Below the pieces are notes generated by a model. It did not search any database, was not told the DNA's origin, and saw nothing but the letters and a program-made list of their open reading frames with translations. From assembly GCA_022844105.1 (NCBI GenBank), contig JALHMJ010000001.1, positions 447,264 through 511,263 on the forward strand: a DNA stretch of 64,000 nucleotides, in the 5' to 3' direction. Positions 1 through 64,000 of the stretch are shown in pieces; position 1 is the stretch's first letter, and every line of letters begins with the position of its first letter. This stretch comes from Hyphomicrobium sp. GTDB taxonomy: Bacteria; Pseudomonadota; Alphaproteobacteria; Rhizobiales; Hyphomicrobiaceae. The translations under genes and the position numbers were made by a program.

Positions 1-587
1 GCAAAGCGGAACGAAACGTACGTGAGATCGCTGCCGCCGAGGTTGGCGCCCGCGAGATTGGCGCCTTCCATTTCGGTGCGAAAAAGATTTTCGATGAACC
101 CGGTCTTGCCAAATGGCGCGAGTGTCGCGCCCTCAAGATTGGCACCGGAGAGATCGACGCGTCCAAATTGTCCGAACACCTTCGCGCCCTTGAGATCCGC
201 GCCGATGAACGTGGGCGGCGGCTCGGCCCCGGGCTGACGGCCGGCCGACGTTGCAGGCCGCAGCAAGCTTGCGCCCGAGAGATTGGCGCCGTCGAAGCGG
301 GTTCCGATTATGACGGCGCGATCGAGGTTTGCGGACGATAGATCGGCGCCGGACAAGTTGGAGCCTGAGAGATTGACGCCGAACATCTTTGCATTCACGA
401 ACCGGGTCTTCTTGAAATCGATGAGCGACAGATCGAGACCTTCGAGATCCTTGCCCGACAGATCCGCCGGTCCAGAGCCCCGGAACAGTTGCTCGGTCAC
501 ATCGCGGGCGGTGATGTCGGCAGCATCGACTGTCGCTGAGGCCACGCCTGCCAGTGACAAAGCAGCGACGAGACTAATCCGAAACAT
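1..587 (-). CDS. pentapeptide-repeat protein with N-terminal signal peptide (runs off left edge of window)
   Basis: Reverse strand reads MFRISLVAALSLAGVASATVDAADITARDVTEQLFRGSGPADLSGKDLEGLDLSLIDFKKTRF...GVNLSGSNLSGADLSSANLDRAVIIGTRFDGANLSGASLL...; A(D/N)LxG(A) pentapeptide periodicity; no stop before position 1 (absent from ORF track because it is open at the edge). Confidence 0.85.
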   Translation of the reverse strand, partial: MFRISLVAALSLAGVASATVDAADITARDVTEQLFRGSGPADLSGKDLEGLDLSLIDFKKTRFVNAKMFGVNLSGSNLSGADLSSANLDRAVIIGTRFDGANLSGASLLRPATSAGRQPGAEPPPTFIGADLKGAKVFGQFGRVDLSGANLEGATLAPFGKTGFIENLFRTEMEGANLAGANLGGSDLTYVSFRF

Positions 588-609
588 GCGGTTCTCCGGA
601 ACCAGAAGA

Positions 610-1101
610 TCAAACACAAGCGTTGCTCAGCATTGCCAGGGCCTTGCGAACGGCGGCCACGCGGACCTGCCGGCGGCCGATATCACCGAAACGGCATGTT
701 TCGTCTACGGTCGGATAACCCTTCCGGGCCACCGCCAAATGCACGAGTCCGACTGGCTTTGTTGCCGTTGCCCCACCGGGACCGGCGATGCCGGTGACCG
801 AGACCGCGATGTCGGCAACGGAATGGCTGAGGGCGCCTTCGGCCATGGCCACGGCCACGGCGCGGCTGACCGCGCCTTCGGCTTCGATGAGGCCACGGTC
901 GACGCCGAGTGAAGCGGCTTTGGCTGCATTCGAGTAGGTTATGAAGCCGCGATCGAGAACCGCAGAGGAACCGGCCACGTCCGTGATTGCGGCGGCGACG
1001 AGACCACCGGTACAACTCTCGGCGGTGGCCAATTTCAGCCCCGCGGCGCGCATCACCGACACCAGTTCCGCGGCGCTGTTGAGCACATCATCGGGGAGCA
1101 T
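610..1101 (-). CDS. CinA C-terminal domain protein (nicotinamide-nucleotide amidohydrolase family)
   Basis: LATAESCTGGLVAAAITDVAGSSAVLDRGFITYSNAAK...VSVTGIAGPGGATATKPVGLVHLAVA is the CinA-C/PncC signature. Confidence 0.9.
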   Translation of the reverse strand: MLPDDVLNSAAELVSVMRAAGLKLATAESCTGGLVAAAITDVAGSSAVLDRGFITYSNAAKAASLGVDRGLIEAEGAVSRAVAVAMAEGALSHSVADIAVSVTGIAGPGGATATKPVGLVHLAVARKGYPTVDETCRFGDIGRRQVRVAAVRKALAMLSNACV

Positions 1102-1114
1102 CGAGGCCGCACTC

Positions 1115-1152
1115 CAAAAACAAAAGGCCGGCGCCCAAGGAAGGCACCGGCC
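1115..1152 (-). terminator. putative rho-independent terminator downstream of the MarR-family gene
   Basis: GGCCGG...CCGGCC hairpin followed on the minus strand by TTTTGTTTTT. Confidence 0.65.
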
Positions 1153-1186
1153 AGAGTGTAGTCCCGGCCTAGGGCGCGAGCAAAAC

Positions 1187-1675
1187 TTACGAGGCCACCA
1201 ATTTTTCAGCGTGCTTCAAAAGCACGTCGAGTGTGGCGCGAGAATCTGTACCCATAACCGCTATGGCGTGGCTCTGCGCGTTCTGCCAGACCGGAAAGGC
1301 ATCCCGCAGAACGCCTTGGCCCTTCGGTGTCAGGTGAAGTCCGCGACCCCGACGACCTGCCGGCGGATCCATAATGATGAGGCCCAGCGCGAGTAGCCGC
1401 TTCAGGTTGCGCGAGAGGGTCGATTTTTCTATGTCGAGCTCGTGTCCGATCTCGACGGCGGTGATGCCATCGCGGGCCGCAAGCTGAGCCAACAGCGTAT
1501 ACTGGCTCGCCGTTATACCAAGCGGGCGCATCGCGTCGTCATAAACGCGCGTGATAATCCGAGATAACTGGCGCACACGGGTGGCCAAACAGGACGACGC
1601 CGTAGTCTCGGCAATATCGGCCATGTTGGCGGGCTCTTTGGCCGCGCGATCGACGGGCTGGGTCATAATATTCAT
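1187..1675 (-). CDS. MarR family winged-helix transcriptional regulator
   Basis: GITASQYTLLAQLAARDGITAVEIGHELDIEKSTLSRNLKRLLALGLI...GRRGRGLHLTPKGQ is a typical MarR wHTH. Confidence 0.88.
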   Translation of the reverse strand: MNIMTQPVDRAAKEPANMADIAETTASSCLATRVRQLSRIITRVYDDAMRPLGITASQYTLLAQLAARDGITAVEIGHELDIEKSTLSRNLKRLLALGLIIMDPPAGRRGRGLHLTPKGQGVLRDAFPVWQNAQSHAIAVMGTDSRATLDVLLKHAEKLVAS

Positions 1676-1789
1676 TGCATCGCCTCTAAGCGGGTCGGTC
1701 TGATGATCTGGACGTCTTTTTGATCATACAACTGCTATGGCGGGTGTGCCGCGATTCTGCCAGGGGGGTCAATGTCGCGGGGGGTTGGG

Positions 1790-2977
1790 TTAGGTGGACC
1801 CGGCTGTGAACGGAAGGAGAACAAGAGCGCTCGCCATGGCCACGATGCCCTCTCGCCGGCCGACGGCGCCGAGTTCCTCCGTTGTCGTTGCCTTGACCCC
1901 GACCCTGTCCGGGGCGATCCCCAGAATGGCGGCGACGCGGGCCTGCATCGCCGTACGATGGGGGCCGATGCGCGGCGCTTCAGCCAGGATGGTCACGTCG
2001 ACATTGACAATACGGCCACCGCGATGACGAAGCCGACGGACGGCGTCCTCTAAAAACAGGTGCGATGCGGCACCCTTCCATTGCGGGTCAGAGGGAGGAA
2101 AGTGCTGGCCGATATCGCCATCGCCCAGGGTGCCGAGAAGCGCATCGGTCAGCGCGTGCAGGGCGACGTCAGCATCGGAATGGCCTTCGAGCTTGTGTGT
2201 GTGCGGGATTTCAACTCCGCATAGCCAGACGCTAGATCCAGCAGCGAAGCGGTGAACGTCAAAGCCGGTGCCGATGCGCGGTTCCATCACTGTCTCTGTT
2301 TCAATTTTGCGGCGGGCGGCGTCAACATCGGCCGCCGTTGTGATCTTGATATTGGCGGGCGCGCCTTCGACGAGAGCCACGGACAGACCGGCCCATTCGG
2401 CGATGGATGCGTCGTCGGTGAACTGGTCCAGTCCGGAGTGAGCCGCTCTGTCGTGGGCAGCCAGGATATCGGTGAAACGGAAGCCTTGTGGTGTTTGCGC
2501 AAGCCACAGACCTGCGCGGGGCACGGTGCCGGCGATCAGGCCGCCAGGGCGCTCGCGCTTCAAGGTATCGGCGACGGCGAGTGCGGGAATTGCGCCGGAA
2601 TGGCTTGCCAGGGCCGCGATCACACGGTCGATAACAGGGTGGTCAATAAACGGACGCGCCGCATCATGGATGAGGACGATGTCGGGAGTTTCGGCGGCAA
2701 GGGCCGCCAACCCGGCGTGGACGCTTGCCTGACGCGATGCGCCACCGACCACCGGGGGCGCCAGTTTGGCTGCGGTGTGTGGCGCGCTCGCGCTGTAGAG
2801 ATCCGCATCGTCGGCATGAATTACAGGCAATATGCGGGTTATGCCGGGATGGTTGGAGAACGCTGCAATAGTCCGCGATAGGACGGTGTCGGCCCCAAGT
2901 TGGAGATATTGTTTGGGGACGTCCGACTTTGCCCGGTTACCGCGTCCGGCGGCGACAATGAGGGCAGCGATGCGCAC
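1790..2977 (-). CDS. ispDF: bifunctional IspD/IspF (MEP cytidylyltransferase / MECDP synthase)
   Basis: IspD N-terminal AALIVAAGRGNRAKSDVPKQYLQLG and IspF C-terminal GTGFDVHRFAAGSSVWLCGVEIPHTHKLEGHSDADVALHALTDALLG in one frame; GTG start at 2977 preferred to the longer ORF start at 3181. Confidence 0.95.
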   Translation of the reverse strand: MRIAALIVAAGRGNRAKSDVPKQYLQLGADTVLSRTIAAFSNHPGITRILPVIHADDADLYSASAPHTAAKLAPPVVGGASRQASVHAGLAALAAETPDIVLIHDAARPFIDHPVIDRVIAALASHSGAIPALAVADTLKRERPGGLIAGTVPRAGLWLAQTPQGFRFTDILAAHDRAAHSGLDQFTDDASIAEWAGLSVALVEGAPANIKITTAADVDAARRKIETETVMEPRIGTGFDVHRFAAGSSVWLCGVEIPHTHKLEGHSDADVALHALTDALLGTLGDGDIGQHFPPSDPQWKGAASHLFLEDAVRRLRHRGGRIVNVDVTILAEAPRIGPHRTAMQARVAAILGIAPDRVGVKATTTEELGAVGRREGIVAMASALVLLPFTAGST

Positions 2978-3168
2978 CGGCGGTTGCTCCTTGGACGCTC
3001 TTTCGGTTCCGTTGATCCATAGCCTTCCCGGTCTTATCGCCGCAATTGCACATCCGCGTTGACGCTTGCGAAAAGGTTGGGCAAACCGTATGGTGCCCAA
3101 CTTGAGGGCACATTTCATTTCTGCACAAAAAGTGTCCAAACTGTTCGCGAGCTTGAGGGGAGCCGTCT

Positions 3169-4176
3169 TTGAAGGCGACATTGTCGATCGCTAGCATTGC
3201 GCCACGCAACAACGTGTTTCTGGCGCCCATGACTGGCGTATCCGACTTACCTTTCCGAACGTTAGCACATGAACTTGGTGCGGGCTTGGTCGTTTCCGAA
3301 ATGGTCGCCAGTGCGGAGCTGATCGCGCAACGCGCCGATGTGCGACGGCGAGCCGAAGGTGGCGATCTTACACCGCATGTCATACAACTTGTTGGTTGTG
3401 ATGTACAACATATGGCGGAAGGTGCCCGGATCGCCGAAGCCGAGGGTGCCCACATCATCGACATCAATATGGGGTGCCCCACACGTGAAGTGACCGGCAA
3501 AGCGTCGGGCAGCGCGCTGATGCGCGATCTCAGTCATGCGCTCAGTCTCATCGAAGCCGTTGTCGGAGCGGTGAAGGTTCCCGTCACCTTGAAAATGCGG
3601 CTCGGCTGGGACGACGCGACACGCAATGCGCCGGAACTCGCCCGCCGGGCGGAAGAGGCAGGCATTCAGTTGGTGACGGTGCATGGCCGGACGCGCAACC
3701 AGTTCTTCAAGGGACGCGTCGACTGGAATTTCGTCGGACAGGTGAAGAAAGCCGTGTCCATTCCCGTCATCGTCAACGGTGACATCGTTTCGGTGAGTGA
3801 TGCTCTGAGCGCGCTCGCGCAGTCAGGCGCTGACGGCGTCATGATCGGCCGCGGAGCCTACGGTGCGCCATGGATGCCGGGTCGCATCGCCACAGCGCTT
3901 GCGACCGGAGTTGATCCGGGCGCTCCTCCGATCGGTGTCCAGCGCCGCATCGCCAAAGAGCATGTGGCGGCAATGCTCGACCATTATGGCGCTTTCGTTG
4001 GGCTCAGAAACGCGCGCAAGCATATCGGCTGGTATCTCGCGACGAGTGGACTACCAGACGTCGCGGTGAAGCGCTGGCGGGCTCAGCTGTGCACCGATGA
4101 CAACGCGGCGTCCGTCCTGAGCGGGCTTGAAAACGCCTATGCGGATGCGGCAGAGAGCCGGAGGCTGGCCGCATGA
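3169..4176 (+). CDS. dusB: tRNA-dihydrouridine synthase (DusB / NifR3)
   Basis: [30 protein letters not shown]...[23 protein letters not shown]...[21 protein letters not shown] start; directly upstream of ntrB as in many alphaproteobacteria. Confidence 0.95.
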
Positions 4177-5321
4177 CGCCTCCCGCCGAAGCGCGCTCAC
4201 CAAAGGACAAGGGCGATGATCGCCCAATCGAACTCGACCTGCTGCTCTATGCGCTGCCGTATCCGATCTTCGTGCTGGCGCCGGACAATCGCATCGTCTT
4301 TGCCAGTGCGGCGGCCGAAACTTTTCTTTCGTTGAGCATCGCTGTGTTGAAGCGGCAAACGCTGGACGAATTGCTGGCCTTTGGAAGTCCGCTGTTTCCC
4401 CTGCTCGATCAAGTTCGCCGTTCGGGTGCGACCGTGAACGAGTACGGCGTGGAAATGCACTCGCCGAAATTCCTGATGCCGAAGCTCGTCGATGTGCACG
4501 CCGGGCCTTTTCCCGAGCGCCCCGGCCACATCCTGCTCATGATCCAGCAGCGCAACATGGCGCAGATGATCGAGCGTCAGTTTACCCACCGGGCCGCGGC
4601 GCGCACGGTGTCGGGAATGGCTGCCGTTCTGGCCCACGAAATCAAGAACCCGCTGTCGGGCATTCGTGGGGCCGCGCAACTCTTGGAGCCGGCGCTGTCG
4701 GACGACGACCGCGCTCTGACGCAGCTGATCTGCGCGGAGACAGACCGCATCCGCAATCTCGTCGATCGCATGGAAGTTTTCGGCGACGAGCGGCCGCTGG
4801 CGAAAGAAGCGGTCAACATTCACGATGTTCTCAATCACGTCCGGCGTCTGGCCGAAACCGGGTTTGCGCGCGGGGTCCGCTTCATCGAGGATTACGATCC
4901 CTCACTGCCGCACGTGCCCGGCAACCGCGATAAACTAGTGCAGGCATTCCTTAATCTTGTGAAGAACGCTGCGGAAGCTGCATCCGACAGCGCCGATCAC
5001 GGCCGCATCGTGCTGACGACAAAATTCCGGCCGGGCGTGCGCCTGTCGGTGCCGGGCTCCAGTTCGCGGGTCAGCCTGCCTCTGCTGATCCAGGTGGAAG
5101 ACAACGGCACCGGCGTGCCCGACCATCTGAGGCCCCACCTGTTCGATCCGTTCGTTACGACCAAGCACAACGGGACCGGGCTCGGCCTGGCTCTTGTCGC
5201 CAAGATCATCGGCGATCACGGCGGCATCATCGAATACGACAGCGAGCCGCGCCGGACGGTGTTCCGCGTCCTTCTGCCGATGCAGGAGCGCAAGCGTGGC
5301 GACCTAGACCCAGGAGAATAG
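4173..5321 (+). CDS. ntrB: nitrogen regulation sensor histidine kinase NtrB
   Basis: PAS then [21 protein letters not shown]-box and HATPase [38 protein letters not shown] overlap with dusB. Confidence 0.95.
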
Positions 5322-5326
5322 AACCA

Positions 5327-6772
5327 ATGGCGCGTGGAACGATCCTGATCGCCGACGATGATACGGCTATTCGCACGGTGCTCAATCAGGCACTGGCGCG
5401 GGCCGGATATGCGCCGCGCGCAACCGGCAACGCGGCGACGCTTTGGCGCTGGGTCAGTCAGGGCGAGGGCGACGTCGTCATCACTGATGTTGTCATGCCC
5501 GACGAGAACGCGTTCGATCTCATCCCGCGTATCAAAAAGCTGCGGCCCGATCTGCCGATCATTGTCATGAGCGCGCAAAATACACTCATGACCGCGCTCA
5601 CGGCGGCGGAGAAGGGCGCTTATGAATATTTGCCCAAGCCGTTCGATCTGGCGGAGGTCGTGTCCGTCGTCTCGCGCGCACTTGCATCACCCGGCCGTAA
5701 GCCGCAGCGCGGCCCGGAGACAACGGACGGCGAAGACCTGCCGCTGATCGGGCGCTCGCCGGCGATGCAGGATATCTACCGTGCGCTGGCCCGTCTGACG
5801 CAGACGGAACTGACCATCATGATCACGGGTGAGAGCGGAACGGGCAAGGAGCTCGTCGCCCGCGTGCTGCACGACCATGGCAAGCGGCGGACAGGTCCGT
5901 TCGTGGCAATCAACATGGCGGCAATCCCGCGCGAGCTGATCGAGAGTGAGCTGTTCGGGCATGAGAAGGGCGCCTTCACGGGTGCGCAAGCGCGCACCCA
6001 AGGCCGGTTCGAGCAGGCCGAGGGTGGCACGCTGTTCCTCGATGAGATCGGCGACATGCCGCTCGAGGCGCAGACCCGGCTGCTGCGCGTTCTCCAGCAG
6101 GGAGAGTACACGACTGTCGGCGGACGCACCCCGATCCGGACCAACGTGCGCATCATCGCGGCGACGCATCGCGACCTGCGCTTGCAAATCCAGCAGGGTC
6201 TCTTCCGCGAAGATTTGTTCTATCGACTGAACGTCGTGCCGCTGCGCCTGCCGCCGCTGCGCGAGCGCACCGAGGACATCGGCGATTTGACGCGACACTT
6301 TCTTCGGATGGCGGCACGCGAGGGGCTCGGCCAGAAGTCGATCGAGCAGTCGGCCATCGACCGGCTGAAGCAGCATCCTTGGCCCGGTAACGTGCGCGAA
6401 CTGGAAAACTTTGTCCGCCGGGTCGCTGCTTTGCACACGCAGGATCTCATCTCGGCGCCGATCATCGAGCAGGAACTCGCCGAGGCGATCCCGGCGCGGA
6501 TGCCAGCCACGTCGGCCAACACCAAAGACCTGTCGGAGCTGGTCGAGCGCCACCTCGCCGGCTATTTCGCCGAATTCGGAAACGAGCTGCCTCCGGCCGG
6601 CCTCTATGATCGGATTATCCGGCAGGTGGAATATCCGCTGCTGTCGGCAGCGCTTGCGGCGACGCGAGGCAATCAGATCCGGGCGGCCGAACTGCTTGGC
6701 CTCAATCGCAATACTCTCCGGAGCCGGATCAAAGAGTTGAACATTAAGGTGTTCCGGACGCCTTTGGTCTGA
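5327..6772 (+). CDS. ntrC: nitrogen regulation response regulator NtrC
   Basis: REC + AAA+ ([21 protein letters not shown]) + Fis-type HTH ([20 protein letters not shown]). Confidence 0.96.
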
Positions 6773-6916
6773 GGATTGGCGACGGAAAAGAAACGGCAAC
6801 TGATTTGTCGTTGACGATTTTGTCGCGAAAATGTCACAGTTGGCTGGTTCATGTGACTAGCGCGCTGCACCTTTGATGGTCGGCGTTGCGCGCTTGCCTC
6901 TCCAAGTCCGATCTGA

Positions 6917-9328
6917 GTGCCGTCGGGTACACAGCCATCGGGCATCTCAACAGCGACGAGAGATCGGGCCCCTCGCGGTCAGGCTTCCGGACGCCCGTGG
7001 CGAATGACCAGCGCAATGGTGGCAGAGAAACTCAAAGCCGTGTTCTTGAACGCGCTCGGGCCTTCGCGAGCGCCGTCGCTCGAGGCCGGTGACCGGGCGT
7101 TCTCCATCGGACTCATTACCGTTGTTCTGTCGGTCGTCTCGGGCTTTGCGACATTTCTCATTTTAACCGGGCTTACGCCGATCACGCCGCGCGATGACAT
7201 CGTGCTGGCCGCGTTGCTGGTCAACATTGCTCTGATCATCGCGATGATCGCGCTGCTCGTCTGGCATGGCATCGAGCTTTGGCGAGCCTGGCGGGCGCAG
7301 ATCCCCGGTGCGCGCCTGCATGTGCGCATCGTTGGATTGTTTTCCATCATCGCAGCCCTACCGGCGATCCTGCTGGCGGTCGCGGCGACCACGACTTTTT
7401 CGCGCGCCATCGACAGTTGGTTCACCGCTCGCGCGCGGGCGATCATCGAGAACTCGATGGAAGTCGCCCAATCTTATCTGCAGGAGCACGGCGCGGTGAT
7501 CCGCACCGATGTCGCCAACATGGCGCGCGATATCGATGCGGCGGCCAATGATGTCGTCGACAATCCGCAAGCATTAAAGCAGCTCATGATTGCGCAAGCC
7601 GGATTGCGTGAACTGGCGAGCGCTTATCTGGTATCGCCGAACGGACAGCTGCTCGTATCGGCCTTCGATGACGAAAAAGAAACGTTCGCCAGCCCGCCAC
7701 CGGCTGCCATCGCCGAGGCTGAAAAGGGCCAGATCGCGATTATCAAATCGTTGGAACGGGCCCGCGTCGCGGCGTTGGCGCGGCTGCAGCGCTTTCCGGG
7801 TCAATATCTGCTCGTGACACGGGCGGTCAGCGCCAAGGTCATGGCGTACCTGAAGCGTACCGAGCAGAGTGTCGACGAATACAATCGGCTGCGGCGGGCG
7901 CGCGGCGGGCTTAAGCTCGCGCACGGGCTCATGTACACCATGATCTCGATGACGGCGCTCTTGGCTGCCATCTGGACGGGATTGTGGTTCGCTGGCCGGT
8001 TCGTGGCGCCGATCCGTCGCCTCATCGCCGGGGCGCGCGAAGTTTCGACCGGCAACCTTGATGTTGAGTTGCCTGAGCGGCGCGGCGAAGGCGACTTGCG
8101 GCGTCTGTCGAGCACGTTCAACACCATGACGCGCGAATTGAAACATCAGCGCGATGCCCTGGTGACAACCAACGCGCAGCTGTCGGAGCGGACAAGCTTC
8201 ATCGAAGCGGTGCTGGCAGGTGTTTCATCGGGCATCATCGGGCTGGATGCCGAACGCCGGATCACGCTCATCTCGCCGTCGGCGCAGAGGCTGCTTGATT
8301 GCCATGAAGAAGACGTGGTGGGGCAGCCGATCGCAGAAGTGCTGCCGGAGTTCAGCCCAGTTCTTGAACGCCACCAGGAGCCCTCGATCAAAGCCAAGGG
8401 GGCGGTTGAAGTGCGCCGCGTGGTGGGCAACGACGAACGCACATTCTCGGCGCGCGTCACCGACGAAGAGGCGCAAGGCGGTTCGGTCGGTTCGGTGATG
8501 ACGTTTGATGATATTTCGGAGCTTGTGGCAGCCCAGCGCACGTCGGCGTGGGGAGATGTGGCGCGCCGCATTGCGCACGAGATCAAAAATCCGCTGACAC
8601 CGATCATCCTGTCGGCGGAGCGCATCCGGCGCAAATATGGAAAAATGATCGTCGAAGACCGTGAAACCTTCGATAAATTGACGGCGACCATCGAGCGTCA
8701 GGCCGGCGACATCAAAACGATGGTTGACGAGTTCGCGGCGTTCGCGCGGGTTCCCAAACCCGTCATGGAGAAGGGCGATTTGCGCGATGCGGTGCAGGAA
8801 TCCGTCATTCTGTTTCGCGAAGGCCATCCCGAACTTGGCTACGATCTCGTCATGCCCAACGATCCGGTCACGACGCTTTTCGACCGGCGGCTCATCACGC
8901 AGGCAGTGACCAACCTCGTCAAGAACGCGACCGAAGCGGTCGAAAGCGCGGTGCAGGCCGGCCAGATCGCGAAAGGCCGCGTCGAGACGGTGCTGCGGGT
9001 CTCATCCGAGCGGATCGAGATCGAGGTGATCGACAACGGCATCGGGCTGCCGAAGCAGAATCGTTCCCGCTTGCTCGAACCCTACGTCACGACCAAGGGT
9101 TCGAAGGGCACGGGGCTGGGATTGGCCATCGTGCAAAAGATCACCGAACAGCATGGCGGCGCGCTGTCGCTCGACGATGCGCCGCATGCCGCCGACCGAA
9201 CGAGCGGAGCGCTCGTGCGCATCACCATTCCCCGTGACGGCCGCCGCGTCGCACGGAACGAAACCGATGAATTCAACCCTGGTGTTGCGTCAGCCGAAGA
9301 GGCTGCCGCGCGCGCCGTAGTGAATTGA
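6917..9328 (+). CDS. ntrY: sensor histidine kinase NtrY
   Basis: N-terminal TM segments, [34 protein letters not shown]-box, HATPase; between ntrC and ntrX. True start may be internal (e.g. ATG at 7004). Confidence 0.95.
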   Translation: MPSGTQPSGISTATRDRAPRGQASGRPWRMTSAMVAEKLKAVFLNALGPSRAPSLEAGDRAFSIGLITVVLSVVSGFATFLILTGLTPITPRDDIVLAALLVNIALIIAMIALLVWHGIELWRAWRAQIPGARLHVRIVGLFSIIAALPAILLAVAATTTFSRAIDSWFTARARAIIENSMEVAQSYLQEHGAVIRTDVANMARDIDAAANDVVDNPQALKQLMIAQAGLRELASAYLVSPNGQLLVSAFDDEKETFASPPPAAIAEAEKGQIAIIKSLERARVAALARLQRFPGQYLLVTRAVSAKVMAYLKRTEQSVDEYNRLRRARGGLKLAHGLMYTMISMTALLAAIWTGLWFAGRFVAPIRRLIAGAREVSTGNLDVELPERRGEGDLRRLSSTFNTMTRELKHQRDALVTTNAQLSERTSFIEAVLAGVSSGIIGLDAERRITLISPSAQRLLDCHEEDVVGQPIAEVLPEFSPVLERHQEPSIKAKGAVEVRRVVGNDERTFSARVTDEEAQGGSVGSVMTFDDISELVAAQRTSAWGDVARRIAHEIKNPLTPIILSAERIRRKYGKMIVEDRETFDKLTATIERQAGDIKTMVDEFAAFARVPKPVMEKGDLRDAVQESVILFREGHPELGYDLVMPNDPVTTLFDRRLITQAVTNLVKNATEAVESAVQAGQIAKGRVETVLRVSSERIEIEVIDNGIGLPKQNRSRLLEPYVTTKGSKGTGLGLAIVQKITEQHGGALSLDDAPHAADRTSGALVRITIPRDGRRVARNETDEFNPGVASAEEAAARAVVN

Positions 9329-9350
9329 CGACCCGAGAGGAGATGTTTCG

Positions 9351-10745
9351 ATGGCAGCTGATATTCTGATCGTCGACGACGAAGCCGACATTCGCGAGCT
9401 TGTCGCCGGCATTCTTGAAGATGAAGGGCACCGGTCGCGGCTCGCCCGCGACAGCGATGAAGCCCTGCGCGCCATCGAGGAGCGAAGGCCGCATCTGGTC
9501 GTGCTCGACATCTGGCTGCAGGGTAGCCGGCTCGACGGATTGGAAGTGCTATCGGTCATCAAGCGCACCTATCCGGATCTTCCGGTCGTCATCATCTCGG
9601 GTCATGGCAACATCGAGACAGCGGTCACGGCGATTAAACGTGGCGCCTACGACTACATCGAGAAGCCGTTCAAGGCCGACCGGCTTATTCTGGTCGCGCT
9701 GAGAGCGTTGGAAGCGTCGAACTTGAAGCGTGAGGTCAAGGAACTGCGCGAGCGCTCGACGGTGTCGGCCGACATGATCGGCAAATCGGCGGCGGTCAAC
9801 CAGCTCAAGGCGCAGATCGACCGGCTGGCGCCAACCAACAGCCGCATTCTGATCCGGGGCTCGTCGGGCACGGGCAAAGAGCTTTCGGCGCGGGTCATCC
9901 ATGTGAAATCGCGCCGCGCCGATGCGCCGTTCGTCGTACTCAACGCAGCCGCCATGGCTCCCGATCGTGTCGAGGAAGAGCTTTTCGGAACGGAAGATCG
10001 CAGTGGCGGCCCGCGCAAGGTCGGTGCGCTGGAGGAAAGTCACGGCGGCACGCTCTATATCGATGAAGTGGCTGACATGCCGCTTGAGACGCAGGGCAAG
10101 GTGCTGCGCGTTCTGGTCGAGCAGAAGTTTCAGCGTATCGGGGGCTCACAGAAGGTGTCCGTCGATGCGCGCATTATTTCCTCGACCAGCCGCGATCTGG
10201 AGCGGGAAATGGCGGAGGGCCGGTTTCGCGAGGATCTCTATCATCGGCTGAACGTCGTGCCGCTTCGGGTGCCGAGCCTGGCCGAGCGGCGCGAGGATAT
10301 TCCCGATCTGATCCAGTTCTTCATTCTGCAATTGGCGCAAGCATCAGGGTTGGCGCCACGACGGATCGGCGAGGATGCGATCGCGGTCCTGCAGGCGCAC
10401 GACTGGCCCGGCAACGTGCGCGAGTTGAGAAACAATATCGAGCGCCTCATGATCCTCGCCGGCGGCGATCCGAACACGGTCATCACCGCGGAAATGCTGC
10501 CGGAGGAGATTGGCTCCAACGTGCCGCTGCCGGTCAACGGCGGGGCGGAGCATCTGATGTCGCTGCCGCTGCGCGAGGCGCGTGAAATTTTCGAACGCGA
10601 ATATCTGCTGGCGCAGATCAACCGGTTTGGTGGCAATATCTCACGCACTGCGGAGTTCGTCGGCATGGAGCGTTCGGCGCTGCACCGCAAGCTGCGCGCC
10701 CTTGGCGTATCCTCAGACCAGCGCACCGAGGGCCGCCCGGTCTAG
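9351..10745 (+). CDS. ntrX: response regulator NtrX
   Basis: REC ADILIVDDEADIRELVAGILEDEGH, AAA+ GSSGTGKELSARVIH, Fis-like HTH; lacks GAFTGA motif. Confidence 0.95.
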   Translation: MAADILIVDDEADIRELVAGILEDEGHRSRLARDSDEALRAIEERRPHLVVLDIWLQGSRLDGLEVLSVIKRTYPDLPVVIISGHGNIETAVTAIKRGAYDYIEKPFKADRLILVALRALEASNLKREVKELRERSTVSADMIGKSAAVNQLKAQIDRLAPTNSRILIRGSSGTGKELSARVIHVKSRRADAPFVVLNAAAMAPDRVEEELFGTEDRSGGPRKVGALEESHGGTLYIDEVADMPLETQGKVLRVLVEQKFQRIGGSQKVSVDARIISSTSRDLEREMAEGRFREDLYHRLNVVPLRVPSLAERREDIPDLIQFFILQLAQASGLAPRRIGEDAIAVLQAHDWPGNVRELRNNIERLMILAGGDPNTVITAEMLPEEIGSNVPLPVNGGAEHLMSLPLREAREIFEREYLLAQINRFGGNISRTAEFVGMERSALHRKLRALGVSSDQRTEGRPV

Positions 10746-10776
10746 TCGCCTCATTCAATCTGGATGTCGATCGATC

Positions 10777-11640
10777 ATGGCCCGCATTGTCTATGTCAAC
10801 GGCCGCTATCTGCCATATGCCGAGGCGGGCGTGCATGTGGAGGATCGCGGATTCCAGTTCGCCGACAGTGTCTATGAGGTCTGCGAGGTCAAGGGCGGGG
10901 CGCTCATCGACGTCACACGGCATCTGGCGCGACTGGCCCGCTCGCTAGAGGAATTGCGCATCGAGCGGCCGATGGCGGACCCGGCCTTGCGGCATGTGCT
11001 CAGCGAGGTCGTGCGGCGCAACCGCATTCGCGACGGACTGGTCTATCTGCAGGTCACGCGTGGCCGCGCGCCGCGCGATTTTGTTTTTCCCGGTCCCGAT
11101 ACCGAGCCCACGCTCGTTGTGGTTGCGCGGTCCATTGATCCAGCCAAGATAGCCGCCAAGGCGCGCCATGGGATCGCTGTCAAAAGCGTGCCGGACAACC
11201 GATGGGGTCGCTGCGATCTGAAGACCGTCATGCTGTTGCCGGCGGCTCTGGCGAAGGAAAATGCGCGGGCAGCGGGCGCCCAGGAGGCTTGGTTCGTAGA
11301 CGAAAAAGGATTTGTGACCGAGGGCGCGTCGAGCAACGCGTGGATCGTGCGTTCCGACGGCTTCGTGCTGACCCGCCCGCTTGATGCGCGCATCCTCGGC
11401 GGGGTCACGCGTTCCACGTTGCTCGATCTCATCAAACAACTCGGCGTACCGGTGGAGCAGCGGGCCTTCACAATCGCGGACGCCTGGGCTGCCAAAGAAG
11501 CATTTGTGACATCGGCTTCGGCCACCGTGATGCCGGTCACCGTCGTCGATGATCGTCGCATCGCAGATGGCAGGCCCGGGACATTGACTGTGCGGTTGCG
11601 GGAAAAGTTCCATTCAATGGCGGAAAAACTGCCAACTTGA
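10777..11640 (+). CDS. dat: D-amino-acid aminotransferase (PLP class IV)
   Basis: MARIVYVNGRYLPYAEAGVHVEDRGFQFADSVYEVCEVKGG...GRAPRDFVFPG...SNAWIV; class IV aminotransferase; ATG at 10777 inside longer ORF 10582..11640. Confidence 0.9.
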   Translation: MARIVYVNGRYLPYAEAGVHVEDRGFQFADSVYEVCEVKGGALIDVTRHLARLARSLEELRIERPMADPALRHVLSEVVRRNRIRDGLVYLQVTRGRAPRDFVFPGPDTEPTLVVVARSIDPAKIAAKARHGIAVKSVPDNRWGRCDLKTVMLLPAALAKENARAAGAQEAWFVDEKGFVTEGASSNAWIVRSDGFVLTRPLDARILGGVTRSTLLDLIKQLGVPVEQRAFTIADAWAAKEAFVTSASATVMPVTVVDDRRIADGRPGTLTVRLREKFHSMAEKLPT

Positions 11641-11826
11641 ATATCTTTTCACCGCCGTCTGCGCCTACTTGCTCCAGAACGCCCCGTCATTTTTGCTGCA
11701 ACTGCTAACGAAAGCCGCTAAAAAGACGGCACGCTTGATTGCTCTTTTTGGGCGTTGAAACCAATTGTCCGCCTTCGGCGTAGACGTGAATGAAAACCGA
11801 CGTTTACACTCGGAAAGAAAAACAAA

Positions 11827-12075
11827 ATGGCCGCCGACCGCACGCCAAGCCTTCAGGACACGTTTCTCAATCACGTCCGTAAGCAGAAGGTTCCGCTCAC
11901 GATTTTCCTCATCAACGGTGTTAAGCTGCAAGGCATCGTGACCTGGTTTGACAGTTTTTGCGTGCTGCTTCGTCGTGACGGCCACTCGCAGCTGGTCTAT
12001 AAGCATGCCATCTCTACCATCATGCCCGGCGCTCCCGTGAACCTGATGGACGGTGAAGGCGGCGACGAGGCTTAA
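11827..12075 (+). CDS. hfq: RNA chaperone Hfq
   Basis: [60 protein letters not shown], canonical Hfq Sm1/Sm2. Confidence 0.98.
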
Positions 12076-12179
12076 GTGGCCTCTGCGCTCAAGCTTGAAC
12101 GGCACCCGTTATCGACAAGTCGACCACAGACGACAACCTTGAACTGTCCGGCGGCCCTTCCAAGCCGGGCGGTGATGTC

Positions 12180-13523
12180 TTGCGCGTCACGACCGGCCGC
12201 GCGATCGTCATCGTTCCGGTTTTGCAACGCGGTTCGGCGGATGAAGCAGCGCGCGACAGTCGCGGTGCTGCGGTTGTCACGCATTCGTCGCAAGACCGGT
12301 TGACGGAGGCGACAGGTCTTGCTGAAGCGATCGATCTGGAGATCGCGGACGCGAGGATTGTTTCTATCGCGACGCCGCGGCCGGCAACGCTCTTCGGCAA
12401 AGGGAAAGTCGAAGAACTCCGCCTGATCGTAGCCGAGACCGGTGCTGATCTGGTCATTGTCGATCACGCGATCACGCCCGTGCAGCAGAGCAATCTGGAG
12501 AAGGCCTGGAATGCGAAAGTGCTCGACCGCACCGGGCTCATTCTTGAAATTTTTGGGCGGCGCGCGCGGACGCGCGAGGGGCGGCTACAAGTCGAGCTCG
12601 CCCATCTCACTTATCAAAAAGGACGCTTGGTGCGGGCCTGGACCCATTTGGAGCGCCAACGTGGCGGCGGCGGCTTCCTTGGCGGGCCTGGTGAAGCGCA
12701 GCTTGAACTCGATCGGCGGATCCTCGAAGCGCGTATCCTGTCAATCAAGAAGGAACTGACGCACGTCGTCAAAACACGCGAACTGCATCGGGCGGGCCGC
12801 CGCAAGGTGCCGTATCCGATTGTGGCCATTGTCGGTTACACCAACGCCGGCAAATCGACGTTGTTCAATCTTGTGACGGGCGCATCCGTTCTGGCCAAGG
12901 ATCAGGTGTTTGCAACGCTCGATCCGACGATGCGCGAAGTGCGGCTGCGATCCGGCCGGCGGATCATTCTCTCCGACACGGTCGGGTTCATCTCGGCGCT
13001 GCCGACGATGCTCGTGGCGGCATTCCGCGCCACGTTAGAAGAAGTTATCGAAGCCGATCTGATCCTGCACGTGCGTGACATTTCGCATCCCGAGACCGAC
13101 GCGCAGGCAGCGGACGTGGAGGGATTGTTGGGCGACCTTGGCATCGACACCGTGCCGGCGCACAGTCACATCCTGGAGGTCTGGAACAAGATCGATCTCC
13201 TTGCAGAATCAATGCGCGACGAGGCTCGCAACATGGCGCGGTTTCAGGAGCGGCGTCCTGCGCTCGTCTCCGCCGTCAGCGGCGAGGGTATTGCGGATCT
13301 TCTGGATGCGATCGATGCGCGGCTCGGCGCCACCGATGAAATCGTGGAGGTGACCATTCCCGCGCATGATGGCCGGCTGATCGCCTGGACGTATGAGAAT
13401 ACAGACGTGCTGACGCGGAATACGGACGAGGAGACCGGAGCGTTACATCTGACGCTGCGGACAACGCTGGAAAATCGCGCCCGTCTCGACGCGCAATTGA
13501 AGAAAAGTGGTCATCCAAGCTAA
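12180..13523 (+). CDS. hflX: GTPase HflX
   Basis: N-terminal HflX domain, GPGEAQLELDRR, G1 VGYTNAGKSTLFN, SDTVGFI; adjacent to hfq. Confidence 0.95.
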   Translation: MRVTTGRAIVIVPVLQRGSADEAARDSRGAAVVTHSSQDRLTEATGLAEAIDLEIADARIVSIATPRPATLFGKGKVEELRLIVAETGADLVIVDHAITPVQQSNLEKAWNAKVLDRTGLILEIFGRRARTREGRLQVELAHLTYQKGRLVRAWTHLERQRGGGGFLGGPGEAQLELDRRILEARILSIKKELTHVVKTRELHRAGRRKVPYPIVAIVGYTNAGKSTLFNLVTGASVLAKDQVFATLDPTMREVRLRSGRRIILSDTVGFISALPTMLVAAFRATLEEVIEADLILHVRDISHPETDAQAADVEGLLGDLGIDTVPAHSHILEVWNKIDLLAESMRDEARNMARFQERRPALVSAVSGEGIADLLDAIDARLGATDEIVEVTIPAHDGRLIAWTYENTDVLTRNTDEETGALHLTLRTTLENRARLDAQLKKSGHPS

Positions 13524-13565
13524 CAGCAAGCCGGGGACCTTCGGGGCAACGGCGGGCGGTCAGCG

Positions 13566-14486
13566 TCAGTTCCGCTTCTTATCGGCAACACGGATTTCAT
13601 TCCACAGCGCATCCATTTCTTCGAGCGAGGACTGCTCGCAAGTCTTGCCTTGCTCGGCGAGCCGCCGCTCGATGTAGGCGAAGCGGCGGGTGAATTTGTC
13701 GTTCGCCTTGCGCAGTGCGGTCTCGGGATCAAGCTTCAGATGCCGCGCGACGTTGGCAATCACAAACAGGATGTCGCCGAGTTCTTCTTCTTTGTTTGCA
13801 GTTTCCGACTCCCGTGCTGGGAGCCGGCCGGAAACTGCGGGGGGTTGGTTGGTCGCGTCGATTGCTAAAATTACTTCTTCCAGTTCGGTGACTTCTTCTT
13901 TCAGCTTGGCGAATACGGGGGCAAGGTCGGGCCAGTCGAAGCCAACTTTCGCGGCTTTTTCTTGTAACTTTATGGCGCGTGTAAGGGCCGGCATGGCCAC
14001 GGGTACGTCGGCGAGAAGCGACGAGCCGTGTGCGCTTGGTACATCGACACCAGTCGATGAAAGTCGCGCGCGCTCTTCGGCCTTTGCTGCGCGTTCCTCA
14101 GCCTTAATGCGCGACCAGAAGTCTGGCTGTGCGCCAGCTCCGCGCTCCTCGTTGCTGCCAAAAACATGCGGGTGGCGGCGGACCATCTTGGCGTTGACAG
14201 CTTCGGCAACGTCGGCGAACGCGAACGCATCGGCTTCCTCGGCCATGCGCGCGTGGTAGACGACCTGAAGCAGGAGATCGCCGAGTTCGTCCTTGAGGTC
14301 CGGCATGTCGCGGCGCCGAATGGCGTCGGCCACTTCGTAGGCTTCCTCGATGGTGTAGGGCGCAATGGACTCGAATGTCTGTTCGAGATCCCACGGGCAG
14401 CCGGTGCCTGGCGTGCGCAGTGCGGCCATGATCGCGAGGAGTCGTTGCAGCGCATCGGCGGCGGACGGGGTATCGGGTTTTGTCAT
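13566..14486 (-). CDS. mazG: nucleoside triphosphate pyrophosphohydrolase MazG
   Basis: GCPWDLEQTFESIAPYTIEEAYEVADAI...LKDELGDLLLQVVYHARMAEE and duplicated EELGDILFVIANVARHL. Confidence 0.95.
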   Translation of the reverse strand: MTKPDTPSAADALQRLLAIMAALRTPGTGCPWDLEQTFESIAPYTIEEAYEVADAIRRRDMPDLKDELGDLLLQVVYHARMAEEADAFAFADVAEAVNAKMVRRHPHVFGSNEERGAGAQPDFWSRIKAEERAAKAEERARLSSTGVDVPSAHGSSLLADVPVAMPALTRAIKLQEKAAKVGFDWPDLAPVFAKLKEEVTELEEVILAIDATNQPPAVSGRLPARESETANKEEELGDILFVIANVARHLKLDPETALRKANDKFTRRFAYIERRLAEQGKTCEQSSLEEMDALWNEIRVADKKRN

Positions 14487-14495
14487 GGCCGCGTT

Positions 14496-15161
14496 CTAGC
14501 CGATCGACCGCGCCGGGGCGAGAGCCGGGATGCTGAAAGCCCACCGATCCAGACGTTCGGCGTTGCGCAACACCAAAGCCAGTGGGACCAGCCAAGCAAT
14601 CCATGCGGAGGCGGCGTAAATCGGCTCGAACGGCAGTTCGAACAGGATCGCGGAGCCGGTCAGGACGCGAAACCAGACCGCGCCCGTCGTGACCGCTGCC
14701 ATGGCGAGCATGAGGTGGGCGTGGCGGGCGCGATTGCCACCGCGGATCGCAACCACCGCTGCGCCAAAGAGCCAGAGCCACACAAGTCCCTGCACGAAGA
14801 AGCCGGCGCGGGCAGGCAACGACGAATAGCTGAATATGGCAACGGGCAGAGCGGTCAGCCCTCCGGCCACCACGAAAGCGCCCAACGTCCACCCGATCTT
14901 GCGGTGAAGCTGTGGGTGAAAGCGCAAGGCGAGCGACACGGGCAAGAGAACGAGAACCATCGCCGAGGCGAGCATGTGAATGCGGAAGACGACCGGCAGG
15001 CGCCTGTCGACCAGCGACATCTCGAAAGGAAGTGCGATGAAACCTGATCCCGATCCCAGCGCCACCAGGGCGACGATCAGCGACAACACGAGACCCAGCG
15101 CAAGGGCGGCGCGCGTGCCGAGCGGCAGACGCGGAGCGGGGAGGGCAGGGGCTGGTGTCAT
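14496..15161 (-). CDS. DUF2306-like membrane protein
   Basis: Multi-TM; FRIHMLASAMVLVLLPVSLALRFHPQLHRKIGWTLGAFVVAGGL...ARHAHLMLAMAAVTTGAVWFR; likely start ATG at 15161. Confidence 0.7.
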   Translation of the reverse strand: MTPAPALPAPRLPLGTRAALALGLVLSLIVALVALGSGSGFIALPFEMSLVDRRLPVVFRIHMLASAMVLVLLPVSLALRFHPQLHRKIGWTLGAFVVAGGLTALPVAIFSYSSLPARAGFFVQGLVWLWLFGAAVVAIRGGNRARHAHLMLAMAAVTTGAVWFRVLTGSAILFELPFEPIYAASAWIAWLVPLALVLRNAERLDRWAFSIPALAPARSIG

Positions 15162-15723
15162 GGCCGGGCGCGTCGTTGTTGGCATGGTCGGCGCGATCGT
15201 CGGCGGGCTGTGTGGCGTCACTGCGGCGGTGCTGGCGACAACGAGCGTGATTGCTGGTGAATTGTCCAAGCCTGGCGAGCCGATCGCCGTGGCGGCGCTG
15301 AGCACTGCGGTGCTTGCCGGCCGCTGGAGCGGAACGCCTTACGCGGTGCGCAACGATACCTCGCGCTGCGATGGCGATGACTGCAAGCTCGTGCTCGATA
15401 TCGTGCCATGCGCGGGAGGATGGTGCGGGATCGAAGTCGACAAGGCGAACGCCTGCGCCGACACGCTCATGCAGCTTAGCGGTCATAAGGATCAACAGCG
15501 CCGCAACGCTTTTGAGGGCAAGCTCTCGCTGGGCAAAGGCACGCAGGGCTATGTCATTGAAGCGCAGTTGGAGCCCGCGGAAGACGGCCGCCCGGCCGTC
15601 CTTGAAATCGTCGGTGATACGGGACCCGAGTTCCGCATGTTCCGGCGTTCGTTTCCGTTCCACACCGCCTTGACCCGCGTCGGCGAAGCCGTGTGCAAGG
15701 CGAGCGACAAGCCGGTGAGTTGA
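15160..15723 (+). CDS. hypothetical secreted/membrane-anchored protein
   Basis: MAGRVVVGMVGAIVGGLCGVTAAVLATTSVIAGE... N-terminal TM/signal then Cys-containing domain; part of ORF 14980..15723; internal start at 15184 also possible. Confidence 0.6.
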   Translation: MAGRVVVGMVGAIVGGLCGVTAAVLATTSVIAGELSKPGEPIAVAALSTAVLAGRWSGTPYAVRNDTSRCDGDDCKLVLDIVPCAGGWCGIEVDKANACADTLMQLSGHKDQQRRNAFEGKLSLGKGTQGYVIEAQLEPAEDGRPAVLEIVGDTGPEFRMFRRSFPFHTALTRVGEAVCKASDKPVS

Positions 15724-15727
15724 TTTA

Positions 15728-15777
15728 TCAGCGCTCAGGCGACCTTTTTGTGAGGAGCCAGGTCGCCACGCGCTGAC
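15728..15777. terminator. putative bidirectional terminator/hairpin between convergent genes
   Basis: TCAGCGC..GGCGACCT (loop) AGGTCGCC..GCGCTGA inverted repeat between stop codons at 15723 and 15781. Confidence 0.5.
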
Positions 15778-15780
15778 CTG

Positions 15781-15984
15781 TTAGCGCCGGCGAGCGAAAA
15801 AGAGGGCGGCGGCAACGCCGAGGGCTGCACCGAGCGGGCCGGTGGCGAAGGCGGCCGTCATGACGGCTTCCAATTCCTTGTCGTGAACGTTGCCGGAAAA
15901 GACTTGCGTTGCGACATACCCGAGGGCGGCGCCACACACGTAGCCGACAGCGAGACCAACGACGACACTTGTGACTGTCCGCAT
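15781..15984 (-). CDS. small hydrophobic membrane protein, uncharacterised
   Basis: MRTVTSVVVGLAVGYVCGAALGYVATQVFSGNVHDKELEAVMTAAFATGPLGAALGVAAALFFARRR; two TM segments. Confidence 0.6.
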   Translation of the reverse strand: MRTVTSVVVGLAVGYVCGAALGYVATQVFSGNVHDKELEAVMTAAFATGPLGAALGVAAALFFARRR

Positions 15985-16166
15985 GAATGCCTCTTCGGCA
16001 GAATGACATGAAAGAAGCGCGTTCGCGGCAGCCGGGTCAAGGGCGGTGGTGCGGCGGGACGGATCGTGCGCAAGGGCCCCGGATCGCGGAGGCGCTTTGC
16101 GCCCGCGTGCGCGATGTCTATTGTGGCGCGGGGCGAGGGGCCTGCAGTGGGGGCGACGACAGTGTC

Positions 16167-16907
16167 ATGCGCGTGATCTTGAACCTGCTGCTCATTGTGT
16201 TCGAGATCGCGGCTTGCGTGGCTCTGGCGTGGTTGGGCTTGAACTATCCGATCATTTTTGCGGCGGTGACCGGCGCGCTGGCGTTCATCCTCGGTCTCAG
16301 GCTCGAAGTGCTGCGACTGAGAAACGAGATGCCGTTTTACTTCGGACCGGGGAATTCGCTGCGCGGTCTATTCGTGCCGATCGTCGGTTTCGGTGAGGCG
16401 CTGTTCAAGGGGCTCCTGGCTGGCGTCGCGGCGCTGTTCACGTTCTCCGGCACGGATCAGGGCCGGCTGTTCTGGGTGGCCGTCGCGTTCGGTCTGACCG
16501 TGTATGCCGGCGCGGGGCTGCTCAGGTGGCTCGCGATCCGGCTCGACGCGCGGCCGGAGCGGTGGGGCTTTTTCCGGCTCGGTCCGCCGCTCGGGCTGCT
16601 GTTCTCGGCCGCAATCGCATTCCTGGCGGTGTATGGGCTGGTGCCGTCGCCGACGGTGAGTGACATCGGCTGGACGATCGTGTGGGAGATGCCCAAGATC
16701 CCAACCGTGGAGCAGACGAGTGAATTGTTCTTCCGGCTGAAACAGGCTTTCGACGATTTCGTGGTGACGCTTCTATCTGTCCATCTGCCGACGGTGTGGG
16801 CACGCGCGCTGGGCATCGTTCTTAGCGTCAATGTGCTGGCCGGATTCGTGGCTTCGCTGTATGCGGCGATCATCGCCGGCATCGTGCGGCGCGCCGAGCC
16901 AGCGTAG
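16167..16907 (+). CDS. integral membrane protein, uncharacterised
   Basis: MRVILNLLLIVFEIAACVALAWLGLNYPIIFAAVTGALAFILGLRLEVLRLRNE... multi-TM; ATG 16167 inside ORF 15987..16907. Confidence 0.65.
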   Translation: MRVILNLLLIVFEIAACVALAWLGLNYPIIFAAVTGALAFILGLRLEVLRLRNEMPFYFGPGNSLRGLFVPIVGFGEALFKGLLAGVAALFTFSGTDQGRLFWVAVAFGLTVYAGAGLLRWLAIRLDARPERWGFFRLGPPLGLLFSAAIAFLAVYGLVPSPTVSDIGWTIVWEMPKIPTVEQTSELFFRLKQAFDDFVVTLLSVHLPTVWARALGIVLSVNVLAGFVASLYAAIIAGIVRRAEPA

Positions 16908-17059
16908 GCGCAAACGACAGGACGCTTCACTCATATCCGCTATTCGCATAATATATATTATGGAAAATAGTGAGGAGGGTGCGCAGTAGTTCAGCTGGTT
17001 GTGGCCGTTGGTTGTGACCGTAGCCCGGCGACGAGATTGGGTTCGCCGGGCCTTCCAGC

Positions 17060-18613
17060 TTAGCCCTTTTCGTGGTGGTCGGCGACGAAGCGATCGAGCA
17101 GGCGGACGCCCCAACCCGAACCCCAACTGGTGTTGATGTCCGAGCGGCCGGAATCCATGGCCGTGCCGGCGACGTCGAGATGCGCCCAAGGCGTGTCCTT
17201 GATGAAGCGTTCCAGGAAGGCTGCGGCCGTGCACGAGCCGGCCCAACGCCCGCCGATGTTCTTGATATCGGCAGTCTTGCCGTCGATCATGCGGTGGAAG
17301 GCCTTGTCGAGCGGCATGCGCCACAGCTTCTCGCCGGTCGCCTTCGAAGCCGCTAAAAGATCGTTGGCGAGGCGGTCGTCGTTGACGAAGAGGCCCGCGT
17401 ACTCCTTGCCCAGCGCAATCATGATGGCCCCGGTCAGGGTGGCGAGATCGACGATCAGCTTGGGCTTGTAGCGCTCCTGGGCGTACCAGAGCACATCGGC
17501 CAGGACCAGGCGGCCTTCCGCATCGGTGTTGAGGATCTCAATCGTCTGGCCGGACATGGAGGTGACAATGTCGCCGGGACGGGTTGCATTGCCCGACACC
17601 ATGTTTTCGACGAGGCCGATGATGCCGACGGCGTTGACGTTCGCCTTGCGCTCGGCGAGCGCAGACATGAGGCCGACGACGGCCGCCGCGCCGCCCATGT
17701 CGCCCTTCATGTCCTCCATGCCGCCGGCCGGTTTGATCGAATAGCCGCCGGTATCGAAGACGACGCCCTTGCCAACGAAGCAAACCGGCTTGGCGCGCTT
17801 CGACTTGGCGCCGTTCCAATGCATGATGGCAACGCGCGAGGGGCGCGTGCTGCCTTGGCCAACAGCCAGCAACGTATCCATTTTAAGTGCTGAAAGGGCA
17901 TCGACATCGAGAATTTCGACGTCGAGACCAACACGTTCCAGTTCCTTGACGCGATCGGCGAACTCCACCGGGCCCAGCACGTTTGCTGGCTCATTGACCA
18001 GATCGCGGGCGAGCATGATGCCATTTGCCACCGCTTGCTGGCGTACGAAATGGGCTCGCGCCCTATCGGGATCGGCGGTCAGAATGACGAGCTTTACCAG
18101 ACCGTCCGATTGCGGCGCGGGCGCCTCGGTTCCGTCGGCGGGCACGGCGCCTTCTTCGCCGCCGTTTTTCTTCGTTTTGTACTTTGTGAAATTGTAGTGG
18201 CGCAGCAGGACGCCGAAGGCCATTTGAGCCGCAACCTCGGCGGGCTTGGTGCTGCCGGTTTCTTCAAAGTCTGCCAGAAGGCTGGCCTGCTGAGTCTTGC
18301 GCAAGACGATCTGCGCGTAGGCAAAGCCGCCAAGATTGGCCCAGTCGGTGTCCGTGTTGTCGGCCGTTTTGCCCGCTCCGGCCACGATCAGGCGATCGAC
18401 GTCGAGTTTGGCGGGCGCCAGAAGCTCGAAAGAGGATTTCGCTTTGCCGCGAAACTGCGAAGCGTCGGCGGCCTTGAGCAACTGGCCGCCGGTTTTCTGG
18501 TTCAGCGCCTTGACGCTATCTGCCAGCGCCAGTTCGCTACCGGCGAAAACCAGCGCCGTGTGTTGCATCGGCGCGCTCAACGGCGCGAAAGTGATCTCGA
18601 GTGCGGCGGACAT
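17060..18613 (-). CDS. pepA: leucyl aminopeptidase (M17, PepA)
   Basis: VGKGVVFDTGGYSIKPAGGMEDMKGDMGGAAAVVG and NTDAEGRLVLADVLWYAQ M17 signatures. Confidence 0.96.
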   Translation of the reverse strand: MSAALEITFAPLSAPMQHTALVFAGSELALADSVKALNQKTGGQLLKAADASQFRGKAKSSFELLAPAKLDVDRLIVAGAGKTADNTDTDWANLGGFAYAQIVLRKTQQASLLADFEETGSTKPAEVAAQMAFGVLLRHYNFTKYKTKKNGGEEGAVPADGTEAPAPQSDGLVKLVILTADPDRARAHFVRQQAVANGIMLARDLVNEPANVLGPVEFADRVKELERVGLDVEILDVDALSALKMDTLLAVGQGSTRPSRVAIMHWNGAKSKRAKPVCFVGKGVVFDTGGYSIKPAGGMEDMKGDMGGAAAVVGLMSALAERKANVNAVGIIGLVENMVSGNATRPGDIVTSMSGQTIEILNTDAEGRLVLADVLWYAQERYKPKLIVDLATLTGAIMIALGKEYAGLFVNDDRLANDLLAASKATGEKLWRMPLDKAFHRMIDGKTADIKNIGGRWAGSCTAAAFLERFIKDTPWAHLDVAGTAMDSGRSDINTSWGSGWGVRLLDRFVADHHEKG

Positions 18614-19025
18614 CAGGGGCTCCTGTTGGGGGCGGTAGTGAGATCGATCCGAGAATTGAACGGCTCATGGCTGAGGGGCCGGCGCAGCGCGTCACAGACG
18701 CGACCGACACACGATCCAAGCCTCGTTTGAGCTCGGGGAAGAAAAAGCGGTTTGCCGGCAGAGATTAGCCGCTTCGTGGCGGGGCGCAAGTTGTGGCGGC
18801 ACCCGCACCATCGTTGGCGGCAATGCAGGGCGGCTTTGTTCGGCGCCGGCTGCTCCCCGTTCACGTCCGACGGGGCACAAGTCGCGGTCGGTCCGGCCGA
18901 ATTTCGGCCACTGTGGTGTGGGAGCGGGATGGTATGCCGGGGGGATCCGACTTGACGGTTAACGCGACGTTCCGCCAAGTGATGGCCCGCCCATCGATCT
19001 GCGAGCGAACCGGTGATCAACGCGC

Positions 19026-20228
19026 ATGACGACGATCTTCTCGCGTTACGTGTTCCGGCAGGCGGCGGGGGCCTTGCTGCTTATCCTGTCGTCGTTGTCG
19101 GGCGTGGTGTGGATTGCGCTTGCGCTGCGGCAGCTCGAAGTGGTCACGAGCCAGGGGCAGAACGCGGGGACGCTGCTGGCCATGACGACGCTGGCCCTGC
19201 CTAACCTCCTGGCGCTCATCGCTCCCTTCGCCCTTCTCATCGCCGTCATGCACACGCTCAATCGGCTCAATGGAGATAGCGAACTGATCGTCATGACGGC
19301 ATCGGGCGCCACGATCTGGGTGATTGGGCGGCCGCTGATTTTATTGGCTTTGATCGTCACGATGGCGGTGTCGTTCGTCAACCACGTCGGTATGCCGTGG
19401 AGCCTCAGGATGCTGCGCGACTATGTCTTGCAGGTGCGCACCGACCTGCTTTCGCAAGTGCTGCAACCGGGCAAGTTTTCCAGCCCCGAACAAGGCATCA
19501 CGTTCCATATTCGCGAGCGGGCCCCCAATGGGGATATCCTGGGGCTCATCATGCACGACACGCGCTCGAACAAGAGCGCCTTGTCTTATCTGGCCGAGCG
19601 CGGGCAGATCGTGAAGCAGGACAGCAACGCCTTCATGGTCATGACGGGCGGGCACGTTCTGTCTCAGGACGATCTCAACGCGCCGCCGCGGATCGTGGCT
19701 TTCGATCGCTATGCGATCGACCTCGACGCGTTCGATCAAAAGGTCAGCGACGACAAGGATCTCAGGCCGCGCGAACGATACTTTTCCGAACTCGTGTCGC
19801 CCGATCCGAAGAGTCGCGATTTTAAGCGCAACCCCGGCATCTTCAATGCGGAGTTGCATGAACGCTTCGCGAGTACTCTGTACCCACTCGCCTTTGTGCT
19901 GATTGCACTGGCGGCGGTCGGGAACGCCCAGTCGACGCGACAGAACAAAACGCGATCCGTGGCGATCGGCTTCATAGCCGGTGCCGGGGTCAGGCTCGCG
20001 GGGCTCGGCCTCGTCAACGTCGTGGTGCGCAATCCAGCGTTGACCCCCCTGCTCTATCTGCTGCCGCTCACAGCAATGGGTGTCAGCCTCTTCGCGATCG
20101 CCGGGGCAAGCCGGCAAAGATCGGGACCAGGTTGGTTTGATGGCATCACCGATGTCTTGGCCGGCACCGGCGCTGCCGTGGCGGCCTGGGCGAGGACGAC
20201 ATTGCCAAGGCCGGCGGGAGGACGCTGA
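19026..20228 (+). CDS. lptF: LPS export permease LptF
   Basis: MTTIFSRYVFRQAAGALLLILSSLSGVVWIALALRQLEVV... YjgP/YjgQ family, followed by lptG. Confidence 0.92.
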   Translation: MTTIFSRYVFRQAAGALLLILSSLSGVVWIALALRQLEVVTSQGQNAGTLLAMTTLALPNLLALIAPFALLIAVMHTLNRLNGDSELIVMTASGATIWVIGRPLILLALIVTMAVSFVNHVGMPWSLRMLRDYVLQVRTDLLSQVLQPGKFSSPEQGITFHIRERAPNGDILGLIMHDTRSNKSALSYLAERGQIVKQDSNAFMVMTGGHVLSQDDLNAPPRIVAFDRYAIDLDAFDQKVSDDKDLRPRERYFSELVSPDPKSRDFKRNPGIFNAELHERFASTLYPLAFVLIALAAVGNAQSTRQNKTRSVAIGFIAGAGVRLAGLGLVNVVVRNPALTPLLYLLPLTAMGVSLFAIAGASRQRSGPGWFDGITDVLAGTGAAVAAWARTTLPRPAGGR

Positions 20229-21334
20229 TGGCCCTCCCGCGCCTGCTGCCGTCGACTGTCGGCGTTTACGTCGCCCGGCGCTTCTTTGCCATGATCGCGA
20301 TCACGTTCGTCGTGTGTTCGTTTTTGATTTTTGTGATCGATCTTGTTGAAATGCTTCGTCAATCGGGCAAGCACGGCAGCGTTGCGGCCTGGAAAATCGT
20401 TTGGCTGACGTTGCTGCGGCTGCCCGCCTACACTGAGTTTCTGCTCGCCTTCGGTGTTCTTGTCGGTTCGATCGGCGCCCTCCTCATGCTGGCGCGCAAA
20501 AGCGAATTGGCGGTTATTCGCTCAGCAGGATTATCCGCGTGGCAGTTCCTGCGACCGGGGCTGATCGTGGCCTTTACTCTCGGCGTGCTGAGCGTTGCGT
20601 TGTACAACCCCATGGCGGCCTCGGCGCGGGCCTACGCCGACGAGCTCTTCAACGAATATTTCGGTCGCGAAACCAACCTCTTGCGGTCAGGCACCGCCGG
20701 TTCGTGGCTGCGCCAGGACGGCATCGACGGGCAGTCGGTGCTCACGGCGGGGGGGGCGGCGCGCAACGGACTTGAACTTCGGCTCGTGACCGCGTTCGTG
20801 TTCGATAAGGATGGCCGGTTCAAGGAGCGCGTGGATGCGGCCAAAGCCACGCTTCTCGACGGGTTCTGGAAGCTCGACGATGTGACGGTTTCGCGGGCCG
20901 GCGACGAGCCTGAAAAATACGGGTCGTATTTGCTCTCGACATACCTTAGTCCGGAGCGGGTTTCGGACGCCTTAGGTCGCGTGATCGCGGTCTCCTTCTG
21001 GGAGCTTCCGGGGCTTATTGAAGTCGCTGAAAAAGCAAAACTTTCGACGGCCTCTCTCGAGCTCCAATACGAGCTTCTCCTGTCAAGGCCATTCCTGTGC
21101 GTTGTGATGGTGCTTTTGGCGGCGACTGTGTCGCTTAAGTCATTCCGCTCGGGCGGCGTCCAGACTATGGTCGTCACTGGGATGATCGGGGGCTTCGGGT
21201 TCTTCCTACTGGCTGAGATTTCACGACAATTGGGGTCGGCAGGTCTTGTCGCTCCTAAAATCGCGGTCTGGTTCCCCATCATATTGGCGCTGGTCGCCAC
21301 GACAACGGTGCTGCTGCACCAGGAGGATGGCTGA
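20228..21334 (+). CDS. lptG: LPS export permease LptG
   Basis: VYVARRFFAMIAITFVVCSFLIFVIDLVEMLR...; TGATG overlap with lptF. Confidence 0.92.
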   Translation: MALPRLLPSTVGVYVARRFFAMIAITFVVCSFLIFVIDLVEMLRQSGKHGSVAAWKIVWLTLLRLPAYTEFLLAFGVLVGSIGALLMLARKSELAVIRSAGLSAWQFLRPGLIVAFTLGVLSVALYNPMAASARAYADELFNEYFGRETNLLRSGTAGSWLRQDGIDGQSVLTAGGAARNGLELRLVTAFVFDKDGRFKERVDAAKATLLDGFWKLDDVTVSRAGDEPEKYGSYLLSTYLSPERVSDALGRVIAVSFWELPGLIEVAEKAKLSTASLELQYELLLSRPFLCVVMVLLAATVSLKSFRSGGVQTMVVTGMIGGFGFFLLAEISRQLGSAGLVAPKIAVWFPIILALVATTTVLLHQEDG

Positions 21335-21337
21335 GTG

Positions 21338-23785
21338 ATGCGTGCTCTGCGGCATTCGCAGGCAACGGCTCGAGGGGACCGGGGGACGGCGCGTCACATC
21401 ATGGTGACGCTCGCCGCACTTGTGTTCGCGCTCGCCGCATCGCTTGTTCCGGCCGCAGCGCAGCAAACAACATCGTCGTTCCCCAAGCCGAAGGACGGCA
21501 TGTTCGGCAAGACCCAGAAATTTGACGGCCAGCTACCGTTGCACTTGCAGGCCGACGAACTGGTCTACGACAGCGACGGCGCCAAGGTCATCGCCAAGGG
21601 CAACGTCGAGATTCAGTACGAAGGCAATAATCTCACCGCCGATGAGGTCGTCTACGATCAGAAAGCCAATACGTTGAACGCCTCCGGCAACGTCGTGCTG
21701 CGCGACGTTAACGGCAATATCGTACGCGCCGAGCGCTACACGTTGACCGACGACTTCCGCGACGGTTTCGTGCAATCGCTGAGCGTGGTCGCTGCGGACG
21801 AATCTAAAATTTCGGCTGAACAAGGCGTTCGCCGCGACGGCAACGTCACCGAATTCTCAAATGCCAAATTCACGCCGTGCAAAACGGACGGAACGCAGCA
21901 GCCGCTGTGGTGTATCTCAGCCCGAAAGGTGACCCACGACCAGGCCGCGCAAACGATCAGCTACCAGGATGCGCAGTTCAATATGTTCGGAGTGCCAATT
22001 CTGGGATTGCCGTATTTCGAACATCCCGATCCGACCGTGAAGCGCAAGTCGGGTTTCCTGTCGCCTGACATAGGCAACTCCGGAGATCTCGGCTTCTTCA
22101 CCGAGATCCCCTACTACTTCGCTTTGTCACCCTCATACGACTTCACGTTCCACCCCCGGTACATGACCGGTCAGGGCGTCTTGTGGATGGGCGACTGGCG
22201 GCAGCGGTTTGCCAGCGGGCAATACACGATCAAACTTGCCGGCATTGATCAGGATGGCAGCGATCTTGATTCAGCTGATCTGGCCACGCAGCGTGAACTC
22301 GACGGTTTCCGGGGCAGCCTTGTAACCAAAGGCGATTTCTCGGTGGCGAGCTGGTGGCGTACGGGCTGGGACGTGACGCTGGAGACGGACGACACGTTCC
22401 GCCGCTTCTACAAACTCGACAGCATTCTTCTGACCGATCGCATCAACAAGCTCTACTTCACCGGCCTGTCGGAGCGGAACTACCTGTCGACGAACTTCTA
22501 TCAGTTCGGCGGCCTTCTGCTGACCGACACGCCGCAGTCCGAGAGCAATGTTCATCCCGTCATTGACTACAACTACGTCGTCGACACGCCCGTCGTCGGC
22601 GGCGAGCTGTCGGTTGCCGGCAATGCATTGAGCTTCTCACGCTCTGACGGCGTGGCGGGTGAGGCCGATCAAGAATCAGCGCGGGCTTCGGTCGAGGTGA
22701 AGTGGCGGCGCCGGCTGATCGATCAGCTCGGCATTACGTACACTCCGTTCGGGGAACTGCGCGGCGACCTTCAGCAGTACAATAACTATACCGACGCAGA
22801 GAACGACCAGGTCATCGACAACGATACGCTGGCGCGCGGGTTGGCGGCTGGCGGCGTAACCGTTGCTTATCCGTGGATCGCGAATACCAACGGGGCTTCG
22901 CACGTCATCGAGCCGATCGGGCAGATTATCACGCGCACGGCCAGCGTCGATCAAGACCAGTTCCCGGTCGAAGACGCGCGCAGCCTTGTTTTCGATGACA
23001 CGAACCTGTTCGACACGAACAAGTTCTCCGGCTGGGATCGGCTCGAAACGGGCACGCGGGCCAACATCGGCCTGCAATACACTTTCCAGCCCTGGTCGGG
23101 CGGCCATGCACGATTGCTGGCCGGGCAGAGCTACCAACTCTCCGGCGACAATCCGTATGAGAACCGGTCGATTGAATGCACGACTGGCGGCGTGACAAGC
23201 ACTGTCATCGCCGCCGGCGTCGACGACAACTGCAACCCGGTTTTCTCGCCCAACAGCGGATTGGAAACGGCTTCGTCTGATTACGTGCTCGGCGCCTACG
23301 TCGCACCGACAGACAGCTTCCGTGTCATTTCGCAGAACCGCTTTGACGACAACAACCTGGAACTGAAGCGGTCGGACACAGCCGTTGCAATCAACTACGG
23401 GCCCCTGGCGCTGGGCGCCACTTACACCTACACGTTCTCCGATCCAGAGCTTGGGGCGGGTAGCGAGCAGGATATCAGCGGCCTATTTGGCCTTCGTCTC
23501 ACCGACCGCTGGTCGCTTCTCGGGGGTCTGCGCTACGACATCGACGAGAGCCAGTTCATCACCGACACGTTGGCCATCCGCTATCAAGACGATTGCTTCA
23601 TGCTCAGCGTGAGCTACGACCAGTATCATATCCGGGATGTGGAACGGGACATCGAGCCCGATCAGACCGTCATGCTGCGGCTGGAGTACAAGTATCTGGG
23701 CGGGTTCAATTATAAGTCCAACGTCCTTGATTACGTGAACTCGGACCAGCAGGAGCCGGGTCAGCAGGCCGGAATTATCCCGTAA
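21338..23785 (+). CDS. lptD: LPS-assembly outer-membrane protein LptD
   Basis: Signal peptide, OstA domain (LQADELVYDSDGAKVIAKGNVEIQYEGNNLTADEVVYDQK), C-terminal beta-barrel; downstream of lptFG. Confidence 0.94.
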   Translation: MRALRHSQATARGDRGTARHIMVTLAALVFALAASLVPAAAQQTTSSFPKPKDGMFGKTQKFDGQLPLHLQADELVYDSDGAKVIAKGNVEIQYEGNNLTADEVVYDQKANTLNASGNVVLRDVNGNIVRAERYTLTDDFRDGFVQSLSVVAADESKISAEQGVRRDGNVTEFSNAKFTPCKTDGTQQPLWCISARKVTHDQAAQTISYQDAQFNMFGVPILGLPYFEHPDPTVKRKSGFLSPDIGNSGDLGFFTEIPYYFALSPSYDFTFHPRYMTGQGVLWMGDWRQRFASGQYTIKLAGIDQDGSDLDSADLATQRELDGFRGSLVTKGDFSVASWWRTGWDVTLETDDTFRRFYKLDSILLTDRINKLYFTGLSERNYLSTNFYQFGGLLLTDTPQSESNVHPVIDYNYVVDTPVVGGELSVAGNALSFSRSDGVAGEADQESARASVEVKWRRRLIDQLGITYTPFGELRGDLQQYNNYTDAENDQVIDNDTLARGLAAGGVTVAYPWIANTNGASHVIEPIGQIITRTASVDQDQFPVEDARSLVFDDTNLFDTNKFSGWDRLETGTRANIGLQYTFQPWSGGHARLLAGQSYQLSGDNPYENRSIECTTGGVTSTVIAAGVDDNCNPVFSPNSGLETASSDYVLGAYVAPTDSFRVISQNRFDDNNLELKRSDTAVAINYGPLALGATYTYTFSDPELGAGSEQDISGLFGLRLTDRWSLLGGLRYDIDESQFITDTLAIRYQDDCFMLSVSYDQYHIRDVERDIEPDQTVMLRLEYKYLGGFNYKSNVLDYVNSDQQEPGQQAGIIP

Positions 23786-23988
23786 CCGGGCAGTACTGCC
23801 GGGTACTGCCACGTCGCGGCCACGGTTGCAGTGGATAACCGGATATTCTCGCAGCGAGCCGCCGGGTAGAGTTTCATCAGGCGACTCGCTGGGTCGCGAC
23901 TGCCGTTCGGTGAAACGGGATCGCTGACCGGTCCGCTCCGCCGCTCGCGCAACGAGAATTCGGCATCACTGGAGAACGCGAACACAGC

Positions 23989-25329
23989 ATGCGCTTCATC
24001 CCGCATCCTCTTCCGATACGCTTGCGGCTCGGCATGACCGCCCTGCTGGCCGCATTGTGGGCGTTTGGTCATGCCGGCACAGCTTTGGCGCAGCAGGGCG
24101 TGACGGTAACCGTGCCGCCGGGCGCGACGCCGCTGCCCGAAGTCGTCGTTCCCAACACCGAAGCGCCGCCAGCCGAAAAGCCCAAGGCAAAACCAAAGCC
24201 GGCGGCAAAATCCGGCGGGGATGCAAAATCCGCGGCGATCAAGCCCGGCGGCGACGGCAAGGAGGGGCGGATCAGCGGCAGCGGGCAGTCGATTGCCGTG
24301 CTGGTCAATGACGAGCCCATTACGGGCTATGAGATTTCGCAGCGCCAGCGCCTGATGGGGATGGGCAACAGCAACATCGGCGAACGGGCGCAGGCGAATT
24401 TCAAAACGCTCATCAAGGCCAAATCGACAAGCGATCGCCTGAAAGCCATCCTGGAAAAGACGATCAAAGAGAACGAGGGCAAATCGCGCGAGCAGGTTGT
24501 TGCCATCTTCGAGAAGCGCAAAACCGAATTCGCAAAGGCGCTGCAGCAGGAAGCCGTGGAGAGTGCGCGCGGCAGCGTTATGCCGGGTCTGCGCAAGGAA
24601 GCGCTCGAAGAGTTGATCGACGAGCGGCTGAAGCTGCAGGAGGCCAAGAAGCTCAACGTCATCGCCGGTGACGAAGAGGTCAACAAGATCATGGGATCGA
24701 TCGCCGAAAAGAATAAGATGACGGCGCCTGAGTTCGAGGCGCACTTGCGCAAGATGGGCGCCGATCCCAACGTCATGCGGCAGCGCTTCAAGGCCAACAT
24801 GTCCTGGCAGGAAGTCATCCGGCGCAAGTTCGGCGCGCGGATCGACGTCAACGATCGCGATGTCGACCGAATCGTTGCGAACTCACCGGGCTCAAATGCG
24901 GATGCTGTCGAGTTGCAGGTCCAGCGTATTATCCTGCCAATTCCGGCCGGGCTCGATCAGAAGGTGCTGGCACAGCGAATTGCGGAGGCCGAAAGCCTGA
25001 ACCAGCGGGGCGGTGGCTGCGCACAGATGTCTGCAAACGCAACGACAGTTGCGGGAGCGCGGTTTGAAAACCTGGGCGGGCGCCTGCCCTCGGCGATCCC
25101 CGAACCCACCCGCAGTCTGCTGCTCAATGCGCGCGACGGCGAACTGCTGCCGCCGAGCGTGGGAGGAGAGGGCGTCGAGATCTGGGCGGTCTGCAGTCGT
25201 AAAGCGGTGGCGGCGGACATGGAACGTCGGCAAAGTGTTCAAGCCGATCTGCGCCAGAAGGAGTTCGAAGTGCTCGCCAAGAAACATTTAAAGGACCTGC
25301 GCCAGGACGCGGCGATCGAGTTTCGTTGA
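23989..25329 (+). CDS. surA: SurA-type periplasmic chaperone / peptidyl-prolyl isomerase
   Basis: Signal peptide; SurA_N-like IAVLVNDEPITGYEISQRQRL...EALEELIDERLKLQEAKKLNVIAGDEEVNKIM; between lptD and pdxA as in E. coli. Confidence 0.85.
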   Translation: MRFIPHPLPIRLRLGMTALLAALWAFGHAGTALAQQGVTVTVPPGATPLPEVVVPNTEAPPAEKPKAKPKPAAKSGGDAKSAAIKPGGDGKEGRISGSGQSIAVLVNDEPITGYEISQRQRLMGMGNSNIGERAQANFKTLIKAKSTSDRLKAILEKTIKENEGKSREQVVAIFEKRKTEFAKALQQEAVESARGSVMPGLRKEALEELIDERLKLQEAKKLNVIAGDEEVNKIMGSIAEKNKMTAPEFEAHLRKMGADPNVMRQRFKANMSWQEVIRRKFGARIDVNDRDVDRIVANSPGSNADAVELQVQRIILPIPAGLDQKVLAQRIAEAESLNQRGGGCAQMSANATTVAGARFENLGGRLPSAIPEPTRSLLLNARDGELLPPSVGGEGVEIWAVCSRKAVAADMERRQSVQADLRQKEFEVLAKKHLKDLRQDAAIEFR

Positions 25330-26378
25330 TGTCCGCGTCCGCGCCCGAGCGCGCGCTCCCCCTTGCCGTCACGATGGGTGATCCGGCCGGAATTGGCCCG
25401 GAGATCGTATTGAAAGCCTATTCTCGTCGCGGCGATCGTGGCTTGTCGGCTTTCACTGTTTATGGTTGTCCGAAAACCCTGGCCGAGCGTGCTCGCCTCA
25501 TTGGCATTGATGTCGAGATCATCGAGGTCGCAAGTCCGGCCGAGGCGATGGCCCTGTTTGGCAGCAAATTGCCGGTCGTTCCCATTGCGGTGGCGCGCGA
25601 GGTGAAGCCAGGCGTGCCGCTGGCCGACAACGCCATGGGCACCATATCGGCTATTGAGCAGGCCGTCCGCGCGGTCGTTGCCGGCGAGGCCAGCGCCGTC
25701 GTCACCGCACCGATCGCCAAGGCCGTGCTCTATGCCGCCGGCTTCGTTCACCCCGGCCATACGGAGTTCCTGGCCGCGCTCGCCGGATCGCTGGTGCCTA
25801 GCAAGCGGTATCACCCGGTTATGATGCTGGCCTCCGATCTGCTGCGCGTCGTTCCGGTGACGATCCACGTTCCGGTGTCGGATGTGCCGCGCGCGCTCTC
25901 CAGGCGACTGCTGTACGAGACGATCAATATCACCTGGCGCAGCCTCAAGTCCGACTTCGGGATCGACGAGCCGAGGGTGGCGGTGGCGGGGCTCAATCCG
26001 CACGCGGGCGAAGGCGGGACGATCGGGCGCGAGGATATCGATCTCATCGCGCCGGCCATCGAAGAGCTGCGCCGCGAAGGACTTTCGGTCACCGGACCAC
26101 ATTCGGCCGATACGCTGTTTCACGCCAATGCGCGCAAGACCTACGACGCGGCCGTGTGCATGTATCATGATCAGGCGCTGATCCCGATCAAGACGTTGTC
26201 GTTCGACACCGGCGTCAACATCACGCTCGGCCTGCCGTTCGTGCGCACGTCGCCCGATCACGGTACGGCGTTTGACATCGCGGGCAAAGGGATCGCCTCG
26301 CCGGACAGCATGATTGCAGCCATTCGCATGGCCGCCGATCTGGCCGAGCGCCGTCGTTCTCGGGCGGCCGCGGAATGA
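25329..26378 (+). CDS. pdxA: 4-hydroxythreonine-4-phosphate dehydrogenase PdxA
   Basis: [20 protein letters not shown]...[22 protein letters not shown]...[18 protein letters not shown]...[15 protein letters not shown] 25329 overlaps surA stop (TGATG). Confidence 0.96.
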
Positions 26379-27283
26379 GTACGCCGCCGGGCGTGACCGG
26401 CGATGGGTTGGCCCCGTTGCGCGACGTGATCAAGACGCACGATCTGGCGGCCAAAAAGAGCCTGGGCCAGAATTTCATTCTCGACCTCAATCTGACGCGG
26501 CGCATTGCGCGTCTGGCCCAACCGTTCGATGCGGCAACAGTGATCGAGGTCGGGCCGGGGCCTGGTGGGCTGACGCGCGCACTCCTTATGGAAGGGGCGC
26601 GGCACGTGGTGGCGGTGGAGCGCGACGCCCGCTGTCTGGCGGCACTGGCCGATATCTCTGCGGCCTATCCCGGCCGGCTGACCGTGCACGAGGGCGATGC
26701 ACTCCAGGCAAACTGGCGGCAGATTGTCGACAGCCTTGCGGCGGGTCAACCCGACGCGAAGGCGGTGATCGTCGCCAACCTGCCCTACAATATCGCGACG
26801 CTGCTTCTCATCGGATGGCTTGAAACGGAGCCGTGGCCGCCGTGGTGGAGCCGCATGGCGCTGATGTTTCAAAAAGAGGTTGCGGAGCGCATCGTCGCCG
26901 GACCGGGTTCGAAGGTATACGGGCGGCTGGCGGTCATCGCGCAATGGCGCACGCGGGCCCGCATTGCGCTGACGCTGCCCCCGGCGGCGTTCACACCGCC
27001 GCCGAAAGTTTCTTCAGCGGTGGTCGTGTTCGAGCCCAAAGAGCGGCCGCAGCCGGAGTGTTCGGTGAAGACGCTCGGACGGGTGACGCAAGCAGCCTTC
27101 GGCCAACGGCGCAAAATGCTGCGCCAATCCTTGAAATCACTGACGCCGATGCCGGAGTTGCTGTTGCGGGAGGCTGGCATCTCGCCGGAACTGCGCGCGG
27201 AACAACTTTCGGTCGAAGATTTTGCGCGCATGGCGCTGATCTTCGAGCGCTCGGCTCACACGCCGGTCTCCAGGCCCGACTGA
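26375..27283 (+). CDS. rsmA: 16S rRNA dimethyladenosine transferase RsmA/KsgA
   Basis: [23 protein letters not shown]...[16 protein letters not shown]...[19 protein letters not shown] overlap with pdxA. Confidence 0.96.
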
Positions 27284-27924
27284 AGATCGCGCACGAACTG
27301 CGACAGGCCAAGAAGCCGATCTCTTTTCAACCGCTCGGCGGCAAGGATGGATTTCAGTCCCGCGACGCTCGTATCCAGGTCGGCATTGACGATGACATAA
27401 TCATATTCCGCCCAATGGCTGATCTCGGCGGCCGCTTCCGCCATGCGCTTGGCGACAACGTCGGGCGGATCTTGGGCGCGTCCCTTCAGCCGGGTTTCGA
27501 GCACCCGACCCGAGGGCGGCAGGATGAAGACGCGAACGAGATCACCGGCCATTTTCTCCGACAGCTGCTGGGCACCCTGCCAGTCGATATCGAACAGAAC
27601 GTCCTCACCGCGAGAAATCGCGGCTTCGACTGGAGCGCGTGGGGTGCCGTAGGAATTGCCGAAGACGGTCGCCCATTCCAGTAATTCGGCGTCAGCGCGC
27701 ATCGCCTTGAAGCGGGCTTCGTCGACGAAAATGTAATCGGCGCCATCAACCTCGCCGGGACGCGGCTTGCGCGTCGTCACCGAAATCGATAGCCGGATGC
27801 CGCCGTCGCCTTCGAGCAACGCCCGCGACAGCGTCGTCTTGCCGGCGCCCGAGGGTGACGACAGCACGAGGAGAACGCCACGGCGGGCGATGGGAGGATG
27901 GGGCGAAGTGGCGGCGCTATTCAA
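27256..27924 (-). CDS. gmk: guanylate kinase
   Basis: [22 protein letters not shown]...[24 protein letters not shown]. Confidence 0.96.
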
Positions 27925-28798
27925 TGTTCTGCACCTGCTCGCGGAGTTGATCGATGATCGTCTTCAAGGCGAGGCCGGAGCGCGAGACATCCATGTCGAT
28001 CGCCTTGGATGTCAGCGTGTTGGCCTCGCGGTTGAATTCCTGCGCCAAGAAGTCGAGCTTGCGGCCTGCGGGAGCGCTTTCGCTCAAGAGCCCGCGCGCC
28101 GAGGCGACATGAGCGGTGAGCCGCTGCAGTTCCTCTTCGACGTCGGATCGGGTGGCGAGCAAGATGGCTTCCTGATGCAGGCGCGCGGGATCGAGCGCCG
28201 GGCTTGCGGTGGTGAGCCTTGCTACCTGATCGGCGAGACGCGCGCCTATCGCATCCGGAGTGCGCGAGGGAGAGGCTTGCACAAGGCGCGTCAGCCGTTC
28301 AATTTCATCGATGTGATGGGAAAGGACGGCCGTCAACCGCCGGCCCTCATCGGCGCGGGCGGCCATCAAAGCGTCGAGCGCTGCATCGAACGACACCAGC
28401 ATCGCCGCCGCGACGTCGCTATCGAGCGCGCCGTCGGCCTCGGTCACTTCGAGCACGCCGCGAAGGGCCAGCAGACCGTCGGCACTGGGCGGTGGAGCGC
28501 CCGTCAAGCGGCGAACCTCCTCGACGGCGCGCAGCACTTGCGCCAGGGCATGTTCGTTGATGCGTACTTCGATGGCGGAGTTGTCGCGTTGTGCGCTCAG
28601 ATTGATCGTCAGACTGCCGCGAACGAAGCGCTTGGCAGCGGCTTCGCGGACCTTCGGTTCAAGCTGATCGTGGCCCTGGGGCAAGCGAACGCGCACATCA
28701 AGGCCGCGACCGTTGACGCTCTTGACCTCCCAATACCAGCGCACGCCGGCGTGTGAGCCGTCGGCACGGGCAAAGCCGGTCATGCTGTTGAGCGTCAT
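27917..28798 (-). CDS. yicC: YicC/YloC family endoribonuclease
   Basis: MTLNSMTGFARADGSHAGVRWYWEVKSVNGRGLDVRVRLP...KLDFLAQEFNREANTLTSKAIDMDVSRSGLALKTIIDQLREQVQN. Confidence 0.94.
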   Translation of the reverse strand: MTLNSMTGFARADGSHAGVRWYWEVKSVNGRGLDVRVRLPQGHDQLEPKVREAAAKRFVRGSLTINLSAQRDNSAIEVRINEHALAQVLRAVEEVRRLTGAPPPSADGLLALRGVLEVTEADGALDSDVAAAMLVSFDAALDALMAARADEGRRLTAVLSHHIDEIERLTRLVQASPSRTPDAIGARLADQVARLTTASPALDPARLHQEAILLATRSDVEEELQRLTAHVASARGLLSESAPAGRKLDFLAQEFNREANTLTSKAIDMDVSRSGLALKTIIDQLREQVQNIE

Positions 28799-28912
28799 GG
28801 GTGCCTGAACACTGGTGGACGAGCCGGGACCTGCCGGACGGCAGCGGCTTGAGCTTTACCTGCACCGATCCGATCCGCCAAGGGCGGCTCGGCGGTCGCG
28901 CGCCTGGCGACT

Positions 28913-30244
28913 TTAATTCACCGGCGGCTTTGGCTTGCGGACGGGCAGCGGAATGGTGCTGGTTTTGGCTGCCGGAGCGGCCGCGACGGCGGGAGCGGCC
29001 GCTGCGGTCGGGGTTGCCGCCGTGGCGGGTGTGGGATCGGCTGCTTCTGTAGAGTCCGTGTCCACGACACCGGGGCCCGCTGTCTTGTCCTTGCCGTCCT
29101 CCGCCGATTGGGCCTTTTCGATCTTGCGCCAGTTCTGTACGGCGGCATTGTGCGCAGACAGCGTTTCGGAGAACGTGTGCCCGCCCGTGCCGTCGGCGAC
29201 GAAGTAGAGGTCGTTGGTCGCGGCGGGATTGAGCGTTGCCTCGATTGTCGCGCGACCTGGGTTGCAGATCGGCGTCGGAGGAAGGCCATTGATCCTGTAG
29301 GTGTTGTGGTCGGTCTTGGTATCGATGTCCGCACGGGTAATGGGACGTCCAAGGGGGCCGCGTCCGCCGACGATCCCGTAAATGATGGTGGGATCGGACT
29401 GCAGGCGCATCTTCTTTTTCAGGCGATTGCTGAAGACGGCCGCAACCCGGCGCCGCTCGTCATCCTTGCCGGTTTCCTTCTCGATGATCGATGCGAGAAT
29501 CAGGGCCTCGCGCGGTGTCGACACGGGAATGTCTGGCGCCCTCTTCTCCCAGGCGGCGGCTAGAAAATCGGCGCTTTCCTGCTGCATACGATCGAGCAGT
29601 TCCTGGCGCGACATGCCTTTCGAGATCCGGTAGGTGTCGGGGAGCAACGAACCCTCGGGCGGGATCTGTGTGATCTCTCCCGAGAGGGTTGGCTCGGCGT
29701 TGAGCCGTTCGACAATCTGCTGGCTCGTCAGCCCCTCGGGTAGCGTCACCTTGTAGAGGATCGATTTGCCCTCGCCCAACAGCTCCAGAACGTCGCGCAT
29801 ACTGGCCGTGGCCTTGACCTCGTATTCACCGGCCTTCATTTCGATCGGCTTGCCGCCGCTCATGACGTTGTGCAGGAGATGATTGGCGACGAACGCCCAG
29901 CGGCTGGAAATGATGCCGTCGCGTTCCAGTTGTTCGGCGATTTCGATGCGGCCGGCACCCTTTTCGATGACGACGGTGCGCGCGTCCGTCAGCGGCCCGG
30001 GCCGTTCGTAGAAGTGACCCAGCAGCAGCGCCAGCCCACCGATTACGATGAGAGCAAAAACGGAAATCGTGATGATCGCACTGCCAATCCGCGCGATGGC
30101 CGACAACACGCGGGAGGGCTGGCGGATCTTTCCGCCGCGGGGCCGCTGCGGGGCGCGTGTGGGCTCCAAAGCCTCGGCCGGGCTACGTGGACGCATACTT
30201 GCGTGGGGCGACATCGTCTGGGGACCATCACGGCGCTGGATCAT
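28913..30244 (-). CDS. mltG: endolytic transglycosylase MltG
   Basis: YceG/MltG: GEYEVKATASMRDVLELLGEGKSILYKVTLPEGLTSQQIVERL...ILASIIEKETG...RLQSDPTIIYGI...YRINGLPPTPICNPGRATIEATLNPA; Ala/Pro-rich C-terminal tail. Confidence 0.94.
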   Translation of the reverse strand: MIQRRDGPQTMSPHASMRPRSPAEALEPTRAPQRPRGGKIRQPSRVLSAIARIGSAIITISVFALIVIGGLALLLGHFYERPGPLTDARTVVIEKGAGRIEIAEQLERDGIISSRWAFVANHLLHNVMSGGKPIEMKAGEYEVKATASMRDVLELLGEGKSILYKVTLPEGLTSQQIVERLNAEPTLSGEITQIPPEGSLLPDTYRISKGMSRQELLDRMQQESADFLAAAWEKRAPDIPVSTPREALILASIIEKETGKDDERRRVAAVFSNRLKKKMRLQSDPTIIYGIVGGRGPLGRPITRADIDTKTDHNTYRINGLPPTPICNPGRATIEATLNPAATNDLYFVADGTGGHTFSETLSAHNAAVQNWRKIEKAQSAEDGKDKTAGPGVVDTDSTEAADPTPATAATPTAAAAPAVAAAPAAKTSTIPLPVRKPKPPVN

Positions 30245-30377
30245 CGCGGCTCCTCGAACGGCGCGGTGTTCGAGACGGCAGCGGTTCCTCCGCCGTCCCC
30301 ATTCCACTCAGCTGTTTCACTAAGCCCGGCATGCTGGGCAAATTAAGGCGCGGGCTGGGCGTGGCCCACAAGCCGGT

Positions 30378-31646
30378 TTATGTCACGCGGCGCAGGATGA
30401 GCGAGGCATTGGTGCCGCCGAAGCCGAAGGAATTGGTCAGCACCGTATCGATCTGCTGTTTCTTCGCGATGTGCGGGACAAGGTCGATCGCTGTTTGGAC
30501 CGAGGGGTTATCGAGATTCAGGGTCGGAGGCGCGATTTGATCGCGCATCGCCAGGAGCGAGAAAACCGCTTCGACAGCCCCGGCTGCACCCAAGAGGTGC
30601 CCGATCGCGGATTTGGTCGACGACATGGATAGTTTTGCAGCCGTGTTGCCGAACAAGCGTTCCACCGCGCTCAATTCGATTTCGTCTCCCATCGGCGTCG
30701 AGGTGCCATGTGCATTGATGTAGTCGATATCGGACGCGTCGATCTTGGCGCTCTTCAATGCCGCGCGCATGCACCGGAAGGCCCCGTCGCCCGATTCCGA
30801 CGGCGCGGTGATGTGGTAGGCATCGCCTGACATGCCGTAACCGATGATTTCGCCGTAGATCTTGGCACCGCGAGCTTGCGCGTGTTCCAGACTTTCGAGC
30901 ACGACGACACCGGCGCCCTCGCCCATCACGAACCCGTCACGGTCGCGGTCGTAGGGGCGCGAGGCCTTTTTCGGGTTGTCGTTGAAGCCGGTCGACAGCG
31001 CCCGGCAGGCAATGAATCCGGCCATGCCGATGCGGCAGATGGGACTTTCAGTACCGCCGGCAACCATGACTTCGGCGTCTCCGAGCGCAACGAGGCGGGC
31101 CGCGTCGCCGATCGCGTGTGTGCCGGTGGCGCAGGCTGTGACCACGGCATGATTGGGGCCCTTGAGGCCATGCCGAATCGACACATATCCGCCGGCGAGA
31201 TTGATCAGACGGCCGGGGATAAAGAATGGCGAAACGCGGCGCGGCCCCTTTTCCTTGAGCAGGAGCGAAGTGTCGGCAATGCCTGAGAGGCCGCCGATGC
31301 CGGCGCCGATGAGCACACCGGTCGATTCCTGTTTTTCGATGGTGTCGGCGGTAAAGCCGGAATCCTTGATCGCCTGGTCTGCGGCGGCCATCGCAAAGAT
31401 GATGAAGTCGTCGACCTTGCGCTGCTCTTTGGGTTCCATCCAGTCATCGGCATTGAACTTGCCGTCGGCGGTCGATCCTCGCGGGACGAAATTGGCTATC
31501 TGGCAGGACAGGTCGGACGCCTCGAATTCGTCACCGATGCGACGCGCGCCGTTCTCGCCTGCGAGCAAGTTCTTCCATGCTGCTTCAACACCAACACCAA
31601 CGGGTGTTACCAGCCCCAAGCCCGTCACGACGACACGACGCAGCAT
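30378..31646 (-). CDS. fabF: beta-ketoacyl-ACP synthase II FabF
   Basis: MLRRVVVTGLGLVTPVG...VVTACATGTHAIGDAARLVALGDAEVMVAGGTE...NAHGTSTPMGDEIE...SFGFGGTNASLI. Confidence 0.97.
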   Translation of the reverse strand: MLRRVVVTGLGLVTPVGVGVEAAWKNLLAGENGARRIGDEFEASDLSCQIANFVPRGSTADGKFNADDWMEPKEQRKVDDFIIFAMAAADQAIKDSGFTADTIEKQESTGVLIGAGIGGLSGIADTSLLLKEKGPRRVSPFFIPGRLINLAGGYVSIRHGLKGPNHAVVTACATGTHAIGDAARLVALGDAEVMVAGGTESPICRIGMAGFIACRALSTGFNDNPKKASRPYDRDRDGFVMGEGAGVVVLESLEHAQARGAKIYGEIIGYGMSGDAYHITAPSESGDGAFRCMRAALKSAKIDASDIDYINAHGTSTPMGDEIELSAVERLFGNTAAKLSMSSTKSAIGHLLGAAGAVEAVFSLLAMRDQIAPPTLNLDNPSVQTAIDLVPHIAKKQQIDTVLTNSFGFGGTNASLILRRVT

Positions 31647-31838
31647 CCCCTCACCTTCCCTTGCTCGCGCGGCGGTGACCCTTTGGTCGTTTACGCCGCT
31701 GCTGGTTTTTGCGGTCCGGCCGGTACTTTTTAGGACCAGATGGACGAACGGCGTCCGGGACCGAAAGAGCCCGAACGCCGCACAATCTCTGAAGACCGGA
31801 TGGATGCCTCAAGGGCAGTCCCGGCCCGTCCGGCGCCC

Positions 31839-32081
31839 TTAGGCGGCGGTGGCATTCTTCTCGAGGAACCGCACGGCATCGCCGACGGTCAGGATGTGCT
31901 CTGCGGCGTCATCCGGAATTTCACAGCCAAACTCTTCCTCAAAGGCCATGACAAGTTCGACCGTGTCCAAGCTGTCGGCGCCGAGGTCGTCGATAAAGCT
32001 GGCGTTCTCCGTCACCTTCTCGCTCTCGACGCCCAGATGCTCAACAACGATCTTCTTCACGCGCTCTGCGACATCGCTCAT
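31839..32081 (-). CDS. acpP: acyl carrier protein
   Basis: [65 protein letters not shown]. Confidence 0.98.
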
Positions 32082-32410
32082 CGTCTTCCTCGCGTCCCTG
32101 TATCAACGTTGAATTGTTTGTCTTCGGTAGTTATCCGGCACGCGACCGTCGCCGGCCGTCACCTCGAACGAACGGACGGGCACTTTGCCATCCCCTCTGT
32201 CCGGCTAATCTGAGTCCTCGCGTCACCCCAGCGCCATCGCCACGATCGTTAGGACTTTTCCCCAGCTTCCGCAGCAAAAAACAACGCTCGGTAACACAGT
32301 TCCTTACCGTTTGGCCACCTTCGCGGAGTTTTGCCGCAGCCGGTCGATCATGTCAGCGAAAATCCCACCGTGCCAAGCCATTGACCGGCGACTTGAGGCC
32401 CGTCAACGTT

Positions 32411-33157
32411 CTACACCATCGCCATGCCGCCGTTGATATGCAGGGTCTGGCCGGTCACGTAACCCCCCTCGTTGGAGGCCAGATAGACGGCGCCAGCCGC
32501 GATATCTCCAACCGAGCCAAAACGCTGGGCCGGGATCATTTTGGCGATTTCTTCCTGCTGCTTACCGTTCAGGGCTTCCGTCATGGCGGTTTTTATGAAG
32601 CCCGGGGCGATGCAGTTAGCCGTGATGCCGCGGTTTGCGACTTCGCGGGCAAGGCTCTTCGTCATGCCGATCATGCCCGCCTTGGAGGCTGCATAGTTGC
32701 CCTGTCCGGGATTGCCGAAAACGCCAGAAACGGACGAAATGTTGATGATGCGGCCATATCCGGTCTTGTTGCGCAGCATGGCGCGCACGGCGGCGCGACA
32801 GAGCATGAATGTCGACGTGAGATTGACCGCGATGACGTCGTCCCACTGCTCATCTTTCATGACCATGAACAGATTGTCTTTGGTCAGGCCGGCATTGTTG
32901 ACGAGAATATCGAGGCGGCCGCCCAGCGCTTTCACAGCCTCATCAATGAGCTTTTGGACTTGAGCCCGGTCGGCCAGATCGCACGGCACGACGACGATGC
33001 GGTCGCCGAGTTCGGATTGCAAAGCTTCGAGCTTATCGACCTGCCGCCCGGAGATCGCAACGGTAGCGCCGGCGGCATGATAAGCGCGGGCGATTTCGGC
33101 ACCAATGCCGCCTGTGGCTCCGGTCACGAGCGCGGTCTTGCCGGTCAGATCGAACAT
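32411..33157 (-). CDS. fabG: 3-oxoacyl-ACP reductase FabG
   Basis: MFDLTGKTALVTGATGGIGAEIARAYHAAGATVAISGR...NNAGLTKDNLFMVMKDEQWDDVIAVNLTSTFML...YAASKAGMIGMTKSLA. Confidence 0.97.
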   Translation of the reverse strand: MFDLTGKTALVTGATGGIGAEIARAYHAAGATVAISGRQVDKLEALQSELGDRIVVVPCDLADRAQVQKLIDEAVKALGGRLDILVNNAGLTKDNLFMVMKDEQWDDVIAVNLTSTFMLCRAAVRAMLRNKTGYGRIINISSVSGVFGNPGQGNYAASKAGMIGMTKSLAREVANRGITANCIAPGFIKTAMTEALNGKQQEEIAKMIPAQRFGSVGDIAAGAVYLASNEGGYVTGQTLHINGGMAMV

Positions 33158-33299
33158 GAAGCGACGTCCTCAATTTTTGTGGGGATTGGCCCGGCTTTCA
33201 AGTCGGGCGATCTGCTGGGCCAAACTCTTGTAACTGGCCCCGCGTCTCGTCAAGGGCCCGCCGTCGGCTGCGGCGATGCAGAGGGTTAACGGCCGGCGC

Positions 33300-34244
33300 T
33301 CACATCGGGGCCGCGAACATGGCTTCGATGTCGGTGGGGGTGCCAATGGGTGTCGCTTTGACAGACTTGTCGATACGGCCGACCAGACCGGACAGAACGC
33401 GCCCAGCGCCGATCTCGTAGACCTCGGTGATCCCGTTCGCGGCTAGATATTGCACGCATTCGCGCCAGCGGACCGTGCCGGTGACCTGTTCAACGAGACA
33501 CTTTCGGATCTCGTCGGGGTCCGAAACGGGACTGGCCAGAACGTTGGCGACGACGGGCACAACCGGCGCATTGACCTGCACCTTGGATAGCGCATCGGCC
33601 ATTGCGTCGGCGGCCGGCTGCATGAGTGTGCAATGGAAAGGTGCGGAGACCGGCAGCAGAATTGCGCGGCGAAGACCGAACGCCTTGCCGGCCTCGGGCA
33701 CACGGTCGATGGCAGACTTATGGCCGGAGAGCACGACCTGTGTCGGCTCATTGTCGTTGGCAACCTGACAGACATCGCCTTGCGCGGCAGCCTCGGCCAC
33801 CTTTTGCGCCACGTCGAGGCCGACGCCGAGAAGAGCGGTCATGGCGCCCTGTCCAACCGGAACGGCCTTTTGCATCGCCTCTCCGCGTAGCTTCAAGAGG
33901 CGCGCGGTGTCGGCGAGGGAGAATGCGCCAGCGGCGGCCAATGCCGAGTATTCGCCAAGCGAGTGACCGGCAACAAACCGCACCTTGTCTTTGAGAGAGA
34001 ACCCCTTCTCGCGTTCGAGCACACGCATGACCGCAATCGATACGGCCATCAGGGCCGGCTGGGCGTTTTGCGTCAGCGTGAGCGTGTCCTTCGGGCCGTC
34101 CCACATGATCGCCGACAGCTTTTGGCCGAGCGCGTCGTCGACTTCGGCGAAAACATCGGCGGCGACTTTGTAGGTCTCAGCCAATTCGCGGCCCATGCCG
34201 ACGTCCTGACTTCCCTGTCCGGGAAACACGAATGCGATGGCCAT
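33300..34244 (-). CDS. fabD: malonyl-CoA:ACP transacylase FabD
   Basis: MAIAFVFPGQGSQDVGMGRELAE...FVAGHSLGEYSALAAAGAFSLADTARLLKLRGEAMQ; start at 34244 inside longer ORF. Confidence 0.97.
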   Translation of the reverse strand: MAIAFVFPGQGSQDVGMGRELAETYKVAADVFAEVDDALGQKLSAIMWDGPKDTLTLTQNAQPALMAVSIAVMRVLEREKGFSLKDKVRFVAGHSLGEYSALAAAGAFSLADTARLLKLRGEAMQKAVPVGQGAMTALLGVGLDVAQKVAEAAAQGDVCQVANDNEPTQVVLSGHKSAIDRVPEAGKAFGLRRAILLPVSAPFHCTLMQPAADAMADALSKVQVNAPVVPVVANVLASPVSDPDEIRKCLVEQVTGTVRWRECVQYLAANGITEVYEIGAGRVLSGLVGRIDKSVKATPIGTPTDIEAMFAAPM

Positions 34245-34346
34245 TCTCGCGCCTTTCGTTCTGGAGGCGCGGATGTCCCAACACCTGGCGCGGCAATGCC
34301 TCAAGCCGGCGCGTCCCGTCAAGGCGGAAGCGTTGCGACTGACGCG

Positions 34347-35318
34347 TCAGTGGGCTGCCTTGGCCCCAAACATCGGCTTCACCAGACCGACAATGACCGC
34401 CGTGATGGCGCCAGCGACAACGCCGACGACGGCGGCAGCGAGTGTCCCCGTCAGCCAGGCAAAAAAGCCCGAGGCGACGGGCATTGCCGAGCGGACTGCT
34501 TCCGACGCGTCATGGATGACGTGTTCGGGCGCGGCAAAGCCGTAGATGGCGAGACTGTGGATCAGAATGCCACCGCCGACCCAGAGCATGGCGATCATTC
34601 CGACCACACTCAAGATCTGCAGAAACGGCGGCATGCCCTTGACCAGCGAGCGGCCGAGAGGGGCGGACAGTGGTCCACCACGCTTGGCCAGCCAGACGCC
34701 GACGTCGTCAGCCTTCACGATCAGCGCGACGGCGCCATAAACGATAAGTGTCATCATCAGTCCGACAACGGCCAGCACGGTGCCTTGGGTGATCAGGGCT
34801 GGCTGCGGACCGTCGGGTGGCGTGATCGTGTTCAACGCAATGGCCATGATCTCGGCCGATAAAATGAAATCCGTGCGGATGGCGCCTGCCACGCGTTCGT
34901 TTTCGAGGCTCGCTGCCTCTGGCGTTCCTTCCTGCACATCGGCAACGGTCTTTTCGACGGCGGATGGAACAATGATGTGGTGCAGCTTTTCGTAGCCTTC
35001 GAAGGCCAGATAGAGCCCTCCGACCATCAGGATCGGTGTGATCGCCCAGGGCGCAAACGTCGCCAGGATCAAAGCCGCCGGCAATAGAATGAGCAGCTTG
35101 TTTTTCAAAGACCCAAGCGCGATGCGGCCGATGATCGGCAATTCGCGCTGGGCGGCGAGGCCGGTTACATAGCGCGGCGTCACCGCGGCGTCGTCGATGA
35201 CGATGCCGGCCGCTTTCGCCCCAGCTTTTCCGGCCTGCGCTGCGGCGTCGTCCAGCGTCGTCGCGGCAATTTTGGCGAGCGCGACGACGTCGTCGAGAAG
35301 TGCGAGTAGTCCGCTCAT
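34347..35318 (-). CDS. DUF808 (YedI-like) membrane protein
   Basis: MSGLLALLDDVVALAKIAATTLDDAAAQAGKAGAKAAGIVIDDAAVTPRYVTGLAAQRELPIIGRIALGSLKNKLLILLPAALIL. Confidence 0.9.
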   Translation of the reverse strand: MSGLLALLDDVVALAKIAATTLDDAAAQAGKAGAKAAGIVIDDAAVTPRYVTGLAAQRELPIIGRIALGSLKNKLLILLPAALILATFAPWAITPILMVGGLYLAFEGYEKLHHIIVPSAVEKTVADVQEGTPEAASLENERVAGAIRTDFILSAEIMAIALNTITPPDGPQPALITQGTVLAVVGLMMTLIVYGAVALIVKADDVGVWLAKRGGPLSAPLGRSLVKGMPPFLQILSVVGMIAMLWVGGGILIHSLAIYGFAAPEHVIHDASEAVRSAMPVASGFFAWLTGTLAAAVVGVVAGAITAVIVGLVKPMFGAKAAH

Positions 35319-35437
35319 GCCATGTTTCCCGTTGCCGCCGAACCAAACTGCTGCCGTTTTGACCCGATCCGATCAGGCACCGCAAGCGTGTTGCCGCTCA
35401 CGGTGACAAACGGCCTAGCTGGTTGGGGTTGCATCGG

Positions 35438-36208
35438 TCATTCCGTCGCAGGGCGACGGCGATGGACGTGCAGATAGTTGACGCTGGTGTCGGATCCGAC
35501 ACTCCAGCGGAAGCCGAAGGGATTGAGCGAAACGCCTTTTAGGTCGATCTCATCGAAGTCGATCGGCGCGAGGTGGCGGACGACTTCAGCGGGGGTGACG
35601 AACTTTGTCCACGCATGCGTGCCACGCGGCAGCCAGCCCAGCACATATTCCGCGCCGATGATGGCTTTGATGTAGGATTGGGGCGTGCGGTTCAGCGTAC
35701 CGATGACCAGGACGCCGCCGGGCTTCACGAGACGGCCGACAGCGGTGAAGAATGCGGAAACGTCGGAAACGTGTTCGACGACCTCCAGCGAAAGAACAAT
35801 GTCGAATGTGCTTTCGTCGGAGTGCAGATCTTCCGGCAGGGCATGGCGATAATCAATGTCCAGACCGGACTGCTCTGCGTGCAGACGGGCGACACTCACG
35901 TTGCGTTCGGAGGCGTCGATGCCGATGACCTCGGCTCCCAGGCGCGCCATCGGTTCGGCAACGAGACCGGCACCGCAGCCGGCGTCCAGGAGTCGCAAGC
36001 CCGCCAATGGCGCATCGCTCGTGCGACGGCGGCCATGCAAGGCTGGTAACTGCTCCGACAGGTACGATAGTCGGGCTGCATTGAACTCATGCACCACCTT
36101 GAAGGCGCCAGATGGTTTCCACCACTCCTCCGCCAGCGCGTTGAACCGCGCCACTTCGGCCGCGTCGGCCGTGGGTCTCAGGGACTTGCGTTGGTCTTTG
36201 CGTAGCAT
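35438..36208 (-). CDS. ubiG: ubiquinone biosynthesis O-methyltransferase UbiG
   Basis: DAAEVARFNALAEEWWKPSGAFKVVHEFNAARLSYL...LLDAGCGAGLVAEPMARLGAEVIGIDAS...INRTPQSY-like ILVIGTLNRTPQSYIKAIIGAEYVLGWLPRGTHAW. Confidence 0.95.
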   Translation of the reverse strand: MLRKDQRKSLRPTADAAEVARFNALAEEWWKPSGAFKVVHEFNAARLSYLSEQLPALHGRRRTSDAPLAGLRLLDAGCGAGLVAEPMARLGAEVIGIDASERNVSVARLHAEQSGLDIDYRHALPEDLHSDESTFDIVLSLEVVEHVSDVSAFFTAVGRLVKPGGVLVIGTLNRTPQSYIKAIIGAEYVLGWLPRGTHAWTKFVTPAEVVRHLAPIDFDEIDLKGVSLNPFGFRWSVGSDTSVNYLHVHRRRPATE

Positions 36209-36360
36209 TCCGCATCCTTCGTCACAGCGTCTTCGTTTGGTAACGCTCTTGACGTGTCGGCAGACCTGGATCGATTGATATAGCCGCAGACATCATTCCT
36301 AAAGTCGCCGGAAACTATAACTATGAGCAATACTTTCTCTGCACAGCGGGACCTGAAAGA

Positions 36361-37206
36361 TTGCGCGTCCCGCGAAGCATGCTCACGGTTAAACAATCGA
36401 GGACTGGTGTGGAATTGCCGGAGTGGTTATCGGCGCGGGAACGCGGGGCGTTGGCAATCATCCGCGGGGGGCAGCCGCATGGCGTGCTGCAAGCGCTGAT
36501 CGAGGCCCTTGATGCCCGCACCATCATCCTCGCTGACCGTCCGCTCGCGGGCAAGTTAACGCCAGAGCTTGCATTGAAACAGGCTCCGCGCGTTGAGTTG
36601 CGCCTATCCAGAGGCTTTTTGCGCGATCTTGAGCAGGAGCGGCGGCAAAGCTCGGGTCATACCTTCATCATTCCCGCGCAAACTCTGGAAAGCGACGCGC
36701 GCGGCGAGATGCGGCGCGCCCACGACCAGCTCGTTGTGCTGGCCGGATACCCGGCCCGACCTGAATTGGTGTCGCTTCTCGTGGCGCATCAGTTCGCTGT
36801 TGCAATCCGTCGTCTGCAGGACCGCCAGGCCTGTCCCATCGTCGTCCATGATCGATTGGGGTGGCTGCCCGCGACTGTTTTGGACGAGCCGCAAACGTTC
36901 TACGCCAGCGAACGCGAAGGCGAGGACACAGCTGCGGAACTGCCGTCGGACATCGTGGCATCGTTTCGACCGCCGACGGTCAACGAACTCGCCATGCAAT
37001 CGGAATATATCGTGCGAACGGCAATGCCGGTTCTTATCGACATGCATCGTTGGCTGGCAGGGCCAGCATGTGCAGGACTGCTCGGCTACTGGCGGGAGCA
37101 GCTCGCCAATGCCCCGGACATTGCCGGTCACGAACTTTTTGTTGGTTTCGCTCAAGACAAACTGAAAGAGCTTGTGCTTGAACTCTCGCAGGTCGCACGC
37201 ACTTAA
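36361..37206 (+). CDS. uncharacterised protein
   Basis: Long coherent ORF (281 aa) with normal codon character, no family recognised by eye. Confidence 0.6.
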   Translation: MRVPRSMLTVKQSRTGVELPEWLSARERGALAIIRGGQPHGVLQALIEALDARTIILADRPLAGKLTPELALKQAPRVELRLSRGFLRDLEQERRQSSGHTFIIPAQTLESDARGEMRRAHDQLVVLAGYPARPELVSLLVAHQFAVAIRRLQDRQACPIVVHDRLGWLPATVLDEPQTFYASEREGEDTAAELPSDIVASFRPPTVNELAMQSEYIVRTAMPVLIDMHRWLAGPACAGLLGYWREQLANAPDIAGHELFVGFAQDKLKELVLELSQVART

Positions 37207-37217
37207 TCTGCGGCTGC

Positions 37218-37628
37218 TTAAAGCTCCGCTGCAATATCCTGCAAAACGTCGAGCAAGCTATCGACGTTTATAACTTCGGGATCGATTCGATCCTTGGAAA
37301 AATAACGCAGAAAGATTTCCTTTGTCCGGTCCGTCATGCCTTCATGCAGGCCCATGGACCACGTTGGAAACAAGCGCTCGCGCACGTCCGTGCATGCCAG
37401 CAGAATGCAATTGATATGCCTCGGATCGGTGACGATGCGATGATAAATCGAACTGACGTCAGCGCGTGATCCCTCAAGGACTTGAATGAAATAATTGCCG
37501 TTGTGATGCAGCAGCCCGGTCACCGAGCGCGCGGTGTTATTCTTATGGCACGTCGCAATTAACGTCCTGAGGTCCATATTTACAGTCGGATTTCGTTCGC
37601 TGTAATACACCAATCGACACAGATTCAT
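37218..37628 (-). CDS. stand-alone BLUF-domain (blue-light sensing, FAD) protein
   Basis: MNLCRLVYYSERNPTVNMDLRTLIATCHKNNTARSVTGLLHHNGNYFIQVLEGSRADVSSIYHRIVTDPRHINCILLACTDVRERLFPTWSMGL: BLUF pattern with conserved Tyr (LVYYS), Asn (KNN), Gln (FIQVLEG), RH and F..WSM. Confidence 0.9.
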   Translation of the reverse strand: MNLCRLVYYSERNPTVNMDLRTLIATCHKNNTARSVTGLLHHNGNYFIQVLEGSRADVSSIYHRIVTDPRHINCILLACTDVRERLFPTWSMGLHEGMTDRTKEIFLRYFSKDRIDPEVINVDSLLDVLQDIAAEL

Positions 37629-37891
37629 TCGCGTGCGACTCCGGGTCTTGCAAATTCAACAGCTACAAGCCCCAGTCTAACTGCGCTGTTCTGCTGCGAC
37701 CATATCTCAATTGCTATGGAAATAGTTTTGTTTCGTGATCTTACAACACTTGGGTTAACACCTTGCGCTGCTAATATCGTGTAGCCCGCAAGTCGCGACC
37801 TATGGTCGTGCTAGCGTCATCACCATGGACGTCGAAGACGTCCGTTTGACTGTAATCCTCGTAGGCAATTGCGAGGAAGTAAGGTTTAGCA

Positions 37892-38104
37892 ATGGCAGAC
37901 AACTTTTATACGCATCGCCTGACCAAGTTGCTCGAAGACTTCGTTATTGCCGCGGGTATGACAGTCCACATATCCGATGAAGCATCGAGCGTTAAACTCA
38001 AAGATCATTTGAGCGCCGTCAAGGCCGTCGCCGATAGCGTCGGAGTGGAATCCAGTCATCGATCGGAAGATGGCGTGACCGTTGTCCGGCTTAAGCGCAA
38101 ATAA
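37892..38104 (+). CDS. small uncharacterised protein (70 aa)
   Basis: MADNFYTHRLTKLLEDFVIAAGMTVHISDEASSVKLKDHLSAVKAVADSVGVESSHRSEDGVTVVRLKRK; GAGGAAG-type RBS upstream (gaggaagtaagg). Confidence 0.6.
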   Translation: MADNFYTHRLTKLLEDFVIAAGMTVHISDEASSVKLKDHLSAVKAVADSVGVESSHRSEDGVTVVRLKRK

Positions 38105-38130
38105 TCGCCAGTTCGCTCATCCGTTGGCCG

Positions 38131-38364
38131 TCAGGCAAAGCGACGCTGGATGCGCTCCGTGCGGCGCGCCTTTTCGATCTGGCGCTCCTTTGCAATTTCC
38201 CGGCGTTCCTCGACGCGCGAGCGCCGCTGCTGGCGGTAAAGCTCCCGCCGCAGAGCGGTGGATTCCTGATTGCTCGCACTGCGATAATAAAAGCGCGCTG
38301 CGGTAAAGCCGATTAGAATCGCTGTGACCACCACGACTGCCACTTCCATCAAGATAACCGACAT
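38131..38364 (-). CDS. small membrane protein with Arg-rich cytoplasmic tail
   Basis: MSVILMEVAVVVVTAILIGFTAARFYYRSASNQ...RREIAKERQIEKARRTERIQRRFA; one TM segment. Confidence 0.5.
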   Translation of the reverse strand: MSVILMEVAVVVVTAILIGFTAARFYYRSASNQESTALRRELYRQQRRSRVEERREIAKERQIEKARRTERIQRRFA

Positions 38365-38401
38365 TCCACCGCCACTCCACTGACCAAGGTTTCAACCGAT
38401 T

Positions 38402-39355
38402 TCAACGAACGACAAATTCAACACGGCGATTCATGGAGTTGCTCTTTTCGAGCTCCGCTTGATACTTCTTCAAGTCGGCTTCACTCGTTTCCTTATAGAA
38501 AAAATAGTCTGTCTCAGTCGGCTTTGCCGGCAGGCGCGCGGCGGGGCGGCGGGCGCCGTGCCCGACGGGATAGGCCCTGCTTTCGACGACGCCAGCGCGA
38601 ATGAGTTCTTTTTGAACGGCTTCGGCCCGCTCCCAGCTTAGATTGTAGTTCTGCGCATCCGCACCGGTGGTGTCGGTATGGCCGGCAACTTCAAGGCCAA
38701 CGTCTGGGCATTGCGAGAGAACGCCGACAACCTTCGTAATCTGGTCCATATCGGCGGTGCGGAGTTTTGTGCTGGCGGTGTCAAACCGAACGACGACTTT
38801 GGCGAGCGCCTTGGCCGCATCGTCCCGGCATTGCGCCTGGGCGGATGTGTTCGTACTCGTCCGAGGATCAACGGTTGTCGGCTCGAGCGACGCCAGTTGC
38901 ACTGCTTCAGCCGGAGGAGCAGCAGGGCGATCTTCGGCTGGTCCGGCATCAGTTAGGACTTCGGCCGGCGGTGTCGGCTGATTGTTGACCTGTGCTTCGG
39001 GCGTGTAGCTGACTTCCGAAGCGACCACAGCTGCAATCGCGTTCGAAGGTGTCGCAACGGCTGTCTCCACGATATCGACAGATGCAATCGTGTTGCCTTG
39101 AGAGGCCGTAACCGCCAGCAAAGCGGACGCAGGTGTCAATTCTGCTTCAAGATAAGCAAAAAGGCTCCCCCTGTTTTCCAGGGAGGCCGCCACCAAAGAG
39201 TGCCCGAGAACCGTCAAACCAACGGTCGCGGCCAAAAGCCCGACAACAGCATGCAACCGGAACCGCCTAGCTCGTTTGCGCGCTGTCTTTAAAACATGGT
39301 TGCCCCGCAGACCCAACGTGAACCGGTTTCCGGCCCGGCCCGACACTTTACGCAT
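38402..39355 (-). CDS. OmpA-family protein
   Basis: N-terminal TM, C-terminal OmpA-like VGLEVAGHTDTTGADAQNYNLSWERAEAVQKELIRAGV...NRRVEFVVR. Confidence 0.85.
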   Translation of the reverse strand: MRKVSGRAGNRFTLGLRGNHVLKTARKRARRFRLHAVVGLLAATVGLTVLGHSLVAASLENRGSLFAYLEAELTPASALLAVTASQGNTIASVDIVETAVATPSNAIAAVVASEVSYTPEAQVNNQPTPPAEVLTDAGPAEDRPAAPPAEAVQLASLEPTTVDPRTSTNTSAQAQCRDDAAKALAKVVVRFDTASTKLRTADMDQITKVVGVLSQCPDVGLEVAGHTDTTGADAQNYNLSWERAEAVQKELIRAGVVESRAYPVGHGARRPAARLPAKPTETDYFFYKETSEADLKKYQAELEKSNSMNRRVEFVVR

Positions 39356-39789
39356 TACACAGCCCCAATATTCCCGCCTATTCTTAAGCGCTGAAGTTTG
39401 TCCAGCTCAAGTGGGATTTTTTCCACACGTATTTGATCCGCTCGACCGATGAGGCTTTTGCGTGACAGTTGGCCGGCGGACAACCACAACGTCGGTTACT
39501 CCCTCGCACGATCCGAACGCTTGCCACACAGTTCAATTCGCGTATAACGCGTCCGTCACTCGCTCCGGTTGGAGGCTGAACGGGAGACCGTGTTGTGTTG
39601 GCTAAACGCCAATCGATGCGGCTGGGGCTGAAGGGTCCCGTCTCCCTGTGTCTTCACTCTCATGGGTTTCCTGTTGGCCTGTCCAGGTCCAGCAGAGGCT
39701 TTGCGCCGGAGGATGACCCGCTCCCTGAAACTCGGGAGGGAAACGTAGCCCGCCCATTCCTATGTGCGGGCCAACCAGAGGGCCACCAC

Positions 39790-40326
39790 ATGCCGTTGTA
39801 CGAGCATGTCTTCATGACGCGTCAAGACGTGTCCAACCAACAGGTTGAGACGCTGACAAAAGAATTCAGCGACGTCATCACCGAAGGCGGCGGCAAGATC
39901 ACCAAGTCCGAATATTGGGGACTGAAGGGGCTTGCCTATAAGATCAAGAAGAACCGCAAGGCGCATTTTTCGCTTCTGAACATCGACGCTCCTTCAGCGG
40001 CGGTAGTCGAGATGGAACGCCGGATGGGCATTCAGACGGACATCCTGCGCTTCATCACCATCAAGGTTGAGGAACACGAAACCGAACCGTCGGCCATGAT
40101 GCGCAAGCAGGACCGCGACGAGCGGGGCGAGCGCGGTGATCGGGGCGATCGCGGCGACCGTGGTCCGCGCGGCGGCGGCGGCTTCCGTGGCGGCGATCGC
40201 GAAGGCGGTTCGACGTTCCGTCCGCGGCCTCCCCGCGAGGGCGGCTCCTTCCGCGATGGCGAAGCGCCTCGCGGTCCGCGCGGGCCTCGCCCGCCACGCA
40301 GCGACAATCCTGGTTCGGAGGGCTAA
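39790..40326 (+). CDS. rpsF: 30S ribosomal protein S6 (bS6) with long RG/RD-rich C-terminal tail
   Basis: [79 protein letters not shown]; start at 39790. Confidence 0.96.
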
Positions 40327-40329
40327 TTC

Positions 40330-40578
40330 ATGGCTGAAGTTCAGCAACTGGCCGCTCGCCGGCCGTTCCATCGCCGTCGCAAGACCTGCCCGTTCTCGGG
40401 CGAGCATGCGCCGAAGATCGACTACAAGGATGTGCGCCTTCTGGGTCGCTACATCTCCGAGCGCGGCAAGATCGTGCCGAGCCGGATCACGGCCGTATCG
40501 GCCAAGAAGCAACGTGAACTGGCAAAGGCCATCAAGCGTTCGCGGTTTCTTGGTCTGCTGCCTTATGTTCTGAAATAA
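40330..40578 (+). CDS. rpsR: 30S ribosomal protein S18 (bS18)
   Basis: [65 protein letters not shown]. Confidence 0.97.
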
Positions 40579-40589
40579 GTTGGTCCCGT

Positions 40590-40618
40590 CGGCCGGAGCG
40601 CGCTGCGCGGTCCGGCCG
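40590..40618 (+). terminator. putative hairpin (possible attenuator/terminator) after rpsR
   Basis: CGGCCGGA-gcgcgctgcgcgg-TCCGGCCG inverted repeat; no strong T-run. Confidence 0.4.
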
Positions 40619-40712
40619 GTGGCAGACTTTGACGTCATGCGAAAGAATGGTTGGGACAGCGGCGCGCGGCGCCGGATCTGTTCCTAACCGCGAAAGCGGG
40701 ACAGCTTAGACG

Positions 40713-41702
40713 ATGCGCAATCAACTGCTCATAGCTCTTTTGCTCGGCCTCGTGTCGGCGGTGGTTTTTGCTTCCGCGACCACTGGGCCGGTGCTATTTC
40801 GCTACGTTCTTTTCCTTCTGACCTCGTTGCCGATTTTTCTTGCCGGGCTTGGTTGGGGCTGGCGGTTCGCCGCCGTGGCTGGCGGGGCCAGCGCCACGTT
40901 CGTTGGCCTCCTCGCTGGACCTTTGGCCGGCGCCATCTATGCGCTGACGCAGATCGTGCCGGCTATCATTCTGAGTTATCTGGCGCTCCTCAACCGGGCT
41001 TATAAGCCGGAGGGATCTGATGCCGCCGTCACCGAATGGTATCCGGTCGGGCGATTGGTGCTGTGGGCGGCCGTCATGGCCGGCACGATCACTCTCCTCG
41101 TGCTGCTGATCATCGGGCAGGATTTCGAAGAGCTCCGGGCCGGGCTCAAGACGTATCTTTCGGAAGCCATTAAAACCAGTATGCCGGAGAGCGCGGGCGG
41201 TGCGCCGCTCGATGAGCAGCAGCTTGAGACGATGACCAACATCGTCGTTGCCGTCATGCCAGCGGCATCCGCCGTCTCCTGGTTGACGGCACTGGTGTTC
41301 AATCTTTGGCTTGCCGGCCGCATTACACTTGCTGCTGGGCAGCTGCAGCGGCCTTGGCCCGATATTTCAGCCATGGAGTTTCCGCCGGGCACGGCTCTCA
41401 TGCTTTTGGCGTCCATGCTCGGTACGGGGGCCAAAGGTATCGCGGGAGCCGTCGGCACGGCATTTCTTGGGGCCTTCTTTCTGGCCTACGTCTTCGCGGG
41501 GCTCGCCGTCATCCATTATGTCACGCGCGGCAAGTCCTGGCGCTCGCTGGGGCTTTGGATGCTGTACGTCGGCCTGCTCATCGTTGCCGTTTGGATTGCC
41601 GTCATCATAGCGCTTGTGGGACTGGCGGAGCGGCCGCTGCGGCTGCGGGATCGTGCCTTTCCCTCAGGTCCACCGCCACCTCCGGCGCCGGTCGCCACCT
41701 GA
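40713..41702 (+). CDS. DUF2232 (YybS-like) membrane protein
   Basis: Multi-TM protein between rpsR and rplI, the usual position of DUF2232 in alphaproteobacteria. Confidence 0.8.
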   Translation: MRNQLLIALLLGLVSAVVFASATTGPVLFRYVLFLLTSLPIFLAGLGWGWRFAAVAGGASATFVGLLAGPLAGAIYALTQIVPAIILSYLALLNRAYKPEGSDAAVTEWYPVGRLVLWAAVMAGTITLLVLLIIGQDFEELRAGLKTYLSEAIKTSMPESAGGAPLDEQQLETMTNIVVAVMPAASAVSWLTALVFNLWLAGRITLAAGQLQRPWPDISAMEFPPGTALMLLASMLGTGAKGIAGAVGTAFLGAFFLAYVFAGLAVIHYVTRGKSWRSLGLWMLYVGLLIVAVWIAVIIALVGLAERPLRLRDRAFPSGPPPPPAPVAT

Positions 41703-41746
41703 ACCCTCAGTCTTGGAATAGCAAACAGTAGAAAGGACCACCTCTC

Positions 41747-42325
41747 ATGCAAGTCATCCTCCTGCAGCGTGTCGGCCGCATCGGTCAGATGGGCGATGTC
41801 GTCAACGTCAAAGACGGCTTCGCGCGCAATTTTCTGCTGCCGCAGAAAAAGGCCCTGCGCGCCACCAAGGAAAACCTGGCTAAGTTTGACGGCCAGCGGT
41901 CGCAGCTCGAAGCTGTGAACCTGGAACAGAAGAAGGAAGCTGAAGCGGTTGCCGGCAAGCTCAACGGGCAGTCATTTATCGCCATCCGCTCCGCCGGCGA
42001 CACGGGTCAGCTTTACGGTTCGGTCTCGCCGCGCGACATCGCCGAGGTCGTCACGGCTGGCGGTTTTACGATCGACCGGAGCCAGGTCGTCATCGACAAG
42101 CCGATCAAGACACTGGGCGTGCACGGCGCCAAGGTCCAGTTACATCCGGAAGTGCTGGTTGGCGTTGCGATCAACGTGGCGCGGTCGCAGGAAGAAGCTG
42201 AGCGTCAGGCGCGCGGTGAGAATGTCACCGTGATCAAGGACGAGAAGCTCGACATCGAGACCTACTCGGAAGACATGTTCGAGGAAGGTGCATCGCCCGC
42301 GGCGGACGAAGCCGAAGAGGCTTGA
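41747..42325 (+). CDS. rplI: 50S ribosomal protein L9 (bL9)
   Basis: [51 protein letters not shown]. Confidence 0.97.
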
Positions 42326-42459
42326 GGTTCAGCGGTCGGGTTGCAATGCACTCCCATGCGGCGATTGCGTGCCGCGGGTTTTCATAATCCGTCGTGGGTC
42401 GTTTCTTTCGTGCGCAGTGTCTTTCATGCGCAGTACGGCCGACGCCAAGTCGTTCAAAC

Positions 42460-42490
42460 AAAATGGGGTGGCCTTGGCGACCACCCCATT
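42460..42490 (-). terminator. putative rho-independent terminator
   Basis: Minus strand ATGGGGTGG-TCGCCAAGG-CCACCCCAT followed by TTTGTTT; 88 nt downstream of a minus-strand small ORF. Confidence 0.6.
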
Positions 42491-42577
42491 CGTCTCGTGT
42501 CATAACGCGTTTGGAGGAAGACGCCGTGACACGGGGAGGAAACTCAATCGCCGCACCCTTGCGGGCGCGTTACGAAA

Positions 42578-42739
42578 CTAGCGGTTCAGCGTGCGGACCC
42601 GTGACGGCGAACCGGCTCGGACAACCAGCTCGGACTGGCGCAGCAGCGCGAGGATGAAGGCTTGCATAAACATCTCCTGGACCCGTAGCTGGCCCTCGTC
42701 AGTTTTTCTGATGAACGGCGCAACGACTGCCTGTGCCAT
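42578..42739 (-). CDS. small ORF (53 aa), uncharacterised
   Basis: MAQAVVAPFIRKTDEGQLRVQEMFMQAFILALLRQSELVVRAGSPSRVRTLNR; below ORF-track length cutoff; followed by terminator-like hairpin on same strand. Confidence 0.45.
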   Translation of the reverse strand: MAQAVVAPFIRKTDEGQLRVQEMFMQAFILALLRQSELVVRAGSPSRVRTLNR

Positions 42740-42844
42740 TCGATCGTCACTTGATAAATCAGAATTCTACGATGTAGAAGTCTCCATTATGCAGCGCAGC
42801 ATTGCGTAGCGCGCATATCGGCGTCGTTCAACTGCGGCACGCGC

Positions 42845-42872
42845 GAAAAAGGGGCGCCGGTGGGCGCCCCTT
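42845..42872 (-). terminator. putative rho-independent terminator
   Basis: Minus strand GGGGCGCC-CACC-GGCGCCCC followed by TTTTT, just downstream of CDS ending at 42897. Confidence 0.75.
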
Positions 42873-42896
42873 GGAGTGGGAAATTATTGGTCAGAC

Positions 42897-43301
42897 TTAT
42901 TTTGCGGCAGGCGACTGATAGGCCACCCGTTCGATGAGGCGTGTCGTCAGGAACGAAGTACCGGTCGAGCAGAAGAATTCGACAGACGGCCCATCAGCGG
43001 TGTCCATGCGGGCTGTCCGGCCGGCGGCAACAAACGTCGAGAACCGTGCCGGAGTATCGGATTGTGTAGCCGTTTCAGAGGCTTCACCGATAATCAACAT
43101 GAGATCGCAGCCGCCCCGTTGGGGCAGGTAATAGCCGACAGCTTGCTTCGAGCCGATGACAAACGACAGGCCCGCCATTGGCCGGACGATTGACGCAGAA
43201 GAGAATTCGCCGGCGTGGCCGGAGCCTGTATCGAACGCTGCAACGCCAGCCAGGATGGCGGCTGTGGCTAGACCAGACTTGAACGTGGAAAGACGTGTCA
43301 T
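42897..43301 (-). CDS. uncharacterised secreted protein
   Basis: MTRLSTFKSGLATAAILAGVAAFDTGSGHAGEFSSASIV... with signal peptide; ATG 43301 inside ORF to 43337; downstream terminator. Confidence 0.65.
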   Translation of the reverse strand: MTRLSTFKSGLATAAILAGVAAFDTGSGHAGEFSSASIVRPMAGLSFVIGSKQAVGYYLPQRGGCDLMLIIGEASETATQSDTPARFSTFVAAGRTARMDTADGPSVEFFCSTGTSFLTTRLIERVAYQSPAAK

Positions 43302-43995
43302 TTGGGGCTCCTTCGTGTTTCGAAGTTGTAAACACAAACAGCGCCCGCAGCGGCCTCACGTGCTCATGATCGGTCTCAACTGCTGGCGACCTGTTGCGTA
43401 AACCCCCACAGTCCAATACGAAAGTGCTATCTCGACGGGACAGCCCTGCAAATGTTGCAGCGCAAGATCGTCACAGCCGAAGCGGGAAGGGTTACCCGCT
43501 CAGGCCGCCAATTTCTTCTCAGCTATGCGTTTTGAGACGGTAGTACTATTGCGTCTTACCTTTGGGATGCGGCTCGCGGGTGAAAACCTTAGCGTGCACG
43601 TCATCGCCTTCCTTGGCGCATTCGAATGACGCGGAGTGGCTGGCGGTCGTGTCGATTTGTAGAGCCGCACCTTTGGCGACGGGCCGCCGAAGGCGGGTGT
43701 CTGGGGGCTCAAGACCGATCACACGGCCATCTTCAAGTGGAACACAGTCAAAAAATCATTTTTTGGCCCTGGCCGACCGGAAGGGGCGATCGATTGAGAG
43801 GCGCCGCCAGATGCCTTTCAGACATCGCGTCCGTGCATGATTGGGTTCAAGGCAGGCAGAGGCGATACGGGATTGAAACGCCAGCGCGGGCGGCGGCCAT
43901 CCCTTGGGACAAATGGGCCGGGTCTGCGCGACAACGCTTGCTCCAGCCGCTATAAGCACGCGAATTGCGCCCGTGATCCAGATCGCAGAGACCCG

Positions 43996-46221
43996 ATGCA
44001 AGACGCTGCCGAAAAACCTACCATCACGCCAGAGATCGTCGCCGAACATGGCCTCAAGCCCGACGAATACCAGCGGCTCTTGAAAATCCTGGGACGTGAG
44101 CCGTCGCTCACTGAACTCGGCATCTTTTCCGTGATGTGGTCTGAACACTGCTCGTATAAGTCGTCGCGCGTCTGGCTGAAGACACTGCCGACTTCCGGCC
44201 CGAAGGTCATTCAGGGGCCTGGCGAGAATGCTGGCGTGGTCGATCTCGGCGATGGCGATTGTGCGGTCTTCAAAATGGAGAGCCACAACCACCCGTCCTA
44301 CATCGAGCCGTTCCAGGGGGCGGCAACCGGCGTCGGCGGCATCATGCGTGACGTGTTCACGATGGGTGCGCGACCGGTGGCAAATCTCAATGCGCTGCGG
44401 TTCGGTGCGCCCGAACATCCCAAAACGCGCCAATTGGTCGATGGCGTTGTGGCCGGTATTGCGCACTACGGCAATTGTACCGGCGTTCCAACCATCGGCG
44501 GCGAAACAAACTTCGACGCGGGCTACAACAACAACATCCTCGTCAACGCGATGTGTGTTGGCCTGGCGAGGGCCGACAAGATATTTTATTCAGCGGCCAA
44601 GGGTGTCGGGCTGCCCGTGGTTTACGTCGGTTCAAAAACCGGTCGCGACGGTATTCACGGCGCGACGATGGCATCGGCCGAATTCGACGACAAGAGCGAC
44701 GAAAAACGTCCGACCGTGCAGGTCGGCGACCCGTTCACCGAAAAATTGCTCATCGAGGCCTGCCTCGAACTCATGGCGACTGATATGATCATCGCCATTC
44801 AAGACATGGGGGCTGCAGGTCTTACGTCGTCGACGTCGGAGATGGCCGACAAAGGCGGCGTCGGCATCGAGCTCGTGCTCGATCATGTGCCGCAACGCGA
44901 AGCCAACATGACCGCCTATGAAATGATGCTCTCCGAAAGCCAGGAGCGCATGTTGATGATCTTGAAGCCCGGCCGGGAACCGGATGCGGAAAAGATCTTC
45001 ACCAAGTGGGGCCTCGACTTTGCCGTCATCGGCAAAACGACCGACACCGGTCGCATGATCGTGACGCACAAGGGCAAGGTCGAAGCCGATTTGCCGGTGA
45101 CCGTGCTTGCCAACTCCGCACCGATGTACGAAAGGCCTTACTTCCATCCCGTGCCCCCGGCACCCGTGCTGCCGGAATGGGTTGCCGCGCCCAACAGCCT
45201 GATGAGCGCACTGCGAACAATGATGGGTTCGCCGGCACTGGCTTCGCGCCGGTGGATCTACCAGCAGTATGATCACATGGTGATGGGCGATACCGTCGGC
45301 CGTCCTGGCGGCGATGCCGGGATCGTGCGCGTGCACAACACGCAGAAGGGCATCGCGGCGACCTGCGATGTGACGCCCCGCTATGTTGCCGCGGACCCGG
45401 AGATGGGGACCAAGCAGGCCGTTGTCGAAACGTGGCGCAATCTGTGCGCGGTCGGCGCCGACCCAATCGCGATCACGGACAACATGAATTTCGCCAATCC
45501 GGAGAGGCCCGAAATCATGGGCCAATTCGTTGCCAGCGTCAAAGGGATGGGAGAAGCCTGCCGCGTGCTCGACTACCCCGTCGTGTCGGGCAACGTCTCG
45601 CTTTACAACGAGACCAACGGCATTGGCATTCCGCCAACGCCCGCGATCGGCGGCGTGGGGCTCGTGCCGGATGTGGCGAAGATCGCCGATATCGCCCTGA
45701 AGCGTGACGGTGATCTTCTCATCGTCATTGGGTTGGAACGCGGTTGGCTCGGGCAATCCCTCTATCAGGGTATTATTGCCGGACGGTTCGAAGGGGCGCC
45801 GCCGCCAGTGGACCTTGCCGATGAATTGAAAGCCGGACGGCTGGTGCGGGCTCTGATCCGCGAAGGCAACGTTTCGGCCGTGCACGATTGCGCCGATGGC
45901 GGTCTTCTGGTCACGGTCGTTGAGATGGCGCTGGCCGGCGACATCGGCGTTGAACTCTACCCATATGAGGGCAGCCTGCCGCCGCATGCGGTCTGGTTTG
46001 GCGAAGACCAGGGCCGCTATGTCCTGTCCGTTTCACCGGCGCAAGCGGAAGAAACTTTGGAGCGGGCCCGTCTGCTCGCCTTGCCCGCCCGCGTTGTTGG
46101 CAGGGTTGGCGGCGACAGTCTCGTCATACGCGGCGACGGTGACCCCTTCCCGCTGGCCGGCCTGCGCACCCTCCATGAGGGCTGGCTGCCGGACTACATG
46201 GCGGGTCTTTCGGCTCATTAA
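43996..46221 (+). CDS. purL: phosphoribosylformylglycinamidine synthase subunit PurL
   Basis: [56 protein letters not shown]...[37 protein letters not shown]. Confidence 0.97.
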
Positions 46222-46424
46222 CTCATCAAGCCGAGATCGCTTTAATCCCCCGAAGATTCAGTATCGGCCAACGCATAGGTTGTCGGGAATATGGCCTGCC
46301 GGTTGGCTATGGCATCGCGACGAAGCCTCCAACGGCGATCTCTATGTTCTGAAAGCCGGCAAGTAAGGCTGTCTGTTACGGCTGACGCCCGATGCCATCA
46401 ACGCCATTCGCTGACGGGCTGAGT

Positions 46425-46556
46425 TCAACCCGCTTTGGCGGCGTTCTGTTCTTTCTTCTCAATCTTGGCCAAACGCGCATTCGTGTTGCGGGCCTTGCGC
46501 TGGCGGGCTTGAATTTTACGGCGGCGCGAGTTCGACATCGTCGGCATGAGCGTCAT
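46425..46556 (-). CDS. small highly basic ORF (43 aa; or 37 aa from internal ATG at 46538)
   Basis: MTLMPTMSNSRRRKIQARQRKARNTNARLAKIEKKEQNAAKAG; below ORF-track cutoff; strongly biased, protein-like composition. Confidence 0.45.
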   Translation of the reverse strand: MTLMPTMSNSRRRKIQARQRKARNTNARLAKIEKKEQNAAKAG

Positions 46557-46674
46557 CTCCTGGGTTGGCCGTGTTCTCTAAGTGGATTTGGCCAACTGTC
46601 AACGCCCCCCGCGCGCAGAAAACTAGAACGACGGGCAAACCATTAAATATCCAGACAGTGCCGATCTTACGCCA

Positions 46675-46902
46675 TCAACCGCGTACCATGGTGCGCTGGA
46701 CGTTGCGCTGCTTGCGTTCGGCGACATATTCATGCTGACGGCAGCCGCACGCACCGCAGACTTCAACAGTGCGATTCAATCTATGATTGCATTGGGGGCA
46801 TTTGCCGAACACGACATAAAGCCGGTGCACGCCCCAGATGGCGTAGGATACGACGAAAACAGTAGCAATCAGCGCGAGCAGATTAAATTCTGTGAATTCC
46901 AT
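46675..46902 (-). CDS. small membrane-anchored zinc-ribbon-like protein
   Basis: One TM (FNLLALIATVFVVSYAIWGV) then CPQCNHRLNRTVEVCGACGC (two CxxC knuckles). Confidence 0.65.
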   Translation of the reverse strand: MEFTEFNLLALIATVFVVSYAIWGVHRLYVVFGKCPQCNHRLNRTVEVCGACGCRQHEYVAERKQRNVQRTMVRG

Positions 46903-47010
46903 GCCACCACACCCCTACGCTAAAGACACACACTATCGTGCATGCCACAAATTCATCACGGCTTCAACGCACCGTCGCACTCCTGCGAGGTGTAACACTT
47001 TCTCGCTGTG

Positions 47011-47157
47011 GTTGTGCCCGGGTCTGACCCGTGCACGTTGGCTCTTAAAAGTCGTGCCCGGGTCTGACCAGTGCACGTTGGCTCTTAAAAGTTGTGCCCG
47101 GGTCGGACCCGTGCACGTTGGCTCGTAAAAGTTGTGCCCGGGTCTGACCCGTGCACG
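47011..47157. repeat. tandem repeat array, period 40 bp, ~3.7 copies, each unit with a 23-bp near-perfect dyad
   Basis: Units at 47011, 47051, 47091, 47131: GTTGTGCCCGGGTCTGACCCGTGCACGTTGGCTCTTAAAA with 4 substitutions in total; core GTGCCCGGGTC-T-GACCCGTGCAC. Confidence 0.95.
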
Positions 47158-47212
47158 GGGGGCGCGCGGCGAACCGCATTTCGCAACGCAGCAAATCGCG
47201 CTAATTGGGGGC

Positions 47213-48266
47213 AATGGCAAATATCGCCACAACATTGAGCTTGGATCCCGCCGACGCCGGCCCCGGTTCGGATGCGGCCCGAACTGCGGCCGAGGACCGC
47301 CGATTTTTCCGGTTCCTCGTCGTTGCGATCACGCTGCATGCCATGCTGCTGATCCAAGTCCATACGAGCGCGCCGCGGCGGCTCGGGGCTGCAGGGGGGG
47401 CCGACGATGCGATCAGCGTCTCTCTGATCACCGAGCGCGACTTGAAAGGCCGGGCAACGGTGGAAGACCAGGCAGCCGGGTTGCCCGCACCACCGCCGCC
47501 GCCCACGCCAACGCCTCAGGCAGAGCCGGCCGCGCAACCGCCCCCCGTGCCGCCAACCCCGGAGCCGCCAGCCCCCGAAGCGGCGGCGCCACCCGTGCCC
47601 CCTCCTCCTCCGCCTGCCGCTGCGCTAGCGCCTGCCGAGAAACCCGCGCCGCCTGCTGAGCTCAAGCCGACGCTGCCGGACGAGGCTGTCGAACCGGCGC
47701 CAAAACAATCCGAGCCGAAGCCGGCACCGGAGAAAAGCGAAAGCGAAAAGTCTTCGGAGCAGGCCGTCAAATCCGAGAAGACGGAAGAGGCCGCCAAACC
47801 GGTTGAAAAACCCGAGCCGCCGGCGAAGTCAAAACCAGCAGAAAAGCCGGCTCAACAAAAGCCGAAGGCGGAGCCCCAAAAGAAGCCCACGCAACGTACC
47901 GAAACGGCAAAACTCGACCTCACGCCTCCGGCGATTTTCCAGGCGCCCGTAGGTGGGGGTGGCGCCGGGGTTCAGCGGCCCGCCGGTATCACGCGCTCAG
48001 GCGAAAACGACGATTTTGCTCGCAACGTCATTCGTGCGCTGCAGACGACGATGCCGCAACTGAGGAACACATTCGGCCGCGTGACCGTGCGCATCGAACT
48101 GAACAAGAACGGCAATCTCGTTCGCACCAACGTTATCAAACCTTCGGAGATTGCGGGTCTCGATCAGAGTGTTGTGTTCGCGACCCAGCAGTCGAGCTTC
48201 CCTTTTCCGCCGCACAATGCCGTGCCCGCCGACCTGATATTCTTCGTTACCTACATTTATCGATGA
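47213..48266 (+). CDS. TonB-like energy transducer protein (Pro-rich linker)
   Basis: N-terminal TM (FFRFLVVAITLHAMLLIQVH), long Pro/Glu/Lys-rich linker, C-terminal VIRALQTTMPQLRNTFGRVTVRIELNKNGNLVRTNVIKPSEIAGLDQSVVFATQQSSFPFPP. Confidence 0.75.
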
Positions 48267-48267
48267 C

Positions 48268-48732
48268 CTAGTCGAGCCCGATGCATCGCCGGTATCGGGT
48301 TGTCCAGTAGAGCCGGCCGGTGCGGGTTGCGAGGCGGCGCAGCGTTTCGCAACTGATGCTGTTCTGGGCCGGTGGATCGAAGAAACGTTGCGGATCGCCG
48401 CCGGCTGGCGGAGCATTCGGCACCACGCGCTGGCTTTCGGGGGTTCGCTGCGGATTGCGATTGGGATAGGCGTCGCGGTAGAGGCGGCGCTGGCTGTCGG
48501 GGCGATTGTCGTAGGGGACGCGAGGCAGAACCGTCGTTGCGCCGCTGGATGAGCGCGGTGCGGGCGTTGGGGGTCCGTTCGCAGGTCGGCTATCGAAGGA
48601 GCGCGAGTTGACCTGAGCCCATTGTTGACCAGGCTCAGCGCCGACCGATGTGGCGGCCGCGTTCGTCAACGCTGTGATCAGCGCAGCGATCAAAGCCGGC
48701 CGTGACGCATGGCCAACCATCCTGGCGGTCAA
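48268..48732 (-). CDS. uncharacterised secreted Pro/Arg-rich protein
   Basis: N-terminal hydrophobic segment ending ...SVGAEPG; two Cys near C-terminus. Confidence 0.5.
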   Translation of the reverse strand: MTARMVGHASRPALIAALITALTNAAATSVGAEPGQQWAQVNSRSFDSRPANGPPTPAPRSSSGATTVLPRVPYDNRPDSQRRLYRDAYPNRNPQRTPESQRVVPNAPPAGGDPQRFFDPPAQNSISCETLRRLATRTGRLYWTTRYRRCIGLD

Positions 48733-48852
48733 TTCCCGTTTTGGCGTTTTACCACTCTATCTGATCATACTATGCATACGCTGGGTTAGGGCAGCGGTTC
48801 CACAACCGCTCTGCAGCACGCTGATTGAAACGTACAGCACGGGGAGAATAGC

Positions 48853-49281
48853 GTGTCAGACGGTTTGCACCCAGCAGCACCGCATAGTGTGCCGTGGTTC
48901 ATCAGTGGGCCACACGAGGGTGACGCCCTCTACGTCATGACGACTGTGAGCGTTCTGGCCGCCGTTATCGGTCTGGGTGTGTTGTTTTTCACGTTGCATT
49001 CGCTACCCGAACGCATGGGGCACAAGAAGCTTCAGTTCGAGATCGTTGCCGTGCTCGGGCTCCTGTCGCTCTTCACTCATATTCACGCCTTCTGGGTCGC
49101 GGCCCTCTTGCTCGCTCTGATCGATTTGCCGGATTTCATGACCCCGCTGAAACGGATCGCCGGCGCATCGGAAAAGATCGCCGGGATCGAAGCCCCGCCC
49201 GAGCCACCGTTGCTGACGCAGACGCCCGCAACGCCGCTGCCGCCGGCGTCCGGCGTCGCACCTTCGGCGCAGGGAGGCTGA
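48853..49281 (+). CDS. small inner-membrane protein, partner of downstream HlyD-type protein
   Basis: VLAAVIGLGVLFFTLHSLPERMGHKKLQFEIVAVLGLLSLFTHIHAFWVAALLLALIDLP; start 5 nt upstream spacing to next gene (49281/49286). Confidence 0.65.
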   Translation: MSDGLHPAAPHSVPWFISGPHEGDALYVMTTVSVLAAVIGLGVLFFTLHSLPERMGHKKLQFEIVAVLGLLSLFTHIHAFWVAALLLALIDLPDFMTPLKRIAGASEKIAGIEAPPEPPLLTQTPATPLPPASGVAPSAQGG

Positions 49282-49285
49282 GACC

Positions 49286-50515
49286 ATGCTGGAGATTCTC
49301 GTCTGCTCTCTCTTCACGATCGTGCCGGATTACCTGTATCGCCGCTTCTACCAAGGCAAGGAAATCGGCCGCGAAATCACACTTTATTCGGTCTGGTATG
49401 AATTGCGCTGGGGCATCACCGGGTGCCTTATCCTGACGGTGCTGTTGATCACCGTCATCTTCTACAATCATCCCTCGACAACCAATGCGATCTCGTTCTT
49501 CCGGACAGTACCAATTTTGCCGGAGGCCGGCGGGCGCGTCGACGAAATTTATGTCAACGTCACTGACGAGGTGAAACAGGGCGACAAGTTGTTCAAGCTC
49601 GACAGCGCCAAACAGGAAGCGGCCCTAGAGACGGCCAAGCGGCGGGTCGCGGAACTCGATGCGCAAGCGGAGATGACGAAGGCCGACGTCGCGGCTGCCG
49701 GTGGGAAAATCCAAGAGGCGAAGGGTTCACTGCAGCAGGCGCTCGATGAACTGCGGACAAAGCAGGAATTGGTTCAGCGCAGCCCTGGGGTCGTCGCGGC
49801 CCGAGATATCGAAAAACTCCAGGTTGGAGTTGAAGCGCGCAAGGGCCAGGTCGCGGCCGCCGAAGCCGAGCTGCAGGCTGCGGAGACCAAGATTTCAACG
49901 CTCATTCCAGCCGAGAAGGAAAGCGCCAAGGCGGCGCTGGCCCAAGCGCAGGTCGAACTCGACAAGACGGTGGTTTACGCCGGTATCGACGGAAACATCG
50001 AACAGTTCGTGCTGAAGCGGGGCGATTTCGTCAGCCCGGTCATGCGTCCGGCGGGCATACTCATACCGACAAGGACCGCGCAGCGACAACTGCATGCCGG
50101 CTTCGGGCAGATTGAAGCCCAGATCATGAAGGTTGGCATGGTGGCGGAGGCGACGTGCTTCTCAAAGCCGCTGGCGATCATTCCCCTCGTCGTCACCGAC
50201 GTGCAGGAATTTATCGCAACCGGCCAATTTCGCGCTGGCGAACAACTCATTGATTTGCAGCAGAGTCGCGCGCCCGGTTCGATTACCGTCTATCTGGAAC
50301 CGCTATTTGCCGGCGGGCTCGACGGCGTCACACCTGGATCGAGCTGCATCGTGAACGCTTATTCGAACAATCACGATCGAATCGCCACGGAGACCAATTT
50401 CTTTCGCCGCGTTTGGCTGCACGCCGTCGACACCGTGGCCGTCGTTCACGCGCTGATCTTGCGGGCTCAGGCGCTGTTACTGCCGGTGAAAACCTTGGTT
50501 CTGGGTGGTCACTGA
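49286..50515 (+). CDS. HlyD-family membrane fusion protein
   Basis: TM regions then PILPEAGGRVDEIYVNVTDEVKQGDKLFKLDSAKQEAALETAKRRVAEL (biotinyl-lipoyl-like), coiled coil, VYAGIDGNIEQFVLKRGDFVSPVMRPAGILIPT. Confidence 0.85.
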   Translation: MLEILVCSLFTIVPDYLYRRFYQGKEIGREITLYSVWYELRWGITGCLILTVLLITVIFYNHPSTTNAISFFRTVPILPEAGGRVDEIYVNVTDEVKQGDKLFKLDSAKQEAALETAKRRVAELDAQAEMTKADVAAAGGKIQEAKGSLQQALDELRTKQELVQRSPGVVAARDIEKLQVGVEARKGQVAAAEAELQAAETKISTLIPAEKESAKAALAQAQVELDKTVVYAGIDGNIEQFVLKRGDFVSPVMRPAGILIPTRTAQRQLHAGFGQIEAQIMKVGMVAEATCFSKPLAIIPLVVTDVQEFIATGQFRAGEQLIDLQQSRAPGSITVYLEPLFAGGLDGVTPGSSCIVNAYSNNHDRIATETNFFRRVWLHAVDTVAVVHALILRAQALLLPVKTLVLGGH

Positions 50516-51246
50516 CGGGATGGTTCGGAGCCGATCCGGCGGAAGATGAGCCAGCCCAGACAGGCCCACGCAGCGCCGAGCGTCCAGCCGGCGAGGACGT
50601 CCGAGGGCCAGTGCACGCCGAGATAGACGCGGCTCATGCCGACCAGCATGGTCAGTGTTACGGCGAAGGCGAGGACGTAGAACTTGATGCGCCGGGATTG
50701 CTGGGTGGCCGCAATCATGGTGCCGAGCGTGAGGTAGATCACCGCCGACTGCAGGGCGTGGCCACTTGGAAACGACAAAGTGAAAACCTCCGCTGCGTGC
50801 GGGACGAGGTCTGGCCGGGGCCTGGCGAATCCGGCCTTGGCAAATTGGCTGAGTAGAGCGCCAGCCAAACTCCACACAACGACGGCGAGGGCTTTTTTGA
50901 GATCGCCGGCGAGGTAGAGAAATCCCGAAACGGCGACCACGATGAGTGTTAGAACGCCGGTTGAACCCAGCGCTGTGATATCGCGGACAAACTCTTCAAA
51001 CCAACGCGGTCCAACGGGATCGGAGAGATCCGCCGGATTGCGCAGCGCCAACAGCACGGCTTCGTCAATGCCGCGAAAGCCGCCGTTCACGACCGTGCCG
51101 GTGATGAGTAGAAACGCGAGCAACCCGGCCGCCGTGGCGGAAAGTGCCAGGAGCACTTCCGCCTCGATCGGCCACCGTCCACGCCAACCCGGCGAATCAA
51201 CCGTCTTTTCAGCATCAGTTGACGACGGTGGCGGCTCGCTCAGCAT
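50509..51246 (-). CDS. PAP2-family phosphatase
   Basis: KAGFARPRPDLVP...SFPSGHALQSAVIYL...RVYLGVHWPSDVLAGWTLG = PAP2 motifs. Confidence 0.9.
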   Translation of the reverse strand: MLSEPPPSSTDAEKTVDSPGWRGRWPIEAEVLLALSATAAGLLAFLLITGTVVNGGFRGIDEAVLLALRNPADLSDPVGPRWFEEFVRDITALGSTGVLTLIVVAVSGFLYLAGDLKKALAVVVWSLAGALLSQFAKAGFARPRPDLVPHAAEVFTLSFPSGHALQSAVIYLTLGTMIAATQQSRRIKFYVLAFAVTLTMLVGMSRVYLGVHWPSDVLAGWTLGAAWACLGWLIFRRIGSEPSRQ

Positions 51247-52153
51247 CGGTCCGATTCTCGGTTGCAGGGACCATTACTGTCAAGGCCCCGGGGCGGATCG
51301 TATAGCGTAGCGGCAATTCCACGGTTTCCAATTCGCCGTCGTTGGCCAGCCGCAGGGTGGAGCGCCGGGTCAAAACGTCAAAGCGACGGCCTTCCAGATG
51401 CACGACGTCGGGATCCGATTTGAGCCGGCCCAACATCGCGCGAATGACGGCGCGGGCCATGCCCCAACCCGACGGATGCTTTGAGATATAAGCAGCAAGA
51501 ACGCCGTGGTGCAGCCCGTCCTTGGCGAGCGTGAGGCTTGGCCGATTGGCATAACGGTTGTTCGAGACCGCCATGGACAGAATGCGCAACCGCACGGGCT
51601 TGTGGCCATCGTCAACGTCAATTTCCATGCGACGACGGCTTTGCAAAATTTCCTTCACGGCCCGAACATAGCCGCGCATGCGTTGCATTGTCGGTTTGCC
51701 GCGCAACGACTGCCTGTATTCGGAATATAGCGTCGAGACGCCGAATATGGAGTTGTTGAGGAAAATTCGGCCATTGACGTCGCCGACATCAATGGATGCG
51801 GTTTCACCGCCAGCAAGAGCGGCGGCGGCTTCTGCGACCGTCAGCGGAATTTTAAGATCGCGCGCAAGACGATTCATTGTGCCGAGCGGGAGAATGCCGA
51901 GAGGGATACCTGTTCCGATCAGCAATTCCGCGGCGGCCCGCACCGTACCGTCGCCGCCGCCAATGACCACCGCGTCACAGCCTTGCGCAAGGGCCTTGGC
52001 AATCGCATCCTTGAGTTCGTCCGGGGCAATCATATGCACCGCCACGTCGTGGCCGGCGGCCTTGAACGCGCTGACGATTTCCTGTCGTAAGGGCTGTGCC
52101 TCCCAATCGAGAACCGTTCCGGCGCGCGCATTGACGATCACGTGGATTTTCAT
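51215..52153 (-). CDS. diacylglycerol kinase-family lipid kinase (DagK/YegS-like)
   Basis: MKIHVIVNARAGTVLDWEAQPL...VVIGGGDGTVRAAAELLIGTGIPLGILPLGTMNRLARDLKIP; start 52153 inside longer ORF. Confidence 0.9.
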   Translation of the reverse strand: MKIHVIVNARAGTVLDWEAQPLRQEIVSAFKAAGHDVAVHMIAPDELKDAIAKALAQGCDAVVIGGGDGTVRAAAELLIGTGIPLGILPLGTMNRLARDLKIPLTVAEAAAALAGGETASIDVGDVNGRIFLNNSIFGVSTLYSEYRQSLRGKPTMQRMRGYVRAVKEILQSRRRMEIDVDDGHKPVRLRILSMAVSNNRYANRPSLTLAKDGLHHGVLAAYISKHPSGWGMARAVIRAMLGRLKSDPDVVHLEGRRFDVLTRRSTLRLANDGELETVELPLRYTIRPGALTVMVPATENRTDAERAATVVN

Positions 52154-52291
52154 GGGCCCCAAACGCTGGCTTGGCCGCCAGAGTTCCCAGGAAGCGGGCG
52201 GAAGGGCCAGCGTTGTTTCGTCACGGCAGCCACTTGCATGCGACCGGGCGAGCGTGCATAGGGCTGCGCACTGATTGAAAGGAACTGACCC

Positions 52292-52528
52292 ATGCCCATG
52301 TCGGCTGCTGAAATTGAGAGACGCATCAAGGCGAAGTTGCCCGATGCGGAGGTACGGCTGACCGATCTGGCCGGCGACAACGACCACTGGTCAGCGCACG
52401 TCGTCTCGGGGGCCTTCAAGGGCCTGCCGCGGGTGCGCCAACACCAGCTTGTGTACGATGCTTTTGGCGGCGAAATGGGCAATGTGTTGCATGCGCTGCA
52501 GCTCACGACCGCTGCCCCGCCGGATTAG
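52292..52528 (+). CDS. BolA-family protein
   Basis: MSAAEIERRIKAKLPDAEVRLTDLAGDNDHWSAHVVSGAFKGLPRVRQHQLVYDAFGGEMGNVLHALQLTT. Confidence 0.92.
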   Translation: MPMSAAEIERRIKAKLPDAEVRLTDLAGDNDHWSAHVVSGAFKGLPRVRQHQLVYDAFGGEMGNVLHALQLTTAAPPD

Positions 52529-52653
52529 TGGCCGCGACTGACGGCCAGGCCCAAATCCGGCCACACCGCGCATTGACTTTTGCCAGACCTAAACCCCATC
52601 TAGCCGAAAGCGTGTGGGCTCGGATGGCCCGCCGTCGCGCAGGAGATCGAACG

Positions 52654-52998
52654 ATGAGCGAGAAAGACGTGAACGCCTGGATCAAGGAAACCATCGAGGG
52701 CAATGATGTCGTCCTGTTCATGAAGGGCAACGCGCGTTTCCCTCAATGCGGATTTTCCGCGACCGCAACGAAAATTCTGCAGCACCTCGGCGTGCCGTTC
52801 AAGGACGTGAACGTGCTCGACGATCAGGGAATTCGGGAAGCCATCAAGAGCTATTCAAACTGGCCGACCATTCCGCAACTCTACGTCAAGGGGGAATTTG
52901 TCGGCGGTTGCGACATCATGCGGGAAATGTTCGAGGCGGGCGAACTGCATGACCTTGTCTGCGCGAAGGGTATCCCGCATCAGCACCACCACGGTTAG
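52654..52998 (+). CDS. grxD: monothiol glutaredoxin (Grx4/GrxD)
   Basis: DVNAWIKETIEGNDVVLFMKGNARFPQCGFSATATKILQHLGV...NWPTIPQLYVKGEFVGGCDIMREM; start 52654. Confidence 0.95.
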   Translation: MSEKDVNAWIKETIEGNDVVLFMKGNARFPQCGFSATATKILQHLGVPFKDVNVLDDQGIREAIKSYSNWPTIPQLYVKGEFVGGCDIMREMFEAGELHDLVCAKGIPHQHHHG

Positions 52999-53054
52999 GC
53001 CGGCATGGCTGAGGGGCTGCTGCAGCCCCGCTTTCGCCATGTGACGGATTGATA

Positions 53055-53095
53055 AAAGCCCGGGTCGCCGATATGGCGGCCCGGGTTTTCTTTTT
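53055..53095 (+). terminator. rho-independent terminator after grxD
   Basis: GCCCGGGTCGCC-gatat-GGCGGCCCGGG followed by TTTTCTTTTT. Confidence 0.85.
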
Positions 53096-53115
53096 GCATA
53101 TTTTGCGGGCGGGAC

Positions 53116-54201
53116 ATGCGGCTCGGCGGACGGCGGTTCCTTTTGAGCTTCGCCATCATCGGCGCGGCGGTGTGTCTGGCGCTCGGCATTTCGCTGCCGA
53201 TCATCCGGCTGACCAAGTACGTCTTCTGGTCAACGGAACATTCGCTGCTGTCGACGGTGGAAGTGCTGATCCACGATGGCCAGATGTTCCTCGGCTTCAC
53301 CATACTGATTTTTTCAATCGTGCTGCCCGTGTTGAAGCTTTTGTATCTGCTGCTCGTCTCGACCCTCCCGGCGGCCGAAATCGTGCGTCAGCACCAACGC
53401 CTGAAGGCGCTTGAATGGCTCGGGAAATGGTCCATGCACGATGTGCTGGTCCTGGCGCTGACAATCTTTTTTATTAAGGCGCAGGGCCTTTACGATGCGG
53501 CGAGCCTGGCTGGCGTCTACTTCTTCACCGCCGCGGTCATGCTGATGATCCTTTCCTACGCCTGGCTGCATAACGAGGGATTGGCGGCGGTCCAGATTAC
53601 AGATCCTGCACCCACTTTGCCGGTACCCGCGTTCCGCAATTTCGTTCTCTCGTTCCTTATCATTGTGGCGACGGTCTGCTTTGCGCTGGGCATCATCCTG
53701 CCGTCGATCCGCTTCACCACCGTATATGTCTGGACCAACGAACACTCGATCGGGACGATCATCTGGGCGCTGTGGGAGAGCGAAGAAGTTTTTCTGTGTA
53801 CCGTGCTGTTCCTGTTCTCGATCCTGTTTCCTTTTCTGAAGCTGCTTTACCTTCTCACGCTCGTCACATCCCCTGATATTCCGCCGGAATTTCGCAAGAA
53901 ATCAATTGCCACGATGGAATGGCTCGGCCGCTATTCGATGACCGACGTGATGGTCCTGGCGCTCATGATTTTCTACGTGAACTCGTCGGGCTACACGGAA
54001 GCGCGCGTTCTTCCCGGCGTGTACTTCTTCGCTGCAAGTGCGCTGATCACGATGCTCGCGTATGGTTGGGCGAATACGGTTCCGGGGCGGCGCACGAACA
54101 GGTCAGAGCCGGGTGCGATCGGTGAATCCCATCCTCAACCTCAGCCCATCGGGGAGCCGGTCACGCTGCCCACGCATCCGGCGCGCCGCTGGCGCAACTG
54201 A
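53116..54201 (+). CDS. PqiA-domain membrane protein with two tandem PqiA domains
   Basis: Domain 1 LSFAIIGAAVCLALGISLPIIRL...LEWLGKWSMHDVLVLALTIFFIK and domain 2 LSFLIIVATVCFALGIILPSIRF...MEWLGRYSMTDVMVLALMIFYVN. Confidence 0.85.
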   Translation: MRLGGRRFLLSFAIIGAAVCLALGISLPIIRLTKYVFWSTEHSLLSTVEVLIHDGQMFLGFTILIFSIVLPVLKLLYLLLVSTLPAAEIVRQHQRLKALEWLGKWSMHDVLVLALTIFFIKAQGLYDAASLAGVYFFTAAVMLMILSYAWLHNEGLAAVQITDPAPTLPVPAFRNFVLSFLIIVATVCFALGIILPSIRFTTVYVWTNEHSIGTIIWALWESEEVFLCTVLFLFSILFPFLKLLYLLTLVTSPDIPPEFRKKSIATMEWLGRYSMTDVMVLALMIFYVNSSGYTEARVLPGVYFFAASALITMLAYGWANTVPGRRTNRSEPGAIGESHPQPQPIGEPVTLPTHPARRWRN

Positions 54202-54206
54202 TCCGA

Positions 54207-54545
54207 TCAGATCCAGAGAAACGCCGCGGCGATCACGGCAATGCCGATCGCAATCAGGATGAACGCGAGGATGCTTACGAACCGGGCGATGAAGAAGCGC
54301 CACCCATGCTTGATGGCGGTGCGGGTATGGCCGATGCGATCGGCATCGGCACGGATATCTGTTAACTGCTCATCGATGACGCGGCCGAGTTCATCGCGAG
54401 CGCCCGTTGCGCTGCCGGTACGCGCCATGCGCCACGCCGCATCCATGGCAATGCCGGTCGCATCGTAGCGCCCGGCCCAGCGCAGCATCAGCGCGCCAAA
54501 CACAACCAATAATCCGCCGGCGGCCAGCCATAACGGATTTTGCAT
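54207..54545 (-). CDS. uncharacterised membrane protein
   Basis: Two TM segments (N- and C-terminal); 112 aa ORF convergent with PqiA gene. Confidence 0.55.
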   Translation of the reverse strand: MQNPLWLAAGGLLVVFGALMLRWAGRYDATGIAMDAAWRMARTGSATGARDELGRVIDEQLTDIRADADRIGHTRTAIKHGWRFFIARFVSILAFILIAIGIAVIAAAFLWI

Positions 54546-54625
54546 CGCAACGCCCCCGTGCGCCTGAAACGAAAGCGGCCAGGCTGCGAAGGCCCGGCCG
54601 TTCCGAGATACCAGATGGTGGTCAC

Positions 54626-55243
54626 TTAGCGCGAGTAGAACTCGACCACGAGGTTTGGTTCCATCACGACGGGGTATGGTACGTCGGCCAACGCCGGGAT
54701 GCGCGACAGTTTCGCCGTCATCTTGGAGTGATCGGCGTCGATGTAATCGGGAATGTCGCGCTCGGCGCTCTTGATCGCTTCGAGCAGCAGCGGCAGCTGG
54801 CGCGAGCTTTCCTTCACCTCCACCACATCGCCGATGCGCAGGCGAATGGACGGGATCGTCACGCGGCGGCCGTTGACGAAAACATGTCCGTGGCTGACGA
54901 ACTGGCGGGCCGCAAAAACGGTTGGTACAAATTTGGCGCGGTAGACGACCGCGTCGAGGCGACGTTCCAGCAACCCGATCAATTGCTCTGAGGTCGAACC
55001 CTTCAGGCTTGCGGCTTCCTTGAACAAGCGGAGGAACTGGCGCTCGGAGATGTTGCCGTAGTAGCCGCGAAGCTTCTGCTTGGCCTTGAGCTGCTGGCCG
55101 AAGTCGGACAGCTTGGAAACGCGACGTTCGCCATGCTGGCCGGGACGGCTCTCGCGCTTGTTGAGCGGGCTTTTCGGACGCCCCCAGATGTTTTCACCCA
55201 GGCGGCGATCAATCTTATGCTTGGCGCTGTGGCGCTTGGTCAT
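54626..55243 (-). CDS. rpsD: 30S ribosomal protein S4 (uS4)
   Basis: [41 protein letters not shown]...[23 protein letters not shown]. Confidence 0.97.
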
Positions 55244-55397
55244 GGTCTGGCACTCCATTAATGAGTTGCAGGCGCAGCGCGACCAGCGCCGGGCCCGATT
55301 GGAGCGCCCCCTCCTCTATCCACCGTCTTGAAATCCAAGACCTTGGATCGACAGGTCTCCGGCGTGACGGCCGGCAACCGCGGGTGCGCAAAAAAGG

Positions 55398-55422
55398 AAC
55401 GCGGGCCAAATCGGCCCGCGTT
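55398..55422 (-). terminator. rho-independent terminator
   Basis: AACGCGGGCC-gattt-GGCCCGCGTT followed on minus strand by CCTTTTTT; downstream of CDS ending at 55493. Confidence 0.75.
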
Positions 55423-55492
55423 ATGGGTTCAGTAAGCTCAATCGCGGCGGTCGTCAACTACGCTGCGGTCAAGCAACGCGGCTGCTGACGCC

Positions 55493-56176
55493 TCACTTGG
55501 TTTTGGGGATTGACGTCGACCCCGTTGCCGTCTGAGACGCCGGTGCTGGACCGGGGGCAGGGGCGGCAGCGGCGGCGGGGGCCGCGCCACCCGCAGGTGC
55601 GCCAGCCACGGGGGCGACATTGACCTTGAAGTTCGGGCCGGCCTCGACATAGGCGACGATGGTGTCGCGCACCTTGGCGCGTTCTTCATCGGTGCAGGTC
55701 TTTTGCGATGCCTTGCCGTCGTCGACGACAACTTCCTTGTCGCCTTCCTTCTCGACAACCCGGATGCGTCCAGTCAGCAGCATGACCGTCGTGAGGTGAA
55801 GCTGGTTGATGTAGACGATCTGCTGGTCGGTCCAGGCCTTCTTTTCCTCTTCCCGCTTCATGAGCGAGCGGTGATTGATGACCTGGTGGTCGGCGAGGTT
55901 GCAAATCTGGGCGTGCGCCGACAACCGGCCGACCCGAATGACTTCGCGGGCAACATCGATGGGCACCATGACATCGTTGGGCTTCTTTTTGTCGATGACA
56001 ATGACGGTGCCGTCCTGCTTGGAAAACTGCTGCGGCGTTAGCGACCAGGCATAATCCATGAACGAGCGGACCGACTTCTCGCTGAGTTCCTGAGCCGTGG
56101 CCTGCCCTGCTGCTCCGGACAGAGTCGCCACCGCCGTGCACAATCCGATCGTCCCCGCCCAGACCCTCATTCGCAT
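55493..56176 (-). CDS. uncharacterised secreted protein with Ala/Pro-rich tail
   Basis: MRMRVWAGTIGLCTAVATLSGAAGQATAQELSEKSVRSFMDYAWSLTPQQFSKQDG...; signal peptide; start 56176 inside longer ORF. Confidence 0.65.
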   Translation of the reverse strand: MRMRVWAGTIGLCTAVATLSGAAGQATAQELSEKSVRSFMDYAWSLTPQQFSKQDGTVIVIDKKKPNDVMVPIDVAREVIRVGRLSAHAQICNLADHQVINHRSLMKREEEKKAWTDQQIVYINQLHLTTVMLLTGRIRVVEKEGDKEVVVDDGKASQKTCTDEERAKVRDTIVAYVEAGPNFKVNVAPVAGAPAGGAAPAAAAAPAPGPAPASQTATGSTSIPKTK

Positions 56177-56380
56177 GTAGTTGCCCCTGTTTTCATTTGA
56201 GCCTTTTCGGCCCGTTGCCCGGTCCGTAGCGAGTGTTACCGCCGGCGAGCGCCGGATTTTTGACGTATCGCAATGTGCCGGCTGGCTTCCGCAGAGCCTT
56301 GGCCAGCCCGCCTCCGATAGACGCGCCGTGACGTTTTCCCGGGCATCGCTCGGCTCAAAACTTGGCCATAACAAGGCAGG

Positions 56381-57622
56381 TCATGTGGATGGCTTGGGTG
56401 TCACCGCCTTGCCCTTCGCCAGCGTTGCCACAATGCCACGAAGGGTTTTGACCTCCTGCCCCGTCGGCTCGGCGCGAAGGAACATTGTTCGCAAGTTATT
56501 GACCACCGAAGGGCGCTTGTCGGGCGATGAAAAGAATCCCTGCCGTTCCAGTTCGCGCTCCAGATGGTCGAAGAACGCAAAAAGTTCCTCACGGGTCGCA
56601 GGACTTTGATCCCCCAGATATAGACCCGATTGCATGGGCGCCTCAAAAGTTGTGACGCGGCCCAGAGTTGCCGCGCCTGAGTTGCGCATCCATTCATAGC
56701 CAAGAATGAGAACGGCCTGGGCGAGATTCAAGGAAGCAAAGCGGCTATTGACGGGGATCATGACGACGGCATCGGCGCGGGCGACCTCGTGTGTTTCCAG
56801 ACCATTGCGCTCCCGCCCAAAAATGACCCCACAGCGTTGTCCGGCGGCGATGCGACGGCCCATTTCGGCGACGGCTTCTTGCGGAGTGAGGACCGGCTTG
56901 CGCAGATCTCGCTGTCGGGCGGTTGTGGCGCAGACCCAATTGAGGTCCGACAGCGCGGCGTCAAAGGTTTCGTAGGCCGCTGCATCATCGATGACGTAAT
57001 TGGCGCCGGAGGCCGCGATGCGGGCTTTCTCATTCGGCCAGCCGTCGCGGGGGTCGACCAGACGCAAATCATCGAGGCCGAAGTTGGCACACGCGCGGGC
57101 CACCATGCCGATGTTGTCGGGTAATTGCGGTTCGATGAGGATGACCGACGGTGTCGTGCCGGGAGGAGCGATCGCGTTGCCGCGAATGTGGGCACGGCGG
57201 ATGCCATGGCGCAGCTTGCGGAGTACGCGGCGAGCCCAGAACCAGTAGTTCTCGCCAGACCAGGTCTTCTCCAGTGCGGCAAGCGCGGGTGTCGTGAGAA
57301 CTCCCGTACCCGTCCCCTTCAGCCGGACAGCGCCGTCGCCGACGATGATTTCCTCATGGCGCCTGATAAAATCATCGAGCGAGGTGATGCCGTCGGCCTC
57401 CGTCTGCCGTTTGCAGCCCGGACACGTGACCGCGTCGGTCTCGCAGCGCAGCTCGGCGCAATAGGTCAGGACGGGTTCGAGGGTCGCGCGGTCGAGCCCC
57501 GGGAGAGCAAGCGCCGCCAGTCCCGCGTCGACGGTTTTCTCGTGACACGCATGGACGATCGCGGCCAACGGCACACCGCCGAACCGGGGTTCGCTGGCCG
57601 ACGTGTCGATCAATGCTGTCAT
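56381..57622 (-). CDS. SPOUT tRNA/rRNA methyltransferase (TrmJ-like) with ~150-aa N-terminal extension
   Basis: SPOUT core SVILIEPQLPDNIGMVARACANFGLDDLRLVDPRDGWPNEKARIAASGA...GVIFGRERNGLETHEVARADAVVMIPVNSRFASLNLAQAVLILGYEW; extension contains CAELRCETDAVTCPGC. Confidence 0.85.
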   Translation of the reverse strand: MTALIDTSASEPRFGGVPLAAIVHACHEKTVDAGLAALALPGLDRATLEPVLTYCAELRCETDAVTCPGCKRQTEADGITSLDDFIRRHEEIIVGDGAVRLKGTGTGVLTTPALAALEKTWSGENYWFWARRVLRKLRHGIRRAHIRGNAIAPPGTTPSVILIEPQLPDNIGMVARACANFGLDDLRLVDPRDGWPNEKARIAASGANYVIDDAAAYETFDAALSDLNWVCATTARQRDLRKPVLTPQEAVAEMGRRIAAGQRCGVIFGRERNGLETHEVARADAVVMIPVNSRFASLNLAQAVLILGYEWMRNSGAATLGRVTTFEAPMQSGLYLGDQSPATREELFAFFDHLERELERQGFFSSPDKRPSVVNNLRTMFLRAEPTGQEVKTLRGIVATLAKGKAVTPKPST

Positions 57623-57811
57623 TGCGGCCGCGATCCGAGACTTTTTCTATTGGCTCTCCCTTAGCGGGCTGGCGCGCATCCGCCAAGCACCGGACACCGT
57701 TTCGCAGATCCGACGGGTGCGGCCGGGCGGCTCTTGGCGACGGGCTGTGTCGGCTTTATGGTGCGGCGCATCAATCGGCGCCCGCGCTTTTCAACCGACA
57801 GGCTCTTGCGA

Positions 57812-59026
57812 ATGACCAAAATCAAGGTGACCGGCACCGTCGTGGAGCTCGACGGTGACGAGATGACCCGCATCATCTGGCAGCTCATCAAGGACAAGCT
57901 GATCAATCCCTACCTCGATGTGGATCTCGAATATTACGACCTTTCCGTCGAGAACAGGGACAAGACCAGCGATCGGGTCACCATCGACAGCGCCAACGCC
58001 ATCAAGAAGCACGGCGTCGGGGTCAAGTGCGCCACCATCACGCCGGACGAAGCCCGCGTGAAGGAATTCAATCTCAAGGACATGTGGAAGAGCCCGAATG
58101 GGACCATTCGCAACATCCTTGGGGGGGTCATTTTCCGCGAACCCATTATTTGCAAAAACGTGCCGCGGCTCGTCCCGGGCTGGACGCAGCCGATCATCGT
58201 CGGCCGGCACGCTTTCGGCGACCAGTACAAGGCCACGGACTTCACGTTTCCCGGCAAAGGCACGCTGACAATCAAGTTCGTCGGCGAGGACGGCCATGTG
58301 ATCGAAAGGGAAGTGTTCAAGGCGCCGGGGGCAGGCGTGGCGATGGCCATGTATAACCTGGACGAGAGCATCCGGGAATTCGCCCGCGCTTCCCTCAACT
58401 ATGGCCTCAATCGGAATTACCCGGTCTACCTTTCGACGAAGAACACCATCCTCAAGGCCTATGATGGTCGCTTCAAGGATATCTTTCAGGAGGTCTTTGA
58501 AGCGGAATTCAAGTCAGAGTTTCAAAAGCGCAAGTTGACCTATGAGCACCGGCTCATAGATGACATGGTCGCCTCAGCGCTCAAGTGGTCGGGCGGCTAC
58601 ATCTGGGCGTGCAAGAACTACGACGGCGACGTGCAGTCCGACACCGTCGCGCAAGGGTTCGGTTCGCTTGGACTCATGACGTCAGTGCTCTTGACGCCCG
58701 ACGGCCAAACGGTGGAGGCGGAGGCAGCACATGGAACAGTGACGCGCCACTACCGCGAACACCAGAAAGGCAAGGAGACATCGACGAACTCGATCGCCTC
58801 CATCTTTGCCTGGACGCGGGCGCTCGCCCATCGCGCCAAGCTCGACGACAATTCGCAACTCCAGCGTTTCGCCGACACACTAGAAAAGGTGTGCATCGAT
58901 ACGGTCGAAGCCGGGTTCATGACCAAGGACTTGGCCCTCCTCGTCGGTCCCGACCAGAAATGGCTGTCGACCACAGGCTTCCTCGACAAGGTCGATGAGA
59001 ATTTGAAAACGGCGATGACGGGTTGA
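57812..59026 (+). CDS. icd: NADP-dependent isocitrate dehydrogenase
   Basis: [57 protein letters not shown]...[29 protein letters not shown]. Confidence 0.97.
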
Positions 59027-59291
59027 GCGATCCGGCGACCGTCGAACACACAGCAGACCGACTGCGTGATGTCCTCGTTTCGGTCGCGATCGCTTCTACT
59101 ATGGACCGCGCAATATGCCTTGAGGTGGGGAACCTCTCGATTGGCCGCAGCGTTTGCGGCACGGTCGAACCGGAAAAGGTGCATCAGGTTGCAGAGCCAC
59201 TGAACCCCGCATTGACGCTATGTTCGGCTTCCTATGCGGGTCCGGCGCGCGCGTGCTACGTGAGGCTGCCGACGAAAGCACTCATGCCCCC

Positions 59292-60056
59292 ATGCTCATC
59301 CATCGCACATTGCTGATTGCCGGTCTGGCCGCCACGCTGGTGTCGGGCATAGCGGAAGCGTCGGCCGCTGAACCGTTGCATGCCCACCTCTTTACGCGCG
59401 CTTTCTCTCCTGATTTTGTGGCAACCGCGGACGATTCACTTCCTGGCGAACGGCCGCGACCCGTCAAAATCTACTTTCGCACCATAGAAGCCGGCGTTGT
59501 GAAGATCGTATCGGGGAAGGTCGTGGTCGCCGATCCGTTCATCGGCGCCGATCAGCAGCCACTCGCTCTCGACATTACCAATGGCGATTATCCGGTTCGT
59601 CTTGCCGTGCTGCAGGGCACGATGGGGCGCGGACGCGTGGCCTTTGCCCGCCTTGCAGTCACGGAAAGGCCCGTTGTGCGCTGGGAGACGGCGAGGCCGA
59701 TCGACATGCACAGGGATGCGGAAAATCCGGATGGCGATTGGGGCTTTACTGTCGACAGCGGGGTCGCCGCCTTCTTCGATCCCGCGGCCGGCGCGGCCGC
59801 GACGAATGCTGCCAAAGCCAATGTCGACGTTTTCGACCGTTGGCTTGAACAAGGACAAAACGCCGGCGCCAAAGAACGCGGTGCGACCGGGGCGTTCCGA
59901 CTGCAGATCGGGAGCGGGGCCGGCACGGTCGTTGCGTTCGATGCGGGTTGGGGCGACGGCGTCTATTCGGTATATGCGGGCATGGACGCGGATGGGCGGC
60001 TAGCCGCTATCCTGGCGGACTTCGACATCATCGACTGGTCGAAAGTTACGGAATAA
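59292..60056 (+). CDS. DUF4241-like secreted protein
   Basis: Signal peptide MLIHRTLLIAGLAATLVSGIAEASAAE; DITNGDYPVRLAVLQG...RVAFARLAVTERPVVRWETA...DSGVAAFFD... Confidence 0.6.
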   Translation: MLIHRTLLIAGLAATLVSGIAEASAAEPLHAHLFTRAFSPDFVATADDSLPGERPRPVKIYFRTIEAGVVKIVSGKVVVADPFIGADQQPLALDITNGDYPVRLAVLQGTMGRGRVAFARLAVTERPVVRWETARPIDMHRDAENPDGDWGFTVDSGVAAFFDPAAGAAATNAAKANVDVFDRWLEQGQNAGAKERGATGAFRLQIGSGAGTVVAFDAGWGDGVYSVYAGMDADGRLAAILADFDIIDWSKVTE

Positions 60057-60060
60057 CGCG

Positions 60061-61866
60061 TCAGTACCGGGCCCGATCGCGGGTTTTTGCGCGCACGGCG
60101 TGGCTCGTTCCGCGGCCCGCCTTGCCGGCGGCGGCCTGCAATGCGGCCCGAAATTCATCGCGCTTTTCGTGGATCGAGGCGATCACCGGACCAGCCGGAA
60201 TGCCCAAATCCACCAAGGCTGCCTCGGAGAGCTGCAGACTGGCTTCGATGGTCTCGGGCACGGCGTCGGATACCCCAATCTCGTATAAGGCGCGCGCATG
60301 ATCTGCGTCGCGGGCGCGGGCAACGATGGTGATCGTCGGGTTCAGCGAGAGGATCGCGCGCACGATGTTATCCATCGCTTCCCAATCGTGGATGGTGAGG
60401 ATGACGGCTTTGGCGCGCATCAGTCCACACGCTTGCAGAAAAGCTGTGTTCAGCGCGTCGCCGTAAAAGACAGGATGGTTGTTCTTGCGGCCATCGCTGA
60501 CAAGGTCGGGCCGCTTCTCGGTAACGATGTGGGAGACATTGTGCACGGTGAGCATGTCGGACACGAGCGCGCCGACGCGGCCGAAGCCAATGACAATTGC
60601 GGTGACGGGCTCTTCCGCAGCCGGGATGGCCAGGAGGGCCGGATCCGTCGGCGCGCTCACCGGAATCGGGAGGAGCGCTTGAGCGAGACGGTCGAGTGCA
60701 GGGATCAACGCCATCGACAGCGAGGTGAGGGCCAGAAGGTAGGCGGAAACGTCCGGGCTGATAATTTTCGACGTCGTTGCGAGCCCAAGCACAATGAAGG
60801 CGAATTCTCCGCCCGGACCGAGCAAAGCCGCGGAGCGGCCGGCGACGGCGGTGTTGAAACCATAGAAGGCCACCACGCCGGCGACGATGGCGCCTTTGAG
60901 CAAGAGCAGCGTGACGAGGCCGAGAAGGACGTAGACCGGATTGTCGAGGATGACGCTGAGATCGAGCTGCGCGCCAACTGTGAAAAAGAAGCAGCCGAGA
61001 AGTAAACCTTTGACGGGCTGAATCGTTGCTTCGATCGCCCTGCGGTATTCCGTTTCGGCGAGAAGCAGTCCGGCAACGAAGGCGCCAAGAGCCATCGACA
61101 ATCCAACGGCAGCCGTGAAAACGCCACTTCCGGCAGCAACCAGGAGCACGGCGGCGACAAACAAGTCATTGCTGTCAGCATTGGCCACGAGGCGGAACAG
61201 CGGCCGCAACACGACATAGCCGATGACTACGATCAGGCCGACGGCGAAAGCGGCCTGGCCGAGAGCCTGCAGCAGACTGACGGCCAGCGATCCTTCCGAT
61301 CCAGGCGCCAACGCCGGGACCAGGAGCAACAGCGGGATCACGGCGAGATCCTGCATCAAGAGAATCGAAAAGCTGGTTCGGCCGGTCCCAAGCGACAGAC
61401 GGTTCTGCTGCGCCAGCAATTCGACGACGATCGCCGTCGACGACAGAGCCAGCGAGGCTCCGATAATGAGGGCGGCGGCCGGCGGCTGCCCGAGCATGGC
61501 CGCCAGGCTCGCAATGAGCGCGGTGCTCAGAATGATTTGCAGCGAGCCCATGCCGAACACGAGCCGGCGCATGATCCACAACCGCTGCGGGGCAAGCTCA
61601 AGACCGATGATGAAGAGAAGAAACGCAACGCCGAATTCTCCGACGACGGCTAGATTTTCCGGATTGGAGATTGTGACCCAGTCGGCGGCAGGGACGAAGC
61701 GTGTGAAGGAGCCGATCATGTGCGGCCCCAGCAGCATCCCCATCAGGAGATACCCCAGCACCGGACTGATGCGCACGCGCTGAAACAACGGGATTGCAAT
61801 CGCGGCCGTGGCAAGGATGACCATGCCATCCTTGTAGGCTGCAATGTCGTGGAAGCCTGCTGCCAT
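60061..61866 (-). CDS. CPA2-family monovalent cation:proton antiporter with C-terminal TrkA-N domain (KefB/YbaL-like)
   Basis: 12-TM Na/H exchanger domain (SPVLGYLLMGMLLGPHMIG...SLALSSTAIVVELLAQQNRLSLGTGRTSFSILLMQDLAVIPLLLLVP) plus VIGFGRVGALVSDMLTVH TrkA-N. Confidence 0.93.
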   Translation of the reverse strand: MAAGFHDIAAYKDGMVILATAAIAIPLFQRVRISPVLGYLLMGMLLGPHMIGSFTRFVPAADWVTISNPENLAVVGEFGVAFLLFIIGLELAPQRLWIMRRLVFGMGSLQIILSTALIASLAAMLGQPPAAALIIGASLALSSTAIVVELLAQQNRLSLGTGRTSFSILLMQDLAVIPLLLLVPALAPGSEGSLAVSLLQALGQAAFAVGLIVVIGYVVLRPLFRLVANADSNDLFVAAVLLVAAGSGVFTAAVGLSMALGAFVAGLLLAETEYRRAIEATIQPVKGLLLGCFFFTVGAQLDLSVILDNPVYVLLGLVTLLLLKGAIVAGVVAFYGFNTAVAGRSAALLGPGGEFAFIVLGLATTSKIISPDVSAYLLALTSLSMALIPALDRLAQALLPIPVSAPTDPALLAIPAAEEPVTAIVIGFGRVGALVSDMLTVHNVSHIVTEKRPDLVSDGRKNNHPVFYGDALNTAFLQACGLMRAKAVILTIHDWEAMDNIVRAILSLNPTITIVARARDADHARALYEIGVSDAVPETIEASLQLSEAALVDLGIPAGPVIASIHEKRDEFRAALQAAAGKAGRGTSHAVRAKTRDRARY

Positions 61867-61960
61867 TCATCCCGCCTCGCGCATCAAGCGATGGATTGTC
61901 AGGCTTATCGGCAGCAAGCGCAAGGTTATGCGCGGCTGACGCGGCACCACCGAACACCCT

Positions 61961-62326
61961 TCACGGTGCTGCCTTCTCGGCTTTGTCGAGCCGAGCGGTC
62001 GCCTGCGCCAGGAAACTGGCGCAGGTTTTTTCTCCGGCACTACAAAGCAATTCCGTCTGCTTTGCTTTGGTGCGACAGGCAAGGGCAGGATGCGCTGTCG
62101 TGTTCGGCAGAGAGATCACCCAAAGGGTGCCATCGCGGCTGTCGCGCTTAACGAACATTTTGTTGTCGACGCCGACCTGCTCGACGCCATCCTCATTCAT
62201 GCGCAGAATAATGCCGACCATATCTGCATTAACACCGCAGACGGTGGCAGGTGTTTCGGCCAAGGCCGGCAGAGAGCACAATAAAACGGCACATGCCGCT
62301 GGCAGGCTCGCAAGTTTGCAGGTCAC
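61961..62326 (-). CDS. uncharacterised secreted protein
   Basis: Signal peptide MTCKLASLPAACAVLLCSLPALAETPATVCGVNADMVGIILRMNEDGVEQVGVDNKMF... Confidence 0.6.
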   Translation of the reverse strand: MTCKLASLPAACAVLLCSLPALAETPATVCGVNADMVGIILRMNEDGVEQVGVDNKMFVKRDSRDGTLWVISLPNTTAHPALACRTKAKQTELLCSAGEKTCASFLAQATARLDKAEKAAP

Positions 62327-62405
62327 GCGGTCACTCCCAGTTCTTTCTTGAATTCATAAAGGGCGTTTTTTGCCAGCTTGGCAGCGCAATAACTACGCAA
62401 GCTGG

Positions 62406-64000
62406 TTAGAGACCGATCAGTGCTTCGATGGCAGCCAACGCGTCCTCCGCCTTCGAACCATCCGGCCCACCGGCCTGAGCCATATCGGGCCGTCCGCCGC
62501 CGCCTTTGCCACCCGTTTTTTCGGAAGCGACGCGGACGAGGTCCACGGCGTTGTATCGGCCAATGAGGTCGGGCGTGACCGCCACGACGATTCCCAGCTT
62601 GCCGTCGGCCGAGGCGTTCGCGATCGCAACCACGCCGGAACCGACCTTGGCGCGGCCGTCGTCGGCCATTGCCTTCAAGTCCTTCATATCGACGCCAGAT
62701 ACAGCAATGCGGAAGAAGCTGGTATCGCCTATTTTGATGATGGGCGATGAGCCGGCTCCAGCGGCGGCGCCGCCGCCCAAGGCAAGTTGCTTCTTTGCGT
62801 CGGCCAATTGCTTTTCGAGCGACTTGCGTTCATCGACGATCGCCCGCAAGCGTTCGACGACATCGTCGGGCCGCGTCTTGAGGATGGCGGCCACTTCCTT
62901 CAGCCGTTCGTCGGCCTCCGCCAGATAAGCGCGGGCACCATCGGCGGTGAGCGCTTCGATGCGGCGGACGCCGGCCGAGCTGGCACTCTCGCCGACGATC
63001 TTGATCAGGCCGATGTCGCCGGTTCGCCGGACGTGTGTGCCGCCGCAGAGTTCCACCGACCAAGCCTTGTTGGCTCCGGGCCTTGGGTCCCCCATCGACA
63101 CAACGCGAACTTCGTCGCCGTATTTTTCGCCAAATAGCGCCATCGCACCGGATGCTTTGGCCTCGTCGAGCGCCATCAGCCGGGTTTCGACGAGGGAATT
63201 CTGAAGCACGAGGGCATTGGCGAGAGATTCGACCTGTTTCACCTCGTCATGGCTCATCGGTTTTTGATGGACGAAATCGAAGCGCAGGCGGTCGGGCGAG
63301 ACGAGCGAACCCTTCTGCGCAACATGCTCCCCGAGGATCTGGCGCAGCGCTTCGTGCAGAAGGTGAGTGGCGGAGTGATTGGCGCGCGTCTCGGTGCGGC
63401 GGGCATGGTCAACCTCGAGTTCAACGGCGTCGTTCCGATGAAACGCGCCGCTCTCCACGACACCGATATGGACAAACAGATCGCCCAACTTCTTTTGCGT
63501 CTCGGTGACGCGGAAGCGCGCCCCATTGGGTCCTCGAATGACACCGCGGTCGCCAACCTGACCGCCGCTTTCACCATAGAATGGCGTTTGGTTGAGGATC
63601 AGCGCACCTTCGTCGCCAGACTTCAAGATGTCCACTTGCCGGCTGCCGGCGACGATCGTGGCGACGACAGCTTCAGCGGCCTCGGTGTCATAGCCTAAGA
63701 ATTCCGTCGCGCCGGTTTTCTCTTTGATTTCGTACCAGATGGTCTCCGTCGCCGCTTCGCCCGAGCCTTTCCAGGCGCGGCGCGCATCCTCCTTCTGTTT
63801 CTGCATCGCGGCGTTGAACACGCTCGTATCGACGGTGATGCCGCGCGGCTTTAGCGCGTCTTCCGTCAGATCGAGAGGAAAACCAAACGTGTCGTAGAGC
63901 TTGAAGGCCACGTCACCGGGGAACACAGCGCCCTGATGCAATGTTGAGGACGCGTCGCCCAGAAGCTTCAACCCGTTTTCGAGCGTCTTGCGGAAGCGGG
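62406..64000 (-). CDS. alaS: alanyl-tRNA synthetase, C-terminal part (start lies beyond right edge)
   Basis: [26 protein letters not shown]...[42 protein letters not shown]...[36 protein letters not shown]; reading frame stays open to 64000. Confidence 0.97.

Follow-up and report, generated by a model that had tools for sequence, protein, structure and literature searches.

The window analysed here is a 64,000-nucleotide stretch of the genome of an uncultured Hyphomicrobium sp., in which a short tandem array lies between a gene for a TonB-like protein and a small divergent gene. The features of the locus, in window coordinates, are as follows.

46675–46902, minus strand: small divergent gene encoding 75 aa; the product combines a single hydrophobic segment with a zinc-ribbon-like motif, CxxC...CxxC
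47011–47050, no strand: tandem unit 1, with its palindrome at 47014–47036 (centre 47025), then the linker GTTGGCTCTTAAAAGT
47051–47090, no strand: tandem unit 2, with its palindrome at 47054–47076 and one arm substitution (C to A)
47091–47130, no strand: tandem unit 3, with its palindrome at 47094–47116, centre T to G and linker T to G
47131–47157, no strand: truncated unit 4, with its palindrome at 47134–47156
47176–47203, plus strand: promoter-proximal box GCATTTCGCAACGCAGCAAATCGCGCTA, 28 nt, conserved in six species, with a putative promoter role
47214–48266, plus strand: TonB-like gene, 350 aa, TonB_C

Tandem Repeats Finder places the array at 47011–47157 (147 bp, period 40, 3.7 copies, 93% matches, no indels, score 266), and both this result and the letters themselves agree with the unit positions given in a first-pass annotation of the window. 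The end of the array, 56 nt upstream of the ATG at 47214, and the four substitutions among the copies are likewise as described there. Each unit contains a palindrome that can be read from the sequence as GTGCCCGGGTC-T-GACCCGTGCAC; the pairing of 10 out of 11 positions that had been ascribed to every copy holds for copies 1, 3 and 4 but falls to 9 out of 11 in copy 2, where an arm carries the change from C to A. All copies are intergenic and in direct orientation, such that the palindrome and its adjacent DNA are repeated head-to-tail, and inverted pairs (doublets) are absent. The tandem structure and the dyad are both above chance, the figure for the dyad being that only 0.16% of shuffled units reach a pairing of at least 10/11. 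The same level is reached by 3.4% of random intergenic 40-mers from this genome, showing that intergenic palindromes are common in it. One of the four substitutions falls in the arms (binomial P = 0.24), a pattern that carries no signal of selection on them. Given that the copies differ from one another and that the array is located inside a 660-kb contig, an assembly artefact is unlikely.

The small divergent gene proposed in the earlier annotation appears to be real, as three of the five congeners have relatives of it adjoining the tonB-like gene. A search of 60 genomes found such relatives in the genus only; in those three congeners they are divergent to the tonB-like gene, and in one species (G001) the gene is duplicated. 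The tonB-like gene itself is kept in all five congeners (67–73% identity) and, across all six species of the genus, it is preceded by the box GCATTTCGCAACGCAGCAAATCGCGCTA, which ends in GCTA 10–12 nt upstream of the ATG. This box probably represents the core promoter, with a transcription start close to the ATG, because its GCTA-A-T resembles alphaproteobacterial −10 boxes; the tonB-like mRNA is possibly leaderless. No obvious Shine-Dalgarno sequence is seen in the stretch from 47176 to 47213, ahead of the ATG. The array sits upstream of the box, separated from it by 18 nt, within DNA that is unalignable between species, and is missing at the same promoter in all five congeners (one genome per species).

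Outside the array, the 3.4-Mb genome contains no extra copy of the 23-nt dyad with up to three mismatches, and a BLAST search of the array against its own genome returned nothing further beyond chance. No convincing match to the array was found among 398 genomes of the order, CGGGTCWGACCCG occurs in these only at background level, and no genome searched has dispersed copies of the array's variant of the palindrome. The best match in the order (34 nt, 89%; L099 in G320) was taken as chance, and looks coding by eye. A second occurrence of CGGGTCGGACCCG, at G000:C9:42283, was considered as a further site in the array's own genome (G000) and was rejected as it sits inside a gene. Searches of phages, plasmids, viral contigs and genome contigs with the array gave no match, and comparison with Rfam produced only weak matches to microRNA families, far below the cut-offs, which are meaningless hairpin matches. 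The first-pass annotation had suggested a genome-wide search with the 40-mer and the dyad to distinguish between a dispersed REP family and an operator common to several promoters. The search revealed neither, because the array occurs once in the genome and is absent from relatives and collections.

The wider genome does contain structures comparable to the array. Our survey of tandem arrays, which covered 1.66 Mb of the 3.4-Mb genome in stretches (about half), identified about 15 other noncoding arrays, with periods of 31–118 and in many cases with strongly folding hairpin units. These are intergenic and occur in all gene orientations: by our own count, about a quarter of the arrays with both flanking genes called are divergent, as compared with 28% of all intergenic gaps, and this class of array is therefore not tied to promoters. 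Many of the surveyed arrays belong to a genus-specific family with the hairpin motif GAGCCGGCCGG (72 sites in this genome versus nine in the control), for which a dedicated transposase was looked for and none was found. Members of this family are REP-like hairpins in which CCGAC(T/A)C...GAGCCGGCCGG is conserved and the outer stem is variable, with changes that seem to co-vary. They often form tandem arrays of 41–53 bp, and examples are found at window positions 13797–13838 (inside the mazG gene), L119:3780-3979, L144:18009-18208 and L218:11440-11628, among others. The array at 47011–47157 was considered as a member and rejected, the motif being absent from its 40-base unit.

A second family of palindromes is linked to a transposase. 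The only Y1_Tnp gene of the genome (G000:C1:243630-243953, Pfam E 1.5e-9) encodes, at L120:3588-4115, an IS200-like Y1 (HUH) transposase of the RAYT/TIRYT type (P0001), in which the motifs HVHLLL and YIHGNPV are visible, and it is flanked by palindromes of the GGGGTCAGACCCC type arranged as TGGGGTCAGACCCC...GGGGTCTGACCCC pairs. The core GGGTCNGACCC of this family is present at 77 sites in the genome versus one for the reversed control, at 49 sites in G001, and at 3–13 sites in the other congeners; all of the sites sampled outside the window are GGGGTC-N-GACCCC palindromes of the GGGGTCAGACCCC type, mostly in inverted pairs. Such pairs were seen at G000:C1:243422-244235 (L120:3421-4236) and at about 16 more sampled places, for example L156:18985, L165:8869, L218:3930 and L225:8225. 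At 15 of the 38 outer ends, the end of the palindrome and its flank are duplicated in tandem (at least 10 nt), compared with 1.0% of 593 control GACCCC sites, and this genome is therefore prone to repeating a palindrome and its flank in tandem. As an example of such a duplication, GACCCCAGATCCACC recurs many times. The 11-nt core GGGTCTGACCC is identical in the array dyad and in the GGGGTCAGACCCC family. The outer GGGG/CCCC is not matched: in the array, CGGGTC...GACCCG is set within a longer palindrome with GTGC/GCAC, whereas the sampled family has GGGGTC...GACCCC. Sharing of an 11-nt palindromic core could be due to chance, which we estimate roughly at one in several hundred to a thousand. 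Terminal inverted repeats of tyrosine transposase genes have been described with the consensus GGGGWSAS (PMC3733652), with which GGGGTCAG agrees and the array's CGGGTCTG does not.

On balance we think it somewhat probable that a palindrome and its flank were reiterated in tandem, recently and in this species alone, to form the array, and that the array, whose palindrome is probably related to the GGGGTCAGACCCC family, has no conserved regulatory duty. The parts of this reading are not equally secure. That the form of the array arose by tandem multiplication is near certain; its kinship with the transposase-linked family, which we infer from the shared core, we would put at about one half; and a lack of any dedicated regulatory role seems reasonably likely. 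Tandem multiplication of a palindrome is favoured because the array is absent in the five congeners while the adjacent box is conserved, and an origin in a palindromic repeat because the genome is rich both in intergenic hairpin arrays and in transposase-flanking palindromes with the same core. One palindromic element, with about 17 nt of flank, would have been multiplied in tandem, by the same process that would have generated other intergenic hairpin arrays of the genome. The element is probably related, though diverged, to the dispersed GGGGTCAGACCCC palindromes found on either side of the sole IS200-like transposase gene. Copies might have been added through replication slippage, or through hairpin processing linked to the transposase or to repair. 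The array lies just ahead of the conserved promoter box and leaves it uninterrupted, and any effect on the tonB-like promoter (via a cruciform, supercoiling or protein binding) would be incidental. Against the kinship are the C-G outer pair of the array, the lack of an inverted pair, and the fact that its variant is not dispersed. Of the three readings offered in the first-pass annotation, a cluster of REP-like palindromes is the best fit, with the qualification that it is the core GGGTCNGACCC that is dispersed and not the 23-nt dyad itself.

A phasing of about 40 bp next to a promoter would also suit an operator or activator array, in which a dimeric regulator bound to the four dyads would regulate the tonB-like gene, its small divergent neighbour or both. 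Odd-centre dyads are of the kind that winged-helix dimers generally bind, and the strong GGTC-N-GACC dyads of the array are centred about 69, 109, 149 and 189 nt upstream of the ATG, regularly spaced by nearly four helical turns, in a divergent intergenic region and directly upstream of the conserved core promoter box. This position and spacing fit the operator that had been proposed. However, the site occurs at no other promoter of the genome, has no counterpart at the orthologous tonB-like promoter of the five congeners, and is not accompanied by a regulator gene among those scanned within about 9 kb; moreover, the substitutions do not avoid the dyad arms. We consider such an operator unlikely, and regard as highly improbable the more specific variant of a REP-derived regulatory array, in which a palindrome linked to the transposase was recruited and multiplied into a set of binding sites, giving the tonB-like promoter of this one species new control that copy number might tune. 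Similarly doubtful is a neutral minisatellite that arose by slippage at a chance intergenic palindrome with no tie to the transposase-linked family. The unit sequence is unique, equally good dyads are frequent in intergenic DNA (the 3.4% of 40-mers given above), and arrays with unrelated units are also present (for example at L114:9053-9205), all of which favour this reading, but the array core coincides exactly with that of a family counted at 77 sites against one in the control. The hairpin followed by AACTTTT suggested that the minus strand might hold a tandem series of weak intrinsic terminators, which would shield the small gene from antisense transcription. Folding of the minus-strand RNA does exceed that of shuffles (z −6.5), a value that tandem inverted sequence alone gives. 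No terminator-like site was found (0.8 expected), there are only four T, two bases past the stem, and the array is upstream of both genes and has no gene to end; we regard this reading as barely credible.

REP clusters reiterated in tandem and tandem REP arrays have been described (PMC3733652; PMC3116915). Like the TIR/REP palindromes of RAYT-type (TIRYT) elements in these studies, the array is short, GC-rich, palindromic, intergenic and reiterated with its flank, and its 11-nt core is the one found around the only Y1_Tnp gene of the genome; unlike them, it has a C-G rather than a G-C outer pair, lacks GGGG, forms no inverted pair, is not dispersed and has no adjacent transposase gene. With the multi-site operator arrays of dimeric bacterial regulators it shares dyad-symmetric sites regularly spaced upstream of a promoter, but not a second target promoter, conservation or a known regulator. 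Near-identical head-to-tail units at a single intergenic place, absent from related species, are also typical of bacterial minisatellites (VNTR loci), from which the array differs in that a strong palindrome dominates its unit.

A tidy, regularly spaced array of dyads ahead of a promoter need not, then, be an operator: comparison with the other species of the genus and with other parts of the genome indicates tandem multiplication of palindromic repeats, and the array looks mostly ordinary, a mobile-type palindromic repeat that has been multiplied rather than a conserved gene switch. Of wider relevance may be the tandem flank duplications that about 40% of outer ends carry in the GGGGTCAGACCCC family, which may record how these elements insert and could help to explain the insertion or spread of the palindromes. 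Finally, REPs tagged with CGTC have been described for alphaproteobacteria (PMC3733652), and a tandem block at L139:13470-14333, with CGTCATCCCGG...CCGGGACCCAG hairpins, resembles these.
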